A DNA stretch of 64,000 nt from Microbacteriaceae bacterium MWH-Ta3 (GTDB lineage: Bacteria > Actinomycetota > Actinomycetes > Actinomycetales > Microbacteriaceae), in contig QBKD01000001.1 in the NCBI GenBank assembly GCA_003053925.1, forward strand, positions 372,001 to 436,000, written 5' to 3'. The notes beneath the pieces were generated by a model that worked only from the letters and a program-made list of their open reading frames with translations, ran no database searches and was not told where the DNA came from. The position numbers and the translations under genes are program-made. Shown here piece after piece: positions 1 through 64,000 of this stretch. Every line of letters begins with the position of its first letter. Position 1 is the stretch's first letter.

Positions 1-100
1 CCTCGGCGCTCTCCGTTTCGGTAGTTGAGGGGGTCACTCTTTTATATCGACTGTGTTGCGTTGTGTTGCGGGTGGGCAATCACGGTGGCGGTTCCTCGCG

Positions 101-112
101 TAAATTTGACCT
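101..112 (+). promoter_or_regulatory. Leaderless-type -10 element of metY
   Basis: TAAATT at 101-106 is followed by exactly six bases and then the ATG at 113. No Shine-Dalgarno sequence precedes the start. This spacing puts transcription initiation at or next to the start codon, so the mRNA is probably leaderless. The same layout recurs before several other genes in the window. Confidence 0.5.
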
Positions 113-1420
113 ATGTCTGATCGCGAATACGGATTCCAGACCCGCGCCATCCACGCGGGCAACATTCCCGACTCTACGCACGGTGCACGTGCCCTGCCCA
201 TCTACCAAACGAGCGCCTACGTGTTCGACAACACGGACGATGCCGCAGCCCGCTTTGCCCTGCAGAAGTACGGCAACATTTATTCCCGCCTAGCGAACCC
301 CACGGTTGCGGCATTCGAGGAACGTGTAGCAAGCCTCGAGGGCGCACTCGGTGCCGTGGCAACGGCCAGTGGCCTCAGCGCTCAGTTCCTCGTCTTCGCA
401 TCGTTGGCCCAGGCCGGCGACCACATTGTGTCGTCCAGCAACCTGTACGGCGGAACGGTCACTCAGCTGGATGTGACTCTGCGCCGCTTCGGAATCGACA
501 CCACGTTCGTGTCGGGCGACAGCATCGATGACTACGCGGCCGCCGTGACCGACAAGACGAAGGCGATCTTCGTCGAGACCGTGGCGAACCCCTCGGGTAA
601 GGTCGCCGACCTCGAGGCCCTGGCCGACCTCGCGCACTCGCACCACATTCCGCTGGTCGTTGACTCGACAGTCGCAACCCCCTACCTGTGCCGTCCCATC
701 GAGTGGGGTGCCGACATCGTCACGCACTCGGCCACCAAGTTCCTGGGCGGTCACGGAACGACCCTCGGTGGTGTTGTCGCCGAGGCCGGTCGTTTCCACT
801 TCGACCACGACAGGTTTCCCCTGTTCCACGAAACCGTCGAGCACTACGGCGGTTTGACCTGGGCCGGAAACTTCGGTGAATACGCCTTCCTCACACGTCT
901 GCGCGCCGAGGGTCTGCGCGATGTCGGACCGGCACTCGCGCCTCACTCGGCATTCCTACTGGCTCAGGGCGTCGAGACCCTGCCGTACCGCATGCAGGCA
1001 CACGTGAACAACGCCCGCACCGTTGCCGAATGGCTGGCGGCCGACTCGCGCATTGAATCGGTCAACTGGGCGGGACTTCCCGGCCACAGCCACCACGAAC
1101 TGGCCAACAAGTACCTGCCCAAGGGTCCGGGTTCCGTGTTCGGTTTCACCATTGCCGGCGCCAACGCCGACGAGGCACGCACCAAGGGTCGCACGTTTAT
1201 CGAGAACGTCAACCTCGCCAGCCACCTGGCGAACATCGGTGACGCCAAGACTCTGGTGATTCACCCCGCATCGACAACGCACGCACAGTTGACCACCAGC
1301 CAGCTGGAATCGGCAGGTGTCGTTCCCGGACTCGTTCGCATCTCGGTCGGCATCGAAGATGTCGACGACATCATCTATGACCTCGACCAGGCGCTCGACG
1401 CCGCAGTGAAGGGCGCATAA
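113..1420 (+). CDS. metY: O-acetylhomoserine sulfhydrylase (PLP-dependent Cys/Met metabolism enzyme)
   Basis: This 435-residue protein belongs to the Cys/Met-metabolism PLP enzymes. Its length and its strong match to the O-acetylhomoserine aminocarboxypropyltransferase branch fit MetY, which makes homocysteine from O-acetylhomoserine and sulfide in the cytoplasm. The PLP-binding lysine lies in the motif SATKFLGGHG (Lys about residue 209). The N-terminal part has the usual tyrosine- and glycine-rich cofactor region (NIYSRLANPT, then ASGLSAQ). The ATG at 113 is chosen because a -10-like hexamer lies six bases upstream and no ribosome binding site is visible. The CoA-binding gene follows two bases after the stop, so the two are probably cotranscribed. 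A cystathionine synthase or lyase is the main alternative, but the length favours MetY. Confidence 0.9.
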   Translation: MSDREYGFQTRAIHAGNIPDSTHGARALPIYQTSAYVFDNTDDAAARFALQKYGNIYSRLANPTVAAFEERVASLEGALGAVATASGLSAQFLVFASLAQAGDHIVSSSNLYGGTVTQLDVTLRRFGIDTTFVSGDSIDDYAAAVTDKTKAIFVETVANPSGKVADLEALADLAHSHHIPLVVDSTVATPYLCRPIEWGADIVTHSATKFLGGHGTTLGGVVAEAGRFHFDHDRFPLFHETVEHYGGLTWAGNFGEYAFLTRLRAEGLRDVGPALAPHSAFLLAQGVETLPYRMQAHVNNARTVAEWLAADSRIESVNWAGLPGHSHHELANKYLPKGPGSVFGFTIAGANADEARTKGRTFIENVNLASHLANIGDAKTLVIHPASTTHAQLTTSQLESAGVVPGLVRISVGIEDVDDIIYDLDQALDAAVKGA

Positions 1421-1422
1421 CC

Positions 1423-1995
1423 ATGAGCATCACCGAAACCGAAACCGTCAATCTGGCCAACGGTCTGACCTGTTCCGTTCCCGCCGATTCACCGCTGGCG
1501 CGCCTCTTGAAGTCGAAGCGCACCTGGGTTGGCCCCGACGCCAAGGCGCGTCTGGCGATCTTGCGCAAGGCCAAGTCGGTCGCGATTGTGGGCGCCTCGC
1601 CCAATTCGGCCCGGTCGTCGTACTTCGTGGGCAAGTACCTGCAGCAGTCCAGCGACTACCGCGTGTACTTTGTGAACCCCAACGCCAAGGAAATCCTGGG
1701 CCAGCCGGCATACCCCGATCTGGCGTCGCTTCCCGAGGTTCCCGACATCGTCGATGTGTTCCGTAAGGGCAGCGACATCCCCGCCGTCGTCGACGAGGTT
1801 GTGGCCATCGGTTCGCCCGTCATTTGGGTGCAGCTGGGAATCTGGAACGAAGAGGCCGCGTACTACGCCGAGGAAAAGGGCCTCACCGTGGTGATGGACC
1901 GCTGCATCAAGATCGAGCACGCTCGTTTCGGCGGCGGCCTGCACCTGCTGGGCTTCGACACCGGCGTGATCTCGTCGAAGCGTCACGCGCGCTAA
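1423..1995 (+). CDS. CoA-binding domain protein (YccU-like)
   Basis: This 190-residue protein has a Rossmann-type CoA-binding domain, shown by the nucleotide-binding turn SVAIVGASPNSARSSY near residues 52-67 and by the family blocks YFVNPNA and DIVDVFRKGSD. Small proteins of this family bind CoA or acyl-CoA in vitro, and their role is poorly defined. It begins two bases after metY and shares its terminator, so it is probably the second gene of a metY operon. Coupling to methionine or sulfur metabolism is inferred only from that linkage. Confidence 0.85.
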   Translation: MSITETETVNLANGLTCSVPADSPLARLLKSKRTWVGPDAKARLAILRKAKSVAIVGASPNSARSSYFVGKYLQQSSDYRVYFVNPNAKEILGQPAYPDLASLPEVPDIVDVFRKGSDIPAVVDEVVAIGSPVIWVQLGIWNEEAAYYAEEKGLTVVMDRCIKIEHARFGGGLHLLGFDTGVISSKRHAR

Positions 1996-2013
1996 CGCAC
2001 ACCACTTAACATT

Positions 2014-2048
2014 CGAGGCGGTAACCGGGGTTTCCGGTTACCGCCTCG
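2014..2048. terminator. Bidirectional terminator hairpin
   Basis: A perfect 15-bp inverted repeat (2014-2028 with 2034-2048) with a five-base loop lies between the convergent metY operon and the aldo/keto reductase gene. It probably ends transcription from both sides. Flanking T-tracts are weak. Confidence 0.7.
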
Positions 2049-2066
2049 TTCGCGCTAAGGGGGCGA

Positions 2067-2900
2067 CTAGCTCCAGTTGCCCTCGTAGGGGTGCACGCCC
2101 ACGCGGCGGTCCTCGTTCAGTGCGCGAATCGCCTGCATGTCGGCCTCAGTCAGGGCAAAGTCGAAGATGTCGAAGTTCTCGCGCAGGCGCTCGACGTGGC
2201 TGGACTTGGGGAAGACGATGAGGCCCTCCTGAATGTGCCAGCGCAGTACGGTTTGTGCCACGGTCTTGCCGTGCGCATCCGCGATGGCGGCCAGAGCGGG
2301 CAGTTCCTCGGCCATGCTCACGCTGCCGTGGCCCAACGGACCCCACGACTCCACGCGAATTCCGCGACGAGCGCAGTCGGCACGCAGTTCGGCCTGCTGC
2401 AACAGCGGGTGAACCTCGATCTGGTTGATGACGGGAACCACCTCACTGATGGCGGCGAGCGCATCCAGGTGCTCGGGCAGGAAGTTACTGACACCAATCG
2501 AGGTGGTCAATCCGGCCTCGCGCAGTTCCACCATCTGTTCCCACGCGCGGGCGGCGGTGCCGGCCTGGTGGAACGGCCAGTGGATCAGGTACAGGTCGAC
2601 GCGGTCCAGACCCAGGCGTTCGAGGCTGGCTTCCAGCGCCTCGCGGGCCTTGAGGTGGTCGTCGTTCCACAGCTTGGTGGTCACATAAATATCGTCGCGC
2701 GCGATGCCGCTGCTGGCAATCGCCCGGCCCACGCCCGCCTCATTGCGGTAAATCTTGGCGGTGTCGAGGTGGCGATAGCCGATTTCGAGGGCCGCGTGAA
2801 CCACGGGAACGACGGCCTCGTCGTCCAGTTTGTAGGTGCCGAGTCCCAGTTGCGGGATGCTCGTGCCGTCGGACAGTGCGATGGAGGGTACGGTGCTCAT
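2067..2900 (-). CDS. Aldo/keto reductase
   Basis: This 277-residue protein is an NADPH-dependent aldo/keto reductase of the 2,5-diketo-gluconate reductase type. The catalytic tetrad is visible: Asp and Tyr in LDTAKIYRNEAGVG, Lys in VTTKLW and His in YLIHWP. The C-terminal cofactor-binding block IVFPKSSHVERLREN is present. It reduces aldehydes or ketones in the cytoplasm, but the substrate cannot be read from sequence. The start is supported by TAGGCT exactly six bases upstream (leaderless type). It is divergent from hrpA across 41 bp. Confidence 0.9.
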   Translation of the reverse strand: MSTVPSIALSDGTSIPQLGLGTYKLDDEAVVPVVHAALEIGYRHLDTAKIYRNEAGVGRAIASSGIARDDIYVTTKLWNDDHLKAREALEASLERLGLDRVDLYLIHWPFHQAGTAARAWEQMVELREAGLTTSIGVSNFLPEHLDALAAISEVVPVINQIEVHPLLQQAELRADCARRGIRVESWGPLGHGSVSMAEELPALAAIADAHGKTVAQTVLRWHIQEGLIVFPKSSHVERLRENFDIFDFALTEADMQAIRALNEDRRVGVHPYEGNWS

Positions 2901-2941
2901 GACTCCAGCCTACGCGCGAAATCGCGCCTATCATTGGGGAA
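2901..2941. promoter_or_regulatory. Divergent leaderless promoter pair (aldo/keto reductase / hrpA)
   Basis: This 41-bp gap holds a -10-like TAGGCT for the minus-strand gene (2907-2912, six bases before its ATG) and TATCAT for hrpA (2929-2934, seven bases before its ATG). Neither gene has room for a leader or ribosome binding site. The -35 regions would overlap the opposing unit. Confidence 0.45.
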
Positions 2942-5900
2942 ATGGGAACGAACGCCGACTACACACTGGTGTATCCCGACGACCTTCCCGTGTCGCAACA
3001 ACGCGAGGCCATCATGGCGGCGATTCAAGACAACCCGGTCGTCATTGTGGCGGGCGAGACGGGTTCGGGCAAAACCACCCAGTTGCCCAAGATGTGCCTC
3101 GAACTGGGCCGCAAAGCCATCGCCCACACGCAGCCCCGGCGCATCGCGGCGCGAGCGGTAGCCGAACGCCTGGCCGAGGAACTGCAGGTTCCGCTCGGTG
3201 GCGTGGTGGGCTACACCGTGCGGTTCACCGACGAAACCAGCAAGGCCACGCGCGTTCAGGTGATGACCGACGGCGTTCTGCTGGCCGCAATTCACCGCGA
3301 CCCCACCTTGGCGAAGTACGACACCATCATCATCGACGAGGCTCACGAACGCAGCCTCACCATCGATGTGCTGTTGGGGTTCGCGAAGCGCTTGACCGCC
3401 ACACGCCCCGACCTGCGCGTGATCATCACCTCGGCCACCATCGATCCCGACAGTTTCGCGCGACATTTCGCTACCCCGGCGGGCGAACCCGCTCCGGTCA
3501 TTCTGGTGAGTGGGCGCACCTACCCCGTCGAGGTTCGGTACCGCACGCTCTCGCCCGACGCCGCCGACCCCCATGCTCCCGCCGAGGCCATCGATCAGGT
3601 CGAGGGCCTCCTGCGGGCCATCGACGAATTGAAGGCCGAACCGCCGGGCGATGTGCTGGTGTTCCTCAGCGGCGAAAGTGAAATTCGCGACGCCGCCGAC
3701 GCCCTGAACGGCCGCAACGAACGTGGGCTCGAGGTGCTGCCGCTGTATGGGCGATTGGCCGGCCACGAACAACACCGGGTCTTTGAAACCCCGCCGCCGG
3801 GAACCGTTCGCCGCGTAATTTTGTCAACGAATGTGGCCGAGACCTCGATTACCGTGCCGGGCATTCGATACGTTGTCGATTCTGGCACCGCGCGCATTTC
3901 GCGTTACTCGCACCGCGCGAAGGTGCTGCGTTTGCCCATCGAGCCCATTTCGCAGGCCTCTGCCCAGCAGCGCGCCGGTCGTGCGGGCCGTGTTGCCGCC
4001 GGTATCGCCATTCGCCTGTATTCCGAGGCGGATTTCGAGGCACGCCCCGCGTTCACCGACCCCGAGGTTCTGCGCACCAACCTGGCCAGCGTGATTCTCA
4101 CGATGGTGACTTTGGGGCTTGGCGATGTCACCACCTTCCCCTTCCTCACACCGCCCGATTCGCGCGGCATCAAGGACGGCCTCGACCTGCTTGTGGAACT
4201 GGGGGCCGTCACCCGCACCGACGACACGGTTCGCGCAACACGAATCGGGCACCAGCTGTCGCGGCTTCCCGTGGATCCGAGATTCGGCCGCATGATCATC
4301 GAATCCATGAAGCAGGGCACCAGCCGCGAGGTCATCGCCATTGTCGCGGGTTTGACCATAATTGATCCGCGTGAGGTTCCCGACAACGCCAAAGAGAAGG
4401 CGCTGGAAAAGCACGCGCGATTCGTGGATCCCACGAGCGATTTCCTGGGCCTGCTGAAGCTGTGGGACTACCTGACCGAGAACCGCCGCGACCTCTCCTC
4501 CAGCGCATTCCGTCGTTTGTGCCGCGACGAATACCTGCACTACCTGCGCGTGCGCGAATGGATGGACCTGAACCGCCAGTTGGTGTCCAGTGTGAAAAAC
4601 CTGGGCCATTCGGTGAACGAACACCCCAGCAGCCCCAACCCGCACGGCGTGCACCGGTCGATTCTGGCAGGACTGCTGTCACGCATCGGATTGTTGGACG
4701 AACAGGTGAAGCCCCAGCGTGGGCCGGGTGGCAAACCCCTGAATAAACAGCAGGGCGCGCGCGAATACCTGGGTGCCCGAGGCGCACGGTTCGTGATTGC
4801 CCCCAATTCCTCGTTGGCAAAAAAGACTCCCACCGCGGTGATGGCGGCCGAACTGACGGAAACGCGGCGCCTGTTTGCGCGCTGGGTGGCCACGATTGAT
4901 CCCGCCTGGGTCGAACCGCTGGCCGGACACCTGGTGGCCCGCAGCTATTCCGAACCGCGTTGGGATGCCCGCCACGGCAGTGCGGTGGCCGACGAAAAGG
5001 TCATGTTGTACGGCGTGCCGATTGTGCCGAAGCGCCGCATCCAGTACGCCCGCATCAACCGCACACATGCCCGCGAACTCTTCATTCGCCACGCGATGGT
5101 CGATGGCGATTGGCCTAGTACCACCGCCGATGCGCTGTATGCATTTGTGCGGGTGGCGGCCGACACACGTGCCACCGTCGAGGGCCTCGAGACACGTTCG
5201 CGCGGGCGCGATGTGCGCTGGGACGACGACATTGCCTTTGCATTCTTCGATTCCGTGTTGCCCGACACCATCACGAGCGTGCGCGAATTCGAAGGGTGGT
5301 GGCGCACCGAGCGGCGCACGAATCCCGCGCTGTTGAACCTCACTGTGCAGGCATTTGGCGCCAGCGCCGAGGCCGAATCGGATTCCGCAGACTTCCCCGC
5401 CGTGTGGCGCCAAGGCGATGCGCACCTCGCGGTGTCGTATTCGTTCAACCCGGGCGCAGACGACGACGGCATGACCGTGCACGTTCCCGCCGCACTGTAC
5501 GCGCACCTAACGGCCGACGGTTTTGACTGGCTGGTCCCCGGGCTGCGTGTCGATCTGGTGACCGCGCTGCTGAAATCGCTGCCCAAGTCGATTCGCGTGT
5601 CCGTTGTGCCGGCCAAGGATTGGGCCGCCAAGCTGGTGGCCGCTATGCCCGAGGCCGCGGAACATTCGGGCACCGGCATCACGCAGTTTCTGGCTCTGGA
5701 AATCCGCCGCCAGGCGGGCATCCTGGTGTCGGCATCCGACTTCGACTGGGACAAGGTTCCGCCGCACCTGCGTGCACGATTTGCTCTGACCGATGCCGCG
5801 GGGCGCCCGATGCGAGTATCGCGCGACTTCGCCACGCTGGAATCCGCACCTGCGGTGGACAGCCCGTCGAACCCCCGAGGCGCAGACCGCCGCACCTCGC

Positions 5901-6877
5901 CGCGGAACTCTGTGGCCTCGACGCACACCTCTGCCGCTTCGCCGGTGCCCGGTTCACCCGCCGCTGCCACGACGTCGGTACCCCCACGCGCTGCGGCTGC
6001 ACCCGCCGCATCCTTTGCCGAGCGCCACGACCTGACCGAGTGGCCGGGCGACATTCCCGACACCGTCGACATCACCTTTGGCGCGTCACGCGTGACCGGC
6101 TACCCGGGTCTGCGCGACACGGGCGCCGATGCCTCGCTCGTGGTATTTGGCACCCGTGCCGAACGCGATGCCACGCACCGTCGCGGCGCCGCACGCCTGC
6201 TGCTTCTGACCACCAAGAGCCCCGGCGACTACGTGGTGAATTCGTTGTCGACGACCGAGAAGCTGGCGCTGGCGGCCTCGCCGTATTCATCGGTCAAGGC
6301 CATGACCGCCGATGCTCTGTTGCTGTTGTGCCGCGAGGCCATCGCGGGATCGTCGATGATGACCGATGCCGACTTCGCCGCCGCGCGTGACCGCGTGAAC
6401 GACGGCATTGTGGATCGACTGTTCGCGATCGTATCGCAAATGTCGGTCATCTGCCGACTCACCGGAGAAATCGATTCCGCGATTCGCGCGGGACAGTCCA
6501 TGGCGCTCATCCCTCACTTCACCCATGTCCGCAGCCATGTCGCGGGCCTGGTGCACCCCGGCTTCCTGTCGGAACTCACTGTGGCTACCCTGCACCGCTA
6601 CCCCGTGTATCTGCGCGGCGTTCTGTACCGACTCGAAAAACTGCGCGAATCCCCCGCCCGCGATCGGCAGTCGATGACCGAATTCGATAAGGCCGACGAC
6701 GCCTTTACGAAAGCGGGTGGAGCAGTGCCCGTTCCGCCGTTACTGCCGGCGCACCTCGTGACCGCGCGCTGGGCGCTGGAGGAACTACGGATCAGTCTGT
6801 TCGCCCAACAACTGGGTGCCGCTGGCCCTGTGTCGGTGCAGCGGATAACGAAAATGGTGGCACCGCCCGAAGGCTGA
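2942..6877 (+). CDS. hrpA: ATP-dependent RNA helicase HrpA (DEAH box)
   Basis: This 1311-residue DEAH-box helicase has the full HrpA architecture. Walker A GETGSGKTTQ (Lys44) is followed by DEAHERS near residues 134-140, the SAT motif ITSATID, and the helicase C-terminal motifs including QRAGRAGR. HA2/OB-fold and DUF3418 regions fill the C-terminal half. HrpA helicases act on RNA and, in Escherichia coli, on stalled or collided ribosomes. Residues about 970-1025 form a Pro/Ala/Ser/Thr-rich linker, so the C-terminal domain is probably flexibly tethered. The length matches bacterial HrpA (about 1300). The start sits seven bases after a -10-like hexamer. Confidence 0.95.
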   Translation: MGTNADYTLVYPDDLPVSQQREAIMAAIQDNPVVIVAGETGSGKTTQLPKMCLELGRKAIAHTQPRRIAARAVAERLAEELQVPLGGVVGYTVRFTDETSKATRVQVMTDGVLLAAIHRDPTLAKYDTIIIDEAHERSLTIDVLLGFAKRLTATRPDLRVIITSATIDPDSFARHFATPAGEPAPVILVSGRTYPVEVRYRTLSPDAADPHAPAEAIDQVEGLLRAIDELKAEPPGDVLVFLSGESEIRDAADALNGRNERGLEVLPLYGRLAGHEQHRVFETPPPGTVRRVILSTNVAETSITVPGIRYVVDSGTARISRYSHRAKVLRLPIEPISQASAQQRAGRAGRVAAGIAIRLYSEADFEARPAFTDPEVLRTNLASVILTMVTLGLGDVTTFPFLTPPDSRGIKDGLDLLVELGAVTRTDDTVRATRIGHQLSRLPVDPRFGRMIIESMKQGTSREVIAIVAGLTIIDPREVPDNAKEKALEKHARFVDPTSDFLGLLKLWDYLTENRRDLSSSAFRRLCRDEYLHYLRVREWMDLNRQLVSSVKNLGHSVNEHPSSPNPHGVHRSILAGLLSRIGLLDEQVKPQRGPGGKPLNKQQGAREYLGARGARFVIAPNSSLAKKTPTAVMAAELTETRRLFARWVATIDPAWVEPLAGHLVARSYSEPRWDARHGSAVADEKVMLYGVPIVPKRRIQYARINRTHARELFIRHAMVDGDWPSTTADALYAFVRVAADTRATVEGLETRSRGRDVRWDDDIAFAFFDSVLPDTITSVREFEGWWRTERRTNPALLNLTVQAFGASAEAESDSADFPAVWRQGDAHLAVSYSFNPGADDDGMTVHVPAALYAHLTADGFDWLVPGLRVDLVTALLKSLPKSIRVSVVPAKDWAAKLVAAMPEAAEHSGTGITQFLALEIRRQAGILVSASDFDWDKVPPHLRARFALTDAAGRPMRVSRDFATLESAPAVDSPSNPRGADRRTSPRNSVASTHTSAASPVPGSPAAATTSVPPRAAAAPAASFAERHDLTEWPGDIPDTVDITFGASRVTGYPGLRDTGADASLVVFGTRAERDATHRRGAARLLLLTTKSPGDYVVNSLSTTEKLALAASPYSSVKAMTADALLLLCREAIAGSSMMTDADFAAARDRVNDGIVDRLFAIVSQMSVICRLTGEIDSAIRAGQSMALIPHFTHVRSHVAGLVHPGFLSELTVATLHRYPVYLRGVLYRLEKLRESPARDRQSMTEFDKADDAFTKAGGAVPVPPLLPAHLVTARWALEELRISLFAQQLGAAGPVSVQRITKMVAPPEG

Positions 6878-6888
6878 TGCCACCATTT
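6852..6888. terminator. Hairpin overlapping the hrpA stop
   Basis: An 11-bp inverted repeat (6852-6862 with 6878-6888) spans the last codons and stop of hrpA and lies between convergent hrpA and nrdB. It probably works as a terminator for either side. The loop is long (15 nt). Confidence 0.45.
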
Positions 6889-6901
6889 CGGTGAAGCGAA
6901 A

Positions 6902-7879
6902 CTACTTGGTCGCGTTGACCTCGTACGAGGTGTTCGTCGACTCGAAGAAGTTGACCAACTGCAGAGTGTCGTTGGCGGTTGCCATCCACTTTGCGGGGTT
7001 CGACACGTTGTAGACGGGCTCGAAACCAAGTTCTTCGAAGCGGCGGTCGGCCAGGTACTTGACGTACTGGTTGATGTAGTCCGAGTTCAGACCCAGGATT
7101 CCGCTGGGAAGCAGGTCCTTGTTGTACTCGCACTCCATCTCGACAGCGTCGAGAATCATCTGCTTGACCTCGCCCACAAACTCGTCGGTCACGATCTCGG
7201 GGTTCTCTTCCAGAACCGTGAGGATCAGGTTGATTCCGAACTTCAGGTGCAGCGACTCGTCGCGGACAACCCAGTCAACCAGCGAACCGAAGTTACGCAG
7301 CAGGTTGCGCTGGCGGAACGACAGGGCCACCATGAAGCCCGAGTAGAACCAGATGCCTTCCATGATGATGTTGTAGGCGATGAGGTTGCGGATGAAGTCC
7401 TGCTTGCCCTCGATCGTGCTGATGTCCAGCGTGTCCTCGGTCATTCGAGTGATGTACTTGACCTCGAACTCTTCCTTGCGCGCCATCGAGGGGATTTCCA
7501 CGTGCGAGTTGTAGGCCTTCTCGCGGTCGATGGGGAAGGTCTCGAGCACGTACTCGAACGACATGCAGTGGTTGGCTTCTTCCCACATCTGCTTCGCGAG
7601 GTACAGGTGCGCCTCGGGTGCGTTGATGTAGGGGTACACGCCGAAGGCCAGTGCCTTGTTGACGATGAGCTCGTTGGGGTTGAAGAACGACATCAGGAAG
7701 GTGATGGCGTGCTGTTCTTCGTCCGACATCTTCTTGAAGTCGGCGATGTCTTCGCCCAGCTGAATTTCGTTGGGGAACCAGGTGTTGGCAACAGCCTGGT
7801 CATACAGATCCATAGCCCACTTGTAGCGAACGGGCTTCAGGACGAGTCCTTCTTTAATTCCGGTTCCGAGGATACCCAT
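6902..7879 (-). CDS. nrdB: Ribonucleotide reductase small (radical) subunit, class Ic-like
   Basis: This 325-residue R2 subunit of class I ribonucleotide reductase assembles the metal cofactor that starts dNTP synthesis. Predicted metal ligands are Glu70, Glu101, His104, Glu174, Glu208 and His211. Two positions are unusual. The first ligand, Asp in standard class Ia/b enzymes, is Glu70. The radical tyrosine position, four residues after His104, is Phe108. The same pair (Glu89 and Phe127) defines the Mn/Fe class Ic enzyme of Chlamydia trachomatis, and all seven positions keep the Chlamydia spacing with a constant offset of 19. The C-terminal tail should dock on the large subunit. The gene is last in the nrd operon, preceded by an AGGAG-like ribosome binding site. 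Confidence 0.93.
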   Translation of the reverse strand: MGILGTGIKEGLVLKPVRYKWAMDLYDQAVANTWFPNEIQLGEDIADFKKMSDEEQHAITFLMSFFNPNELIVNKALAFGVYPYINAPEAHLYLAKQMWEEANHCMSFEYVLETFPIDREKAYNSHVEIPSMARKEEFEVKYITRMTEDTLDISTIEGKQDFIRNLIAYNIIMEGIWFYSGFMVALSFRQRNLLRNFGSLVDWVVRDESLHLKFGINLILTVLEENPEIVTDEFVGEVKQMILDAVEMECEYNKDLLPSGILGLNSDYINQYVKYLADRRFEELGFEPVYNVSNPAKWMATANDTLQLVNFFESTNTSYEVNATK

Positions 7880-7941
7880 GATGCTCTCCTAAACGATGTG
7901 TGTGGTGTGGGACCGTGATAAATCACGGGTGAAGCAAGGTG

Positions 7942-8025
7942 TTACTGGCAGCCTTCGCAGTGCAACAGATCCATCGGATCCATCGGCACCATGTACTCGC
8001 CGAACGCGTCGTTTTCGTTCATCAT
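7942..8025 (-). CDS. Mini-ORF carrying the NrdA C-terminal redox Cys-x-x-Cys tail
   Basis: This 27-codon ORF starts at an ATG that overlaps the nrdA stop (ATGA) in the -1 frame. A purine-rich GAAGGG lies about six bases upstream, so reinitiation or an independent start is plausible. It ends with the residues LLHCEGCQ. A C-terminal CxxC followed by Gln is typical of the flexible swinging tail of class I NrdA, which re-reduces the active site. The nrdA product itself ends without such cysteines. The mini-ORF therefore looks like the missing tail, encoded separately, joined by -1 frameshifting, or split by a sequencing error. An in-frame stop directly upstream in this frame means any frameshift would have to occur exactly at the overlap. 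Confidence 0.65.
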   Translation of the reverse strand: MMNENDAFGEYMVPMDPMDLLHCEGCQ

Positions 8026-10490
8026 TCACCGCCCTTCGGGGCCCCACCGAAGCCGAAGCCACGGACTGGTGCAGCTGCAGCGGGTGCAGCGGCCGGTGCG
8101 GCAGCGGATGCCGCAGCACCGCCACCAAAGCCACGCTTTGCGCCGCCCTCGACAACCGACTCGGCCTTGTTAACCTTGACGGTCGACTGCTCGGCGGTGT
8201 GGCGAGGCTTCATGTGCAGGTAGTAGGTGGTCTTCACGCCACGCTGCCATGCGCTCGAGTAAATCTTGACGAGCTCGTCGATGTCACGAGTGTCGAGGTA
8301 CATGTTGCGGCTGATGGCCTGGTCGATCCACTTCTGTGCGCGGCCAGCAACCTCGAGGAACGAGTAGGGCGACAGCTGGAAGCTGGTCTTGTAGACGGCC
8401 TTGAGCTCAGCGGGGATTGCGGCGATGTTCTGAATGTCACCCTGCGAACGCAGGATGTCTTCGCGCACGGTCTCCCAGAGTCCGCGGGCCTTCAGCGCGT
8501 CGACGAGGTTGCGGTTGACCTCGAGGAACTTTCCGCTGGAGGTGGAACGCGAGAAGATCTGCGAGAACTGGGGGTCGAGTCCGGGGGTGGTTCCCGCGAC
8601 AAGACCGATCGAGGCGGTGGGCGCGATGGCCATCAGCGTGGCGTTACGGATACCACCCGTGACCTTGGTGCGCAGGGCATCCCAGTCCAGGCGCGTCTTG
8701 CGGCTGATTTCAATCGAGACGCCACGGTCGGCTTCGGTGAGGTCGATCGAGTCGAAGGGAACCATGCCCTGCGACCAGCGCGAGCCCTCGAAGTTGTCGT
8801 ATGAACCGCGTTCACGAGCCAGGTTGGCGCTTTCGTCGATGGCCGAGTACGAGATGCGCTCGACGATTTCATCGATGAGGTCGTAGGCCTCTTCGCTCTC
8901 GTACGAAATGCCCAGGCGCTCGCACACATCGGTGAAGCCCATGAGACCCAGACCCACGGCACGGTTCTCGGCGTTGGCCTTGTCGGCTTCCTGAACCGAC
9001 GAACGCGTGATGTCGATGAGGTTGTCCAGCTGGCGAACGGCAACGCGTGCGCTTTCGTCCATGAGCGCCCAGTCCCACTCGGTTCCCTTGAGGTGACGCG
9101 AGAGGTTGATGGATGCGAGGTTACAGACTGACACGTTGTCGGCATCCTGGGGCAGGCAGATTTCGGTGCACAGGTTCGAGCTGTGGATCGTGCCGGTGTT
9201 GTTGTTCAGGGCACGGAGGTTGATCGTGTCCTTCCAGGTGAGCCACGGGTGCGAGGTGGCTTGCAGAGAGATGAGGATCTGCTTGAACTGCTCGCGGGCA
9301 CTGATCTTCTTGAAGAGGTTCATTTCGCCGCGCTCGGCCATGGCCACATATTCGTTGTATCGGGCCGAGAAGGCTGCGCCATACAGTTCGTTGAGGTCGG
9401 TGACCTCGAGCGGGTCGAAGAGGTACCAGTCCTGGTCGTTCTGGACGCGCTTCATGAATTCGTCCGAGATCCACACGGCGGTGTTGGCGGTACGGGTACG
9501 GCGGTAGGGGTCACCCGAGTTCTGGCGCAGGTCCAGGAATTCGGGGAAGTCCAGGTGCCAGTTCTCCATGTAGAAGCACAGAGCGCCGAACTTCTTTCCA
9601 CCGCGGCTGATGGCGCGCAGGATCGAGTCGATGGTGTGCATGAAGGGAATGGGGCCGGTCGACACGGTGTTGTTCGAACGGATGGGCGATCCCTGGGCGC
9701 GCAGCTTGGTGACCGACAGGCCAATTCCACCGGTTCCCTTGGTCAGCCACATGACGTCGCGCGTGGTCTTGGCGATGTGCTCGATGTCGTCCTGCATTTC
9801 CAGCACGAAGCAGTTGGCCAGCTGGGGGTACGAGGTTCCCGCGTTGACCAGGGTCGAACCGGCGGCCAGGTATTCCAGCGTGGACATCTTCTTGTAGAAG
9901 CGGATGGCGACATCGGTGGGGTTGGCTTCGTTCAGCGACAGGCCCATGGCGATGCGCATCCAGAAGTACTGGGGAACCTCGAGGGGGTCGCCGTTGCGTC
10001 CCTTGATGCCGTAGCGGTTGTTCAGCGTGACAACACCGATGTACTTCAGCAGCGCGTCGTTGGCGGGTTCGAGTTCGGCGGCCAGGCGGTCGAAATCAAA
10101 CATTTCGGTGAGGCGCGTGTCCAGCAGGCCCTCTTCCACGCCACGGCGCACGTTTTCCTCGAAGTGCTGCGCGTGCAGCGCCTTCAGTTCCGCCTCGTCC
10201 TTGTAGTGCCCCAGAACGCGCTTGTAGATGGTCTTCAGCAGCAGGCGTGCAGCAATGGTGTCGAACCCCGGGTCGTCCTTGACGTTCTGCAGAGCAACCT
10301 GAATAACGGCCTCGTCGAGCTGCTGCGACGTGATTCCGTCGAACAGAGTGAGTTCCAGCTCGGTGGCAATCTGTGTGACCCATGCAACCTTGTCGGGGAA
10401 ACCTTCTGCCGCTTCCTCGATCGCAAGGTTGATCTTGTTCGCGTCGTACGTTTCGCGTGCGCCGTCGCGCTTGACAACCGTGATCTGCAT
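8022..10490 (-). CDS. nrdA: Ribonucleotide reductase large (catalytic) subunit
   Basis: This 822-residue class I NrdA reduces ribonucleoside diphosphates. An N-terminal ATP-cone begins at ITVVKRDGARETYDANKI. Catalytic residues are the redox pair Cys227 (NCFVLEM) and Cys456 (VCNLASINL) and the active-site Asn439, Cys441 and Glu443 (SNLCTEIC). The C-terminus is a low-complexity Gly/Ala/Pro linker that stops without the expected terminal cysteine pair. That pair is in the overlapping downstream mini-ORF. The ATG at 10490 is preferred over an upstream extension because AGGAG lies just upstream and the ATP-cone begins here. The operon order is nrdA, mini-ORF, nrdB. Confidence 0.93.
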   Translation of the reverse strand: MQITVVKRDGARETYDANKINLAIEEAAEGFPDKVAWVTQIATELELTLFDGITSQQLDEAVIQVALQNVKDDPGFDTIAARLLLKTIYKRVLGHYKDEAELKALHAQHFEENVRRGVEEGLLDTRLTEMFDFDRLAAELEPANDALLKYIGVVTLNNRYGIKGRNGDPLEVPQYFWMRIAMGLSLNEANPTDVAIRFYKKMSTLEYLAAGSTLVNAGTSYPQLANCFVLEMQDDIEHIAKTTRDVMWLTKGTGGIGLSVTKLRAQGSPIRSNNTVSTGPIPFMHTIDSILRAISRGGKKFGALCFYMENWHLDFPEFLDLRQNSGDPYRRTRTANTAVWISDEFMKRVQNDQDWYLFDPLEVTDLNELYGAAFSARYNEYVAMAERGEMNLFKKISAREQFKQILISLQATSHPWLTWKDTINLRALNNNTGTIHSSNLCTEICLPQDADNVSVCNLASINLSRHLKGTEWDWALMDESARVAVRQLDNLIDITRSSVQEADKANAENRAVGLGLMGFTDVCERLGISYESEEAYDLIDEIVERISYSAIDESANLARERGSYDNFEGSRWSQGMVPFDSIDLTEADRGVSIEISRKTRLDWDALRTKVTGGIRNATLMAIAPTASIGLVAGTTPGLDPQFSQIFSRSTSSGKFLEVNRNLVDALKARGLWETVREDILRSQGDIQNIAAIPAELKAVYKTSFQLSPYSFLEVAGRAQKWIDQAISRNMYLDTRDIDELVKIYSSAWQRGVKTTYYLHMKPRHTAEQSTVKVNKAESVVEGGAKRGFGGGAAASAAAPAAAPAAAAPVRGFGFGGAPKGGE

Positions 10491-10576
10491 GGGGTTTCTC
10501 CTAGAAAACTGCGGGGAAGGGGGCGTGGTGGACGAAAAATCGGCCGAATCAGTACTTCGGGGGTGCCGTCGGTAAA

Positions 10577-10592
10577 ACACTACATCTATGCG
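10577..10592 (-). promoter_or_regulatory. NrdR box 1 of the nrd operon
   Basis: The site ACACTACATCTATGCG matches the NrdR-box consensus (ACACWATATATWGTGT type) well in its left half. It overlaps the likely -10 region of the nrdA promoter. NrdR represses nrd genes when dATP/ATP is high. Confidence 0.6.
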
Positions 10593-10608
10593 CCGACCGA
10601 ACTCAAGA

Positions 10609-10624
10609 ACCCCATATGTTGTGG
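10609..10624 (-). promoter_or_regulatory. NrdR box 2 of the nrd operon
   Basis: ACCCCATATGTTGTGG agrees with the NrdR consensus at about 12 of 16 positions. Its start is exactly 32 bp from box 1. This is three helical turns, the usual spacing of paired NrdR boxes, which strengthens both calls. Confidence 0.6.
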
Positions 10625-10628
10625 CGTG

Positions 10629-10648
10629 TCATCCACAGATGTGGATAA
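10629..10648. promoter_or_regulatory. Inverted pair of DnaA-box-like sites
   Basis: TCATCCACA (10629-10637, one mismatch to TTATCCACA) faces a perfect TGTGGATAA (10640-10648) immediately beyond the NrdR boxes. DnaA is known to regulate nrd in Escherichia coli. Similar control here is inference. Confidence 0.4.
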
Positions 10649-10769
10649 CTTATGCGCACTTTCCACAGGCTACGGCGCACCTCCGACACGAAACGCACAG
10701 TGGCCCGCGCCTCAAAAAATGCACGCCGTGCAGTAAGAAAACCGCGGTCAGGCATAGGCTGGAAACCTT

Positions 10770-11966
10770 ATGAAGCGCTATGCCGAACTCTTTAAAACGC
10801 CCGGACTCGCCCGCATCGTCGCGTCGCAGTTAGTGGCCCGATTCCAAAACGGCATGATCACCCTCGCCGTACTTATTCACGTGCAGGCCGCCACCGGTCG
10901 ATACGCCATCGCGGGACTGGTGTTGGCGGCCATCGCGATCGGTCAGGCGTTCTCTGGTCCGGTATCCACACGCTGGATGGCAAAGCACGGCGTGCGCCCC
11001 GTAATCCTTCTTATGGCCATCGTCGCCGCAATCAGCCTCACCGCACTCGCGATCCTGCCGGTACACCCCGCGAGCGCCATCGCGCTGGCCCTGCTGGGTG
11101 GTTTCGCACTGCCGCCGGTACAGCCCGCCGTGCGCGCCACCTACCCCACCATCGTCACGGGTTCGAAGCTGCAGTCGCTGCAGTCCTTCGATGCCGCAAT
11201 CCAGGAAGTCATCTGGGTGGCTGGTCCCGTCATCGCCGTGTTTGTGGCCACACAGGTATCACCTCCCGCCGCCATTCTGTCGGCCGTGGGAATCATGACA
11301 CTGGGCTTGTCGTGGTTCCTCACCGCACCCGCCATTCGTGACATTCGCCTGCAGCCCTCGACGGGCAAGATGGGCGCGGTTCTGAAGTACCCCGCCGTGC
11401 TCATCATGGTGGCCGCGGGCACCTTGTTGGTGGCGTCCTTTGCCGCGATCGAGGCCGCGACCGTCGCCGTCTTCGGAAACGAAAGCGCCGAATCGGGCTG
11501 GGTGCTTGCCATCTGGGCTGGCGCATCCCTGATTGGCGGTTTGGCTTTGGGGCACCGCCCCATCGGCCGATTCTCGATTGTGTACCGCATTGGAATTGTT
11601 GCCGCTGGCGCCGCACTGGTGACGGTGTCGTTGACCTTCGGCTGGATGATCTTCGCGCTGGTGCTCTCGGGCTTCGGTGTCGCACCGGCGCTGACCGTTA
11701 TGTACGCCGTCGTGACCCACGAGGTTAAAGGTGGCGATCTGGCCGAGAGCATCGGTTGGTTGGGCACGGGACACGTACTGGGCGCGGCGATGGGTTCGGC
11801 CATCGCCGGGTTCCTCATCGATGCCTTCGGCCCGTACGGCGCGTTCTGGGGCGGGGCGGCCATTGCGGCGCTCGGCGCCATCATCCCCCTCGTGTGGAGC
11901 CGCTTCCTGCCCGACCTTCGGCACCTGGCCACACACACCGGTGCAATCGACGTCGTAAAGGAATAG
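10770..11966 (+). CDS. Major facilitator superfamily transporter
   Basis: This 398-residue protein has about 12 hydrophobic segments in the MFS pattern, beginning after a short cytoplasmic N-terminus and ending with a polar tail. It is probably a drug/metabolite exporter of the inner membrane, but no substrate can be assigned. TAGGCT lies nine bases upstream of the ATG and there is no clear ribosome binding site. It is divergent from the nrd operon, with 279 bp of control region between them, and is followed by a hydrolase gene with its own promoter-like hexamer. Confidence 0.82.
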   Translation: MKRYAELFKTPGLARIVASQLVARFQNGMITLAVLIHVQAATGRYAIAGLVLAAIAIGQAFSGPVSTRWMAKHGVRPVILLMAIVAAISLTALAILPVHPASAIALALLGGFALPPVQPAVRATYPTIVTGSKLQSLQSFDAAIQEVIWVAGPVIAVFVATQVSPPAAILSAVGIMTLGLSWFLTAPAIRDIRLQPSTGKMGAVLKYPAVLIMVAAGTLLVASFAAIEAATVAVFGNESAESGWVLAIWAGASLIGGLALGHRPIGRFSIVYRIGIVAAGAALVTVSLTFGWMIFALVLSGFGVAPALTVMYAVVTHEVKGGDLAESIGWLGTGHVLGAAMGSAIAGFLIDAFGPYGAFWGGAAIAALGAIIPLVWSRFLPDLRHLATHTGAIDVVKE

Positions 11967-11986
11967 CGGGGGCCGCGGCCTCGAAG

Positions 11987-11998
11987 TATTCTGTGGTC
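11987..11998 (+). promoter_or_regulatory. Leaderless-type -10 element of the hydrolase gene
   Basis: TATTCT at 11987-11992 lies exactly six bases before the ATG at 11999. No ribosome binding site is present. Confidence 0.5.
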
Positions 11999-12748
11999 AT
12001 GGCCACCGTCACATTGCCCCAGCTGGCCTGGGGATCCCCCGATTCACCCCGCCGCGCCCTGCTGGTTCACGGTTTGGGCAGCGACGCCCAGACCATGTGG
12101 CGCATCGGTGAATTCCTCGCCGACAACGGGTGGCACGCCATTGCGGTGGATCAACGAGGCCACGGCCGCGCGCCTCGGACCAGCACGTATCGCATCGACG
12201 ACTTTGCCCGCGATCTGCTGGCGGTTCCGCGTGACCGGCCCTGGGATGCGGTGATCGGGCATTCGATTGCCGGCGCCAGCCTGGTTGCCGCGCTGGATAT
12301 CGATCCCACCTTTATTCGGAAATTGGTACTCATCGACCCCGCGCTGATTACCTCGGATGACGACCGCGCCGCCATTCGCCAGGGACAACTCACTAACCAC
12401 GACACCATAACCGTGGAATCGCAGGCCGCAGCGAACCCGCACTGGCACCCGCAAGATATTCAGGCCAGCGTGAACGCCCACCGCACCGCGTCACGATTCG
12501 CCGTGGAACACGCGTGCCTGGATAACCCCGACTGGGATGTCATCGAACGCGCACAGCGACTGACCGTTCCCACGCTGATTGTGCAGGGCGACCCCACCGT
12601 CTTGGCGCGGTACACCGACGCCGATGCCGCGCGGATTGAATCGGTCAACCCCGCCATCACGCGCACCATGATTCCCGGCACGGGCCACAGCCCTCACCGC
12701 GACAACCCCGCAGAATTTCTTGCGCGCGTGCACGCCTTTCTGGGCTAG
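11999..12748 (+). CDS. Alpha/beta hydrolase
   Basis: This 249-residue alpha/beta-fold hydrolase has the oxyanion-hole motif VHGLGSD near residue 22, the nucleophile elbow GHSIAG (Ser near residue 84), an acid residue in VQGDPTVL and a catalytic His in GTGHSPHRDNP near the C-terminus. It is cytoplasmic with no signal peptide. The substrate is unknown. The start is decided by TATTCT six bases upstream and by the beginning of homologous sequence. Longer upstream starts would run into the MFS gene. Confidence 0.82.
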   Translation: MATVTLPQLAWGSPDSPRRALLVHGLGSDAQTMWRIGEFLADNGWHAIAVDQRGHGRAPRTSTYRIDDFARDLLAVPRDRPWDAVIGHSIAGASLVAALDIDPTFIRKLVLIDPALITSDDDRAAIRQGQLTNHDTITVESQAAANPHWHPQDIQASVNAHRTASRFAVEHACLDNPDWDVIERAQRLTVPTLIVQGDPTVLARYTDADAARIESVNPAITRTMIPGTGHSPHRDNPAEFLARVHAFLG

Positions 12749-12778
12749 AGGCGTGAGCGGTCTCGGCGTCGCAGCAGG

Positions 12779-14032
12779 CTAGGCGCCGTCCTCGGCCACG
12801 CGTTCGGGTGGGTTGGGCAGGCGACTGAGGAACCCAAAGAACACCAGCGTGACGGCCAGCTCGGCAGCACCAAACACGATGAATGGCACGGGCAATCCCG
12901 CGTGCGCAACAAAGCCGCCCGCCAGAGCGCCCAACGGCATGGTCCCCCACAACAGTGTGCGACGCGTGCCGTGTACGCGGCCAAACAGTTCCTCGGGCAC
13001 CAGGAAACCGTGCAGCGTAATGGCGCCGATGTTCCAGATGGACAGGCACATTGCGCCCACCACAAATAACGGCAAAGTCGTGGCCACCGTGGGCATCAGG
13101 CCAATACCCATCATGGCCGCGCCCAACGCCACGTTGGCCAGCGCCATGGATCGGCCTAGCCCGAAGCGGCGGGTGAGCCTCGAGGCCACCAGGCTTCCCG
13201 CCAAACCACCCACGGCACCGCCCAGCCCATACACGCCGAACAGGGCTTCGGGAACTCCCAGGGTGTCCAGCACAAAGAGCACCATGGTAGCGTTCGCTGC
13301 CGAGAAGGTAAAGCCGTACACGATCGACAGCATCCACTGCGTGCGCAAAATGGGGTGCCGCCACAGAAAGTGGAAGCCCTCGGTGAAGTGTGCGCCCCAG
13401 GCCGCCACCTCGCGTTCGGGTGTCGTCATGGGCCCACGAGCCGCGCGCGGCAGATACAGCGCCAGCACGGCGGCAATGCCGAACAGCGCCACGGTTGCAC
13501 CCAGCGGAATAAGAGCGCTGACCACGAACAGCGCCGAGGTCAGGGGCGCGGCAAGGAACTGCTGCAGCACGACCTCGGTGGCCTCGATGCGCGAATTCGC
13601 CCGCGGCAGTTGCGCCGGCTGCACCACGGTGGGCACAATCCCGCGGGCAGAACCGTCGTACACCGTTTCGCACATTCCATAGGCGAACACCACCAGGTAA
13701 ATCCAGCCGATGGTCAGCGAATTGGTCCACACCACGGCCAGGAGCGTGACACCCAGCAGCGTGCGCACTCCGCCCGCGATTGCCATCAGCACGCGCCGGT
13801 CCACCGCATCCACCAGCACCCCCGCCGGCAGCGCGAAGAACAACCAGGGCAACATCGAAAATGTGCCCACCAGCGCCACCTGCACGGGGTCATGCGTGAC
13901 ACGAGCCGTCAGCAGCATGCCCACAGTCGCCATGATTCCGTCGCCCAGGCTGGCCGACATGTTGGCCGTGAATACTGTGCGGAAAGCGGGACCCAACGAG
14001 GGCGGCCGAACGCGGGCCGAGCCCCTAGGCAC
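12779..14032 (-). CDS. MFS transporter (EntS/MFS_3-like exporter)
   Basis: This protein of about 417 residues has roughly 12 membrane segments and the MFS_3-type signature region ALPAGVLVDAVDRRVLM between the second and third helices. The family exports small molecules such as siderophores or drugs. The start is uncertain. The GTG at 14032 gives a short overlap with the upstream hydrolase, and a TTG at 14062 would add ten residues. It is last in a likely operon with the hydrolase, CoA-transferase and DedA genes. Confidence 0.82.
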   Translation of the reverse strand: MPRGSARVRPPSLGPAFRTVFTANMSASLGDGIMATVGMLLTARVTHDPVQVALVGTFSMLPWLFFALPAGVLVDAVDRRVLMAIAGGVRTLLGVTLLAVVWTNSLTIGWIYLVVFAYGMCETVYDGSARGIVPTVVQPAQLPRANSRIEATEVVLQQFLAAPLTSALFVVSALIPLGATVALFGIAAVLALYLPRAARGPMTTPEREVAAWGAHFTEGFHFLWRHPILRTQWMLSIVYGFTFSAANATMVLFVLDTLGVPEALFGVYGLGGAVGGLAGSLVASRLTRRFGLGRSMALANVALGAAMMGIGLMPTVATTLPLFVVGAMCLSIWNIGAITLHGFLVPEELFGRVHGTRRTLLWGTMPLGALAGGFVAHAGLPVPFIVFGAAELAVTLVFFGFLSRLPNPPERVAEDGA

Positions 14033-14819
14033 CGGCGGTGGCCTCGTCAATAATCGAGGCAATCAACCGCGCCACATCGTGCCGCACCACGTGATCGGCA
14101 ATTTCTATCCGGTGCGTCGTGACGTTCGCCAGCTTTTCGATGGCGGTCAGGCCGCGCTTCACGAGAAACGGGTCGAGCGCGCCGTACACAACATCGACGG
14201 GGACATCTACCAACGCCAGGTCGGCGATGGTCGTCTGGTTTTGAATCACGTTGGTCATCGACCGACGCGTGGCCTCCCAGCCCGTTTCCGACACGGTCAC
14301 GATATTGGGGATCGGCGAGAGCGCGTTGATGGCCTGTGCCGTGAGTGCGGTGAAGGCGGGGTTGGCCTTCAGGTAGTCATAGAACTGCTGATAGAACCCC
14401 ATCTGGGCCTTGTCGGCGGGGTTCGCCAAGGCCGAGGCCGGCGGATAGATGGGCGGCGACACCATCACCAACCGCGTCACGGCCGTGGAGTCTTGTGCAG
14501 CGTATCGGGCGGCAATCAGCGCCCCCATCGAGTGCCCCACCAGCACAAAACCGCGGCGAATCCCCAACCGCCGCAGGGTGCGCCGCACCGAATCCACGTG
14601 GTCGTCCACGGTGTATTCCAGATCGGGCGCCGGCGAATTGCCGTGGCCATACAGGTTCAGGGCAATCACGCGGTGATTGGGTGTCAAGAGAGGCACCAGA
14701 AAATCGAAGGTCACGGCCGTGGAGGCAATGCCGTGCAGAAGCACGACGACAGGCCCGGTACCCGAATCAACCGCCACCTCCAGGGGTGGCAGCGCGGGTT
14801 TCAGCCAGGCAAAGACCAT
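14025..14819 (-). CDS. Alpha/beta hydrolase
   Basis: This 264-residue hydrolase shows LLHGIAST (oxyanion region), GHSMGA (nucleophile Ser near residue 103), an acid in YGALDPF and a terminal His in IADHVVRHD. It starts three bases after the CoA-transferase gene and overlaps the MFS gene, so it is translationally linked to both. It might hydrolyse an ester or thioester in the pathway served by the CoA-transferase. This is inference from position only. Confidence 0.83.
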   Translation of the reverse strand: MVFAWLKPALPPLEVAVDSGTGPVVVLLHGIASTAVTFDFLVPLLTPNHRVIALNLYGHGNSPAPDLEYTVDDHVDSVRRTLRRLGIRRGFVLVGHSMGALIAARYAAQDSTAVTRLVMVSPPIYPPASALANPADKAQMGFYQQFYDYLKANPAFTALTAQAINALSPIPNIVTVSETGWEATRRSMTNVIQNQTTIADLALVDVPVDVVYGALDPFLVKRGLTAIEKLANVTTHRIEIADHVVRHDVARLIASIIDEATAGA

Positions 14820-14822
14820 GGA

Positions 14823-15986
14823 TCAGTCCTTAGTCGCAGAATCCAGCCACGACTGAATGTCGTGGGTGTGCTGGCCCAGGGTGGGTGGTGCGGTGTGGGT
14901 ACGGCGCGGAACCTCGGCGCCGCCGTGGAACCATCGCAATGGCGGGCCGGGAATCTCGATGGTCCCCAGCGTGGCGTGTTCGACCTCGACGACCAGTCCC
15001 TGCGACCGCGTTTGCTCCCAGTCATACACCTGGCCAATATTGCGCACACGGCCAGCGGGAATACCTGCCGCGTCGCACTGCGCCAAGAAGTCGTCGGTGG
15101 TGATTTCCGCGAGCGCCGCCTCGATAACGGTGATCATGTCGTCGCGGTGGGTGACACGGCCGGCATTGGTATCGAAGCGCTCGTCGGGTGCGAGGTTCAG
15201 AATTTGCACCAGCGAACGCCAGTGTCCCTCAGTACCCACGGCAATCTGCGCGGGGCCATCGGCCGCATGGAACAGTCCATAGGGCGCCAGCGACGGATGG
15301 TGGTTACCCCGAGGTTCACCCACCACACCGGCCACGGTGTAGGCCGTGCCCTGGTACGTGTGCGCACCCACGACGGCGGCCAACAGCGAGGTGCGAATAA
15401 TGGAACCCGCGCCGGTGGCATCGCGTTCGCGCAGCGCCGCCATAACCCCGAAGGCGCCGTACATGCCCGACAGCACATCGGAAATGGGAACGCCCACGCG
15501 TTCGGGGTCGCCCGGGCCAGAACCGGTCACCGACATCATGCCGGCCTCGCCCTGGGCAATCTGGTCGTATCCGGCGCGCCCGCCCTCGGGGCCGTCGTGA
15601 CCAAACCCGGAAATCGAGAGCACGACCAGGCCGGGGTTGATGCGGTGCAGTTCGTCGTCGGGGAAACCCATGCGCGCCAGGGTGCCGGGGCGGAAGTTTT
15701 CAATCAGCACATCGGCCGATTCAATCAGCCGGCGCAGGGTGGTACTTCCGGCCTCGGACTTGGCATCGACAACGATCGATTCCTTGTTGCGGTTCACCGA
15801 GAGGAAATAGGTGGATTCGTCGCCCACGAAGGGCGGACCCCAGCGGCGAGAATCGTCGCCGACGGGCGATTCCACCTTGATCACGCGCGCGCCCATATCG
15901 CCCAGCATCTGGGCGGCGTGGGGGCCGGCTACGGCACGGGACAGGTCGACGACCACGATGTCGCCAAGCGGCTGGCCTGGAATCAT
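14823..15986 (-). CDS. CaiB/BaiF family (class III) CoA-transferase
   Basis: This 387-residue class III CoA-transferase moves CoA between carboxylic acids. It opens with the family block VVDLSRAVAGPHAAQMLGDMGA and VIKVESP. The predicted catalytic Asp is in GYDQIAQGEAGMMSVTG. Acceptor and donor acids are not predictable. It lies six bases after DedA and three before the hydrolase, in the same orientation. Confidence 0.88.
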   Translation of the reverse strand: MIPGQPLGDIVVVDLSRAVAGPHAAQMLGDMGARVIKVESPVGDDSRRWGPPFVGDESTYFLSVNRNKESIVVDAKSEAGSTTLRRLIESADVLIENFRPGTLARMGFPDDELHRINPGLVVLSISGFGHDGPEGGRAGYDQIAQGEAGMMSVTGSGPGDPERVGVPISDVLSGMYGAFGVMAALRERDATGAGSIIRTSLLAAVVGAHTYQGTAYTVAGVVGEPRGNHHPSLAPYGLFHAADGPAQIAVGTEGHWRSLVQILNLAPDERFDTNAGRVTHRDDMITVIEAALAEITTDDFLAQCDAAGIPAGRVRNIGQVYDWEQTRSQGLVVEVEHATLGTIEIPGPPLRWFHGGAEVPRRTHTAPPTLGQHTHDIQSWLDSATKD

Positions 15987-15992
15987 CCTCTG

Positions 15993-16637
15993 CTAACGCT
16001 CCTCGCGCGGGATTCGGTTCTCTCGCCATGTGCGGAACCCCGCAATGATCGAGATGCTAATAACAACACCGGCAATGACATATGCCACCGGCTTGACGCC
16101 CGGGATGAAGTGCACGCCCCATCCCGTCAGCGTGAGTCCAACGCCCCACAAGAAGGCACCGACAAAGTTGCTGCTTAAGAACTTGAAGTACGGCATGGCA
16201 CTGATGCCCGCCACCCACGGCACGAACACGCGCGCCCACGGCACGAAACGCGCCACAACAACCGACCACCAGCCGTATCGCTGGTACATGACATCGACGC
16301 TGTCAATAATCTTGCGCATGCGCGGACCACTGCGGGCATCCAGATACGGGCGCCCCAGATGCTTGCCCATCACAAAGCCCACTTGATCACCGATAAACGC
16401 GGCGATACCCGTGCCCAACGCCAGAATCACAATATTCAAATCGGGATTGGATGCGGCAATCAGGCCACTGGCGAACAGCAGGGTGTCGCCCGTGATGAAC
16501 GGAATGAACGCGCCGACAAACAGGCCGGTGCCGGCGAAAACGAGGCCCCACACCACCAGATAGAAACCGATAACACCCGCCAACGCAAGGGCATCGTTGA
16601 ACATCGGGGTTAAGTCCGTAGCGGCACGAATCAGCAC
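15993..16637 (-). CDS. DedA family membrane protein
   Basis: This 214-residue integral membrane protein of the DedA/SNARE-associated (VTT) family has the typical re-entrant region FIPFITGDTLLFASG and the conserved block GWWSVVVARFVPWARVFVPWVAG. DedA proteins take part in lipid-carrier or phospholipid translocation and envelope stress resistance. It is the first gene of the probable four-gene operon running to 12779. Confidence 0.88.
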   Translation of the reverse strand: MLIRAATDLTPMFNDALALAGVIGFYLVVWGLVFAGTGLFVGAFIPFITGDTLLFASGLIAASNPDLNIVILALGTGIAAFIGDQVGFVMGKHLGRPYLDARSGPRMRKIIDSVDVMYQRYGWWSVVVARFVPWARVFVPWVAGISAMPYFKFLSSNFVGAFLWGVGLTLTGWGVHFIPGVKPVAYVIAGVVISISIIAGFRTWRENRIPREER

Positions 16638-16788
16638 TCTTCCACCGTACCGCCGGCCCGCGCCTCGGGGAAATCAGGCAGCCTATTCGCGCCCGGAAAA
16701 ATTGGGCCAAATTTGCTCATGTGAGCGCTGACATTAAAAATTAATTCTGGATAGTGTGACCAAGGACGTTCAACAGAGAGGCCCCGCC

Positions 16789-18105
16789 ATGACCGCGCCA
16801 ACCCTTCCCGGTATTGCCACCGACCGCGCCACCGCAGAATTACTTGACGCACACGACGCACTCGCGCACTTCAAGGACCGGTTCGTAATTACCGACCCGC
16901 AGATGTGCTACCTCGACGGCAACTCGTTGGGCCGCACACCCAAGGACACCATCACCGCTATTAACAGCTTCCTGACCGACGAATGGGCCACACAGCTTGT
17001 GGACGGCTGGGCGCACTGGATTGACGAGGCACAGGTGGCAGGCGATGCCGTGGCCGCCGCCGCACTGGGAACCGGCCCCGGCCAGACCCTCGTGTGCGAC
17101 ACCACCAGCACCAACCTCTTCCAGCTGCTGGGCGCCGCAATTGCCGCACGTCCTGGCCGCCGCACCATCGTGGTGGATTCATCGAACTTCCCCACCGACC
17201 GCTACATCGTGCAGGGTCTGGCCGAACAGCACGGACTGACCGTTGTCACTTTGAACAACGATGGCCAGGGCGGCCCGGGTGCCGTCGATGTGGCCAACGA
17301 CTGCGAACGCATCAGCGTCGAGGCCATCGAGCCCTACCTCACCGACGATGTCGCGGTTCTGACCCTGCAGTCCATTCACTACCGCAGCGGTTCGCGCCCC
17401 GACATCAAGGCCATCACCGATCTGGCGCGCTCGCGCGGGATTCTCGTGGTGTGGGACTGTGCGCACGCGGTGGGCAGCATCAACCTCGACTTCGATGCCA
17501 ACGGCGTAGACCTGGCCGTGGGTTGTACATATAAGTACGGCAACAGCGGCCCCGGCGCCCCCGCCTGGCTGTTCGTACGCAAGGAACTGCAGACCGAACT
17601 GCGCGTGCCGATTCAGGGGTGGTTCGCCCAGGACAACCAGTTCGCCATGGGGCCCTTCTTCGAGCCCGCCGACACCATTCGCCGCTTCCAGATCGCCTCG
17701 CCCAGCATCATTGGGCTGCGATCGGTCAAGGTGGCGTTCGACATGATCGCCGAGGCCGGCATCGATGCCATCGAGGCCAAGGCTGCCATGGGCACCGAAC
17801 TAATGATTCAACTGTTCGACGCGTGGCTTGCGCCTCTGGGGTTCTCGTTGGGAACCCCGCGCGACAACACGTGGCGAGGTGGGCACATCACCCTGCACCA
17901 CCCCGACGCAAAAAAGATTGCGGCAGCGATGCGCACCATCAGCAATGTGGTGCCCGACTTCCGCATGCCCGACGGCATCCGTGTAGCGATGTCGCCGTTG
18001 CCGACCTCGTACACCGAAGTCTGGGACGGGTTCGCCCGCCTGCGCGACTTGGTCCAGAGCGGCGCCTACCTCGCCATCAACGACAACGGAAGCCGCGTGA
18101 CCTAA
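16789..18105 (+). CDS. kynU: Kynureninase
   Basis: This 438-residue PLP enzyme cleaves L-kynurenine to anthranilate and alanine. The PLP lysine is in TYKYGNSGPG (Lys249) and the family block YLDGNSLGR is near the N-terminus. The ATG at 16789 is preferred over a GTG at 16756 because AGAGAGG sits about eight bases upstream. The tryptophan dioxygenase gene begins two bases after the stop, so the two form a tryptophan catabolic operon. No kynurenine formamidase is seen beside them. Confidence 0.93.
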   Translation: MTAPTLPGIATDRATAELLDAHDALAHFKDRFVITDPQMCYLDGNSLGRTPKDTITAINSFLTDEWATQLVDGWAHWIDEAQVAGDAVAAAALGTGPGQTLVCDTTSTNLFQLLGAAIAARPGRRTIVVDSSNFPTDRYIVQGLAEQHGLTVVTLNNDGQGGPGAVDVANDCERISVEAIEPYLTDDVAVLTLQSIHYRSGSRPDIKAITDLARSRGILVVWDCAHAVGSINLDFDANGVDLAVGCTYKYGNSGPGAPAWLFVRKELQTELRVPIQGWFAQDNQFAMGPFFEPADTIRRFQIASPSIIGLRSVKVAFDMIAEAGIDAIEAKAAMGTELMIQLFDAWLAPLGFSLGTPRDNTWRGGHITLHHPDAKKIAAAMRTISNVVPDFRMPDGIRVAMSPLPTSYTEVWDGFARLRDLVQSGAYLAINDNGSRVT

Positions 18106-18107
18106 AC

Positions 18108-18926
18108 ATGTCCAGCCCCGCACTGACCTATACCGAGTACCTGAAGATCGACGAACTTCTGGACCTCAACCACCCGCAATCCGACGAACACGACGAACCG
18201 CTGTTCATCGCCATTCACCAGGTGTATGAACTGTGGTTCAAGCAGGTTCTGCACGAAATGCAGGCCGTTCAGCGCACGCTCGAGGCCGGCGACACCTTCC
18301 GCTCGTTGGCAACTCTGGGCCGCATTCGCACCATCCTCAAGGTGTGCGTGGCGCAGCTGGACATCCTGGAAACCATGACCCCGCTGCAGTACAACACGTT
18401 CCGCGACCGCCTGACCTCGGGCAGCGGCTTCCAGTCGGCACAGTTCCGTGAACTCGAGGCCGTGCTGGGGCGCCGCGACCACGCCGGCGCGGGTGCCGCC
18501 GCCGGAACCGGAATGGGCATGAGCGAGCACCTCGTGGCGGGTTCGCCCGCACGTGCGCGTGTGGAATCGGCGATGGCCCGGCCATCACTGTGGGATTCCG
18601 CCCTGCGCTACCTCGTGACCCGCGGCCACGCCATGCCCGAATCGGTCATGACCCGCGATGTCAGCACCCCCTATGCCGGCGACGAGGCGGTGCAGGATGT
18701 CCTGCTGACAGTCCACCGCACCGACGCCGAGGCCGGCCTGATCTGCGAATCCCTCGTGGATATCGACGAGGGCCTGCAGGAATGGCGCTACCGCCACGTG
18801 AAGATGGTGGAGCGCACCATCGGCCGCAAGATGGGAACCGGCGGATCCTCGGGCGTGGGCTATCTGTCGTCCACCCTGTTCCACCCGGTTTTCCCCGATC
18901 TGTGGGCGATTCGTTCGCGGTTCTAG
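18108..18926 (+). CDS. kynA: Tryptophan 2,3-dioxygenase
   Basis: This 272-residue haem dioxygenase opens the indole ring of tryptophan to N-formylkynurenine. Family blocks are TYTEYLKIDELLDLN, FIAIHQVYELWFKQ, the haem-ligand region YRHVKMVERTIG and the C-terminal GTGGSSGVGYL. Length and motifs match the family throughout. It is downstream of kynU with a gap of only two bases. The hydrolysis step between the two enzymes has no dedicated gene nearby. One of the alpha/beta hydrolases upstream could in principle supply it, but nothing in their sequence shows this. Confidence 0.93.
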   Translation: MSSPALTYTEYLKIDELLDLNHPQSDEHDEPLFIAIHQVYELWFKQVLHEMQAVQRTLEAGDTFRSLATLGRIRTILKVCVAQLDILETMTPLQYNTFRDRLTSGSGFQSAQFRELEAVLGRRDHAGAGAAAGTGMGMSEHLVAGSPARARVESAMARPSLWDSALRYLVTRGHAMPESVMTRDVSTPYAGDEAVQDVLLTVHRTDAEAGLICESLVDIDEGLQEWRYRHVKMVERTIGRKMGTGGSSGVGYLSSTLFHPVFPDLWAIRSRF

Positions 18927-18933
18927 TCAGGGC

Positions 18934-18968
18934 TGCGCGCCTCGGACACATTTTCCCCGAGGCGCGCA
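18934..18968. terminator. Terminator-like hairpin after the kyn operon
   Basis: A perfect 12-bp inverted repeat (18934-18945 with 18957-18968) starts eight bases after the kynA stop. The loop contains TTTTCC but no T-tract follows. It separates the kyn operon from the tRNA gene. Confidence 0.55.
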
Positions 18969-18989
18969 CCTGATATTCTGAACACGTAA

Positions 18990-19065
18990 GGGCCTATGGC
19001 GCAGTTGGTAGCGCGCCTCGTTCGCAATGAGGAGGTCAGGGGTTCGAATCCCCTTAGGTCCACCA
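18990..19065 (+). tRNA. tRNA-Ala (anticodon CGC)
   Basis: A complete cloverleaf: acceptor GGGCCTA pairs with TAGGTCC (one G-U), the D and T arms are canonical (GGTTCGAATCC), and the anticodon loop carries CGC, which reads GCG alanine codons. The CCA end is encoded at 19063-19065. Confidence 0.95.
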
Positions 19066-19132
19066 CAAACTCTGTACACACAGCAGATTCAGTATTACCC
19101 CGAGTGGCAAATGCCTCGCTGCGCGATTGGGG

Positions 19133-19639
19133 CTACGCGGATGAATTCCTGCCTAAGGCAACTTTGCCGCCCGCCAGGACAATTGCGGCAATCAGGCCAA
19201 TGCCGGCAAGGGCAACTGCGGCTTTTCGTGTCTCCCCCGCTTGATGTGCCTCGTGCTCTCGACCGTCGTTCTGACTGTCAATTTCAACCATTGCGGTTTC
19301 CATGAGTTTTGCTGTCAGGAACGCCGCATGTTCCTCGCTGATATCGTCACGCTGCAATTGCGACGTGATGGCCTCACGAACGTCCGCAAGTGACTCGTGA
19401 ATTCGCTCGCTGCGCTTATCTTCGTTAGACATTGTTTCCGTGAACACGCGCTCGACTGCAGAAACCGCATCGAGGGCAAATTTCTGGAATCCCGGAATCT
19501 GATCAATTAACTTCATCCGGACTTCTTTCGCCATGTCCGGCATAGATGCGGCAAAAGCCAACATCTTGTCTTTCGATAATTCACGGAAAGAATTGATTCC
19601 GAGAGCGCTTCTGACTGCTTCCTCGTTGTCCAGCGTCAC
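19133..19639 (-). CDS. Hypothetical protein with a C-terminal membrane anchor
   Basis: This 168-residue protein is not recognised. Residues 1-130 are soluble and charged, with probable helical segments. Residues about 141-159 form one hydrophobic segment (VALAGIGLIAAIVLAGG), followed by a short polar tail. It would be a tail-anchored membrane protein with the bulk in the cytoplasm. The start is a GTG with GGAG upstream. It is downstream of the small-peptide gene on the same strand but behind a strong terminator, so it probably has its own promoter. A link to the neighbouring regulator is possible only by position. Confidence 0.65.
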   Translation of the reverse strand: MTLDNEEAVRSALGINSFRELSKDKMLAFAASMPDMAKEVRMKLIDQIPGFQKFALDAVSAVERVFTETMSNEDKRSERIHESLADVREAITSQLQRDDISEEHAAFLTAKLMETAMVEIDSQNDGREHEAHQAGETRKAAVALAGIGLIAAIVLAGGKVALGRNSSA

Positions 19640-19754
19640 GCGAATCTCCGTTTCCTCCGGTGCGTTTTATCACTCCCCAGACTATCGACGTAGGAGCCTG
19701 TAGGCGAATAAATCCCATCACATGCATTGGCGCATTGACCTCGCACGGCAAACG

Positions 19755-19788
19755 AGAGGGGCGGCCCACCGAAGTGCGCCGCCCCTCT
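19755..19788 (-). terminator. Terminator of the small-peptide gene
   Basis: A perfect 11-bp inverted repeat (19755-19765 with 19778-19788) lies 12 bases after the stop of the 38-residue peptide gene, with a short T-containing stretch after it. It marks the peptide gene as its own transcript of roughly 200 nt. Confidence 0.65.
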
Positions 19789-19799
19789 GACTGCTCGAA

Positions 19800-19916
19800 C
19801 TAGCGAGGCAGGCAGCACCCGAAGGGGGTGATGGTCACGGTGTCGGCCGATGCGGCGGTGACGCCGGTTGCAGCAAGGGTGACGGTCAACAGAGTGACGG
19901 CAATGATCTTCTTCAT
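19800..19916 (-). CDS. Small secreted peptide precursor (38 aa)
   Basis: This 38-codon gene has a good ribosome binding site (AAAGGA, seven bases before the ATG). The product begins with MKK, has a hydrophobic core to about residue 16, and an ASA signal-peptidase site at residues 22-24. The predicted mature peptide is 14 residues, DTVTITPFGCCLPR, with adjacent cysteines. The promoter has a perfect TTGACA -35 and GATGCT 17 bases downstream, and the gene ends in a strong hairpin. It is divergent from the XRE/TPR regulator gene. Gene size, export signal and position match signalling-peptide genes such as papR or phr of Firmicutes. That role, and whether the mature form is the whole tail, is inference. 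Confidence 0.72.
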   Translation of the reverse strand: MKKIIAVTLLTVTLAATGVTAASADTVTITPFGCCLPR

Positions 19917-19965
19917 GAGGGGTCCTTTCGTTAGGCCAGGGTGGCCGATTCTGAGCATCTAGCAG

Positions 19966-19983
19966 TTTGTCAAATTTGTCAAA
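19966..19983. promoter_or_regulatory. Tandem TTTGTCAAA repeat shared by divergent promoters
   Basis: Two adjacent copies of TTTGTCAAA (19966-19974 and 19975-19983), each a near-palindrome, lie between the peptide gene and the XRE/TPR gene. Read leftward they supply TTGACA for the peptide promoter. Read rightward the first supplies TTGTCA, 18 bases before the TATTCT of the regulator. They are the obvious candidate operator for the XRE protein. Confidence 0.55.
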
Positions 19984-20002
19984 CGGCGCATATTCTGGAG
20001 CC

Positions 20003-21292
20003 ATGTCGAGCACCACGCCCCACATTGGGGCGGAACTGAAATCCGAACGGCTGAGGCGGGGCCTCACCCTCGACGACGTGGCGCACAGCATCTGTTCGTA
20101 CAGCTATTTGAGCCTGGTTGAATCGGGCAAGCGCAACCCCAGCCCACGCATCGAAACCGCGCTACGCGCCCGACTGGGCCTGCCCACCACGGAATCGCCC
20201 GGGCTGTACATCACCAATGTGGACTACCAGATGGCGTTCATTGCGTACCGCCGCAACGAGATTCCCCAGTGGCAAGAATTCCTGGGCCGCCTGCCCGAGG
20301 ATTCGAACGAGACGCTTCACCTGCTGGCATTGGCCGATGAACACGAAGGCAACCTGGATCGTGCGGTGGCGTTGTACCTAGAGGTGCTGGAATCGACACC
20401 GGCCCCCATCGAATTCCATGTACGCGTGGCGATTGGCGCGATTCGTGCGCTGTGCGGCCGCACCGAATACCTGCGGGCCGTGACCATTTTCGACGACATC
20501 GTGGACCGCTATTCCGAGGTTTTGCACCACTTCCCCTCGATGCACATTGAACTGTGGGCCATGATGGCCAACGTCTTTGCCGAAACAAACCAGCTGTCAC
20601 GCGCCACCGCCGCGCTGCACACCCTGGCGGGTTTGAAGCCCGCCGATGCCGAAGACACCTTGAACAAACACTGGGGCGCGGCCGATGCATATCGCACGGT
20701 GGGCGACTGGGCGCAGGCCGAGCACCACACCACCGAAATGCTGCGGCTTGTGGACCGCCGCACGCATCCACACAAGTGGGCGGCCAACACCACCAACCTC
20801 GTGACCATCGCGCTGAACCGTGGCACGCGCGAATACGCCGCAATGATCGTCCAGCAATACGAGGCACTGCACACGCTTCACGAACTGCACAGTGCACACG
20901 AGGAACGCCAGGCCCGCCTGAACCTGGCCCTGCTGTACGCGCTGGCGCAAGACCCCACCAGCGCCCAAGCCGAACTCTTCGGCATCACCGAACACATTGC
21001 CCGGCACCCCGGAATTGAATCGGGCGACATGCACGTGGAACTGGCGCGCGTGTATCTGGCCCTGAACGACACGGCATCGGCCCTGGATGCCCTCACGCGC
21101 GCCACCCAGATGCTGGATGATTCCCCGCACACGCGCACCTCAGCCATCGCCTGGCGCACCATGGCCGACCTCTACGAACGCGCGGGCGATACGGTGGCCG
21201 CGGCCTCGTGCCTGAAGCAGGCACTGGACCGGCTGGGAATTCATTCCACGCTGGAAGTTGTGCCGCTGGTTTTCGACCCCTCGATGCCCTAA
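20003..21292 (+). CDS. XRE-family HTH / tetratricopeptide-repeat regulator
   Basis: This 429-residue protein has an N-terminal XRE/Cro helix-turn-helix (about residues 8-65; blocks ELKSERLRRGLTLDDVA and YLSLVESGKRNPSPRIE). About 350 residues of TPR-like helical repeats follow, recognisable in LADEHEGNLDRAVALYLEVLE and ELARVYLALNDTASALDAL. HTH plus C-terminal TPR is the layout of peptide-binding RRNPP regulators (PlcR, Rgg, NprR, AimR). The ATG at 20003 is preferred because TATTCT lies exactly six bases upstream and the HTH begins at once. A divergent secreted-peptide gene lies 86 bp away, and a TPR paralogue follows after three bases. It could instead sense another ligand or protein. Confidence 0.85.
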   Translation: MSSTTPHIGAELKSERLRRGLTLDDVAHSICSYSYLSLVESGKRNPSPRIETALRARLGLPTTESPGLYITNVDYQMAFIAYRRNEIPQWQEFLGRLPEDSNETLHLLALADEHEGNLDRAVALYLEVLESTPAPIEFHVRVAIGAIRALCGRTEYLRAVTIFDDIVDRYSEVLHHFPSMHIELWAMMANVFAETNQLSRATAALHTLAGLKPADAEDTLNKHWGAADAYRTVGDWAQAEHHTTEMLRLVDRRTHPHKWAANTTNLVTIALNRGTREYAAMIVQQYEALHTLHELHSAHEERQARLNLALLYALAQDPTSAQAELFGITEHIARHPGIESGDMHVELARVYLALNDTASALDALTRATQMLDDSPHTRTSAIAWRTMADLYERAGDTVAAASCLKQALDRLGIHSTLEVVPLVFDPSMP

Positions 21293-21295
21293 GCC

Positions 21296-22384
21296 ATGGA
21301 CTCTGGGAACGACCTGCACATCACCGATTCGGTGGTGAACGAAGCTCTTGCGGCCGTGCGCCGCAACGACCTGGTGGCGGCCCACACCCACATGTTGGGC
21401 CTGCACCCCGATTCCACCGAGCGCCAGTTCATCGGCGCCCTGCTGGACGAAATTGGCGGCAACATCGCCAAGGCCCTGGCCATTTATCAGGCGTTGCTGG
21501 ACGAACCCGTGTCCCCCGCCGAACTGCACATTCGAATCGCATTGTCGGTGATTCGCCTGCACAACGCCCATTCCGATTACGAATCCAGCATCCGAGTCGC
21601 AACCGACACCCTGCGCGTACACGCCGCCGCGCTGCGCCAGTTGCCCGCCCCGTTTGTGGAATTTCACGCCATGCTGGCGTGTGCCTATGCCGAAACCGGG
21701 CACGACACGTTGGCGCGCGCCTCGATTGACGATCTGGATTCCGCGGAAGGCCTGGAACCCGCCGAGCTGATTCACGCGCAATGGGGGTGCGCCGATGCCG
21801 CCTTTGCTCTGGGCGATCTGCCCCGCGCGCAGCACCACGCCGAACGCGCCCGCGACGCCGCACACGCCACCGGATCGCCCCACGCGTGGGCGGCCACCGA
21901 AACATTTGTAAACCGTATTCGCCTGCAACGCGGTGATACGCGTTATCGCGAAATGGCCCCCGGCCAAGCTCGGGCTGTGGCAGCATTCGAGGATCGCCCC
22001 GCCGTGCAACCCGCCATTGAGGCCCACTGTGTGCTGGCGCTGTTGCATGCCCTTTCTGAACAACCAGTTGCGGCCTTCACCGAAATATCGGTGGCCAACG
22101 CCCTGATTCAGGCACACCCCGATGCCGAGACCGCTCCTTTGCACATCGATTTGGCGCGTGCATATCTGGCACTGTCGGACAACGAATCGGCGTTGGATTC
22201 GTTGCTGCGGGCCGGTGCGCTGTTGAACGACTTCGCAGCCACCCGATCCACGGCGAAGGTGTGGCGCGATATGGGCGAACTGCACGAGCGCCTGGGGGAC
22301 ATGGTGGCGGCCAACGCCTGTTACAAGGCAGCGCTGGATAACGCGGGAATCACCGCGCTGCTGTCGAGCATTCCCGAACGGTAG
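21296..22384 (+). CDS. TPR protein, paralogue of the upstream regulator without HTH
   Basis: This 362-residue protein consists of TPR-like helical repeats and has no DNA-binding domain. Its C-terminal third clearly resembles the upstream regulator: HIDLARAYLALSDNESALDS here against HVELARVYLALNDTASALDA there. It starts three bases after the regulator stop, so the two are coexpressed. In known peptide-sensing families, TPR proteins lacking an HTH (Rap proteins) act on partner proteins. A comparable role as peptide receptor, titrating partner or heterodimer subunit is inference. Confidence 0.8.
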   Translation: MDSGNDLHITDSVVNEALAAVRRNDLVAAHTHMLGLHPDSTERQFIGALLDEIGGNIAKALAIYQALLDEPVSPAELHIRIALSVIRLHNAHSDYESSIRVATDTLRVHAAALRQLPAPFVEFHAMLACAYAETGHDTLARASIDDLDSAEGLEPAELIHAQWGCADAAFALGDLPRAQHHAERARDAAHATGSPHAWAATETFVNRIRLQRGDTRYREMAPGQARAVAAFEDRPAVQPAIEAHCVLALLHALSEQPVAAFTEISVANALIQAHPDAETAPLHIDLARAYLALSDNESALDSLLRAGALLNDFAATRSTAKVWRDMGELHERLGDMVAANACYKAALDNAGITALLSSIPER

Positions 22385-22416
22385 CGGCGGGAATCGCGTT
22401 GACGATTGTCGGCAGA

Positions 22417-22875
22417 CTAGCTGACGTGGCGGCGGTCGATGTCGACCACCTTCTGCACGCGGCGCGCATACTTGGGTTCGTCGGCGCCCAGCCAGTCGGT
22501 GGTCATCCAGACCCGCACAATGTCGAGGGCCAGGGCCGAACCAATAATCTTGCCGCCCAGGCACAGCACGTTGGTGTCGGAATGCGATCGGGCCAGTTCG
22601 GCGCAGAAGGAATCCTGGCAGACGGCGGCAAACACACCGGGAACCTTGTTCGCAATCATCGCGCTGCCGTAGCCCACGCCATCCACGAAGATTCCGCGGT
22701 CTACCTCGCCCGCCGATACCGCCAGCGCGGCCGGATACACGTAATCGGGCAGATCCGCGGCATCGTCGGTATCGGTTCCGAAATCCACCACCTCGTGGCC
22801 CGCCGCCACCAGCTGGGCGGCGATATCCAATTTCAGCGATCGACCGGCGTGGTCGCTGGCCAGTGCAATGCGCAT
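22417..22875 (-). CDS. RpiB/LacAB family sugar-phosphate isomerase-like protein
   Basis: This 152-residue protein has the RpiB/LacAB fold: N-terminal RIALASDHAG (Asp8, His9) and the phosphate-loop block GVGYGSAMIANK. RpiB interconverts ribose 5-phosphate and ribulose 5-phosphate. The catalytic base is unusual. The position of Escherichia coli Cys66 is Asp65, and the position of the mycobacterial Glu75 base is Ser71. Isomerase activity or substrate may therefore differ, so no gene symbol is given. It is convergent with the TPR pair. Confidence 0.8.
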   Translation of the reverse strand: MRIALASDHAGRSLKLDIAAQLVAAGHEVVDFGTDTDDAADLPDYVYPAALAVSAGEVDRGIFVDGVGYGSAMIANKVPGVFAAVCQDSFCAELARSHSDTNVLCLGGKIIGSALALDIVRVWMTTDWLGADEPKYARRVQKVVDIDRRHVS

Positions 22876-22899
22876 GGGAGTCCTTTGGTGTGGTGGCGG

Positions 22900-23730
22900 T
22901 TACGACGAACGACGTGCGCGCAGCGCGGCGGCGATATCCAGCACGGCCACGCCCTCGGTGATCGCGGTGTTTTCACTCACCATGCCCATTGCCGCGAATC
23001 GAGGATCAACCGCAGCCACAGCGGGGCGCACCTGTTCCGCGGCCTCTGCCGCCGCCTGGGCTGCCGCCTGTTGCGCCGCGACACGGGCCGCACGGGCCTT
23101 CGCCGCGATCTCGGCCTCGGTTTCGGGGGTGATTACAATTCCGGCACCCGCGGGCTGGCGCTCGGCGGCTGATCGAACAGCCGGCATGCGGTTGGGCGTC
23201 CAGCGCCCGGTTTCTTCTGCAAACGTTGCCCAATCGGAACCTCGGCGGGCAATCGGTGCGGATTCCAGGTGTTGGGTTCGATTTAGCGCCACTAGGCCGG
23301 TTGCGGCAACGGCGAGGAATGCGGCAGCCGCGGCCACCGCAACCCATAGTCCGGTCACTGCCGAAGCGACACCGGCGATAACAGATGCCAGGCCCAGCAC
23401 GGTGCACATTAACTTGGTGCGCCGACGACGCTCGGCAATGGCCACGTCGTAGCCTCGCACCTCGCTACGGACACGCCACTCGCGTTCACGTTCGATACGC
23501 TGCAACTCGCGTTGGCGGGCGCGCACCTCGCGGGCGGTGACATCGGCGATCACCTCGGGCGGCGTCTCCATGGTTTGTGACAGCACGCGCATGGTCTGAG
23601 CCAGACGCGTGGCGTTGCGTTCGGTGGCCTCGTATTCGCGCTTGCGGCGAATCGAGGGAATGAAGTAGACGAACCACAGGATGCCGGCAAGAACGAAGGT
23701 AATCGTCGTTCCCATTCCGCCCATGTTCAT
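22900..23730 (-). CDS. Membrane protein with coiled-coil region, unknown function
   Basis: This 276-residue protein is not recognised. It has an N-terminal membrane segment (about residues 7-25), a charged helical region rich in Arg/Glu (about 30-105, probably coiled-coil), two adjacent hydrophobic segments (about 107-148) and an Ala/Glu-rich tail. It probably sits in the membrane with its charged parts in the cytoplasm. It is the third gene after galU and the GNAT gene on the same strand. Similar proteins in this arrangement are common in related actinobacteria as far as I recall, but have no assigned role. Confidence 0.72.
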   Translation of the reverse strand: MNMGGMGTTITFVLAGILWFVYFIPSIRRKREYEATERNATRLAQTMRVLSQTMETPPEVIADVTAREVRARQRELQRIEREREWRVRSEVRGYDVAIAERRRRTKLMCTVLGLASVIAGVASAVTGLWVAVAAAAAFLAVAATGLVALNRTQHLESAPIARRGSDWATFAEETGRWTPNRMPAVRSAAERQPAGAGIVITPETEAEIAAKARAARVAAQQAAAQAAAEAAEQVRPAVAAVDPRFAAMGMVSENTAITEGVAVLDIAAALRARRSS

Positions 23731-23829
23731 AATTAGTACGGTAACTGGCGCGCGCTTAACCGTTCGTTAACTGGCGCGGTGTGTCGTTATTCGCGGGCCA
23801 GAACGGCGGACTCGGCCTCGATTGCAGGA

Positions 23830-24477
23830 TTAGTTGAGGCGCAGCGGAGTGCGTGCGGCAACGCGATCCACCTCGGGAATATCGGCGTTGCGTTCGTTCA
23901 CACGGCCCCGCAGAAACTTATTCAGCACGCCACTGACCGACTCGTCGTAGGTGACCGCAAAGGTGAAGTGGTCGCGCCAGTCGCCATCAATGTGGATGTA
24001 ACGGCGGCGCAGGCCCTCGTATCGGAACCCCAGCTTTTGAACGACGCGCAGCGATGCCGCGTTCTCGGGCCGAATCGCGATTTCCACACGATGCAACGAG
24101 CCGCTGGTGAAACTCCAATCGGTCAGCATGGCCACGGCCGTGGGGGCAATCCCCCGGCCCGCAACATCCTGCGACACCCAGTAGCCAATGGCACCCGATG
24201 CCAGCGATCCGTAAGACATACCCGACAGTGTGATCTGTCCCACCAGCACGCTATCCACCACAATCACGCAGGGCACCACTTGGTTGTCACGCGCCATGGA
24301 CCGCAGCGTGCGAATGACATCGCGGGTACGCGGCAAACCGCTGGTGCCGGGCAGAGTGGCTTCCCACTTCTGCAGCCACGCGCGGTTATCGCGCAGTAGG
24401 CGGTCCAGTTGTGCCGCATCGCTCAGGCGCACGGTGCGCACCACAATGTCACCGTACTCGAGGTGAACGCCCAGCAT
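23830..24477 (-). CDS. GNAT family N-acetyltransferase (RimJ/RimL-like)
   Basis: This 215-residue acetyltransferase resembles the RimJ/RimL group that acetylates protein N-termini. It shows the start block VVRTVRLSDAAQLDRLLRDN, the acetyl-CoA region GYWVSQDVAGRGIAPTAVAML and the terminal NAASLRVVQKLGFRYEGLRRRY. The ATG at 24477 overlaps the galU stop by one base (TAATG), so the genes are translationally coupled. The target protein is unknown. Confidence 0.87.
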   Translation of the reverse strand: MLGVHLEYGDIVVRTVRLSDAAQLDRLLRDNRAWLQKWEATLPGTSGLPRTRDVIRTLRSMARDNQVVPCVIVVDSVLVGQITLSGMSYGSLASGAIGYWVSQDVAGRGIAPTAVAMLTDWSFTSGSLHRVEIAIRPENAASLRVVQKLGFRYEGLRRRYIHIDGDWRDHFTFAVTYDESVSGVLNKFLRGRVNERNADIPEVDRVAARTPLRLN

Positions 24478-25367
24478 TAGGCGGTGCGGTTGGCGGGGTC
24501 CTCGAGCCACTCGTGCAGTTCCGCACGCAGCTCGGGACGCGCCAACGCCAGGCTGACAATGGCCTTGATGTATCCCAGCTTGTCGCCGGTGTCGTAGCGG
24601 CGGCCACGGAAAATCACGCCGTACACACCGCCGTCAATCTCTTCGATCGCCATGCGGCGCAGGGCATCGGTCAGCTGAATTTCGCCACCCTTGCCGGCTT
24701 CGGTGACCTCGAGCACATTGAAAACGCCGGGCTGCAAAACGTATCGGCCAATCACGGCGAGGGTCGAGGGCGCATCCGCGGGATCGGGCTTTTCCACCAG
24801 GTCAAGCACCTTCACAATGCCGTCGTCGGCCGTGGCCTCGACCGTGGCAATACCGTAGTGATCGGTCATTTCGCGGGGAACTTCCATGAGCGCGATGATG
24901 GTGGCGCCGTACTTTCCGTGCGCGGCAATCATCGTGTCCAGAAGCACATCGCGGTCGTCAATGATGTCGTCGCCCAGCAGCACCGCAAAGGGGTTGTTAC
25001 CCACGTGCAACTTCGAGCGCAGAACGGCGTGGCCCAAACCGCGCGGATCGCCCTGGCGCACGTAGTGCATGTCGGCCAATTCGCTGGAAAATTCAACGGC
25101 CTCGAGGCGCTTCTGATCGCCCTTTTCTTCCAAAATCTGCTGCAATTCCGGCACCTGGTCGAAGTGGTTTTCCAGCGCCGACTTGTTGCGGCCCGTGATC
25201 ATCAGAACGTCGGTCAGGCCCGCACGCACGGCCTCTTCCACCACATATTGAATGGCGGGCTTGTCCACAACGGGAAGCATTTCCTTCGGCATCGCCTTCG
25301 TAGCGGGAAGGAATCGAGTTCCCAGGCCTGCGGCGGGGATAACCGCCTTGGTCAGTCGCTTGGTCAT
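24477..25367 (-). CDS. galU: UTP--glucose-1-phosphate uridylyltransferase
   Basis: This 296-residue nucleotidyltransferase makes UDP-glucose from UTP and glucose 1-phosphate for envelope polysaccharides. Motifs are the nucleotide-binding AVIPAAGLGTRFLPATKA with EMLPVVDKPAIQYVVEEA, then LLGDDIID, LVEKPDP and GGEIQLTDAL. The length matches GalU. The start is supported by TACTCT seven bases upstream (leaderless type). It heads a three-gene unit with the GNAT and membrane-protein genes. Confidence 0.94.
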   Translation of the reverse strand: MTKRLTKAVIPAAGLGTRFLPATKAMPKEMLPVVDKPAIQYVVEEAVRAGLTDVLMITGRNKSALENHFDQVPELQQILEEKGDQKRLEAVEFSSELADMHYVRQGDPRGLGHAVLRSKLHVGNNPFAVLLGDDIIDDRDVLLDTMIAAHGKYGATIIALMEVPREMTDHYGIATVEATADDGIVKVLDLVEKPDPADAPSTLAVIGRYVLQPGVFNVLEVTEAGKGGEIQLTDALRRMAIEEIDGGVYGVIFRGRRYDTGDKLGYIKAIVSLALARPELRAELHEWLEDPANRTA

Positions 25368-25409
25368 GGTTCCCAGAGTATCGTGTCGGCCGCTGTTTAG
25401 ACTGAACGC
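25368..25409. promoter_or_regulatory. Divergent leaderless promoter pair (galU / 5-FCL)
   Basis: A 42-bp gap holds TACTCT for galU (seven bases before its ATG) and TAGACT for the cyclo-ligase (25398-25403, six bases before its ATG). The layout closely resembles the 41-bp gap at 2901-2941. Confidence 0.45.
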
Positions 25410-26000
25410 ATGAGCACACCCGAGGCGAAGCGCGCGATTCGATACGAGGTTCGCCGCAGCCGCTCGGCCCGCAGCGCTGCCGACCTCGAGCTTCTGGCCG
25501 ACCGGTTCCTTGTGACCCTCGACCACGCGTTCGATGAATTGGGTGGCGAGGTCGTCGCGGCGTTTCTGCCGTTGCCCACCGAACCACCGCTGGGCGCATT
25601 CCTGCACCGGCTGCTGACACTCGGAACCCGCGTGATTGTGCCCGTATCGCACGGCGAGGGCGCCATGACCTGGCACGAATTGGACCTGGAATCCCTTGCC
25701 CACCCCGCCACCGATGCCGAGGGCATGCCGATTCCGCAGGGCGCTCTGGACGCCGGGGCCGGATCGGCCTCCGTGCCCGACCTCGTGTTCATTCCCGCCG
25801 CCGCCGTCGATTCGCGCGGCAACCGCCTGGGCTGGGGCAAGGGCTATTACGACCGCTATTTGGCCACCGTTGCCGCGGGAACCCCCATTGTTGCCGTGGT
25901 GTTCGACGACGAGGTTCGCCCCGACATTCCCGTGGAATCCCACGACATCCCCGCCACCCACGTGGTGACGAGCGAACGGTTTATCGCGACGGGCCGATAG
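25410..26000 (+). CDS. 5-formyltetrahydrofolate cyclo-ligase
   Basis: This 196-residue protein converts 5-formyl-THF to 5,10-methenyl-THF using ATP. It has the family C-terminal block DLVFIPAAAVDSRGNRLGWGKGYYDRYLA, which includes the ATP-binding GWGKGYYDR, and the N-terminal basic region RYEVRRSRSARS. The length is normal. TAGACT lies six bases before the ATG. Confidence 0.92.
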   Translation: MSTPEAKRAIRYEVRRSRSARSAADLELLADRFLVTLDHAFDELGGEVVAAFLPLPTEPPLGAFLHRLLTLGTRVIVPVSHGEGAMTWHELDLESLAHPATDAEGMPIPQGALDAGAGSASVPDLVFIPAAAVDSRGNRLGWGKGYYDRYLATVAAGTPIVAVVFDDEVRPDIPVESHDIPATHVVTSERFIATGR

Positions 26001-26050
26001 GCATTGGCTGTTAGGGGCTGGGCGGCGGGACGGGTGCCCATGCCAATTCC

Positions 26051-26209
26051 CTAATAGTGCGGCGGTTTCTCGGCTTTCAGTCGGTCGTCGTTTTCCGTCA
26101 GCGTGTGGCGCTCGGGTTCAGGCGCAGGCTTCGGATCACTGCCCGGCGGGGGCGGCGTCGAGGCGCGGCGGCGCTTCTTCGCAGGCTTAGGAGGCTGTGG
26201 CGTTGACAT
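26051..26209 (-). CDS. Small Pro/Lys/Arg-rich protein (52 aa)
   Basis: This 52-codon ORF overlaps the 3' end of the large helicase-like gene by 23 bases in another frame and runs the same way, so it may be translationally coupled. The product has a basic patch (KPAKKRRR), a proline-rich centre and a C-terminal NDDRLKAEKPPHY, an ending I recall from other short actinobacterial hypothetical proteins. No clear ribosome binding site is visible and no function is known. Confidence 0.5.
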   Translation of the reverse strand: MSTPQPPKPAKKRRRASTPPPPGSDPKPAPEPERHTLTENDDRLKAEKPPHY

Positions 26210-29200
26210 CTACGGTTGCCACGATTCGATCGGCTACGCCATCGGGGTCCATGAACAGCTCCAGTGCGTGTACGCGCACATAGGTCCAGCCGAAACGCGT
26301 GAGGGTCAACGGACGGGTGCGAATGCCCGTGCGCAACGATTGGGCCATGAGCACGTCGTCAATATCGATGGCGACCGGCGTTTCGCCCGCCACAACGGCC
26401 AGCGGAATATCGTGCGTGGCCGGCAAGATACGCAGGCCGCGCGATTCCAGTCGGCGCGCCAGATCGGCCAACAGTGCATTGCGTTCCGCCGGTTCCGGCG
26501 TAAACGACAGCGTGTCCTCGATGAATCGACCCAGCATGCGCGGGCCAGGAGCCATGCGATCTATCTGCAGATCCTCGGCGGTCAGGCTGGTAATAATGCG
26601 CAAGTGCGTGTGGGCGCGCGTGACCGCGACCGCCACCAGACGTTCACCATCGACGGTGGACAGCGGACCCAGATCAGACAAAATTCGGCCGTGCGGGGTG
26701 CGACCATAGCCCACCGAGAAAATCACGCGATCGCGCGTGACCGCCGACGCCTGATCCAGCGTGAGAACAACGAACGGATCCAGTGCCGGGTCGGCCAAGA
26801 AGTCCTGCAACTCGCGGTTCACCGGAATCGCCGCCAAGAGCGCATCCTGAATACGCGACACGTGCACCGCCGACGGGCTAATCACCATGAGGCTCTCGCT
26901 CGCGTGATTGCGTGCGTGATCCAGGACTCGGCGCACCACCGAAATGACTTCGGCCTCGGTGCCCTCGATGCGCCCCGAATCGTCGTCCGGCATGGCCGTT
27001 CCCGCGACGTTTTCAATTACCAAGCCCACCGCGCCCAGTGCGCTTGCAGCCAGTGTCCAGCCCGTCACGCCGCCCGAATACAGGTGGCGGTTGATGCTGT
27101 CGGCCAGGTCGGTTCCCAGCGCGCGATACGACTGAGTCAGTGCGTGGGTGGGAAGGTAGTCGGCCAGTCGCGAGAGAATCGAGATGGCGCCCAGCGTGCG
27201 ATCGGCCTCGTCGTGCGGGGTCAGGCTAAACGCGATGGGGTGGTCGGTAATCGGATCACCGAAGGCCACAATCTGGGTGCCGCGCGCAATCGAGGGTGCT
27301 GCCTCGGCCACCGTAATTGCACCCGCATCCACCAGCACCACGGCGTCGAACCGCTGCGCGGGATCCAGCGCCGCAATGTCGTAGGGCGAGATGGCCCAGA
27401 CCGGTGCCAAAATTCGTGCGAGGTTCGGGGCACGCGACGCGAGCATGCGCGAGGTCACCTGGCCGTCCTTGAGCATGGCGCGCAACTGGCCGGCCTCGTC
27501 GGCGAAATCGACAATCGCGATACGCCAGGCATCGGCCAACGCACGGGCAATGCGCTGGGCGTTGGCCGCAATGTGCGCGGCATCCACCATGCGGAAGTCG
27601 TTTTCAAGGCGGTCAAGAATGCGGGCATCGGCGCCCAAGAGCTGGTGACGATCGGCGATGAGCATTTCCAGAACACCGCGCCACCACGCCAATTCGAGTT
27701 CCGCGCGAACGTGCGAATCCTCGATGTGGCGGTCGGCCAGATCCGCCAGTAGGTCGCCCAGGCCCCACTCGCGCAGAAGCTTCGAGACCTCGGATCGTTC
27801 GTGCAGCGTGTTGAGAACCTCGGAGTCCTTTGCCAGCTCGGCGACCAGATCGGAAAGTTCCGAGAGCGGCAGGGTACGCAGGTCGCGGCCCAGCGCGCTG
27901 TCGAGAACGGCGAGGTTGCGGTCGACGGAATCGAGCGCGGCCGACAGTTCGGTGATGCCCGCAGGCACGGACGGGCGCTCGCCGGTGGGAACGCGCGCTT
28001 CCCATTCGGTGCGCTGGTGATGAGCGCGCTCGAGAGCGGCAAACATGTCCTCGACGTGGGCGCCGGGCCGCACAAATTCCTTGGCCAGTTTCTTCAGCCG
28101 GCGGCGGTGAATGGCGGGGATACCGCTGTGACGCTGGTCGGCGGCGTGGGCGGCCACGAGGTCGTCCAGCGGTCGGTCAAAGATTTCCGGGCTGAAGCTG
28201 TCGAGAGTATCGCGGATTCCCTCCAGAAGCGCCTCGCGTTCGGCAATGCCCGCAACCGTATTCGAGATACCCAGCGACGACTGCCCCAGTACCTCGCCGG
28301 CCTGGGCAATCAGTCGACCCAACGAACCGTCGTGCAAGGTGCGTGCACACTGGTGCGCTACCGCGGCGTCATCGCCCGACTCGAACCGGGCGGTGTACCA
28401 CGGCGAATCGTTGGGACCGTAACGGAACTCGCCCAGGCTGGCCGCGGTATTCAAGGTGTCGGCCGCAACATCAAGGCGCCCAGCCAGCGCCACGACGGCA
28501 TCGGCCGGCAGGCTCACATTGGTGGCGGGGCCGCCTTCGGTGGCCAACGCCGACAGTTCACGAATGGCGTCCAGCACGCTCACGCCCACGCGCGAATCCA
28601 CCTGCGCCAGCGCGCCTCGATAATCCCGCAGAATGGTGCGCATGCGGGTCAGCGCCGCATCGACATCGGCCGAATGGGGTGCAACGGCAGATTCGTTACG
28701 CGAGATCGCGCGAATCAGATCGGCCCGCAAATTACGCGGAGTAACGGCCAAGCCATCCAGGCCCAGCCCCCGCAAACGACGACGAATGGAATCGAGGCGC
28801 GACCGCCGCGACCCCACAATCAACACGCTCTTGCCGGTGCGCACCAATTCCGCCACCGAATTCACGATGGTCTGCGTTGCACCCGAACCGGACGGCGTGC
28901 CCACCACGATCGAGTTGCCGGCCACAATGTGCGCCACAATCAACTCTTGTTCGGTGTCGGCATCTAGAACCAGGGTGTCGGTGTTCAACGAACGCGTATC
29001 GACATCGCCCGGGTCGATTGCCGCGTGGCTTTCGGACACAATCGAGACGGCGTTTCCGTTGCCGGACAGGGCATCCAGGATCGGGTGGTTCAGGTGCGTT
29101 GCCGCACCCACCATGTCGGCGGCCACATCGGAGAGGTTTGCAATAGCGAGCGCCGGCACCACGTTTGCGCCAGGAATGTGCGCAATGAGGCCCTGCAAAC

Positions 29201-29825
29201 GGTCCAGCGCACCATTGGGGCGGAACGATCCGTTGTCGTCGGTCAGCGCCACGAACGCGCGCTCATCCAGTCCGATTCCAAACTGTGCGTACAGTTCACG
29301 GGCCAGCGCGGGATTCAGGCGTAGGCCGCCCTGCAGCGTGATCTCGATGTCGTCGGCGCGGCGCCGAAGTCGCACGGGGCGCACTAGCATGGGCGCGCAA
29401 TAGAAGGTGTCGTCGGTGGTCCAGGTGACGAGGCCGACCGCGAGGAACACCGAGTCGATGCCTCGAGAGGCCTGCAGTTCGATGCCCTTGTCGTTGATGC
29501 GAATCGCATTGTGGCGGGCGCGTTGCAGGGCGAGGTCGTCACGTACCAACGTGCGCAGCAGCGTGGGCGAACCCGAGAACAGCTGCGCCAACCCGCCGGG
29601 ATGTCCCACACTGAACTCGATCGCGGTGTCGCGCGGGAAGTGCAGAAGCGGGTTCGGCCCGCCCAAGTGCGCTAACTGCTCGCGCCACTCGTCGCGCACC
29701 GGCTCGGACACATCGATCGCGGGGTTGTCGATGTTTCCCGTCGAAATGTTGACGGGGTCCGTCGCATCGGGAACGACACGACCTTGGTCGTCGTCGCTGC
29801 TACCGGATTTGCTGAAGCCCCACAC
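26187..29825 (-). CDS. Large SF1 helicase-like protein with degenerate ATPase motifs
   Basis: This 1212-residue protein resembles the DUF4011/AAA-type superfamily 1 helicases. It has a long N-terminal region (1-300), a P-loop-like site at 309-317, a mid-region of helical insertions, and C-terminal helicase-like blocks ending in RLVAVAVTRAHTHLRI and a short endonuclease-like tail (about 1150-1212). The motifs are eroded. Walker A reads GTPSGSGAT, with Ala316 where the lysine should be, and the Walker B position reads VLVDAGA without the usual Glu. ATP hydrolysis is therefore doubtful. The reading frame is intact over 3.6 kb, so it is not a pseudogene. Family assignment is moderate. The function is unknown, possibly structural DNA binding. 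Confidence 0.78.
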   Translation of the reverse strand: MWGFSKSGSSDDDQGRVVPDATDPVNISTGNIDNPAIDVSEPVRDEWREQLAHLGGPNPLLHFPRDTAIEFSVGHPGGLAQLFSGSPTLLRTLVRDDLALQRARHNAIRINDKGIELQASRGIDSVFLAVGLVTWTTDDTFYCAPMLVRPVRLRRRADDIEITLQGGLRLNPALARELYAQFGIGLDERAFVALTDDNGSFRPNGALDRLQGLIAHIPGANVVPALAIANLSDVAADMVGAATHLNHPILDALSGNGNAVSIVSESHAAIDPGDVDTRSLNTDTLVLDADTEQELIVAHIVAGNSIVVGTPSGSGATQTIVNSVAELVRTGKSVLIVGSRRSRLDSIRRRLRGLGLDGLAVTPRNLRADLIRAISRNESAVAPHSADVDAALTRMRTILRDYRGALAQVDSRVGVSVLDAIRELSALATEGGPATNVSLPADAVVALAGRLDVAADTLNTAASLGEFRYGPNDSPWYTARFESGDDAAVAHQCARTLHDGSLGRLIAQAGEVLGQSSLGISNTVAGIAEREALLEGIRDTLDSFSPEIFDRPLDDLVAAHAADQRHSGIPAIHRRRLKKLAKEFVRPGAHVEDMFAALERAHHQRTEWEARVPTGERPSVPAGITELSAALDSVDRNLAVLDSALGRDLRTLPLSELSDLVAELAKDSEVLNTLHERSEVSKLLREWGLGDLLADLADRHIEDSHVRAELELAWWRGVLEMLIADRHQLLGADARILDRLENDFRMVDAAHIAANAQRIARALADAWRIAIVDFADEAGQLRAMLKDGQVTSRMLASRAPNLARILAPVWAISPYDIAALDPAQRFDAVVLVDAGAITVAEAAPSIARGTQIVAFGDPITDHPIAFSLTPHDEADRTLGAISILSRLADYLPTHALTQSYRALGTDLADSINRHLYSGGVTGWTLAASALGAVGLVIENVAGTAMPDDDSGRIEGTEAEVISVVRRVLDHARNHASESLMVISPSAVHVSRIQDALLAAIPVNRELQDFLADPALDPFVVLTLDQASAVTRDRVIFSVGYGRTPHGRILSDLGPLSTVDGERLVAVAVTRAHTHLRIITSLTAEDLQIDRMAPGPRMLGRFIEDTLSFTPEPAERNALLADLARRLESRGLRILPATHDIPLAVVAGETPVAIDIDDVLMAQSLRTGIRTRPLTLTRFGWTYVRVHALELFMDPDGVADRIVATVDVNATAS

Positions 29826-29901
29826 TCCTCAAGGCTAACCCGAACACCGCACGATGACACGGAGGCGCGACCGCACCCTCTGGGGATTGACCCCGCATGG
29901 G

Positions 29902-29973
29902 TGCCCCTGGAGGGACTCGAACCCCCAACCCTTTCCTTAGGACGGAACTGCTCTTCCATTGAGCTACAGAGGC
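29902..29973 (-). tRNA. tRNA-Arg (anticodon CCT)
   Basis: The minus strand folds as a cloverleaf: acceptor GCCTCTG pairs with CAGGGGC, the D arm is GCTC...GAGC, the T loop is TTCGAGT and the anticodon is CCT, which reads AGG arginine codons. The CCA end is not encoded. Confidence 0.92.
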
Positions 29974-30014
29974 CGGCCACCCCATTCAACCACGCGGACC
30001 GCAGGAACAATGCG

Positions 30015-30037
30015 GTGCGGCGCATCGCGCGCCGCAC
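30015..30037. repeat. GC-rich hairpin, copy 1
   Basis: GTGCGGCGC and GCGCCGCAC form a perfect 9-bp stem around ATCGC. An identical hairpin recurs at 30374-30396. Each is followed by nearly the same ACCAATTTTTACAAC stretch. Confidence 0.7.
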
Positions 30038-30160
30038 ACCACCAATTTTTACAACCGATGCGTACCAATCCGCACCCCGCCGGCCAATGCCCCGCCCACC
30101 AACACCCGAGCACCCCGCAGCACACCAGCCCCACCTCACCGCAACACCAGCACCACCGCA

Positions 30161-30231
30161 CGAAAAATTACAACCAAAGTGTGCGAAACCCCCGTTAGGA
30201 ACGTTTCGCTGCGAAACGTTGTAATTTTTCG
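30161..30231. repeat. Long inverted repeat, copy 1
   Basis: The arms 30161-30174 and 30218-30231 are a perfect 14-bp inverted repeat (CGAAAAATTACAAC type). An inner palindrome ACGTTTCGC-T-GCGAAACGT overlaps the right arm, so alternative folds are possible. Confidence 0.7.
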
Positions 30232-30338
30232 CGAGGGTTTGGCCGGCCGCGGACCCTTCACCGCAGTTGGTTGACGTTTTTCGCGAGGATTTGGCCGGCC
30301 GCGGACCCTTCACCGCAGTTGGTTGACGTTTTTCGCGA
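30225..30338. repeat. 52-bp tandem repeat (about 2.2 copies)
   Basis: Units start at 30225, 30277 and 30329 (partial), each opening with TTTTTCGCGA and containing TTGGCCGGCCGCGGACCC and ACCGCAGTTGGTTGACG. The first two copies are almost identical, with a one-base difference near the start. There are no spacers, so this is not a CRISPR array. Confidence 0.75.
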
Positions 30339-30373
30339 CCATTAGGGCAGATGGAGATCGTCAGGATAAGGAG

Positions 30374-30396
30374 GTGCGGCGCATCGCGCGCCGCAC
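30374..30396. repeat. GC-rich hairpin, copy 2
   Basis: It is identical in sequence to the hairpin at 30015-30037, with a 9-bp stem and an ATCGC loop. It begins the second composite unit. Confidence 0.7.
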
Positions 30397-30497
30397 ACTA
30401 CCAATTTTTACAACCAATGCACGCCCATCCGCACCCCGCCTGCACCGCCCGCACCTCCAGCACCGCCAGCATCTCCAGCACCGCCAGCATCCCAAGC

Positions 30498-30570
30498 GCG
30501 AAAAATTACAACCAACGAGGGTCGCACCCCCGTTTCGCAGGTTTCACTGCGGTTCGTTGTAATTTTTCGC
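30498..30570. repeat. Long inverted repeat, copy 2
   Basis: The arms 30498-30512 and 30556-30570 form a perfect 15-bp inverted repeat (GCGAAAAATTACAAC with its complement). The loop differs from copy 1 while the arms are the same, suggesting selection or recent duplication of the arms. Confidence 0.7.
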
Positions 30571-30596
30571 GAGGACTTGGCCAGCCGTGGGACCGC

Positions 30597-31088
30597 TTAG
30601 GCCGCCAAATAGTCGCTCCACTGCGGAACGGGGCGCTCCATGCCGCGGACCATCCAGGCAGTGCCGTGGGGTTGGCGCGGCGCGAAGGGCAGCTCCCAGC
30701 CCATTTCGCGCAGCGTCTTGTCAGCCTTCTTGTTGTTGCAGGTCACACACGCGGCCACGAGGTTGTCCCAGCTGTCGGCTCCGCCGCGTGACTTGGGTTG
30801 CACGTGGTCGACGGTGTTGGCACTCTTGCCGCAGTAGGCGCACCGGTGGCCATCGCGACGCAGCACGCCGCGCCTCGTCAGCGGGACACCGCTGGCCATG
30901 GGCACTCGCACGTATCGCGCCAGAATGATCACCGACGGGCGCTCCCACATGCCACCGATTCCGAAGACGGGGTGGCCCGCGACACCGGCCAGCACCGAAG
31001 CCTTGCCGGCCATCACGAGGATGAGTGCGCGTCGATCGGACACGACCGCGAGGGGTTCATATCCAGCGTTGAGTATCAGTGTCCGCAT
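30597..31088 (-). CDS. HNH endonuclease family protein
   Basis: This 163-residue protein has a C-terminal HNH domain: zinc cysteines in CAYCGK and CVTCNN, with DHVQPKSRGG and SWDNLVAAC between them. The N-terminal region begins LILNAGYEPLAVVSDRRALILV, as in the small HNH proteins conserved across actinobacteria. It presumably cuts DNA, but the cellular role is not established. The ATG at 31088 has AAGGAG upstream. It lies between a repeat block and a candidate RNA gene. Confidence 0.88.
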   Translation of the reverse strand: MRTLILNAGYEPLAVVSDRRALILVMAGKASVLAGVAGHPVFGIGGMWERPSVIILARYVRVPMASGVPLTRRGVLRRDGHRCAYCGKSANTVDHVQPKSRGGADSWDNLVAACVTCNNKKADKTLREMGWELPFAPRQPHGTAWMVRGMERPVPQWSDYLAA

Positions 31089-31157
31089 TGTCTCTCCTTA
31101 GTGCCCGCATGGACTGTGGGCTGTCGGGGTGTGCGCAGTCCGCCGAATCGAGACAAC

Positions 31158-31186
31158 AAAAAAGGCACCGCCCTAGGGGCGATGCC
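31158..31186 (-). terminator. Rho-independent terminator
   Basis: On the minus strand the stem GGCATCGCCC/GGGCGGTGCC with a CTA loop (31164-31186) is followed directly by six T residues (31158-31163). It ends either the candidate RNA or the NlpC/P60 transcript. Confidence 0.85.
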
Positions 31187-31313
31187 GTAGTTGTTCACAG
31201 CGACTGTGTGCTGTGCTGCTGGGCCGTATCAGCGCGACCCACTCGCCGCCTCGGGATGAGGTGGTGTGGGCTGCCTCTACGAACCTCTCGGTTCGACGAA
31301 TGTTCGTCACAGC
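31158..31313 (-). ncRNA. Candidate structured non-coding RNA
   Basis: On the minus strand a promoter-like TTGCGT, 16-bp spacer and TAACCT (31317-31322) precede about 156 nt that fold into successive hairpins and end in a strong terminator. The 5' part can form a three-way junction: GGCTG pairs with CAGCC and encloses GACGA-ACAT-TCGTC and GAACC-GAGA-GGTTC, the latter with a GNRA tetraloop. A second domain closes by CCCAC/GTGGG around CCTC/GAGG. No ORF with a ribosome binding site is visible. It could instead be the 3' UTR of the upstream NlpC/P60 gene. No known RNA family was recognised. Confidence 0.5.
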
Positions 31314-31366
31314 CTTAGGTTACCCGCGTTGTGTGAAAACGCAATGAACGGCGCGTGTCGTGTGGG

Positions 31367-32107
31367 TTAGATTCCGAGGCGCACGATGTAGAAATTCGTG
31401 GTCCAAATGGATCGGATGCTAATGACGCCACCGGCCAACGGCGCGTCCATGATTTGACCGTTACCCATGTAGAAGCCGTTGTGTCCGGGCATGATCACAA
31501 GGTCGCCGGGACGAGCATCGGCCAACGCGATGGGCTTGCCCAGAGCAGCCTGACCGGATACCGAGTGCGGCAGGGCCACACCAAATTGCGCGTAGACAAA
31601 CTGCACGTAGCCCGAGCAGTCGAATCCTGCGGGCGAGGCACCACCGAAGCGATACGGGGTTCCCAGGTATTTCTGCGCCACCGACACCACCTTGTCCAGG
31701 CTGAAGTCGGGGTAGGGCGGGTTCTTCAGGAAGTCGTTGACCGAAGGGCCGCTGTACGAGGGGTACGAAATGTTGATTCCCTGGCGGGCTAGAGCCGCAG
31801 CCGAGGTGATCTTGAAGTTCGAGAGTTCGACGGTTGCGTCGGCGCCAGCGGCAGTCACCAGCTGTTGGCCCTGAGTCTCGACGGCAGTATTCACGTCGAC
31901 AAAGGCATACCCGGGCAGCGCAAAAGCAGCAACGAATGCCGAGGTGATGGTGACGACGAGTACGCGGCGCGTGCCGTCGTTGTGCTTAAAGGTGAGGGCG
32001 CGACCGAAGGCACTGAAACCCTGTCCTACTGAGTGGCTGATGGTGCGAATCTGACGAAGCAACGTTGTCATTGCTCGTCGTCCGAACCGGTAAAAAGCGT
32101 TTGCCAA
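31367..32107 (-). CDS. NlpC/P60 family cell-wall hydrolase
   Basis: This 246-residue peptidoglycan endopeptidase has a cytoplasmic N-terminus, one membrane or signal segment (about residues 50-68, VLVVTITSAFVAAFALPGYAF), a linker, and an NlpC/P60 domain (about 130-246). The catalytic Cys is in FDCSGYVQFVYAQFG and the His in GHNGFYMGNG. It should act outside the membrane on peptidoglycan stem peptides. The TTG at 32107 is chosen because AGGAGG lies seven bases upstream. The 175-bp region before it holds the promoter and leader. Confidence 0.88.
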   Translation of the reverse strand: MANAFYRFGRRAMTTLLRQIRTISHSVGQGFSAFGRALTFKHNDGTRRVLVVTITSAFVAAFALPGYAFVDVNTAVETQGQQLVTAAGADATVELSNFKITSAAALARQGINISYPSYSGPSVNDFLKNPPYPDFSLDKVVSVAQKYLGTPYRFGGASPAGFDCSGYVQFVYAQFGVALPHSVSGQAALGKPIALADARPGDLVIMPGHNGFYMGNGQIMDAPLAGGVISIRSIWTTNFYIVRLGI

Positions 32108-32282
32108 GAGTATTCCTCCTGCGTCCGGGGCGCTTCACCCTTCCCATCGATTTGGTTTTGTGAACCGAGGTGCGATGGGCGTTGGGACGACATCTCGGCT
32201 GTTCCGGTGGGCTGGTTTGCTCTTCGGAACTGTGCCAGTTTACCCGATATCTGGGATTTGCGGCACCCCTTAGCCACAACTG

Positions 32283-32966
32283 CTAGGAATTCAGGGGTTT
32301 TACATAGATGTGGTTGGCCACATCGGTGTCGATGTTCAACGCGGGAACGCCATCGACCAGCACGCGGATTTCACCGTTTTCGGCGGTGGCATGAACGGTC
32401 GAGCCGGGCAAAATTCCCGCTTGCACGACCAGGCGGAACAGGTCGTGATCCATCTGGATCGGTTCACCCAAACGATCCACCATGACATTGGCACCGAGGG
32501 TGGCGCTCAGTGGTTGAACACCCTCAAGGAACGTGCCCGCCGTTTCGCCGCCCAGTTTTTCGAGGCCGGGGATGGGGCCTCCGAACGGTGAATGCGTGGG
32601 GCGACCCAAGGTTTCGAAGATACGGCGCTCGACGTCAACCGACATCACGTGTTCCCAGCGGCAGGCCTCGTCGTGAACCAGGTCGGGGTCGAGGCCCAGG
32701 AAGTTCACCAAGAGGACCTCTGCGAGGCGGTGCTTGCGCAACACGGACACGGCCTTGTCGCGGCCCAGGTCAGTCAGTTGCAGGTGACGCTCGTCGTCCA
32801 ACCGCACCAAGCCGTCGCGTTCCATGCGTGACACCGTCTGCGACACCGTGGGACCACTGTGGCCCAAACGCTCGCTGATGCGGGCGCGCATGGGCACAAT
32901 GCCTTCTTCTTCGAGGTCGATGATGGTGCGCAGGTACATCTCGATGGTGTCGATGAGATCGGTCAC
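32283..32966 (-). CDS. DtxR/IdeR-family metal-dependent transcriptional regulator
   Basis: This 227-residue regulator has the DtxR layout. A winged HTH (1-75) contains SERLGHSGPTVSQTVSRMERDGLV, the dimerisation/metal domain follows (LRKHRLAEVLLVNFLGLD and ACRWEHVMS), and an SH3-like FeoA domain is C-terminal (about 150-227). Such proteins use Fe(II) or Mn(II) as corepressor to control metal uptake. The length fits the three-domain IdeR type. It is divergent from serC. Confidence 0.92.
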   Translation of the reverse strand: MTDLIDTIEMYLRTIIDLEEEGIVPMRARISERLGHSGPTVSQTVSRMERDGLVRLDDERHLQLTDLGRDKAVSVLRKHRLAEVLLVNFLGLDPDLVHDEACRWEHVMSVDVERRIFETLGRPTHSPFGGPIPGLEKLGGETAGTFLEGVQPLSATLGANVMVDRLGEPIQMDHDLFRLVVQAGILPGSTVHATAENGEIRVLVDGVPALNIDTDVANHIYVKPLNS

Positions 32967-33024
32967 GGTGCTCCTTTCGCGGTAAGGACAGCCTAATCGG
33001 GATTGGGGCCAACGGGCAGTTGCC

Positions 33025-33036
33025 TAGAATTGACGC
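33025..33036 (+). promoter_or_regulatory. Leaderless-type -10 element of serC
   Basis: TAGAAT at 33025-33030 is exactly six bases before the ATG at 33037. No ribosome binding site is present. Confidence 0.5.
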
Positions 33037-34143
33037 ATGACCGGCTACCGCATCCCCACCGACCTTTTGCCCCTTGATGGCCGCTTTGGCTGCGGACCGT
33101 CCAAGGTTCGCCCCGAACAGGTGGACTACCTTATGCGCCACGCCGACCTTCTGGGAACCTCGCACCGACAGAAGCCGATTCGCGCGCTGGTGGCGCGGGT
33201 GCGGGAGGGCCTCGCGGATTTGTATCGTCTGCCGGCCGGTTACGAAGTGATTCTGGGCAACGGTGGATCGACGGCGTTCTGGGATGCCGCAGCGTTTTCG
33301 CTGATCGAGAACCGCAGCGCACACCTGGCCTTCGGTGAATTCGGCGCAAAGTTTGTCAAGGCCGCCTCGGCACCGTGGCTGCAGAAGCCCTTCGTGCGCG
33401 TGGGAGAACCCGGCACGGTTTCGGCGTTCGACGGCACCGAAGAGGCCGACGTGTTCGCGTGGCCTCACAACGAAACCTCGACCGGAGCCATGGCCGGCGT
33501 GACGCGCCAGGGCCCTGCAGGCGCGCTGTCGGTGGTAGACGCGACCAGCGCAGCTGGTGGCGTGGATATCGATATCACCGAAACCGATGTCTATTACTTC
33601 GCGCCCCAAAAGAACTTCGCCAGCGATGGTGGTTTGTGGTTCGCCATCATGTCGCCCGCCGCAATCGAGCGCGTGAACCGCATTGCCGAGTCGGACCGCT
33701 ACATCCCCGAATTCCTGTCGTTGAACATCGCGATCGAGAACTCGCGCCTGGACCAGACTTTGAACACGCCCGCGGTCGCGACGCTGTTACTGATGGACGC
33801 GCAGATTCAGTGGATGCGGGAATCGGGTGGACTGGCGTGGGCCGGTGCGCGCACGAAGGAAAGTTCGGACCTCATCTATGCATGGGCCGAGGCGCACCCC
33901 AATGCCTCGCCGTTCGTGGCGAACCCCGACCACCGTTCGCAGGTTGTTGCCACCATCGATTTCGACGAGACCGTCGATGCCGCCGCCGTCGCCGCCCTTC
34001 TGCGTGCGAACGGTGTTGTGGACATCGACCCGTACCGCAAGCTGGGCCGCAACCAGTTGCGCGTGGCCACGTTCACGGCAATCGAACCCACAGATGTGCG
34101 TCGACTGTTGGCCTCGATTGACGACGCCATCGCACACATCTAA
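33037..34143 (+). CDS. serC: Phosphoserine aminotransferase (actinobacterial type)
   Basis: This 368-residue PLP enzyme makes phosphoserine from 3-phosphohydroxypyruvate in serine synthesis. The block DGRFGCGPSKVRPEQ is near the N-terminus, VDATSAAGG precedes the PLP site, and the Schiff-base lysine is in YYFAPQKNFASDGG. The length and the Trp/Pro-rich substrate region match SerC of actinobacteria. It is monocistronic and ends at a strong hairpin. Confidence 0.92.
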   Translation: MTGYRIPTDLLPLDGRFGCGPSKVRPEQVDYLMRHADLLGTSHRQKPIRALVARVREGLADLYRLPAGYEVILGNGGSTAFWDAAAFSLIENRSAHLAFGEFGAKFVKAASAPWLQKPFVRVGEPGTVSAFDGTEEADVFAWPHNETSTGAMAGVTRQGPAGALSVVDATSAAGGVDIDITETDVYYFAPQKNFASDGGLWFAIMSPAAIERVNRIAESDRYIPEFLSLNIAIENSRLDQTLNTPAVATLLLMDAQIQWMRESGGLAWAGARTKESSDLIYAWAEAHPNASPFVANPDHRSQVVATIDFDETVDAAAVAALLRANGVVDIDPYRKLGRNQLRVATFTAIEPTDVRRLLASIDDAIAHI

Positions 34144-34162
34144 TACGCACCGACCGTTAACT

Positions 34163-34201
34163 GCCGAAGGGGCTCGAACATAATGTTCGGGCCCCTTCGG
34201 C
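34163..34201 (+). terminator. Terminator after serC
   Basis: An 11-bp perfect stem (GCCGAAGGGGC, 34163-34173 with 34191-34201) encloses a second 7-bp stem (CGAACAT/ATGTTCG), nearly continuous over 39 bases. It lies between convergent serC and the DUF3027 gene. Confidence 0.75.
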
Positions 34202-34214
34202 GTAAACCTGCAAT

Positions 34215-34859
34215 TTAGTGGCGGTCGTCCGAGAGTTCGTCGTCGGAATCGTCGTCGTCTTCATCTTCGTCGTCAACAACCCGGTACTCGTCGTCCAGGT
34301 CGTCATCGACGCTTCCGGCTTCGTCCACGCCATCGAACACGTCGGTGTCGTCATAGCGTGATTCCACGACGTCGGTCAGATCGAGATCATCGTCATCGTC
34401 ATCCGACTCGTCATCGTCGTCGTCATCGTCTGACTCGTCGTCCGAGTCGTCGTCGTCAGAATCGTCGTCTGCGGCATCGTCGTCGCCCAGCGTGACATCA
34501 AGGTGCGTTTCCAGTACGGCGTCGAGTGCTTCTTGTGCGGCATCGACATCGACCTCGGCGGCCTCGCCGGCGGCAAGAGACGCGCGGTATTCCTTGAGGC
34601 GCTCGGACCACGGCACCCAGTCGGGTGACAGCAGGCTGTCGGCTCCAGCGACAAGCTCGGTTTCCAGAACCGTGACATCACCATCGATGGTCGCCAGGCT
34701 GACGGCCCACTCCCAGCCGGTGTATCCCTCGACGGACGAGGCAAAACGGTAGGTCACGACCTCGTCGGTGGCATCGATCGACGTGACTTCGCCCACCGAA
34801 CCGGCGGGGGCAAGACCAACGAGGGCCTCGCGCGAGACGTCTTCCAGCGACTTAGGCAT
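34215..34859 (-). CDS. DUF3027 protein with an Asp/Ser-rich acidic tail
   Basis: This 214-residue protein belongs to the actinobacterial DUF3027 family. Residues 1-120 hold the conserved part (GYTGWEWAVSLATID and LLSPDWVPWSERL). Residues about 125-214 are almost entirely Asp, Glu and Ser with a short Val/Tyr-containing stretch, a very acidic disordered tail. The ATG at 34859 overlaps the stop of the cold-shock gene by eight bases, so the pair is translationally coupled. Function is unknown. The acidic tail could interact with basic or RNA-binding partners (inference). Confidence 0.85.
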   Translation of the reverse strand: MPKSLEDVSREALVGLAPAGSVGEVTSIDATDEVVTYRFASSVEGYTGWEWAVSLATIDGDVTVLETELVAGADSLLSPDWVPWSERLKEYRASLAAGEAAEVDVDAAQEALDAVLETHLDVTLGDDDAADDDSDDDDSDDESDDDDDDDESDDDDDDLDLTDVVESRYDDTDVFDGVDEAGSVDDDLDDEYRVVDDEDEDDDDSDDELSDDRH

Positions 34860-35232
34860 CGAACGCTTCGGCGACCTTGCGCAGCATCGCGGCAATGGTA
34901 CGTGCGTGGGCGGCCGAGGGATAGTGGCCGGCGCGCAAATCGTTGCCGGCGTTATCCAGCAACTTGACCAGGTCTTCGACAATCAACGCCATGTCGTCGG
35001 CTGGCTTGCGACGAGCGCGCACAACCGACAGCGGTTCGGCCAGCACGTTCACCGAATGCGCCTGGGGTCCACGCTTGCCGTCGACCGTGCCGTACTCCAC
35101 GCGCGAACCGGGCTGAACCGTCACGCCAGAGGGCAACGCCGACGCGTGCAGGAATACTTCCTGACCGTCTTCACCCTGGATAAAACCAAAACCTTTGTCC
35201 TCGTCAAAGAACTTAACCTTGCCGATGGGCAT
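34852..35232 (-). CDS. Cold-shock domain protein with C-terminal extension
   Basis: This 126-residue protein has a cold-shock domain (about residues 1-65) with RNP motifs KGFGFIQ and EVFLHASAL. An alpha-helical extension (70-126) is not found in the 67-residue CspA type. It binds single-stranded RNA or DNA. The ATG at 35232 is preferred to the GTG at 35238 because GAGGAG is correctly spaced for it. It is upstream of, and overlaps, the DUF3027 gene. Confidence 0.9.
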   Translation of the reverse strand: MPIGKVKFFDEDKGFGFIQGEDGQEVFLHASALPSGVTVQPGSRVEYGTVDGKRGPQAHSVNVLAEPLSVVRARRKPADDMALIVEDLVKLLDNAGNDLRAGHYPSAAHARTIAAMLRKVAEAFDA

Positions 35233-35283
35233 GTTCACTCCTCGTGTTTCACTACTTCATTGAGGATACTCGCCCTGGCGCGA

Positions 35284-35295
35284 TATTCTGGACGG
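35284..35295 (+). promoter_or_regulatory. Leaderless-type -10 element of the helicase-associated gene
   Basis: TATTCT at 35284-35289 is exactly six bases before the ATG at 35296. No ribosome binding site is present. Confidence 0.5.
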
Positions 35296-36915
35296 ATGTC
35301 TACTGCGCATGAGTTTGCCTCTCTGATGGGCAGTATGACGGTTCCCCAGTTGTCGTACCTGTTACGCGAGCGCGGGGCGACACCGGTGCGCGTTGCCGAT
35401 TTGTACGATCTGGCCGAATTGTTGTTGTCGGCACCCAGCCTGGCGCGCGCGGCCGACATGCTGTCGCGTGATGACATCGAGGCGCTTGCCGCCGACCAGG
35501 GCACCCGCACGAATCTGCAGGCCGTCGGTCTGTGCTCCGATTCTGGGGTGGCGTACCCGCCCCTCGATTCGCTGCTTCCGAGCATTCCCGCAGAGGCCGA
35601 ACCCGTGGCGCCGATGGACGCGGCCAACCCCACGGGCCACATCATTGCCACGGTGATTGCCGTGCGCGATCTGATCGAATTGACAGCCCGCGAATCCGTG
35701 AAGACGGGCGTTGCGGGCACGCTGCTGCGCGCCGAGCGCGTGGCATTGGCCGAGCGCCTGACAGTCGATGTCTCGCAGGCTAGTGCCGTTGCCGACCTGG
35801 CGGCCCGTGCCGGATTCGTGCGCGCCGCACACCGCGCACTGTGCGCCACCGAACTCGGAATTGCGGCACGCAATGATGTGTCGGCGCTATGGTCGGCGCT
35901 GGTCGATGTGGTCGTGACCCATGTTCCTCATTCCGTGCGCGAGGCCTGCGCACGCCACGGTCGCCTGGACGACGAGTTCCTCGACTGGCAATTCCCCCGC
36001 GCCGACAGCGCCGGTGCCATTGCCGCCGCCAGCGCCCGCCAATGGTTCGATGCGTTGGGACTGCGCGACGGCGGCGTCACGCCGCTGGGCCGCGCATTCC
36101 TGGCGGGCGACCGCGAACCGTTTATGGCCCTTGCCCGCGAATCGTTCCCGCAACTGGGTTCGCAAGTTTATGTGCTGGACGACCTCAGCATCATTGCGCC
36201 CGGCCCCTTGGCCAGCGATACGGCGCGAGCACTGGACCGGGTGGCGACCTCCGAGGCACACGGGCTGGCGCCTCGATATCGCCTGACCACCATTGCCCTG
36301 CACCACGCCTTCGCGCACGGCGACACCGCGGACAGCGTGATCGGACTTCTTGAGTCCATGTCCCTCGTGCCACTCTCGGCCACCGTGCGATCGTTCATCA
36401 CGGATGCGCACCGTCACGGCCGATTCATTACCGTCACCGCCGATCAGGCGGGTGTGACCGTGCAGTGCTCTACCGTCGAACTGGCCGACAGCATGATGAC
36501 CGACCCGCGCCTCGAGGGCATTACCCGCCGGCGCGCACAAGACTCGGCCATTATCTTCGAGGCACGCCAGGACCGATTCGAATCGCTACTGGTCGATGCC
36601 GGCTATCACCTGGTGGAACCCGCGCCGCTGCCTCGAATTGTGACGGCCCCGGTGCCCGATACCACCGACGCGGAATCGGAACAGCTTCTGGTTGCCGGAC
36701 TGGGTGCGGGCCACCTGGAGCGCGCGCTTATTGTGGCGATGAAGGCGAAGACTCGCGTGCAAATCACGGTGCAAATGCCCGCGGGCGAAACTGTGATGAT
36801 TGTCGAACCTCGCAGCGTGGCGAACGGGCGCGTGCGCGCGCTGGATACCGCGGTCGACGCGGAACGCACGGTACCGCTGTCGGCAATTACGAACCTGAAC
36901 TCGGTGGAGGGATAG
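35296..36915 (+). CDS. Helicase-associated (XPB/Ssl2-like N-terminal) protein
   Basis: This 539-residue protein belongs to the helicase-associated family encoded beside bacterial XPB. It is mostly helical with winged-helix-like parts. The C-terminal third contains VTVQCSTVELADSMMTDPRL and the basic RRRAQDSAIIFEA. It has no Walker motifs. The XPB helicase gene starts two bases after its stop, so the two should be coexpressed and probably act together in DNA repair. That partnership is inferred from conserved linkage. Confidence 0.85.
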   Translation: MSTAHEFASLMGSMTVPQLSYLLRERGATPVRVADLYDLAELLLSAPSLARAADMLSRDDIEALAADQGTRTNLQAVGLCSDSGVAYPPLDSLLPSIPAEAEPVAPMDAANPTGHIIATVIAVRDLIELTARESVKTGVAGTLLRAERVALAERLTVDVSQASAVADLAARAGFVRAAHRALCATELGIAARNDVSALWSALVDVVVTHVPHSVREACARHGRLDDEFLDWQFPRADSAGAIAAASARQWFDALGLRDGGVTPLGRAFLAGDREPFMALARESFPQLGSQVYVLDDLSIIAPGPLASDTARALDRVATSEAHGLAPRYRLTTIALHHAFAHGDTADSVIGLLESMSLVPLSATVRSFITDAHRHGRFITVTADQAGVTVQCSTVELADSMMTDPRLEGITRRRAQDSAIIFEARQDRFESLLVDAGYHLVEPAPLPRIVTAPVPDTTDAESEQLLVAGLGAGHLERALIVAMKAKTRVQITVQMPAGETVMIVEPRSVANGRVRALDTAVDAERTVPLSAITNLNSVEG

Positions 36916-36917
36916 CC

Positions 36918-38549
36918 ATGAACGGACCTTTGATTGTCCAGAGTGACAAGACCGTATTACTGGAGGTTGCGCACCCCGATGCGCGGGATGCGCGGCACGA
37001 ACTGGCGGTGTTCGCCGAACTCGAGCGCGCCCCCGAACACATGCACACCTATCGCATTACGCGCCTGGGCCTGTGGAACGCCCGCGCCGCGGGCCACACG
37101 GGCGAAGAGATGGTGGCCACGCTCGAAAAGTATTCGAAGTTTCCCATTCCCACCTCGGTGGCGACCGACATTGTGGATACGGTGGCTCGGTATGGCCGCG
37201 TGCGCATCGAACGCGATTCCGAAGGACTGCTGCTGACGGCCGAGACCGCCGCGATTCTGGTGGAAATTGTGCGCAACAAGCGCATCGCCGAATTCATTGG
37301 TGAACGCGTATCGGAACTGACCGTACGCATTGGCGCGTGGGCCCGCGGCACGATCAAGCAAGAACTTCTGAACATTGGGTGGCCGGCCGAGGACTTCGCC
37401 GGCTTCACCACGGGCCAGCCTCTGGAGTTGGCGCTGGACGCGCAGTCCGGCTGGGTGATGCGCGATTACCAGCAGCAGGCGGTCGACCTGTTCAGCGCCT
37501 CGGGTGCCGGCGTTGTCGTGCTGCCCTGTGGCGCGGGCAAGACGGTCGTGGGTATTGGCGCGTTGGCGAAGGCTCAGACCTCGACGCTAATCCTGGTGAC
37601 CAACTCCGTATCGGCCCGCCAATGGCGCGATGAAATTCTGGCGCGCACCACGCTGACCGAAGACGAGGTGGGCGAATATTCGGGCGAGCGCAAGGAAATC
37701 AAGCCCGTCACCATCGCCACCTACAACATTCTGACCGCGAAGCGCGGTGGTGTGTTGGCGCACCTTCCGCTGCTGGATGCCCTGGACTGGGGCCTGGTGA
37801 TTTACGACGAGGTGCACCTGCTGCCTGCGCCCGTCTTCAAGTTGACCGCCGATCTGCAGGCGCGCCGACGGTTGGGCCTGACGGCCACACTGGTGCGCGA
37901 GGACGGCAAAGAGGGCGATGTCTTCAGCCTGATCGGGCCGAAGCGATTCGATGCGCCGTGGAAGGATATCGAGGCGCAGGGCTTCATTGCTCCCGCCCGA
38001 TGCGTCGAGGTGCGCGTGACGCTGGAGCCCGACGAGCGCATGGATTATTCGGTGAGCGACGACCGATCCAAGTTCCGCATCGCCGCGACCAGCCCCGCCA
38101 AACTGGCCGTGATTCACAAGCTGATTGCACAGCACCCCGACGACCAGATTCTCGTGATTGCCCAGTACCTCGACCAAATTGACGAGGTGGCGCTGTCACT
38201 TGATCTGCCCACCATCACGGGCGCAACGCCGGTGGACGAACGCGAAACCCTGTACCAGCAGTTCCGCGAGGGCACCATTCGCGTGCTGGTTGTCAGTAAG
38301 GTGGCGAACTTCTCGATCGACCTGCCCGAGGCCTCGGTCGCCATCCAGATTTCGGGGTCGTTCGGTTCACGCCAAGAGGAAGCCCAGCGCCTGGGGCGAA
38401 TTTTGCGCCCGAAGTCGGATGCCCGCAGCGCGGTGTTCTACACCGTAGTCGCGCGCGACACCGTGGAACAGGACTTTGCCCAGAACCGCCAGCGATTCCT
38501 CACCGAACAGGGATACGGATACGAGATTGTCGACGCCGGCGAACTGTAG
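36918..38549 (+). CDS. XPB/Ssl2-type DNA repair helicase
   Basis: This 543-residue superfamily 2 helicase of the XPB type unwinds DNA 3' to 5' and is linked to nucleotide excision repair. A helicase-associated N-terminal region (1-170) precedes Walker A CGAGKT near residue 200 (LPCGAGKTVVGIG). The DEVH box (IYDEVHLLP), GLTATLVREDG and the C-terminal motif QEEAQRLGRILRPK follow. The length matches mycobacterial XPB. It follows the helicase-associated gene after two bases. Confidence 0.93.
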   Translation: MNGPLIVQSDKTVLLEVAHPDARDARHELAVFAELERAPEHMHTYRITRLGLWNARAAGHTGEEMVATLEKYSKFPIPTSVATDIVDTVARYGRVRIERDSEGLLLTAETAAILVEIVRNKRIAEFIGERVSELTVRIGAWARGTIKQELLNIGWPAEDFAGFTTGQPLELALDAQSGWVMRDYQQQAVDLFSASGAGVVVLPCGAGKTVVGIGALAKAQTSTLILVTNSVSARQWRDEILARTTLTEDEVGEYSGERKEIKPVTIATYNILTAKRGGVLAHLPLLDALDWGLVIYDEVHLLPAPVFKLTADLQARRRLGLTATLVREDGKEGDVFSLIGPKRFDAPWKDIEAQGFIAPARCVEVRVTLEPDERMDYSVSDDRSKFRIAATSPAKLAVIHKLIAQHPDDQILVIAQYLDQIDEVALSLDLPTITGATPVDERETLYQQFREGTIRVLVVSKVANFSIDLPEASVAIQISGSFGSRQEEAQRLGRILRPKSDARSAVFYTVVARDTVEQDFAQNRQRFLTEQGYGYEIVDAGEL

Positions 38550-38653
38550 TTATCCCCCGCCCGGCATGTGGGGCAGGTTATCCCCCACGGGAACGCGCAC
38601 GCCCGTGACGCTCTGACTCGCGCCCTACTCTCGGAACACGAGAGAGGAACCGC

Positions 38654-38944
38654 ATGACCAGTTTTCACGTCGATAGCGACGCCCTGACCCAGGCCGCACA
38701 GAACATTCACGGCACGATAGACCGCGTGAGCGCCGACATCCACACCCTCACGTCACAATTGGCGGGGCTGGATGCCTCGTGGTCGGGTCCGGCGGCCGTC
38801 GCGTTTCGCGGACTGCTGGACGAATGGAATGTCGCACACCTGCGCATGGACGACAGCTTGCGCGCCATCGGCGACACACTTGCCCGCATCCAGGCCCACT
38901 ATGTGGAAACCGAAACGATGAACCTGCGACTGCTGGGGCAATAG
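38654..38944 (+). CDS. WXG100 family protein (ESAT-6-like)
   Basis: This 96-residue protein has two predicted helices around ASWSGPAAVAF, where Trp-Ser-Gly is the WXG turn. Size and pattern are typical of ESX/type VII secretion substrates, and a Tyr-x-x-x-Glu-like end (HYVETE) is present near the C-terminus. No type VII secretion genes are in the window. The ATG has GAGAGGAA upstream. Its role is unknown. Confidence 0.88.
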   Translation: MTSFHVDSDALTQAAQNIHGTIDRVSADIHTLTSQLAGLDASWSGPAAVAFRGLLDEWNVAHLRMDDSLRAIGDTLARIQAHYVETETMNLRLLGQ

Positions 38945-38945
38945 A

Positions 38946-38975
38946 AAACGGGGGTAGCGAAAGCTACCCCCGTTT
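38946..38975. terminator. Bidirectional terminator between WXG100 and groEL
   Basis: A perfect 13-bp stem (38946-38958 with 38963-38975) with a GAAA tetraloop begins just after the WXG100 stop. Short A and T runs form the stem base, suiting termination from both directions. Confidence 0.8.
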
Positions 38976-38993
38976 CCGTGAATCGGGTGTGGA

Positions 38994-40637
<1,644 letters not shown>

Positions 40638-40643
40638 TCACAC

Positions 40644-40670
40644 TTGGCACTCACGGTCTGAGAGTGCTAA
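40644..40670 (-). promoter_or_regulatory. CIRCE element 1 (HrcA operator)
   Basis: On the minus strand TTAGCACTC, nine bases and GAGTGCCAA match the CIRCE consensus at all but one position. It lies about 31 bp upstream of the groEL start. Confidence 0.92.
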
Positions 40671-40677
40671 CTAGATT

Positions 40678-40704
40678 TTGGCACTCTCATGCCGAGAGTG
40701 CAAA
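40678..40704 (-). promoter_or_regulatory. CIRCE element 2 (HrcA operator)
   Basis: TTTGCACTC, nine bases and GAGTGCCAA form a second CIRCE with two mismatches, seven bases from the first. Paired CIRCE sites suggest tight HrcA repression relieved by heat. Confidence 0.88.
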
Positions 40705-40721
40705 TTGAAATCTCGCACTCC

Positions 40722-41756
40722 TTATGGCGTGCGGATTGTCAGCTTGCCCTCGTTGGGCATCAATTCAATCCACGTGTTTCCCGGGGCCAAAAGAATCGGT
40801 TCACCCGTGGCCTTGTCGGTGTACACGGTGTACGAGGCGCGGTCCGTCTTTGTCCATGTGGCTTCCAGATATTTCCCGCCCGTAAAGATCCACGCGTCGC
40901 CCGTTCCCACGACATTGGCACGGGGAACATATCCGTATTCGTGCGTTTCCTTGACCCGCTGAACGATCACGTTCGTGGCGCGCAATTGCGCACCCGCCGA
41001 ATCCATGTCGCGCGCACCACCCGTTTGGAATCGAACCCAGGCCATGTTCTTGCCGCTCCACTTCCACGACGGCACCGAGGGCTCACCAATGCGCACGGTG
41101 AATCCGGGCGAGACAATTCCCGTACCCGCCGTCGAGGCAGTCGCCCAGTTGCTCGCGAAACTAAACGCAGGCAGAGGCGCGGCCAGGTCGGTATTCTCGG
41201 CAATCAACTGCTGGCCCTTGACCACCACGTTGTGAGGCGCGATCTTGTCGGTGATGCGGTACATCAGATCGCCCGTGCCGGTCGACCCGTGAATGATGTT
41301 GCGCACCACGGTGTCCTTCATCATGGTGACAAATTTCTGCTGACCGCCGGAATACGTGATGATTCCGCCGAACGGCGACACGATGTCCGGGTCCATGGGG
41401 CGAATCGATCGAATGGGCCCGTATAGCTTCGGAATTTCGGAATGCCAGATTGCGACGTATCGCGTGAGTCCACCCTCGACCAATTCTTCGAAGACGATGT
41501 CCGCCTGATTCAACCCGATTTGTGGTCGTGCGTCTTCGTGATTGTCAATCTTCGCCGCAATGCTCGCATGAGCCAGGCTGCCGACCTCGACGATTTCTCC
41601 TGTCAAGGGCGCATATTCCACGGGTTCGGGAGTCGGGGTGGCCGTTTCCGATGGGGTGGGCGAGGCACTGGTTTCCGCAGGATTCGGTGCGCCACAACCA
41701 GCCAATGCCAGAACCAGAAGACCGGCGGTTGCCAGGCCAGAAATCGAACGAATCAT
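40722..41756 (-). CDS. DUF3048 family lipoprotein (YerB-like)
   Basis: This 344-residue exported lipoprotein has a signal ending in a lipobox (LALAGCG, Cys near residue 21) and a Pro/Thr/Ser-rich linker (to about 45). Two DUF3048 domains follow, with blocks AAKIDNHEDARPQIGLNQADIV and PIRSIRPMDPDI. The family is YerB-like and of unknown role at the cell surface. It is last in an operon with the LytR_C and DUF2332 genes, 41 bases after the former. Confidence 0.87.
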   Translation of the reverse strand: MIRSISGLATAGLLVLALAGCGAPNPAETSASPTPSETATPTPEPVEYAPLTGEIVEVGSLAHASIAAKIDNHEDARPQIGLNQADIVFEELVEGGLTRYVAIWHSEIPKLYGPIRSIRPMDPDIVSPFGGIITYSGGQQKFVTMMKDTVVRNIIHGSTGTGDLMYRITDKIAPHNVVVKGQQLIAENTDLAAPLPAFSFASNWATASTAGTGIVSPGFTVRIGEPSVPSWKWSGKNMAWVRFQTGGARDMDSAGAQLRATNVIVQRVKETHEYGYVPRANVVGTGDAWIFTGGKYLEATWTKTDRASYTVYTDKATGEPILLAPGNTWIELMPNEGKLTIRTP

Positions 41757-41797
41757 CGGGACCTCATCTCTGTAGCGTCGAGGTCCGCTGCCCGGCG

Positions 41798-42367
41798 CTA
41801 CTCGGCCGCGGACAAGAAATCCGCACCGATCAGAACCGTGACACGCGCACCTGGGTACATATCCGATTGTTGCACCTCGGCGATGCCCAGGGCGTCCGCA
41901 ATGCCGCGGGCGATTCCCTCGTCTTCGACGGCACCATAAATAACGGCACTGAGGTCGGATTCCGCAGCCGCGTTTGCCACGGTTGCTTCGGGCCACCCCG
42001 AACCCACCAGCAGTCCGGCGGCATCATCGGCGAGCCCCACGGTGATGGTTCCGTTCAGTACGGTGATGGTCAGGGCGGCGAGGTCTTCGTCGGTAAGGTC
42101 GGCGGGCGTGATTGCCGGCGTGACCGTCTCGGTCGGAGTCGGGGTGGGCGTCACACCCAAAATGGGAATCTCGAAGTTCAAGCGCGCATCGATAATCGAG
42201 GTCGTGGCCAGTGCGGCAACAATCAAGACCACGCTCGAACCCGCGACGGCTACAACAGGAACCCACCACCGACGGCGCGACGCGGCGCGATGCGCACCCA
42301 CGCGGCCGACATTCAGCTCGACGTCGTCGAAACGGTCGTGCGGATACTCGGTCTTGGTTTTCGTCAT
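41798..42367 (-). CDS. LytR C-terminal domain membrane protein
   Basis: This 189-residue protein has a cytoplasmic N-terminus (1-35), one membrane segment (about 36-60, VPVVAVAGSSVVLIVAALA), a Thr/Pro-rich linker (TPTPTPTETVTP) and an extracytoplasmic LytR_C domain (about 95-189, LTITVLNGT to ARVTVLIG). LytR_C proteins are tied to wall-polymer attachment, but no catalytic LytR-CpsA-Psr domain is present. It overlaps the DUF2332 gene by four bases (ATGA). Confidence 0.87.
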   Translation of the reverse strand: MTKTKTEYPHDRFDDVELNVGRVGAHRAASRRRWWVPVVAVAGSSVVLIVAALATTSIIDARLNFEIPILGVTPTPTPTETVTPAITPADLTDEDLAALTITVLNGTITVGLADDAAGLLVGSGWPEATVANAAAESDLSAVIYGAVEDEGIARGIADALGIAEVQQSDMYPGARVTVLIGADFLSAAE

Positions 42368-43602
42368 AGCGATGGCGTCCTTCCCCCGATGCGGCGCTGT
42401 CCCCGTTGGGCACGAACATCGTCGAAGTGTCGCGTCAGAACGGGGTCATAGCGACGAGCCGCATCGCTTTCCATTATCGCGTAGACGGTTTGGTAGTACC
42501 GCACGAGTGCGAGGTTCCACACCGAACGCACGAGCGATTCCTTGCGCGGCGTCGTGCCCCAGTGCACGCGTTCGAATTCCAGCAGGTCCATCTGACGAGG
42601 CGTCAGCCCCCAGCTGTTGACCACCGTCATGCTGCGCCCCAGCGGGTCAACCGAGGCAACGGGTTGGCCATCGACTGTCAGGAAATAGTCACCCGACAGC
42701 CCCACGGCACGCGCCGCCTCTGCTAGATCGGGGAAAACGTCTCGGCCGTCGACCGAGATCCACACCACACCCAGTTCGGCACACCGCTCGGCGAACTCGA
42801 GGCGCGCCTGCGGATCGAGGTATACCAACACGGCAGGCGACGACACGACAATGGTTGCGTCGGGCGCCGCGGCGCGGGCGCGTTCGACCGCCGCGGGAAG
42901 ATCCGCCAATGCATCGCCGTGCACGAGCGACGGCCGTTCGCGGACAACGACATCGGCCGCGCCTCGAATGATGTCCAGTCGGTCCGTTTGTTCGGGCCAC
43001 ACCAGCGCCTCGAGCCAATCGCGGTCGGCGGAATTTGTGACATCGAGTGGCGATAGATCGATGCCCTCGCGCCACACGATTTCGGGAATCCTCGGCGGGT
43101 TCGCGCCCCACCCCGAAACCTCGCACGACAGCACGACAGACGTATTCCCCGAATCCGGCGTGTGGCGCCACGCGCGCCCCGGCATTGACCAACGGTACAC
43201 GTAGCGGTCAAGCATCAGACCGAATCCCGCCGACGCACCCACCTCGATAAGCGCGATGGGCCCGTGCACGTGCTGCAGACCCGCCAGCACAAGAGATGAC
43301 CGCCGTGGGTCATTCGTCTGCGTGGAGTGGGCCGTGATGACGTCGACAATCTGCGGCCACCGAGCCACCACATCGTCCTGAATCAGACTGCTGTGCCGCA
43401 GCGGGACTCCGGCGAAACGTATGGCGGTAAGCACCAGGATTGGCTGACGCTTGGCACGGGGAAGCTCCGCGATGCGGTCGCACATGTCCTCATCTGCGGC
43501 AATCCAGGTAGCCCAATCCGCGTATCGTTCGGACTCGGCACCTTCGTTAAGCGCGAACCGGGTGAACCACGCTGCAACGTGTTCGCGGTCCGCTGTGGTC
43601 AT
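42364..43602 (-). CDS. DUF2332 family protein
   Basis: This 412-residue cytoplasmic protein of the DUF2332 family contains a methyltransferase-like nucleotide-binding turn ([19 protein letters not shown]). The family blocks [20 protein letters not shown] and [11 protein letters not shown] are also visible. Function is unknown. It heads a three-gene operon. TAAACT lies exactly six bases before its ATG, and it is divergent from msrB over only 21 bp. Confidence 0.85.
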
Positions 43603-43623
43603 ACTCGGAGTTTAATAGGGAGC
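43603..43623. promoter_or_regulatory. 21-bp divergent promoter gap (DUF2332 / msrB)
   Basis: Start codons of the two divergent genes are only 21 bp apart. The minus-strand gene has TAAACT six bases before its ATG (43609-43614). The msrB side has an overlapping AT-rich hexamer (TTTAAT, 43611-43616). The two -10 regions physically overlap, so initiation should be mutually exclusive. Confidence 0.45.
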
Positions 43624-44040
43624 ATGGACACCACACCCGAACCCGTACGCCGCACCGACGCCGAATGGCGTGAAATCCTGAGCCCAGACCGCTACCACGT
43701 GCTGCGCCAAGCCGGCACCGAACGCCCGTGGACCGGTGAACTGCTGGACGAACACCGCGAGGGACTGTTCACCTGTGCGGGCTGCGGCGCCGAGCTGTTC
43801 CGCTCCGGTACAAAATTTGACAGCGGCTGCGGGTGGCCCTCGTTCTATGAATCCATTCGCCCCGAGGCCGTCACGCTCATCGAGGATCGCACCCTGGGAA
43901 TGGTACGCACGGAGGTGCGCTGTGCCCGCTGCGACGGTCATCTTGGGCACGTCTTCCCGGACGGCTACGGCACGCCCACGGGCATGCGCTACTGCATGAA
44001 TTCACTGTCGCTGGAATTTCACGAAGACCAGGACGACTGA
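43624..44040 (+). CDS. msrB: Peptide-methionine (R)-S-oxide reductase
   Basis: This 138-residue MsrB repairs methionine R-sulfoxide in proteins. Zinc cysteine pairs are in CAGC and [18 protein letters not shown] is the family core, and the catalytic Cys is in [11 protein letters not shown] near residue 127. The length is normal for a stand-alone enzyme. It is followed by tRNA-Thr on the opposite strand. Confidence 0.95.
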
Positions 44041-44058
44041 TTCGGCCAGAAGAAAAGA

Positions 44059-44134
44059 TGGGGCCGCCTGCGGGAATCGAACCCGCGACCTTCTCATTAC
44101 GAGTGAGACGCTCTACCGACTGAGCTAAGGCGGC
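44059..44134 (-). tRNA. tRNA-Thr (anticodon CGT)
   Basis: On the minus strand acceptor GCCGCCT pairs with AGGCGGC. The D arm (GCTC...GAGC) and T arm (GGGTTCGATTCCC) are canonical and the anticodon CGT reads ACG. The CCA end is encoded. The discriminator base reads C. Confidence 0.92.
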
Positions 44135-44217
44135 GTGTGCCATTTCGGGCAACCGCACAATATTAGCACGGTGGACGACCGCGACGGGGACCGCTCTTCG
44201 ACCCGCCCCAGCGCAAC

Positions 44218-45750
44218 CTAGCAGCTGGCCGAACGCGCGATGCCCTCCAACAAGTAACGGTCGTACGCGCCAATCACGCAGGTGTTTCGGCCCGCGGCCA
44301 CGTGGTTGGTTCCCCACACACTGACGAGCACGCCGTGTTCCAGTTGTGCTGCGACCGCCTCGGCTCCTTCGAAGGGCGTCGCGGGATCGCCCGTTGTTCC
44401 CACCACCAGGATGTCGGGGGAATCGGGGGCCGAGACCGGCGTGAAGGACCGAGTGGGCTCGGTGGGCCAGAACGCGCACACGTAGTCGGGCACCAGGTTT
44501 CGTGCGCCTGTCAGGGGTGCCACCTCGAGCATTTCGGCCTGCAGTGCGGCCACGCGATCGGGTTCGACCACCCCGCCATAATCCGCGCACGACACCGCAA
44601 CGAACGCCTCAATAGCGTTCTGCCCCGAATACGTGCCGTCGGAATCGCGGCCGTAATATTCGTCGGCCACCGCAAACGCACGGTTCACGGTCTCGTCGGA
44701 ATCGACCGTCGGATCCAGCACGTCGTCGAGCGCGCCCCACAGGCCTTCGTCATAGAGGTTCGCGGCGATGGCGATACGCAAGACAGCGCTGGTGAAGGTG
44801 CGGCCGTCGCTCGAGACATGCTGTTCGGATTCCGCCAGTGCGGTGATGCGCTCCATGGCACTTTCGAGTTCCGCACGCGACGCAAACAACTCGCACTGAC
44901 CGCTATCACAGGAATCGAGGTAGTCGACGAACGCTCGCTCGAAGCCCCTCGCCTGCGCGATGATCATGTCCTCGGCCGTCGCGGTGGGATCCACAACACC
45001 GTCCAAAATCATGTGCCCCACGTTCTCGTCGAATAAGCGCAGATACTCACTGCCGATCTCGGTTCCGTAGGACATGCCCAGGTAGTTCAGGTGAGTATCG
45101 CCGACAATCGCACGCAGCATATCGAGGTCACGAGCCGTGGTGATGGTGTCCAGATGGCGAATCAGCTCGCCCGTGTTGTCGATGCAGGCATCCACGAATT
45201 CGCGTGCGCTGGCGCGCAGGTCGGCATCGGTGACGTCACTCGATTCAGTGCCGGGCTCGCCAAAGAGATAGCCATCCAGTTCCTCGTCGGACTGTGCGCA
45301 GGTGACGGGAGTCGACTGGCCCACACCGCGGGGATCCCACCCGACAATGTCATATGTCGCCTGCACCTCGTCCGAGAGGAATCCCGACACATCGCCGGAT
45401 ACCAGGGCTACCCCCGAGGCCCCTGGACCACCGGGGTTGACGAAAAGCGAACCGTGAGTGGGCTCGGTCGCAGGTCGAACAGCCAGCGCCAGTTCAATAT
45501 CGCCCGCCTCAGAATTCGACCAATCCAGAGGCGCATCCACTGTTGCGCAATACAAACCCGTATCGCACCACTCCCAGACCGCGCTTTGCGCGTAGTAGCG
45601 CTCGAAGCCCTCCGGCCCCAATTCGCCCGTGGGAGTCGATGGTTCAATGTCGGCGTAGGACGCGAGCCACTCACCGATGGGTGCGCATCCCGATAGCGCC
45701 AGAGCCGTGACGAGGGCCAGCGACCCTGCGATGAGTTTTCGTCGACGCAT
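44218..45750 (-). CDS. Secreted alpha/beta-hydrolase lipoprotein (TAP-like peptidase family)
   Basis: This 510-residue exported hydrolase has a basic N-terminus, hydrophobic core and lipobox LALSGCA (Cys near residue 22). It resembles tripeptidyl aminopeptidases of Streptomyces and the mycobacterial CaeA/Hip1 group. The oxyanion region is LFVNPGGPGASG, the nucleophile is in GMSYGTEIGSEYL, the acid is in VGTTGDPATP and the His is in WGTNHVAAG near the end. Paired cysteines suggest disulfides outside the cell. It probably cleaves peptides at the cell surface. TATTCT lies exactly six bases before the ATG. Confidence 0.9.
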   Translation of the reverse strand: MRRRKLIAGSLALVTALALSGCAPIGEWLASYADIEPSTPTGELGPEGFERYYAQSAVWEWCDTGLYCATVDAPLDWSNSEAGDIELALAVRPATEPTHGSLFVNPGGPGASGVALVSGDVSGFLSDEVQATYDIVGWDPRGVGQSTPVTCAQSDEELDGYLFGEPGTESSDVTDADLRASAREFVDACIDNTGELIRHLDTITTARDLDMLRAIVGDTHLNYLGMSYGTEIGSEYLRLFDENVGHMILDGVVDPTATAEDMIIAQARGFERAFVDYLDSCDSGQCELFASRAELESAMERITALAESEQHVSSDGRTFTSAVLRIAIAANLYDEGLWGALDDVLDPTVDSDETVNRAFAVADEYYGRDSDGTYSGQNAIEAFVAVSCADYGGVVEPDRVAALQAEMLEVAPLTGARNLVPDYVCAFWPTEPTRSFTPVSAPDSPDILVVGTTGDPATPFEGAEAVAAQLEHGVLVSVWGTNHVAAGRNTCVIGAYDRYLLEGIARSASC

Positions 45751-45762
45751 AGTGTCAGAATA
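45751..45762 (-). promoter_or_regulatory. Leaderless-type -10 element of the TAP-like hydrolase gene
   Basis: On the minus strand TATTCT (45762-45757) is followed by six bases and then the ATG at 45750. The adjacent upstream hairpin (45765-45798) ends the preceding gene. Confidence 0.5.
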
Positions 45763-45764
45763 CG

Positions 45765-45798
45765 CGAATCGGGGGACCCCGCAGGATCCCCCGATTCG
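45765..45798 (-). terminator. Terminator of the LASTG surface-protein gene
   Basis: A perfect 12-bp inverted repeat (CGAATCGGGGGA, 45765-45776 with 45787-45798) lies 14 bases after the stop of the surface-protein gene and directly before the next promoter. Confidence 0.7.
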
Positions 45799-45812
45799 AA
45801 ATCGTGCAGGAA

Positions 45813-46772
45813 TTAGTTGCGTGCGCGGCGGCGTGCAACGAATGCTGCAGCAGCGATCAGCGCAATGGCGCCGCCCGCGAGTGCACCGAATTCGACACCG
45901 GTCGAGGCAAGCTCTTCGACCGTCTCACCTTCGGGTTCGGGCTCGGGCTCTACGGCGTCAGCGGGAAGGCCCCAGTACGCGAGGGTAGGAACGTCTCCGC
46001 TTACGAGGTCGACCGTAGACGACGTTGCAAGGTTGGACACCGTGAACTCGCCGGTGCGGACGGTGTCATTGACGTCATACACGATCACGGCAACGCCGTC
46101 GTCGTTGACATCTGCGGCGTACGAGTAGCAGCCTGCGCCGTCGAACTGTGCAAGCGGGGCGTCATAAGCACCAGTCTCACCGTCGAGAGTTGCGACGCGA
46201 ATTCCGTCGCAACCAATCCCGTCGATCACACCGTACAGCTGTCCATCATAGAAGAAAATCGACTGGATGCTCGTTCCCCAGCCAATATCCTGAATCGATA
46301 CCGTGTTCGACACGACACCGGTGGAAAGGTCGAGCGTACCGACCGAGTCATAGTCGTCGGTGAAATCGTGCACCGTGACCCACATGGTCTCTGTTGCGTC
46401 GTCGTAGGCCATGCCTGTCAGCGACAGTGTGTTGTTCCAGCTGTACGACAGGACGGTCTGCGATACGACCTCGTCGGTGATGAGGTCAAATGCGTAAAGA
46501 ACATTTGTCGACACGAACCACTGCGTCGATGTCTCGTCGACGATCTCGGACGCCGTCGCAAAATCGCCATACGAACCAGTCGTGAATACCTCGGCAGTCA
46601 GCGCTTCGGCCGCTGCCGGGTCGAACTCGGCCAAGGCCACAGCGTTTTCGGCAAATGGCTGAACCGTGACCCAGACGCCAGGGGCTGAAAAGGCCTGAGC
46701 AGAGGTGGGAAGAGTCAGTGTGAGTGCCGCGGCGGCAAGTGCCGCAAAACCTGTACGTCGAAGGGTGCGCAT
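45813..46772 (-). CDS. Sortase-anchored secreted protein (LASTG), beta-propeller-like
   Basis: This 319-residue surface protein has a signal peptide (about 1-29, ending TSAQA). Its body of repeated beta-rich segments with Trp/Tyr and Asp-Asp turns (for example MAYDDATETMWVTVHDF) suggests a beta-propeller. A Pro/Glu stretch (EPEPEPEGE) is followed by LASTG, a hydrophobic segment and a terminal RRRARN. LAxTG followed by membrane and basic tail is the class E sortase signal of actinobacteria. The ligand is unknown. The ATG has AAAAGGA upstream. Confidence 0.82.
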   Translation of the reverse strand: MRTLRRTGFAALAAAALTLTLPTSAQAFSAPGVWVTVQPFAENAVALAEFDPAAAEALTAEVFTTGSYGDFATASEIVDETSTQWFVSTNVLYAFDLITDEVVSQTVLSYSWNNTLSLTGMAYDDATETMWVTVHDFTDDYDSVGTLDLSTGVVSNTVSIQDIGWGTSIQSIFFYDGQLYGVIDGIGCDGIRVATLDGETGAYDAPLAQFDGAGCYSYAADVNDDGVAVIVYDVNDTVRTGEFTVSNLATSSTVDLVSGDVPTLAYWGLPADAVEPEPEPEGETVEELASTGVEFGALAGGAIALIAAAAFVARRRARN

Positions 46773-46848
46773 TGTTAAGTCCTTTTAAAATTCGTGAAAA
46801 CTCTACCGAATTCCGAGCACGCACAATAGGTTCGTTCGGATACCCGCG

Positions 46849-47991
46849 CTAGGACGCAACCCGCCCGCTTGCCTCGATAAACAGCGCCTCGAGTGACAAC
46901 AGGGGCGTGACATTGCGTTCAATCCTGCCGCGTGCTGTGTCAATGGCCTCGAGAGCTCGAATAGCGTCGTCGTTCGAATGCACGGCGACCCACGCCTCGA
47001 TTTCGGTGCGTAGTTCGCGATTCGTAAGCGGCACGTTGCCGCCAAGCCCCACCACCAGAATGTCGCGGTATAGCGATTCCAGATCCGTGAACACACGATC
47101 GACACCGTCGCGCAATGCACGTGTGGCCCGGCGCTTCTGATTTTCTTCCAACGTCTTGATTTGCGAACGCATCGCGGGCGGCACGGTTGCCCCGGGCTCG
47201 AGGCCCATCAGGCGCAGGAACTCGGCTCGCTCGGCATCATCGCGAGTCTCGTTGTACGCCTTCGCATCGTCGGTGGCGATGGCCAAAACCGATGCCGCGG
47301 TGGTGACTGCCTGCGACACCGACGTGATGGCCAGAACTGCGCGCAGGCTTGCATCGCGGCGTTCGCGTGCGTCGGGGCTTTGCGCAAGGCGCCGCGCCAT
47401 ACCGATGTGGCACTGCGCGTGACGCGCAGATTGTTCCGCGATGACCGGGTCTACACCATCGCGCGACACCAACATCTGGGCGATGGATTCCACCGTGGGA
47501 ACGCGCAACCGCACGCTGCGCACGCGCGAACGAATCGTGGGCAACACATCGGCCTCGCTGGGCGCACACAAAATCCAAATGGTCCGAGGCGGCGGCTCTT
47601 CCAGTGCCTTCAGCAACACGTTCGATGTGCGCTCCGCCATGCGGTCGGCGTCTTCCATGAGGATGATGCGCCACGGCGACACCGTGGGCGACTTGTACGA
47701 CGACTCGACGAGGTCACGAACCTCGTCGATGGTGATGACAACTCGGTCTGTGGCCAAAACCGACAGATCGGGGTGCGTCTCGTGACGCACCTGGCGGTCG
47801 ATGGCCGCCGGGTCGGCGCCAACACCCAATAATTCGGCGGCAAAAGCTCGGGCTAGTAGCGAGCGCCCCGAGCCAGCAGGGCCAGTGATGAGCCAACCCT
47901 GCGCAATCGAATCGGGGTCGGCGGCAGCGGCGCGCATCAGCGCAACGGCCTCGTCTTGACCGATTAGATCGTCCCAGAGGGCACTGGTCAT
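46849..47991 (-). CDS. holB: DNA polymerase III subunit delta'
   Basis: This 380-residue clamp-loader subunit has LIGQDEAVALMRAAA near the start, the P-loop-like ITGPAGSGRSLLARAFA near residue 36, ILMEDADRMAERTSNVLLKALEEPP and the sensor region TIRSRVRSVRLRVP. The P-loop has Arg where the Walker lysine usually is, consistent with the ATPase-inactive delta' role. The ATG overlaps the tmk stop by four bases (ATGA). Gene order topA-tmk-holB is common in actinobacteria. Confidence 0.92.
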   Translation of the reverse strand: MTSALWDDLIGQDEAVALMRAAAADPDSIAQGWLITGPAGSGRSLLARAFAAELLGVGADPAAIDRQVRHETHPDLSVLATDRVVITIDEVRDLVESSYKSPTVSPWRIILMEDADRMAERTSNVLLKALEEPPPRTIWILCAPSEADVLPTIRSRVRSVRLRVPTVESIAQMLVSRDGVDPVIAEQSARHAQCHIGMARRLAQSPDARERRDASLRAVLAITSVSQAVTTAASVLAIATDDAKAYNETRDDAERAEFLRLMGLEPGATVPPAMRSQIKTLEENQKRRATRALRDGVDRVFTDLESLYRDILVVGLGGNVPLTNRELRTEIEAWVAVHSNDDAIRALEAIDTARGRIERNVTPLLSLEALFIEASGRVAS

Positions 47992-48620
47992 CGCGCCGTT
48001 GCCTCGACGATGTCTACGATTCGCGCGATGATTGCCGCGTGAATGTCGGCCGGCGGAAGCGCGGCATCGATCACGATGAACCGCTGCGGATCCTCGGCTG
48101 CCATGTGCAAGTAGGCCGCACGGACGCGCTCGTGAAACTCGTTCTTTTCGGATTCCAGGCGGTCGAATCGGGTGCGCGACGCATCCAGGCGTGTGCGACC
48201 GGCCTCGGGGTCCAAATCCAACACAATGGTGAGGTCGGGAACGAGGTTTTCGGTCGCCCACATCGACAGTGCGCGAATTTCATCGGCACCCAGCACACGC
48301 CCTGCACCCTGGTACGCCACCGAAGAATCGATGTAACGGTCTTGAATCACGACGGCACCGCGCTCGAGTGCCGGACGCACGACGGTCGCGATATTCTGCG
48401 CGCGATCCGCGGCGTATAACAGGGCCTCGGTACGCGGCGTCATGTACCCCGTGCTGTGTAAGACCAACTCGCGCAGTTTCACACCCAGTTCGGTGCCGCC
48501 CGGTTCGCGGGAAAACACCACTTCACGACCACGGTTTTCGCACCACTCCGCAAGCAACCTGGCCTGCGTGCTCTTGCCCGAACCGTCGCCACCCTCGAGG
48601 GTGATGAAAAAACCGGTCAT
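47988..48620 (-). CDS. tmk: Thymidylate kinase
   Basis: This 210-residue kinase phosphorylates dTMP to dTDP. Its P-loop is TLEGGDGSGKSTQARLL. The DR-containing block QDRYIDSSVAYQGAGR and LDLDPEAGRTRL are characteristic. It overlaps topA by four bases upstream and holB by four bases downstream, so all three are translationally coupled. Confidence 0.94.
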   Translation of the reverse strand: MTGFFITLEGGDGSGKSTQARLLAEWCENRGREVVFSREPGGTELGVKLRELVLHSTGYMTPRTEALLYAADRAQNIATVVRPALERGAVVIQDRYIDSSVAYQGAGRVLGADEIRALSMWATENLVPDLTIVLDLDPEAGRTRLDASRTRFDRLESEKNEFHERVRAAYLHMAAEDPQRFIVIDAALPPADIHAAIIARIVDIVEATAR

Positions 48621-51334
48621 TTCTTCTTCCGCGTTACTGTGCGAGTGGTGGTGCGTGGTGCCGCCGAACGCGTCGTTCGCGTGGTGCGCGTTGCCGTCTT
48701 CTTGGGCGCGGGGCCCTTGGCGCGGCGGTCGGCCAACAGCTCGACGGCGCGATCGAAGGACACTTCCTCGGGGACTTCGCCCGCGGGGATCGTGGCGTTC
48801 GTCTCACCGTCAGTCACATACGGACCAAACTTTCCGCTCTTGACCTTGATGGGCTTGCCACTGACTGGATCAGCATCGAATTCTTTGATTGAGGATGCCG
48901 AGCGCGAACCGAACTTGGGCTGGGCATACAGGGCGAGTGCCTCGTCCAACGTAACGGTAAAGATCTGCTCTTCCGTCTCGAGCGAACGCGATTCCGTGCC
49001 GCGCTTCAGGTACGGTCCGTAAGGGCCGTTCTGTGCGGTGATTGGCTTGCCCGATTCGGGGTCGTCACCCACAACACGCGGCAGCGAGAACAGCTTGATC
49101 GTGGTTTCCAAATCGACCGATGCCGGGTCCATCGACTTGAACAGCGAGGCCGTGCGAGGCTTGGGCTCGGAGCCCTTTGCGCGACCGCGGTTCGATGGCT
49201 CGTACGGAGGCAAGGTGTAGACGGGTTCGTCGCCTTCGAGCACTTCGGGGTCAACGGGAATTTCCTGAATGTACGGGCCGTAACGACCCACGCGTGCGAC
49301 GATCATCATTTCGCCGTCGTTGCTCACGCCGATTGCACGCGAACCCGGGGCGGGCGCATCGCGCAGTTCCTTGGCCTTTTCCAGAGTCAATTCATCGGGA
49401 GCCAGGCCGTCGGGAACCGACACGTTGCGCTTCTCGCCGTCCTCGCCCTCGATTTCGAGGTACGGGCCAAACTTTCCGCTGCGCACCACGATTCCCTCGC
49501 CCAGGTCGAACGAGTTCACCGACCGGGCATCAATATCGGCCTTCCAGTCCTGGCAGGTGTTCGCCAGACCTGCGCGCTCGCCATCGCCGTAATACCAGGT
49601 CTTCAGGTATTCAGTGCGGGCAAGTTCACCGCGAGAGATGCGGTCGAGGTCGTTTTCCAGTTCGGCGGTGAAGTCGTATTCCACGAAGTCGGGATAGAAC
49701 TGTTCCAGAAGGGTGGTTACCGCAAAGGCGGTCCAACCGGGAACGAGCGCAGTGCCTCGTTTCGTGACGTATCCGCGCTCGAAAAGTACACCAATGATGC
49801 TGGCGTAGGTCGAGGGACGACCGATGCCGCGCTCTTCCAAAGCCTTCACCAGGCTGGCTTCCGTGTATCGCGCAGGAGGCGAGGTGTCGTGGCCCTTGGC
49901 CTCGACATCACGTGCCGACAATACCTGGCCCACAGTCAGTGCGGGAATCTTGACGTCGTCGTCATTGTCGCCCTTGACATCGTCGTTGCCCTCTTCATAG
50001 GCCGCAAGGAATCCACGGTTCGTGATGGTTGTTCCCGCTGCCGACAGCGTGGCGGTGCCGAACGCGGTGGTGGGGGCAGACATCGACACCGAGACAGTTT
50101 CGCCAACAGCGTCCACCATCTGCGACGCGACGGTGCGCTTCCAAATGAGGTCGTACAGTCGCATTTCGTCCGAATTCAGCACGGATCGCATTTGTTCCGG
50201 AGTCTTAAACACGTCGCCTGCGGGGCGAATGGCCTCGTGTGCTTCCTGCGCATTCTTGACCTTCGACGCGTACTGCCGCGGTGACGCGGGAATCGAGCCC
50301 TCGCCGTACAACTGCACAGCTTGTGCTCGAGCCGCCGAGATGGCCTGCGCCGACAACGAAATCGAGTCGGTACGCATATACGTAATGTGTCCGTTTTGGT
50401 ACAGGCTCTGGGCCACGCGCATGGTTTCGCGCGAACCCAGGCGAAGTTTGCGGCCCGCTTCCTGCTGCAGAGTCGAGGTGGTGAAGGGCGCAGCCGGTCG
50501 ACGCGTGTAGGGCTTGGACTCGATTGACGCGACGGTGAGCACTGCCTCAGCGAGCTGGTCTGCCAAGGCGCGGGCATCCGCCTCGGACAATACCTTTACG
50601 CCGGCCTTGACCTGACCGCGGTCATCAAAGTCGCGACCGGTTGCCGTGCGGATACCGTCGAGAGCGGTGACTTTGGCGCCGAATGATTCCGCCGCTGCCG
50701 TGACGGCCGTTGCCGCGACATCCCAGTACGAACCCGACACAAAGGCGCGACGTTCGCGTTCGCGATCAACAATCAGGCGCAGCGCGGGCGACTGCACTCG
50801 GCCGGCGCTGAGGCCGCGGCCCACCTTGCTCCACAGCACGGGTGACAACTGGTAGCCGAAAAGTCGGTCCAAAATTCGGCGGGTTTCCTGGGCATCGACC
50901 ATCGGCATGTCGATTTCGCGAGGATTCGCAGCAGCCGCAGCAATGGCGTCTTTGGTGATCTCGTGGAACACCATGCGCTTCACAGGAACCTTGGGCTTCA
51001 AAATTTCCAAAAGGTGCCATGCGATCGATTCACCCTCGCGGTCCTCATCGGTTGCAAGAAGAAGTTCATCGGAATCCTTCAAGGCCTTCTTCAGGTCGGC
51101 AATCGTCGACTTCGCGCGGGGCGTATCAATATAAAGAGGTGCGAAATCGTGGGTGATATCCACGCCGAACGTGCCGTGCGTGGCCTTCAGTTCCGCCGGA
51201 ACCTCCTTGGGCTGCACCAAGTCACGCACGTGACCCACCGATGCCAGAACCTCGTAGCCGTCACCCAAATACTTGGCGATGGTTTTTGCCTTGGCTGGTG
51301 ACTCAACGATCACCAGTTTGTTTTTTCCGACCAC
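48617..51334 (-). CDS. topA: DNA topoisomerase I
   Basis: This 905-residue type IA topoisomerase relaxes negative supercoils. A TOPRIM domain lies at the start (LVIVESPAKAKTIAKYLG, then ATDEDREGESIAWHL), and the active-site tyrosine is in the block HITYMRTDSISLS. Four topoisomerase C-terminal repeats of GKFGPYL type follow. The C-terminal tail is rich in Lys, Arg and Thr, as in mycobacterial TopA. The start is a GTG with AAGGAG upstream. It heads the topA-tmk-holB operon. Confidence 0.95.
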   Translation of the reverse strand: MVGKNKLVIVESPAKAKTIAKYLGDGYEVLASVGHVRDLVQPKEVPAELKATHGTFGVDITHDFAPLYIDTPRAKSTIADLKKALKDSDELLLATDEDREGESIAWHLLEILKPKVPVKRMVFHEITKDAIAAAAANPREIDMPMVDAQETRRILDRLFGYQLSPVLWSKVGRGLSAGRVQSPALRLIVDRERERRAFVSGSYWDVAATAVTAAAESFGAKVTALDGIRTATGRDFDDRGQVKAGVKVLSEADARALADQLAEAVLTVASIESKPYTRRPAAPFTTSTLQQEAGRKLRLGSRETMRVAQSLYQNGHITYMRTDSISLSAQAISAARAQAVQLYGEGSIPASPRQYASKVKNAQEAHEAIRPAGDVFKTPEQMRSVLNSDEMRLYDLIWKRTVASQMVDAVGETVSVSMSAPTTAFGTATLSAAGTTITNRGFLAAYEEGNDDVKGDNDDDVKIPALTVGQVLSARDVEAKGHDTSPPARYTEASLVKALEERGIGRPSTYASIIGVLFERGYVTKRGTALVPGWTAFAVTTLLEQFYPDFVEYDFTAELENDLDRISRGELARTEYLKTWYYGDGERAGLANTCQDWKADIDARSVNSFDLGEGIVVRSGKFGPYLEIEGEDGEKRNVSVPDGLAPDELTLEKAKELRDAPAPGSRAIGVSNDGEMMIVARVGRYGPYIQEIPVDPEVLEGDEPVYTLPPYEPSNRGRAKGSEPKPRTASLFKSMDPASVDLETTIKLFSLPRVVGDDPESGKPITAQNGPYGPYLKRGTESRSLETEEQIFTVTLDEALALYAQPKFGSRSASSIKEFDADPVSGKPIKVKSGKFGPYVTDGETNATIPAGEVPEEVSFDRAVELLADRRAKGPAPKKTATRTTRTTRSAAPRTTTRTVTRKKK

Positions 51335-51501
51335 AGTTCTCCTTGCTGGACCCTAGCGCTGACTGTACACGGAATCGCCAAACGTTCTCAAAATTCCCGA
51401 TTCACTGTTAATAGTGTCGAGATTCGGTGGCGTGTGCAGAATAACTATTCCGTCAACAGGTTTCACAGTATTCTGTTACAAACCCCTTGAAAGGAATTTG
51501 A

Positions 51502-52587
51502 ATGTCTTTGCGAATCACTGCCGCACTCGCGGCCGCTGTCGCCCTCATTTTTGGTTCGGCCTCGGCCGCAACCGCAGTACCCCAGCTGACGGGCGACCTG
51601 CCCGCGGCGACCGCCGAAAACCAGTCCGTCCCCCTCGCATTCGACCTTTCGGGCGTTGACTGGACCGCCGTGCTTGTCACCATCGAGGTCGTCGAAGGCT
51701 CGGTGACCGTCGACGCTGCGGGCGTGGTCTCGGCGGCTCCTGGCTACGACCTTCAGGATGCAACCGCCACGCGCCAGTCCTTCAATGGACCCCTTGCCGA
51801 CGTGCAAGACACACTGGCCAACGGCATCACGTGGATCACACCGGCGGCCGCAGGCAGCTACACCATCGACTTTTCGATGACCGTACAGGAGTATGTTCCC
51901 GGACTCTCGTTCAACCCCGACAACGGCCACTACTACCTGGTGCCCGTCGATGAATTCGGTGACCCGTTGACACTGTCGGCCGAAGACGCCTTTGCCGCTG
52001 CCGACAACGGTGACTTCACCTACGCCGGCCTCACCGGTTACATTGCAGAAATCAACGACGACGCCGAAAACGACTTCGTTGCAAACTACTCCGGTGGTGA
52101 AAACATTTGGATTGGTGCGTCGTCCGAGTACACCATCCTCAATTCCTTCGCCGGTACGAGCTATGCAGACAACACGGCAAGCAACAGCAAGTGGCACTGG
52201 GTGAACTCGACGGTGCTGTTCGCTGATGGTCTGAGCGGAGACATCGTCGCAGTCAACGGCGCTTACTCCTCGTGGGCCGATGGTGAGCCCAACGGCGGTG
52301 GCGGTCAGGAAGGTTGTGTCGTGACCAACTGGGAAGGCGCTCCGGCTCTGTGGAACGACCTCGCGTGTGATGACACCTGGACGAACTCGTTCATCGTGGA
52401 ATTCGATTCGGCCGACGCCGGTGCAGCCATTCTTGAGCTCACCGACGAAGACCTACAGGCTGCCGAGAACTCGGTCAACGAACTGGCCGAAACCGGCGTC
52501 AACGCAACTCTGGCAATGGGCCTTGCTGGCACCGCCTTGATCGCTGCAGCTGCCGTCGTGGTTGCTCGCCGTCGCGCACGCGTCTAA
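51502..52587 (+). CDS. Sortase-anchored C-type lectin domain surface protein (LAETG)
   Basis: This 361-residue surface protein has a signal peptide (about 1-25, ending ATA) and an N-terminal beta-rich domain (about 30-130). A C-type lectin-like domain (about 140-305) contains YIAEINDDAENDF, IWIGAS, EPN at 262-264 and WND at 284-286, with Cys272 and Cys289 placed as the inner disulfide of the fold. EPN and WND are the Ca-dependent mannose-type sugar-binding motifs in animal lectins. The protein ends in ELAETG, a hydrophobic segment and RRRARV. It probably displays a sugar-binding domain on the wall. The ribosome binding site is GAAAGGAA. Confidence 0.85.
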   Translation: MSLRITAALAAAVALIFGSASAATAVPQLTGDLPAATAENQSVPLAFDLSGVDWTAVLVTIEVVEGSVTVDAAGVVSAAPGYDLQDATATRQSFNGPLADVQDTLANGITWITPAAAGSYTIDFSMTVQEYVPGLSFNPDNGHYYLVPVDEFGDPLTLSAEDAFAAADNGDFTYAGLTGYIAEINDDAENDFVANYSGGENIWIGASSEYTILNSFAGTSYADNTASNSKWHWVNSTVLFADGLSGDIVAVNGAYSSWADGEPNGGGGQEGCVVTNWEGAPALWNDLACDDTWTNSFIVEFDSADAGAAILELTDEDLQAAENSVNELAETGVNATLAMGLAGTALIAAAAVVVARRRARV

Positions 52588-52599
52588 CACACACCACTA

Positions 52600-52630
52600 A
52601 ACAGCGGGTCCGGTCTCCGGGCCCGCTGTT
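52600..52630 (+). terminator. Terminator after the C-type lectin gene
   Basis: A 13-bp stem with one G-T wobble (AACAGCGGGTCCG with CGGGCCCGCTGTT) is followed by CTGTTT, 13 bases after the stop. Confidence 0.75.
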
Positions 52631-52852
52631 CTGTTTAATCACGGCCGTCGTATCCGCCCGGTTTGTGCTGCCGCGACGGCTGCGTTGATTGCGTGATCCC
52701 ACCGCCCTCGGCCGCACCAGGGTTATGTCCCTGCGTGACGGAAAGGTAACAATCGTGTGACGGTATGGGGACTCTGAGCAATTTGCCATATCCCAAGACA
52801 TATAGTTTTAGAGGATTTACGAATTACGCAATGCCGCGAAAGGATTTCCCGC

Positions 52853-53872
52853 ATGAGCTCGACCCCCGCCATTCGATTGACAGGACTGACCAAGAGTTTC
52901 GGTGCGGTCACAGCCGTTGATCAGGTGAACTTGGACGTGGCAGAAGGCGAATTCTTCTCTATGCTGGGGCCGTCCGGTTCGGGCAAAACGACGGTGTTGC
53001 GCATGATTGCCGGATTTGAACAGCCCACCAGCGGCACTGTCGAGCTTTTCGGTAATGACGTCACCGCCGCGGCACCCTTCGACCGCGATGTGAACACCGT
53101 CTTCCAGGACTACGCCCTGTTCCCGCACATGACGGTGTTGGAAAACGTGGCGTACGGTCTACGCGTTCGCGGAATGAACAAGGCGGATCGTACGGCCCGC
53201 GCCACCGAGGCATTGGAAATGGTGCGCCTGGCGAAATACGGCGACCGCAAGCCCACCCAACTGTCGGGCGGACAGCGCCAGCGCGTCGCTCTAGCCCGCG
53301 CAATCGTCGTACAGCCCAAGGTGCTATTGCTGGACGAACCGCTGGGCGCTCTGGACCTCAAACTACGCGAACAAATGCAGGTCGAGCTGAAAGAAATCCA
53401 GCGCAAGCTGGGCATCACGTTTATCTTCGTCACGCACGACCAAGAAGAGGCTCTGACCCTGAGTGACCGCATCGCCGTGTTTAACGACGGTGGAATTGTG
53501 CAACTCGGTACAGCGGAAGAGGTTTATCGCGCCCCGAACAGCGAGTTCGTCGCCAACTTCGTGGGCACATCGAATGTGTTCAGCGCCGAACAATCCGCCG
53601 CACTCTTCGCCGGCACGTCCGCCTGCTCCATTCGCCCCGAAAAGATTGTTCTGGCACCCGCCGGTTCCACTGCGGCTCACGACATCAGCATTCCTGGTGT
53701 TGTTGCCGAGACAATCTTCCTGGGCGCCTCGACCCGCGTCGTTGTTGACCTCGAGGGCGGCAAGCGCGTATCCGCGCTGGAACCCAACGACGACGAGGCC
53801 GGCATCGCACACACCCGCGGCGATTCGGTGGTTGTCGGATTCAACCGGTCGAGCCTCGTAACACTTCACTAA
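52853..53872 (+). CDS. potA: ABC transporter ATP-binding protein, polyamine (PotA) type
   Basis: This 339-residue ATPase energises a spermidine/putrescine-type importer. Walker [10 protein letters not shown] is near residue 41, the signature is [14 protein letters not shown], Walker B is [11 protein letters not shown] and the switch His is in [16 protein letters not shown]-terminal TOBE regulatory domain (about 260-339) contains SIRPEKI. It is first of four genes that encode a complete importer. Confidence 0.92.
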
Positions 53873-53906
53873 CCCACAGAAGTACCCACACACAAAGGAG
53901 AAAGCA

Positions 53907-55082
53907 ATGCGTTCAGCACTCACCAGCCGCGCAGGGCTTGCCGGAATTGCGGTCGCCTCGATCGTTGTTCTCGCAGGCTGTGGCACGGGCGGAAGCCCCG
54001 ATGCAGAAGGCCCCGCAATGCTCACCGAACTCGGTGAAGCAGAAGGATCGGTGTCGATCCTGGCATGGCCCGGTTACGTCGAAGACGGCAGCACCTACGC
54101 CGAATACGACTGGGTAACCCCGTTCGAAGAGGCAACCGGCTGCATGGTCACCGTCAAGACCTACGGCACCTCGGATGAAGCCGTCAACCTGATGAAGACC
54201 GGCGACTACGACGTGGTAGCCGCCAGTGGCGACGCCACCGAGCGCCTCATCGCCGGCGAAGAAGTTGCCCCCGTCAACACCGACCTGATCCCCAACTACG
54301 ACGGAATCTACGAGTTCCTGAAGAACCAGGACTGGAATTCGGTTGACGGCCAGTCCTACGGCGTTCCCCACGGTTACGGCGCAAACCTGCTGCAGTACCG
54401 CACCGACCTCGTGACCCCCGCACCCACCTCGTGGAGCGCGGTCTTCGAGGCTGACTCGCCCTATGCCGGCAAGATCACCGCGTACGACTCGCCCATTTAC
54501 ATCGCGGATGCTGCCGTGTACCTCATGGCGCACAACCCCGAGCTGGGCATCACCAACCCCTACGCACTGGACGAAACGCAGCTTGCTGCCGCCGTCGACC
54601 TCCTGAAGGTACAGCGCGCGCAGGTTGGCGAATACTGGTCGGACTACCTGCTGCAGGCTCAGTCGTTCACCTCGGGTGACACCGTAGTCGGCACCACATG
54701 GCAGGTCATCGTGGGCATGCTGCAGGGCGAGGGCGTCCCCGTTGAGGCCGTTCTCCCCGAAGAGGGCGCAACCGGTTGGTCGGACACCTGGATGGTTGCA
54801 TCGGATGCCGCCAGCCCCAACTGTGCCTACATGTGGCTTGACCACATCGCAAGCCCCGAGTACAACGCAATGGCAACGGGCTACTTCGGAGAAGCACCCT
54901 CGAGCGAAGCAGCGTGTGACTTCCGCGACGACTGCGAGGCTTACCACGCAGGTGACGCGGAATACGCCGCACAGCTCTGGTACTGGACGACCCCCGTGGC
55001 TGAGTGCCTCGATGGTCGCACCGATGCCGTCTGCACCGACTATGCCGCATGGACTGCTGCATGGCAGGAAATCAAGGGCTAA
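53907..55082 (+). CDS. potD: Polyamine-type substrate-binding lipoprotein
   Basis: This 391-residue solute-binding lipoprotein has a signal with lipobox VLAGCG (Cys near residue 24) and the PotD/PotF-like block SILAWPGYVEDG. TSDEAVNLMKTGDYDVVAASG and GVPHGYGANLLQY follow. Four cysteines near the C-terminus (ACDFRDDC and ECLDGRTDAVC) suggest two disulfides. The substrate is probably a polyamine, by family and operon. AAGGAG precedes the ATG. Confidence 0.88.
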   Translation: MRSALTSRAGLAGIAVASIVVLAGCGTGGSPDAEGPAMLTELGEAEGSVSILAWPGYVEDGSTYAEYDWVTPFEEATGCMVTVKTYGTSDEAVNLMKTGDYDVVAASGDATERLIAGEEVAPVNTDLIPNYDGIYEFLKNQDWNSVDGQSYGVPHGYGANLLQYRTDLVTPAPTSWSAVFEADSPYAGKITAYDSPIYIADAAVYLMAHNPELGITNPYALDETQLAAAVDLLKVQRAQVGEYWSDYLLQAQSFTSGDTVVGTTWQVIVGMLQGEGVPVEAVLPEEGATGWSDTWMVASDAASPNCAYMWLDHIASPEYNAMATGYFGEAPSSEAACDFRDDCEAYHAGDAEYAAQLWYWTTPVAECLDGRTDAVCTDYAAWTAAWQEIKG

Positions 55083-55112
55083 TTAGCCCTGATATGAAGT
55101 AGGAGCACAACA

Positions 55113-56039
55113 GTGACGACCACGATTAACCCGTCCCTGCCCGACCGGGCTGCGGTGTCGCCTCCGCGCGATTCCGTAGCCCGGCGGGGCTCCGTCTTCC
55201 TGTACCGCCACGCCAAGGTTCGACTGGGGCTGCTGCTGTCGGCTCCCCTGTTCTGGCTGGGCCTGGTCTACATCGCAGCGCTTATCGCACTGCTGATCAC
55301 GGCACTATGGACGGTCGATTCGTTTACCGGCGACATCATCATCGAATGGTCGTTCGACAACATCATGACCGTGCTGACCGGCGCCGTGTATCAAGCCGTG
55401 ACCCTGCGCACGCTCGGTGCCGCGCTGCTGGTCACGGTGATTGATGTGGTGGTTGCACTGCCCATTGCGTTCTTCATGGCGAAGGTCGCGTCCACCCGCG
55501 CACAACGCTGGCTCCTCATCGCAATCCTCACGCCCCTCTGGGCTTCGTACTTGGTCAAGGCGTACGCCTGGCGCAGCGTACTGTCCGAAGGCGGTGTTCT
55601 GGATTCGGCGCTGGCACCCTTCGGTGGTTCCACACCGGGCTACGGCTTCGAGGGCACCGTCATCACGCTGGCGTATCTGTGGCTTCCATTCGTGATTCTG
55701 CCCATCTACACCGCGCTTGACCGCGTGCCGAATTCACTTCTCGAGGCGTCTTCTGACCTCGGCGCGACGACAGGCACCACATTTCGGCACATCGTTTTTC
55801 CCATGATTACCCCGGGCATCATCGCCGGCTCGATCTTCAGCTTCTCACTGACTCTGGGCGACTACATCTCGGTCAAGATCGTCGGTGGTGCCACCCAGAT
55901 GCTGGGAACGCTCGTCTATGCCAACGTGGGAACCGCAAACAATCTGCCGCTTGCTGCGGCCATCGCGCTGATTCCCATCACCATAATTTTTGTGTACCTC
56001 GCCGCCGTACGCCGTACGGGCGCGTTGGACAACCTCTAG
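55113..56039 (+). CDS. potB: ABC transporter permease, PotB type
   Basis: This 308-residue permease has about six membrane segments and the conserved cytoplasmic EAA loop LLEASSDLGATTGTTFRHIV, which contacts the ATPase. The start is a GTG with AGGAG upstream. It is 30 bases after the binding-protein gene. Confidence 0.9.
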   Translation: MTTTINPSLPDRAAVSPPRDSVARRGSVFLYRHAKVRLGLLLSAPLFWLGLVYIAALIALLITALWTVDSFTGDIIIEWSFDNIMTVLTGAVYQAVTLRTLGAALLVTVIDVVVALPIAFFMAKVASTRAQRWLLIAILTPLWASYLVKAYAWRSVLSEGGVLDSALAPFGGSTPGYGFEGTVITLAYLWLPFVILPIYTALDRVPNSLLEASSDLGATTGTTFRHIVFPMITPGIIAGSIFSFSLTLGDYISVKIVGGATQMLGTLVYANVGTANNLPLAAAIALIPITIIFVYLAAVRRTGALDNL

Positions 56040-56048
56040 GAGCAGGCC

Positions 56049-56843
56049 ATGAGACTCACCCGCACCTCGCGCGTCTTACTTGTCGCCGCTACCACACTGA
56101 CCCTCGCGTTTATTTATGTGCCGCTGCTGATCGTTCTGTTGAACTCGTTCTCGACCAGCCAGTCACTGTCGTGGCCGCCGCCCGGGTTCACCCTGGAATG
56201 GTGGGGCCGTGCATTTGCCAGCGAGGGCGCAATGAACGCCGTGGGTGCGTCGATAACCGTGGCACTGGCATCGACGGCAATAGCACTGGTGCTGGGAACG
56301 GCCCTGTCCTTCGCCCTTAACCGCTTCGAGTTCTTCGGGAAGTCCACCGTGAATCTGCTGGTGGTACTGCCCATCGCACTGCCGGGAATCGTGACGGGTA
56401 TAGCACTGAACAACGCGTTCCGTACCATGATGGGTCTACAGCTGGGCATGCTGACCCTGATTGTTGCCCACGCCACGTTCTGTGTCGTGACGGTGTTCAA
56501 CAACGTCATCGCGCGCCTGCGCCGCATGGGAACCTCGCTGGAAGAGGCCTCGGCCGATCTCGGCGCTGGCCTCTGGACGACATTTCGACTGGTGACGTTC
56601 CCCCAGATCAAGTCCGCTCTGTTTGCGGGTGGGCTACTTGCGTTTGCACTGAGCTTCGACGAAATCATTGTGACCACGTTTACCGCGGGGTCCGGTGTGC
56701 AAACTCTGCCCATCTTCATTTTGGACAACATGTTCCGACCGAACCAGGCCCCCATCGTTGCGGTTATTGCCGTGGTGATGATTGTGGTCAGCCTGGTTCC
56801 CATTTACTTCGCTCAGCGTTTGGCGGGCGACGACAAAAGGTAG
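56049..56843 (+). CDS. potC: ABC transporter permease, PotC type
   Basis: This 264-residue second permease has about six membrane segments and an EAA loop SLEEASADLGAGLWTTFRLV. With potB it forms the membrane channel. It starts nine bases after potB with an AGGAG site and ends the operon. Confidence 0.9.
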   Translation: MRLTRTSRVLLVAATTLTLAFIYVPLLIVLLNSFSTSQSLSWPPPGFTLEWWGRAFASEGAMNAVGASITVALASTAIALVLGTALSFALNRFEFFGKSTVNLLVVLPIALPGIVTGIALNNAFRTMMGLQLGMLTLIVAHATFCVVTVFNNVIARLRRMGTSLEEASADLGAGLWTTFRLVTFPQIKSALFAGGLLAFALSFDEIIVTTFTAGSGVQTLPIFILDNMFRPNQAPIVAVIAVVMIVVSLVPIYFAQRLAGDDKR

Positions 56844-56860
56844 GGCCTCCTTTCGAGAAA

Positions 56861-56898
56861 ACACTGATGGCCCCGAGTTTCCTCGGGGCCATCAGTGT
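56861..56898. terminator. Strong bidirectional terminator (potC / actP)
   Basis: A perfect 17-bp inverted repeat (56861-56877 with 56882-56898) with a four-base loop lies between the convergent pot operon and actP. On the minus strand it runs into TTTTC. Confidence 0.85.
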
Positions 56899-56906
56899 TC
56901 GTGCGA

Positions 56907-58523
56907 TTAGTGCTCGGATGCCTTCTCTGCGCCGTGACCGGTGTACGCACGCACGTACATTTCGGCCGCCTTGGCGGGGTCTTCCGGCTTGCTCGAGGTG
57001 AGCGATCCAATCCAACCCAGCAGGAAACCGAGCGGAATCGAGACGATACCGGGGTTCGACAGCGGGAACCAAGCGAAGTCGAGTTCGGGGAATACCGACT
57101 TTTCGCCACCCGAGAACACGGGCGAGCACACGATCAGAATGACGGTCGAGGTCAGACCGCCGACCATGCTCCACACGGCGCCACGAGTGTTGAATCGGTG
57201 CCAGAACAACGAGTACACAATCGTGGGCAGGTTGGCCGATGCCGCGACGGCGAAGGCCAGCGCCACAAGGAACGCGATGTTCTGACCATTCACACCGATA
57301 CCACCAAGGATGGCGAGGATACCGATCACGACAACCGTGATGCGGGCAACCTTGACCTCGGATGCCGGGTCGGCGTTTCCGTTCTTGATGACGCTGGCGT
57401 ACACATCGTGGGCGAACGAGGTCGCTGCCGTGATGGTCAGACCCGCAACCACCGCGAGGATGGTCGCGAACGCGACGGCCGAGATAACACCCATGAGAAT
57501 GGGACCTCCCAAAGCGAGAGCCAACAGCGGCGCTGCCGAGTTCTCTTTACCGGGCGACTCAAGGATGACCTCGGGACCAACGAGCGCAGCGGCGCCATAA
57601 CCCAGCACCAGCGTGAAGATGTAGAAGATGCCGATCAACCAGATGGCCCACACGACGCTGCGCCGCGCCTCGCGTGCCGAGGGCACGGTGTAGAAGCGCA
57701 TCAGAACGTGCGGCAAACCGGCGGTTCCCAGAACAAGGGCGATCGACAACGACACGAAGTCCAACGGGTTTGCGCTGTACTTCAGACCAGGACCCAGGAT
57801 TGCGTTCGCGGGTTCGGTAATCGAGGTCGCGACCGCCGATTCCAGAAGTGCGGTGATGCTGAATCCGTTGATGGCCAGGACCCAGATGGTCATGATGAAC
57901 GCGCCACCGATCAGCAGCACGGCCTTGACAATCTGTACCCAGGTGGTGCCCTTCATGCCGCCGATCAGCACGTAGAAAATCATGAGCACGCCGACAATGG
58001 CGATCACGATGGACTGACCCAACTTGTCGGTGATGCCCAGAAGCAAGGCGACGAGCCCACCCGCACCGGCCATCTGCGCCAGCAGGTAGAAGAAGCTCAC
58101 GGCCAACGTGGTCAGTGCCGCCGCCATGCGCACGGGGCGCTGCTGCAGACGGAACGCCAGAACATCGGCCATCGTGAACTTACCCGTGTTGCGCATCAGT
58201 TCGGCAACAAGTAGCAGGGCCACCAGCCATGCCACCAGGAAGCCGATCGAATACAAGAACCCGTCGTAGCCGTAGATTGCGATGGCGCCGGCGATACCGA
58301 GGAACGAGGCTGCCGACAGGTAGTCTCCCGCGATAGCAAAACCGTTCTGCGGCCCGGTGAACGAACGACCGGCGGCGTAATAGTCAGCGGCAGTCTTGTT
58401 GTTGCGGCTTGCTCGAATGACGATTACCAGGGTGGCAACAACGAACAGCAGGAACACCGAGATGTTCAGGACGGGGTCAAGCTTCGGCGCCTCGGCGACG
58501 CGACCCAGAAGTGTGTGCAGCAT
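56907..58523 (-). CDS. actP: Acetate/cation symporter (sodium:solute symporter family)
   Basis: This 538-residue membrane protein has about 13 hydrophobic segments and the SSS-family blocks AADYYAAGRSFTGPQNGFAIAGDYLSAASFLGIAG and GGMKGTTWVQIVKA. It matches cation/acetate symporters (ActP) in length and pattern. It starts one base into the stop of the DUF485 gene (TGATG), the pairing seen in Escherichia coli yjcH-actP. Acetyl-CoA synthetase lies about 4 kb away, supporting acetate as substrate. Confidence 0.9.
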   Translation of the reverse strand: MLHTLLGRVAEAPKLDPVLNISVFLLFVVATLVIVIRASRNNKTAADYYAAGRSFTGPQNGFAIAGDYLSAASFLGIAGAIAIYGYDGFLYSIGFLVAWLVALLLVAELMRNTGKFTMADVLAFRLQQRPVRMAAALTTLAVSFFYLLAQMAGAGGLVALLLGITDKLGQSIVIAIVGVLMIFYVLIGGMKGTTWVQIVKAVLLIGGAFIMTIWVLAINGFSITALLESAVATSITEPANAILGPGLKYSANPLDFVSLSIALVLGTAGLPHVLMRFYTVPSAREARRSVVWAIWLIGIFYIFTLVLGYGAAALVGPEVILESPGKENSAAPLLALALGGPILMGVISAVAFATILAVVAGLTITAATSFAHDVYASVIKNGNADPASEVKVARITVVVIGILAILGGIGVNGQNIAFLVALAFAVAASANLPTIVYSLFWHRFNTRGAVWSMVGGLTSTVILIVCSPVFSGGEKSVFPELDFAWFPLSNPGIVSIPLGFLLGWIGSLTSSKPEDPAKAAEMYVRAYTGHGAEKASEH

Positions 58524-58855
58524 CAGATGGAACCACTTTCGATCTTGTCGTATAGGGCTTCCGCCGCAGGGTCAAACACTTTGTTTGCGTGATTGACGTA
58601 CCAGGCGGTGATGGCGAACGTCGTGACAAACTGGCCCAAGCCCAGCAACAATCCCACGTTGACTGCGCCAAAAACAGGCGTTGCCATGAAATCGGTCGCG
58701 TATGCCGCTAACAGCACATAACCGAAATACCAAATAATGAATGCCGCGGACAGCGGGAAGACGAAACGCGAGTGCCTCGAGCGCAAAGCCCGGAATTCCT
58801 CTGACCGTTCCACCTCCTCCCAATCGGCGGACGGTGTAGGCGAGGTAGTCGCCAT
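58523..58855 (-). CDS. DUF485 membrane protein (YjcH-like)
   Basis: This 110-residue protein has two membrane segments (about residues 34-55 and 65-90). Its family block is FRALRSRHSRFVFPLSAAFIIWYF, typical of DUF485 proteins encoded with actP. It is thought to assist the symporter. The ATG at 58855 is chosen because AAGGAGG lies just upstream. Confidence 0.9.
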   Translation of the reverse strand: MATTSPTPSADWEEVERSEEFRALRSRHSRFVFPLSAAFIIWYFGYVLLAAYATDFMATPVFGAVNVGLLLGLGQFVTTFAITAWYVNHANKVFDPAAEALYDKIESGSI

Positions 58856-58900
58856 GAGGCCTCCTTGACTCATGTAGTGCAGACGTGCAGATCTGTGGTG

Positions 58901-58918
58901 TCGGACATCCTTGTCCGA
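58901..58918 (-). promoter_or_regulatory. Palindromic hairpin in the DUF485-actP upstream region
   Basis: TCGGACA and TGTCCGA form a perfect 7-bp inverted repeat with a four-base loop, about 46 bp upstream of the DUF485 start. There is no T-tract. It could be an operator for acetate control. The regulator is unknown. Confidence 0.35.
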
Positions 58919-58986
58919 GCGCACATCTTCTGCGAGTCTGGCACAAAGTGCCGCAACAGGCAATGAATGCTCACGGGAATATTTTG

Positions 58987-59013
58987 CGTGTCGAGGTGCG
59001 TGTCGAGGTGCGT
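58987..59013. repeat. 12-bp tandem repeat upstream of DUF485-actP
   Basis: CGTGTCGAGGTG occurs twice in direct tandem (58987-58998 and 58999-59010), followed by the first three bases of a third copy. The site lies between the actP promoter region and the Tad locus. Confidence 0.5.
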
Positions 59014-59039
59014 ACCGCCGTGGTCTCGAATGGGCGCAC

Positions 59040-59432
59040 TCATGGCGCCAGACCCGCAGCGGCCGATGCACCAAAGCCATCGACACGGACTGATATCTCG
59101 GCGAAGTTCCCTGCGCGACTGCACGCGACCACGACACCGCCCCTCGTGCTGACCGCCATTCGCGCGGCAGCACAGGCATCGCCCACGTCGGGCGACACGG
59201 ATGCATCGGCGGCGGCGAGCGCCGCAAATTCCGCAACCCGAATCGCATGATGCGCTCGAGCCACAAAACCTACGGCGGCCGCCACGAAACCCGCGGTGAC
59301 GATCATCGCCAGCACCAGCCCAATCGAAGCCACGGTCCCGCCGCCCCGGTCAACGCCGTCGTTGCAAACCGCACTCGCCGCGGTGGAGTCCTCACGAATC
59401 CCACCACCATCCCGTCCTCCCCGCGCAATCAC
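59040..59432 (-). CDS. TadE-like secretion-neighbourhood protein (Rv3654c-like)
   Basis: This protein of about 130 residues has one membrane segment (TVASIGLVLAMIVTAGFVAAAVGFVA type) and an Ala-rich outer part with a cysteine pair (DACAAAR and VVACSR). This matches the small TadE-like proteins encoded after TadE in actinobacterial Tad loci. The GTG at 59432 is chosen because it overlaps the TadE stop by four bases (GTGA). A longer upstream reading would overlap TadE by 79 bases. Probably a minor pseudopilin or assembly factor. Confidence 0.75.
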   Translation of the reverse strand: MIARGGRDGGGIREDSTAASAVCNDGVDRGGGTVASIGLVLAMIVTAGFVAAAVGFVARAHHAIRVAEFAALAAADASVSPDVGDACAAARMAVSTRGGVVVACSRAGNFAEISVRVDGFGASAAAGLAP

Positions 59433-59737
59433 GGCGCGCACGCCGTCGCCGTCGCGTGCAGCTCGGGCGGCAATCCCCAGGGCGCAGGCAGCGTCACGGT
59501 CGCGCATGTGCCCGTGACGGACACCGCGGCAGAGGCGTCCGCGGCGATCCCTCGTGCGTCGTCTGGATCCATTCCGCGCGACACACTCACCGCCACGTCG
59601 TGCGCAAGTGAACGGGCTGTCAGTGCATCCATACCCGCCCGTGTTGACCCCAAGATGAGGGCAAGAACCATGAGGACCGCGGGTATGGCGACCGCCAGTT
59701 CGGCGGTCACCGCCCCACGTTGCGAATCAGAGAACAA
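59429..59737 (-). CDS. TadE-family pseudopilin
   Basis: This 102-residue protein has the TadE N-terminal block QRGAVTAELAVAIPAVLMVLALILG, a short basic leader followed by one membrane helix, and a small outer domain. The start appears to be a TTG overlapping the previous gene by 11 bases. A GTG nine codons in is possible but would remove the leader. Confidence 0.78.
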   Translation of the reverse strand: MFSDSQRGAVTAELAVAIPAVLMVLALILGSTRAGMDALTARSLAHDVAVSVSRGMDPDDARGIAADASAAVSVTGTCATVTLPAPWGLPPELHATATACAP

Positions 59738-59918
59738 ACGCCAGAGCCTGCGTGATGAGCCCCGTCACCATGTCTTTGACCGCGGCACTCTGCAGCACGA
59801 CAGCCAGCAGCCCGGCAAATCCAGCGGCCGCGACCGTTGCGATGGCGTATTCGGCAGTGGCCGCGCCTCGTTCCCGAACGTCGCCGCTGGGAAATTCACT
59901 GAAGTGGTCGTAGAACAT
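59727..59918 (-). CDS. DUF4244 small Flp-type pilin-like protein
   Basis: This 63-residue protein has a charged leader and the block RGAATAEYAIATVAAAGFAG, in which Glu precedes Tyr as in Flp prepilins, followed by a hydrophobic helix. It is probably the major or a core pilin of the Tad system. The ATG has AAGGAG upstream. Confidence 0.82.
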   Translation of the reverse strand: MFYDHFSEFPSGDVRERGAATAEYAIATVAAAGFAGLLAVVLQSAAVKDMVTGLITQALAFVL

Positions 59919-60047
59919 CCTGGTCTCCTTGTCTGGCGCGACAACAACAGTGTGGCAAACGCGAGATACCGGGGAACAACGGGATTCACACTTTGTGGAA
60001 CACGCGCGCTTCTGATAATTTGTGGATAACTCTTCGAAAGGTTTAAC

Positions 60048-60902
60048 ATGCGTTTTGCATCCGCCGCCGCCGCCCTTGCAGCCACCGCCCTTCTTGTGGC
60101 TCCCGCAGCTTCACACGCCATCACCGAGACTTACGGTGTCGACATTTACATGTCCGCCCCCACTGTGCAGGGAACGGCAATCACCAACAGCGTGACCGTT
60201 GAAAGCTTCAACCTTGCCAGCACCGGCGCCTGCCCCGAATCGATCGCCATTGGCGCCGTGTCGGGCGACTGCCTCGTGGAGGTTGCAGGAACGTATGGTG
60301 GAGCATCGGCCGACGCCGACGACGCCACCCCGACCACCGGCGGAAGCGGAAGCAACTACGCCTCGACCTCCGGCCCGTCCACTACGATCACCATCGACCT
60401 CACGCAGCCTGCGAAGTACCTGGGCTTGTGGTGGTCCGCTGGCAGCGCATCGAACGTGGTGGAACTGTACTCCGGCGAAGACCGCGTTGCGTACATGACG
60501 ACTTCGACGTTGATGTCACTTCTGGAGACCGGTGGCGTGACCTCGGTCGGCGGCACCGACTACAACACGTCGGATTACTACGGCAACCCCCGGGACAACT
60601 CGTTGGCCTCTGCTGAGCCCTTCTTGTACCTCAACCTGTATGGCACGGGTGGCGCATCGTTCGACCGCATTGTGTTGTCTGGTGGAGGATTCGAATTCGA
60701 CAACATCGCAGTTTCGGACCTCGCGCAGGTGCCGGGAAACGGTGAGGTCGGCGTCGAGTTCATCGCCGGCGAGAACGCTCCCGCTGCCGAAGAAGAAACC
60801 GAAGAACTGGCTGAGACCGGCGTCAACGCCGGTGCACTGTTCGGGTTCGCTGTGCTGGCAATTGCAGCTGGTGCCGTGGCCATGCGCCGTCGGGTGTCCT
60901 AA
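60048..60902 (+). CDS. Sortase-anchored secreted protein (LAETG) inside the Tad locus
   Basis: This 284-residue surface protein has a signal peptide (about 1-24, ending SHA) and a beta-rich, Ser/Thr/Gly-rich domain. An FDNIAVSD-like end recalls secreted 'choice-of-anchor' domains. An acidic stretch (AAEEETEE), LAETG, a hydrophobic segment and MRRRVS follow. The function is unknown. It lies on the opposite strand between the pilin genes and the TadB/C gene. Its anchor (ELAETGVNA) is identical to that of the C-type lectin protein. GAAAGG precedes the ATG. Confidence 0.8.
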   Translation: MRFASAAAALAATALLVAPAASHAITETYGVDIYMSAPTVQGTAITNSVTVESFNLASTGACPESIAIGAVSGDCLVEVAGTYGGASADADDATPTTGGSGSNYASTSGPSTTITIDLTQPAKYLGLWWSAGSASNVVELYSGEDRVAYMTTSTLMSLLETGGVTSVGGTDYNTSDYYGNPRDNSLASAEPFLYLNLYGTGGASFDRIVLSGGGFEFDNIAVSDLAQVPGNGEVGVEFIAGENAPAAEEETEELAETGVNAGALFGFAVLAIAAGAVAMRRRVS

Positions 60903-60919
60903 CCTCTGGCTCGATTTTT

Positions 60920-60955
60920 ACGGTGGCGGCGTGTGGAGACACACGCCGCCACCGT
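60920..60955. terminator. Bidirectional terminator with GAGA tetraloop
   Basis: A perfect 16-bp stem (60920-60935 with 60940-60955) with a GNRA loop lies between the LAETG gene and the convergent TadB/C gene. T-runs are present on both sides (ATTTTTA before, TGTTTT after). Confidence 0.85.
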
Positions 60956-60962
60956 TGTTTTA

Positions 60963-61811
60963 TCACGACAACGCCTGGCTCGCCATCGCCACCACCGTCG
61001 GCACGACAACCAACAGGATGAAGGCGGGAAACAGGCACACACCCACGGGCACGACAAGGCGACTGGGAAGTTGTTCGATGGCGCGCTGCGCCGCATCGGC
61101 CGCGCCTCGGCGCAGCGAATCGGCCCACGCCGCAAGCGCCGATGCCATGGGCATTCCCGTTGACCGTGACGACTGTGCCACCGTGCGAATAACCTCGAGC
61201 TGATCCGCCGCGCTCCATCGCGCCGCGAGAGGTTCCAACGCCGACACCATTGCTGCGCCACTGATTCCCGACCGAACGGTGTGGGCGGCAAGGTCACACA
61301 ACACTCCAGTCGTTAGTTCGGGCAGCGGTACATCGGCAACGAGTCGCGCCATCCACCGCCAGCCCCATACGGATAACCCGGCTCCGACACTCGCGCACGC
61401 CCACCCCAACCCGGTGCCCACCATAAAGCCGAATGTGTCGAGGCCCATGAGCGCAGCCATCACCACACCAACGGGCGGAAGGGCTGCCAACACCCGCACC
61501 GACATCTGTGTACCCGAACGAGCCGTTTCTGCCGCGCGCCGCAGGCTGCGCAGATTTTCGAGCGCCGCGCCCGCCACCTCGCATATTTCGGCCCGCGGAA
61601 TTCCCGTTCGCGACGCGTATGACCACACATCGCGAATCACCGCCCATTCGCCCGTTGCCTCCAGCGCCGCCACTGCCTGATGCACAGGAACACCGGAACG
61701 AACGCGCCGGCACACCTCGTGCGCCGGGGGTTCATCAATCGCCGCCCACACCGCCTCGGTGTCCAGACCCGCGCGCAGAAGTGTCGCCATGTGAAGCAAC
61801 GCGTTAGTCAC
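60963..61811 (-). CDS. Tad secretion membrane protein (type II secretion F domain)
   Basis: This 282-residue inner-membrane platform protein has F-domain-like segments (about 1-95 and 175-265, TTGVLCDLAAHTVRSGISGAAMVSALEPL) separated by a membrane pair. The C-terminal membrane segment ends in VPTVVAMASQALS. Canonical Tad systems have separate TadB and TadC genes, and only one is seen here. The start is a GTG overlapping the ATPase stop by eight bases. Confidence 0.82.
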   Translation of the reverse strand: MTNALLHMATLLRAGLDTEAVWAAIDEPPAHEVCRRVRSGVPVHQAVAALEATGEWAVIRDVWSYASRTGIPRAEICEVAGAALENLRSLRRAAETARSGTQMSVRVLAALPPVGVVMAALMGLDTFGFMVGTGLGWACASVGAGLSVWGWRWMARLVADVPLPELTTGVLCDLAAHTVRSGISGAAMVSALEPLAARWSAADQLEVIRTVAQSSRSTGMPMASALAAWADSLRRGAADAAQRAIEQLPSRLVVPVGVCLFPAFILLVVVPTVVAMASQALS

Positions 61812-62724
61812 GATTAATCACCAGTCGCGAATCCTTCAACCACAGCGAACCCGTAGTCGCCACGGTTCCCGCCTCGGCACGTGTGCACATGACCATTCGC
61901 GTGAACGCACCGGCGCAGAGTTCCGCCATGGCGTTGGGCGCTACTCCCGCCATGAGCCCTAGCGCCGTCAGTCGCGCCGGAATATCCTGCAGCGTTCGAG
62001 CGTGCACGGTGCAGATTCCCGCGTGGCCACTTGTGAGGGCCACGGTCATGTCCAATATTTCGGGGCCGCGAACTTCGCCCACTACCAACCAATCGGGCCG
62101 CATCCGCATGCTCGATCTCACGAGGTCGCGCAACGACACAGCGCCCGCGCCGTCTGCCGTGGGCGGCACCGTGGACAACGACACCACATGCGGGTGTTGC
62201 GGAGCCAATTCCGGCACATCCTCGGCAATCACGATCCGCCGCGAATGGTCCACCAGTTCCAGTGCTAGTCGGGCCAGTGTGGTTTTTCCTGCGCCCGTCG
62301 CACCCGCTATCAGAATGCTGTCACCGCGGCGAACCCACTCGGACACGGTGTCGCGAATCGACCGGCCGTGCCGATCAACAAAGCTCTCGAGGCTCGTCGC
62401 CGCTTCGGGGTGGAAACGCAACGAGAGCTCGACCCCACTGGGAGATGCCGGCGGCAACACCACGTTCACGCGCACGCGATGGCCAATCGCACCGTCGCCG
62501 ATGGGATGCGCATCGTCAACGGTTCGTCCGGCAAGTTCCATCAGCGCAACGGCAACGAACCGTGTGGTGGCCGGGTCGAGCCTCAGGGACTCAGATTTCA
62601 CCATCCCAGCACCCGAATCCACCCACACATCGCCACGGGCCGTCACGCACACATCGCGCACGGCGGGGGTAATCGCGCCGACCAAGGGGCCGAGGGCGAC
62701 GGTCAACGCGCGCGACAGAAACAT
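61804..62724 (-). CDS. TadA-type pilus assembly ATPase
   Basis: This protein of about 306 residues is the motor ATPase of the Tad pilus. Walker A is LIAGATGAGKTTLARLA, the Asp box IVIAEDVPEL and Walker B WLVVGEVRGPEILDM; the His-containing GHAGICTVHA follows. It is shorter at the N-terminus than mycobacterial homologues. The start is uncertain: the ATG at 62724 has GATAGT six bases upstream and no ribosome binding site. An open upstream extension to 62865 exists but is cysteine-rich and unlike the family. Confidence 0.87.
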   Translation of the reverse strand: MFLSRALTVALGPLVGAITPAVRDVCVTARGDVWVDSGAGMVKSESLRLDPATTRFVAVALMELAGRTVDDAHPIGDGAIGHRVRVNVVLPPASPSGVELSLRFHPEAATSLESFVDRHGRSIRDTVSEWVRRGDSILIAGATGAGKTTLARLALELVDHSRRIVIAEDVPELAPQHPHVVSLSTVPPTADGAGAVSLRDLVRSSMRMRPDWLVVGEVRGPEILDMTVALTSGHAGICTVHARTLQDIPARLTALGLMAGVAPNAMAELCAGAFTRMVMCTRAEAGTVATTGSLWLKDSRLVINRD

Positions 62725-62896
62725 GGTTCGACTATCGCCGAATTGCTGGCCAACAGCCCCACAGAGGCTCGAACCTGTGCAGAACCAACAATATTTTCCC
62801 GTTGTGCAGTAATTGTCCACGCACATCGGTTTAGACTGGCGAATGCCTCTCTGTGAGGCACGCACAACTATTCACGACACGGATCAAGGACGATAA

Positions 62897-64000
62897 ATGT
62901 CGACAACGATTGACAGCCTGCTGCACGAAAACCGCCACTTCCCGCCCAGCGCTGAGTTCAGTGCCAACGCCATTGCGAAGCCCGAAATTTACGACGAGGC
63001 GCGCGCCGACCGTCTGGCATTCTGGGCTACTCAGGCGCGAGAACTGCACTGGCACACCCCCTTCACCGAGGTGCTCGACTGGTCGAACGCCCCCTTCGCA
63101 CGCTGGTTTGGCGACGGCGAGATCAACGTTGCGTACAACTGCCTGGACCGCCACGTTATTGCCGGTCACGGCGACCGCGTTGCTCTGCACTTCGAGGGCG
63201 AACCCGGCGATACCCGCAGCATCACCTATGCCGAGCTCACGAGCGAGGTCAAGAAGGCTGCCAACATGCTGGCAAGTCTGGGCGTGAAGCAGGGCGACCG
63301 CGTGGCTATTTATATGCCCGTAATCCCCGAGACGGTGGTAGCAATGTTGGCCTGCGCACGTTTAGGCGCAATCCACTCGGTGATCTTCGGCGGATTCAGC
63401 GCCGAAAGCCTGCGCTCGCGCATTGTGGATGCCGGCGCGACCGTGGTTATCACCGCTGACGGCGGTTACCGCAAGGGCTCCGTCTTCGCACTGAAGCCCG
63501 CCGTCGACGAGGCCGTCGCGGGCATCGAGACCGTCGAGCACGTCGTTGTCGTGAAGCGTGGCGGCAATGAGGTTGTGTGGAACGAACGCGACATCTGGTG
63601 GCACGACGCCATCGCCCCCATGAACGACGACCACGTGGCCCAGGGCTTCGAGTCCGAGAACCCGCTGTTCATTCTGTACACCTCGGGCACTACTGGTGCA
63701 CCCAAGGGAATCTTGCACACCAGTGGCGGTTACCTGACGCAGGCTGCGTTTACGCATCGCAACGTATTTGACCTGCACCCCGAAACCGATGTGTACTGGT
63801 GCACCGCCGACGTGGGCTGGATTACCGGCCACTCCTATGTCGCGTACGGTCCCCTTGCCAATGGCGCTACCCAGGTGCTGTACGAAGGCACCCCGGACTT
63901 CCCGGAACCGGGCCGCTGGTGGGACATCATCGAAAAGTACAAGGTGTCTATCTTCTACACCGCCCCCACCGCCATTCGCTCGTTCATGAAGATGGGCCGC
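62897..64000 (+). CDS. acs: Acetyl-CoA synthetase (3' end beyond window)
   Basis: The first 368 codons of an AMP-forming acetyl-CoA synthetase, which activates acetate with ATP and CoA. The N-terminal ACAS block ([20 protein letters not shown]), the phosphate-binding motif [11 protein letters not shown] and the [14 protein letters not shown] region are present. The remaining part, about 280 residues with the catalytic C-terminal lid, is cut off by the window end. AAGGA lies seven bases before the ATG. With actP nearby it supports acetate assimilation. Confidence 0.93.

Follow-up and report, generated by a model that had tools for sequence, protein, structure and literature searches.

The window analysed here, a stretch of 64,000 nucleotides from the genome of Microbacteriaceae bacterium MWH-Ta3, carries the gene of a small, putatively exported peptide next to the divergent gene of an HTH-TPR regulator, and we consider it likely that these two genes, together with a TPR-only paralogue of the regulator, form an actinobacterial module for RRNPP-like peptide signalling. 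The observations on which this reading is based are the gene order, the recurrence of the peptide-regulator pairing in relatives, the purifying selection on the peptide genes of two groups, the TPR fold in a structural model and the presence of importer genes. Since the pairing recurs in many other actinobacteria, these bacteria may possess their own peptide language. If this is true, a peptide code of actinobacteria, with relatives of antibiotic producers included, would supply short signals that can be synthesized and used to turn regulators on or off. The Cys-Cys tail, provided that it functions as such, would represent a novel signal chemistry.

Organization of the module and its shared intergenic region

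The first-pass annotation of this DNA had described a peptide gene with ribosome binding site and signal sequence, divergent from an XRE-HTH/TPR regulator that is followed after three bases by a TPR-only paralogue. All of this was confirmed (Table 1): the peptide gene has 38 codons, an AAAGGA-type site and an ASA site, the divergent regulator is given by its coordinates and Pfam matches, and the paralogue (21296-22384) shares 35% identity with the TPR part of the regulator. The signal sequence, as read from the DNA, is built of KK, a hydrophobic core and the ASA site. On the tree of relatives the regulator and the TPR-only protein of the window are sisters, both on long branches and of odd composition; from this position and the 35% identity, one TPR protein appears to have arisen by duplication of the other. 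Of the 'strong terminator' claimed behind the peptide gene, the stability of the hairpin stood, but the T tract is missing, and a scan for T-tailed terminators found none.

Table 1. Features of the module, with positions in the window.
Feature	Position	Strand	Remark
tRNA-Ala (CGC), adjoining the variable slot of the module	18990..19065	+	
Very stable hairpin directly 3' of the peptide gene, without T tract; possible terminator	19755..19788	-	-39.8 kcal/mol, z -5.8
Exported propeptide gene, 38 codons/38 aa, MKKIIAVTLLTVTLAATGVTAASADTVTITPFGCCLPR	19800..19916	-	ATG start; export predicted
Predicted mature part DTVTITPFGCCLPR, 14 codons	19803..19844	-	read from sequence
Predicted Sec signal peptide, 24 codons, ending at ASA site	19845..19916	-	read from sequence
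Ribosome binding site AAAGGA of the peptide gene	19923..19928	-	read from sequence
Tandem TTTGTCAAA pair, candidate operator	19966..19983	.	between the divergent peptide and regulator genes
HTH-TPR regulator, 429 aa, predicted receptor	20003..21292	+	ATG at 20003; Pfam HTH_31/HTH_3 plus TPR
Helix-turn-helix of the regulator, residues 8-63	20024..20191	+	Pfam HTH_31
TPR-only paralogue, 362 aa	21296..22384	+	starts three bases past the regulator stop

The tandem repeats reported earlier for both promoters turned out to be a single TTTGTCAAA pair, located in the one intergenic region that the divergent genes share. The sequence of the pair, TTTGTCAAATTTGTCAAA, is expected 0.01 times per window when up to 3 mismatches are allowed. 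Because its opposite strand reads TTTGACAAATTTGACAAA, this element may serve both as an operator and as the -35 region of the two promoters. The genome-wide search with up to 3 mismatches gave one further TTTGTCAAATTTGTCAAA-like site, with 3 mismatches and inside a coding ORF that by eye resembles FtsQ; with the tandem repeat unique in the genome save for this one site in a coding gene, a genome-wide operator was rejected. Promoter-like matches were near the chance level, with 2 found against 1.2 expected.

Distribution of the peptide-regulator pairing

Within the genus, a profile of two peptides, those of the window genome (G000; small, at 1.56 Mb, and 99.93% complete) and of the sibling genome G006 themselves, matched strongly (E about 1e-22) in these two of 15 genomes. 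The other 13 are without the peptide by this profile, the next-best match (E 0.001) lying in a 337-aa frame, and the TPR proteins were present in the same two genomes. The slot in G006 contains a TPR-only gene and a gene for a 37-aa exported-type peptide with the end LSGCCRT, of which the predicted mature part, APVSIQPLSGCCRT, reads as 14 aa like that of the window. Neither an HTH partner beside the peptide nor a second TPR match was found in G006, of which the genome is 87% complete and the contig begins within the dioxygenase gene, so that an HTH gene may have been missed. The flanks are common to the two genomes, with tryptophan dioxygenase on one side and, on the opposite one, tRNA-Ala(CGC), a 276-aa-type protein, GNAT and GalU. 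For a survey of this slot in the siblings ten loci were fetched, of which six span the slot and four are cut by contig ends. The slot was empty in two (G003 and G007) and occupied by one other, larger ORF in four (G001, G008, G013 and G014); the module is therefore cargo of a variable slot and not a core trait of the genus. Conservation of the ORF frame and of the tail, proposed earlier as a check, was thus found in the sibling at the same locus, but 13 of the 15 genus genomes are without the peptide.

Being only 38 codons long and missing from most of the genus, the small ORF could be taken for a chance reading frame. We rejected this reading, to which we leave next to no probability: at the corresponding locus G006 retains the frame, the ribosome site and the GCC of the tail, none of 2000 shuffles was as similar as the alignment of the two peptides, the two genes differ over 36 codons at 17, 11 and 27 sites in codon positions 1, 2 and 3, respectively, and relatives of the peptide gene show a pN/pS of about 0.3 (see below). 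For the tails alone, 64 of 5000 shuffles were as good, a modest likeness that is suggestive.

Among 398 genomes of the family, strong matches to the peptide or TPR profiles were obtained only in G000 and G006. The other 13 of the 15 matches were weak; scanning of nine of them for CC-containing small ORFs gave none at the match, and the remaining four sit in open frames of 495-707 aa. By use of the peptide profile alone on 396 order-level genomes, we found a 43-aa exported-type peptide with the end MPFPCCTKG in a genome of another family (G912), its gene being divergent from an HTH-TPR gene. This locus was the first independent sign of the pairing of peptide and HTH-TPR regulator. The order scan gave a further match in a 506-aa frame (G1079).

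For the class, a profile of three TPR proteins was employed, which matched 40 of 394 genomes, the window's own included. All 47 non-self matches were fetched with up to 8 kb around each, and 42 loci were assessable after removal of five: L154 (TPR only, no HTH), L175 (a different protein, of 904 aa), L176 (without a matching ORF), and L149 and L172, whose contigs stop 253 and 321 bases upstream. L152 was kept, its HTH being found by Pfam and missed by a simpler HTH pattern. A divergent exported-type small ORF ending exactly in CC was identified at 27 of the 42 loci. At seven more, all of the family f35, a divergent ORF of the same build has another tail, mostly of a Trp/Pro kind, and no cysteine (GWGWPG, GPWGYPI, GWNHPG, PWQWPI, GWVYPG, AWNGPW and, set apart from these, GPLNNAE). 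No divergent exported small ORF was found at the other eight of the 42; on the tree, six of these group in a single clade, and the remaining two are a pair adjacent to paralogues that carry CC. Each of the 14 genera represented by the 42 loci includes at least one holder. A holder with a species name is Nonomuraea gerenzanensis (L189), with a divergent peptide ending in MTGDAGCC. As many of the class loci are near relatives, the independent weight of this set is nearer to 14 genera than to 42 loci.

The CC end is concentrated in the divergent slot. Among the exported small ORFs of the 42 loci it occurs in 27 of 34 in this slot and in 4 of 34 at other positions no more than 300 bases from the regulator, these four all being a second CC peptide behind the regulator gene. 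It was found in none of 87 at more than 300 bases and in none of 70 in 42 background loci, from which the module loci L054-L056 were excluded; the CC rule was derived from the same class set on which these ends were counted. The ratio pN/pS was 0.35 in a group of seven peptide sequences and 0.29 in a group of five (g173), and the peptide genes of these two groups are under purifying selection. Another peptide pair gave 0.47, and two f35 pairs gave 0.94 and 0.72, without clear purifying selection. Since CC occurs in several families yet is absent from the f35 sister clade, it seems to belong to the signal code rather than to be required by the architecture.

In a second draw, an 11-row regulator profile was run against 296 genomes of the phylum and matched 33 of them, the window's own included; of the 36 non-self matches, 29 were read as loci and seven were not. 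A divergent exported-type mini-ORF with ribosome site was present at 20 of the 29 loci. Of 252 equally sized background strand windows, 14 contained one; when L209, which has no such ORF, was left out, the comparison of 20 of 28 loci with these windows gave a Fisher value of 1.6e-15. The tail is of the aromatic-Pro or CC type at 15 loci and in 1 background window, under an aromatic-Pro rule that was widened after sight of this set. Examples of the tails are ANWPHH, AGWPKH, GFPWPK, APWPPCC, APWPHCC and APFPGCCG; by eye, TPFGCC of the window matches this series. In G041 (L184/L220) the divergent propeptide, MLKKIAAAAVLAGALAFSAAAPAVLSAGSIADNAGTSVAIGNWPDPMRVKDVNTTTIGNWPDPMVSKTTIGNWPDPM, carries three copies of the octapeptide IGNWPDPM with linkers between them, and stands outside the count of 20 because its product exceeds the filter length. 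Its layout is that of a multi-copy pheromone precursor.

It had been argued that the module reading would suffer if homologues of the regulator lacked an adjacent exported ORF. Such an ORF is usually present, and the adjacent small exported propeptide gene kept in relatives, a trait of RRNPP(A) systems, was found at 34 of the 42 class loci and 20 of the 29 phylum loci; the eight class loci without it remain as counter-examples. More narrowly taken, the adjacency was seen in 2 of 15 genus genomes and at 4 of 15 named loci, at three of these downstream. At the other 11 of the 15 named regulator-match loci that we viewed there was no credible exported small ORF, a divergent CC peptide being present only at L189 and a plausible exported ORF downstream at L186, L192 (NIGWP...NIGWS) and L227; plasmid-borne Streptomyces regulators are therefore mostly without a divergent partner. 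Searches of plasmids with the peptides gave nothing, and no relative was confirmed by scans of genome contigs (P0001, A1) and viral contigs. In the phage search, neither the window regulator nor the L184 regulator had a match, and a phage arbitrium copy was rejected since no phage matched the window regulator. The L157 regulator matched one unannotated phage contig, near which no small exported ORF passed the filter.

The two adjacent C-terminal cysteines would suit metal or redox chemistry, the linkage of peptide and regulator is by itself compatible with an absence of binding between them, and one f35 locus adjoins CopC and CopD/CtaG genes. On these grounds the peptide might be an exported effector (antimicrobial, or metal- or thiol-active) under the control of the HTH-TPR protein, which would sense something else. 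We regard this as rather unlikely, because the seven f35 loci of the same build carry no cysteine at all, the mature parts are short, the tails vary by clade while the pairing stays constant, and the triple IGNWPDPM repeat is more in keeping with a processed signal than with an effector.

Receptor fold, importer genes and proposed mechanism

Another trait of RRNPP(A) receptors, a TPR superhelix to which an XRE HTH may be joined at the N-terminus, was recognized in the window regulator, the TPR part by modelling and the HTH by Pfam. The AlphaFold model, made from a two-row alignment, has a pLDDT of 81 overall, with the TPR part good and the HTH part poor. In the own ranking of Foldseek, designed and eukaryotic TPR proteins were on top, and no RRNPP entry was among the 50 matches listed. 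After re-alignment on the DALI scale, Rap-pheromone entries took ranks 1-5 (Z 22.4 to 21.6), NprR reached 19.9 and AimR 18.6, and the generic TPR proteins APPBP2 (21.1), MalT (21.0) and LGN (20.0) lay no more than about 2.5 Z below the top Rap entry. In the PDB, the best natural match of the regulator profile was PlcR (E 6.4e-16), over the HTH and the first TPRs and with five designed TPR chains ranking above it; for the window regulator alone, residues 5-61 of PlcR were the sole sequence match (E 0.0014), covering the HTH only. Taken together, the modelled fold and the sequence comparisons favour receptors like Rap, NprR and PlcR, not exclusively. One SBP_bac_5 gene was identified in G000, with two permeases and an oligo_HPY-bearing ATPase alongside, and one in G006, with two permeases alongside.

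For the RRNPP-like module we infer export, processing, import, binding and the direction of regulation as follows. The product of the divergent small gene would be exported by the Sec route as a propeptide and trimmed to a short mature tail, in the window around TPFGCC. An Opp-type importer, the genes for which are present, would probably return this tail to the cytosol, where the HTH-TPR regulator would bind it in the groove of its TPR superhelix. The bound peptide may then change HTH binding at the TTTGTCAAA repeats, leading to control of both divergent promoters, that of its own signal gene included. The TPR-only paralogue, as a duplicate without HTH, could bind the same peptide and act as a Rap-like partner or as a sink.

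The same anatomy would also serve an export monitor, in which the propeptide, left in the cytosol after failed secretion, is sensed by the TPR protein without any cell-to-cell signal, and TPR proteins often bind exposed peptides. This we hold to be improbable, for tandem tail repeats are not expected of a monitor, and it is the tail that recurs and not the signal sequence. Given that for import the importer genes alone were seen, the mature peptide might otherwise act outside on a membrane receptor encoded elsewhere, with the HTH-TPR protein merely as its regulator. The chances of such an arrangement appear very slim: the recurring neighbour is the HTH-TPR gene, and no sensor gene was seen among the ORFs identified between the dioxygenase and GalU genes of the window or G006.

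The RRNPP-like reading, which the first-pass annotation had put forward, thus gained from the triple-repeat propeptide and from the likeness to Rap, NprR and PlcR, and lost some ground through the 13 of 15 genus genomes and the eight of 42 class regulators without a peptide. With somewhat less confidence, we incline to a wider proposal, that Actinomycetota possess their own phylum-wide class of intracellular peptide pheromones with clade-specific codes (CC, aromatic-Pro and tandem repeats), of which the window would be a divergent member with a TPR-only partner, the redox state of its CC being part of the message.

Comparison with known peptide-signalling systems

RRNPPA receptors have been charted in Firmicutes, with only one of the genera concerned lying outside Bacilli (PMC9765709), and a 2026 review likewise treats RRNPP in Firmicutes (PMC13220807). 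RRNPP_detector was applied to Firmicutes and viruses, and the introduction of that paper names small molecules as the actinobacterial signals (PMC10075063); a review of actinobacterial quorum sensing describes gamma-butyrolactones and cyclic or modified peptides (PMC4748050). As these sources present it, intracellularly read peptide pheromones are described for Bacillota, and actinobacterial signals are mainly small molecules such as gamma-butyrolactones. The claim that no actinobacterial system of this layout has been described held in our full-text literature search, which found no actinobacterial report of RRNPP type; preprints and most subscription papers are outside the scope of this search.

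Among the regulators of actinomycetes, the NsdA-type HTH-TPR proteins are alike in being TPR regulators, and one relative matched the NsdA family at 28.8 bits, below the threshold of 75. To our knowledge, no exported peptide partner belongs to the NsdA family. The three IGNWPDPM copies of the L184 propeptide resemble the multi-copy pheromone propeptides reported for Bacillota (PMC11343458), from which L184 differs in being actinobacterial and divergent from an HTH-TPR gene. With Rap-Phr and AimR-AimP the likeness is in the TPR superhelix, which was aligned over 311-334 residues (Z 22.4 for Rap and 18.6 for AimR). G006 further resembles these systems (Rap-Phr of Bacillus and the arbitrium pair AimR-AimP) in pairing a TPR-only protein with an exported-type peptide; a difference is that the window regulator has no phage match. 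PlcR-PapR of the Bacillus cereus group, an RRNPP system, resembles the module in having a cytosolic HTH-TPR regulator with a small propeptide of the exported type encoded next to it, and PlcR was the first natural PDB match of both the regulator profile and the window regulator. The papR gene lies downstream of plcR on the same strand. In contrast, the actinobacterial module, which belongs to another phylum, has a divergent peptide gene, Cys-Cys or aromatic-Pro tails and a TPR-only paralogue.

A cargo slot in the genus

Window 18926-22384, compared with ten sibling loci (L090-L099), covers the interval that is bounded by tryptophan 2,3-dioxygenase and a gene of the 276-aa type, and contains tRNA-Ala(CGC). 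This interval is a cargo slot in the window's genus: among the sibling loci, it was found without insert in two genomes (G003 and G007) and carrying a single different, larger ORF in four (G001, G008, G013 and G014). For the 168-aa ORF adjoining the peptide gene, the family search gave no convincing match, and the comparison showed no match to it in the ten sibling loci or in the contig of G006, a genome of the same genus.

Exported ORFs beside regulators of other families

Four regulators of family f38 were associated with an additional predicted exported ORF, located behind the regulator gene and oriented towards it, that is also terminated by Cys-Cys (CC), with endings of ...DTPDGGSDFCC and similar. 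At one locus of the class-level set (L135, 752-3309), a CC-bearing regulator is followed on the same strand by CopC and CopD/CtaG genes, a possible link to copper at this locus. Five loci of the phylum-level second draw, all from genus f37 g130 (L214, L217-L219 and L223), carry a divergent predicted exported ORF whose core resembles (A)NxGPA and whose tail is neither CC nor aromatic-Pro. These ORFs may belong to a further class of signals or encode some other secreted product.

Positions of the ORFs described in this part
Locus	Position	Strand	Feature
Window	19133-19639	-	168-aa ORF
L157	3921-4085		second CC-ending exported ORF
L160	3468-3632		second CC-ending exported ORF
L165	3641-3841		second CC-ending exported ORF
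L171	4053-4223		second CC-ending exported ORF
L192	3988-4131	-	predicted exported ORF, annotated as hypothetical

Plasmid loci of Streptomyces and Kitasatospora

On two plasmids, one of Streptomyces clavuligerus and one of Kitasatospora, an M64 metallopeptidase gene, and not a small ORF, is divergent from the HTH-TPR gene (L193, 993-2345; L195, 918-2261). On the plasmid of Streptomyces sp. ITFR-6 (L192), the predicted exported ORF lies downstream of the HTH-TPR gene, with SARP regulators nearby, and includes the near-repeat NIGWPVAPAG / NIGWSNAAA.
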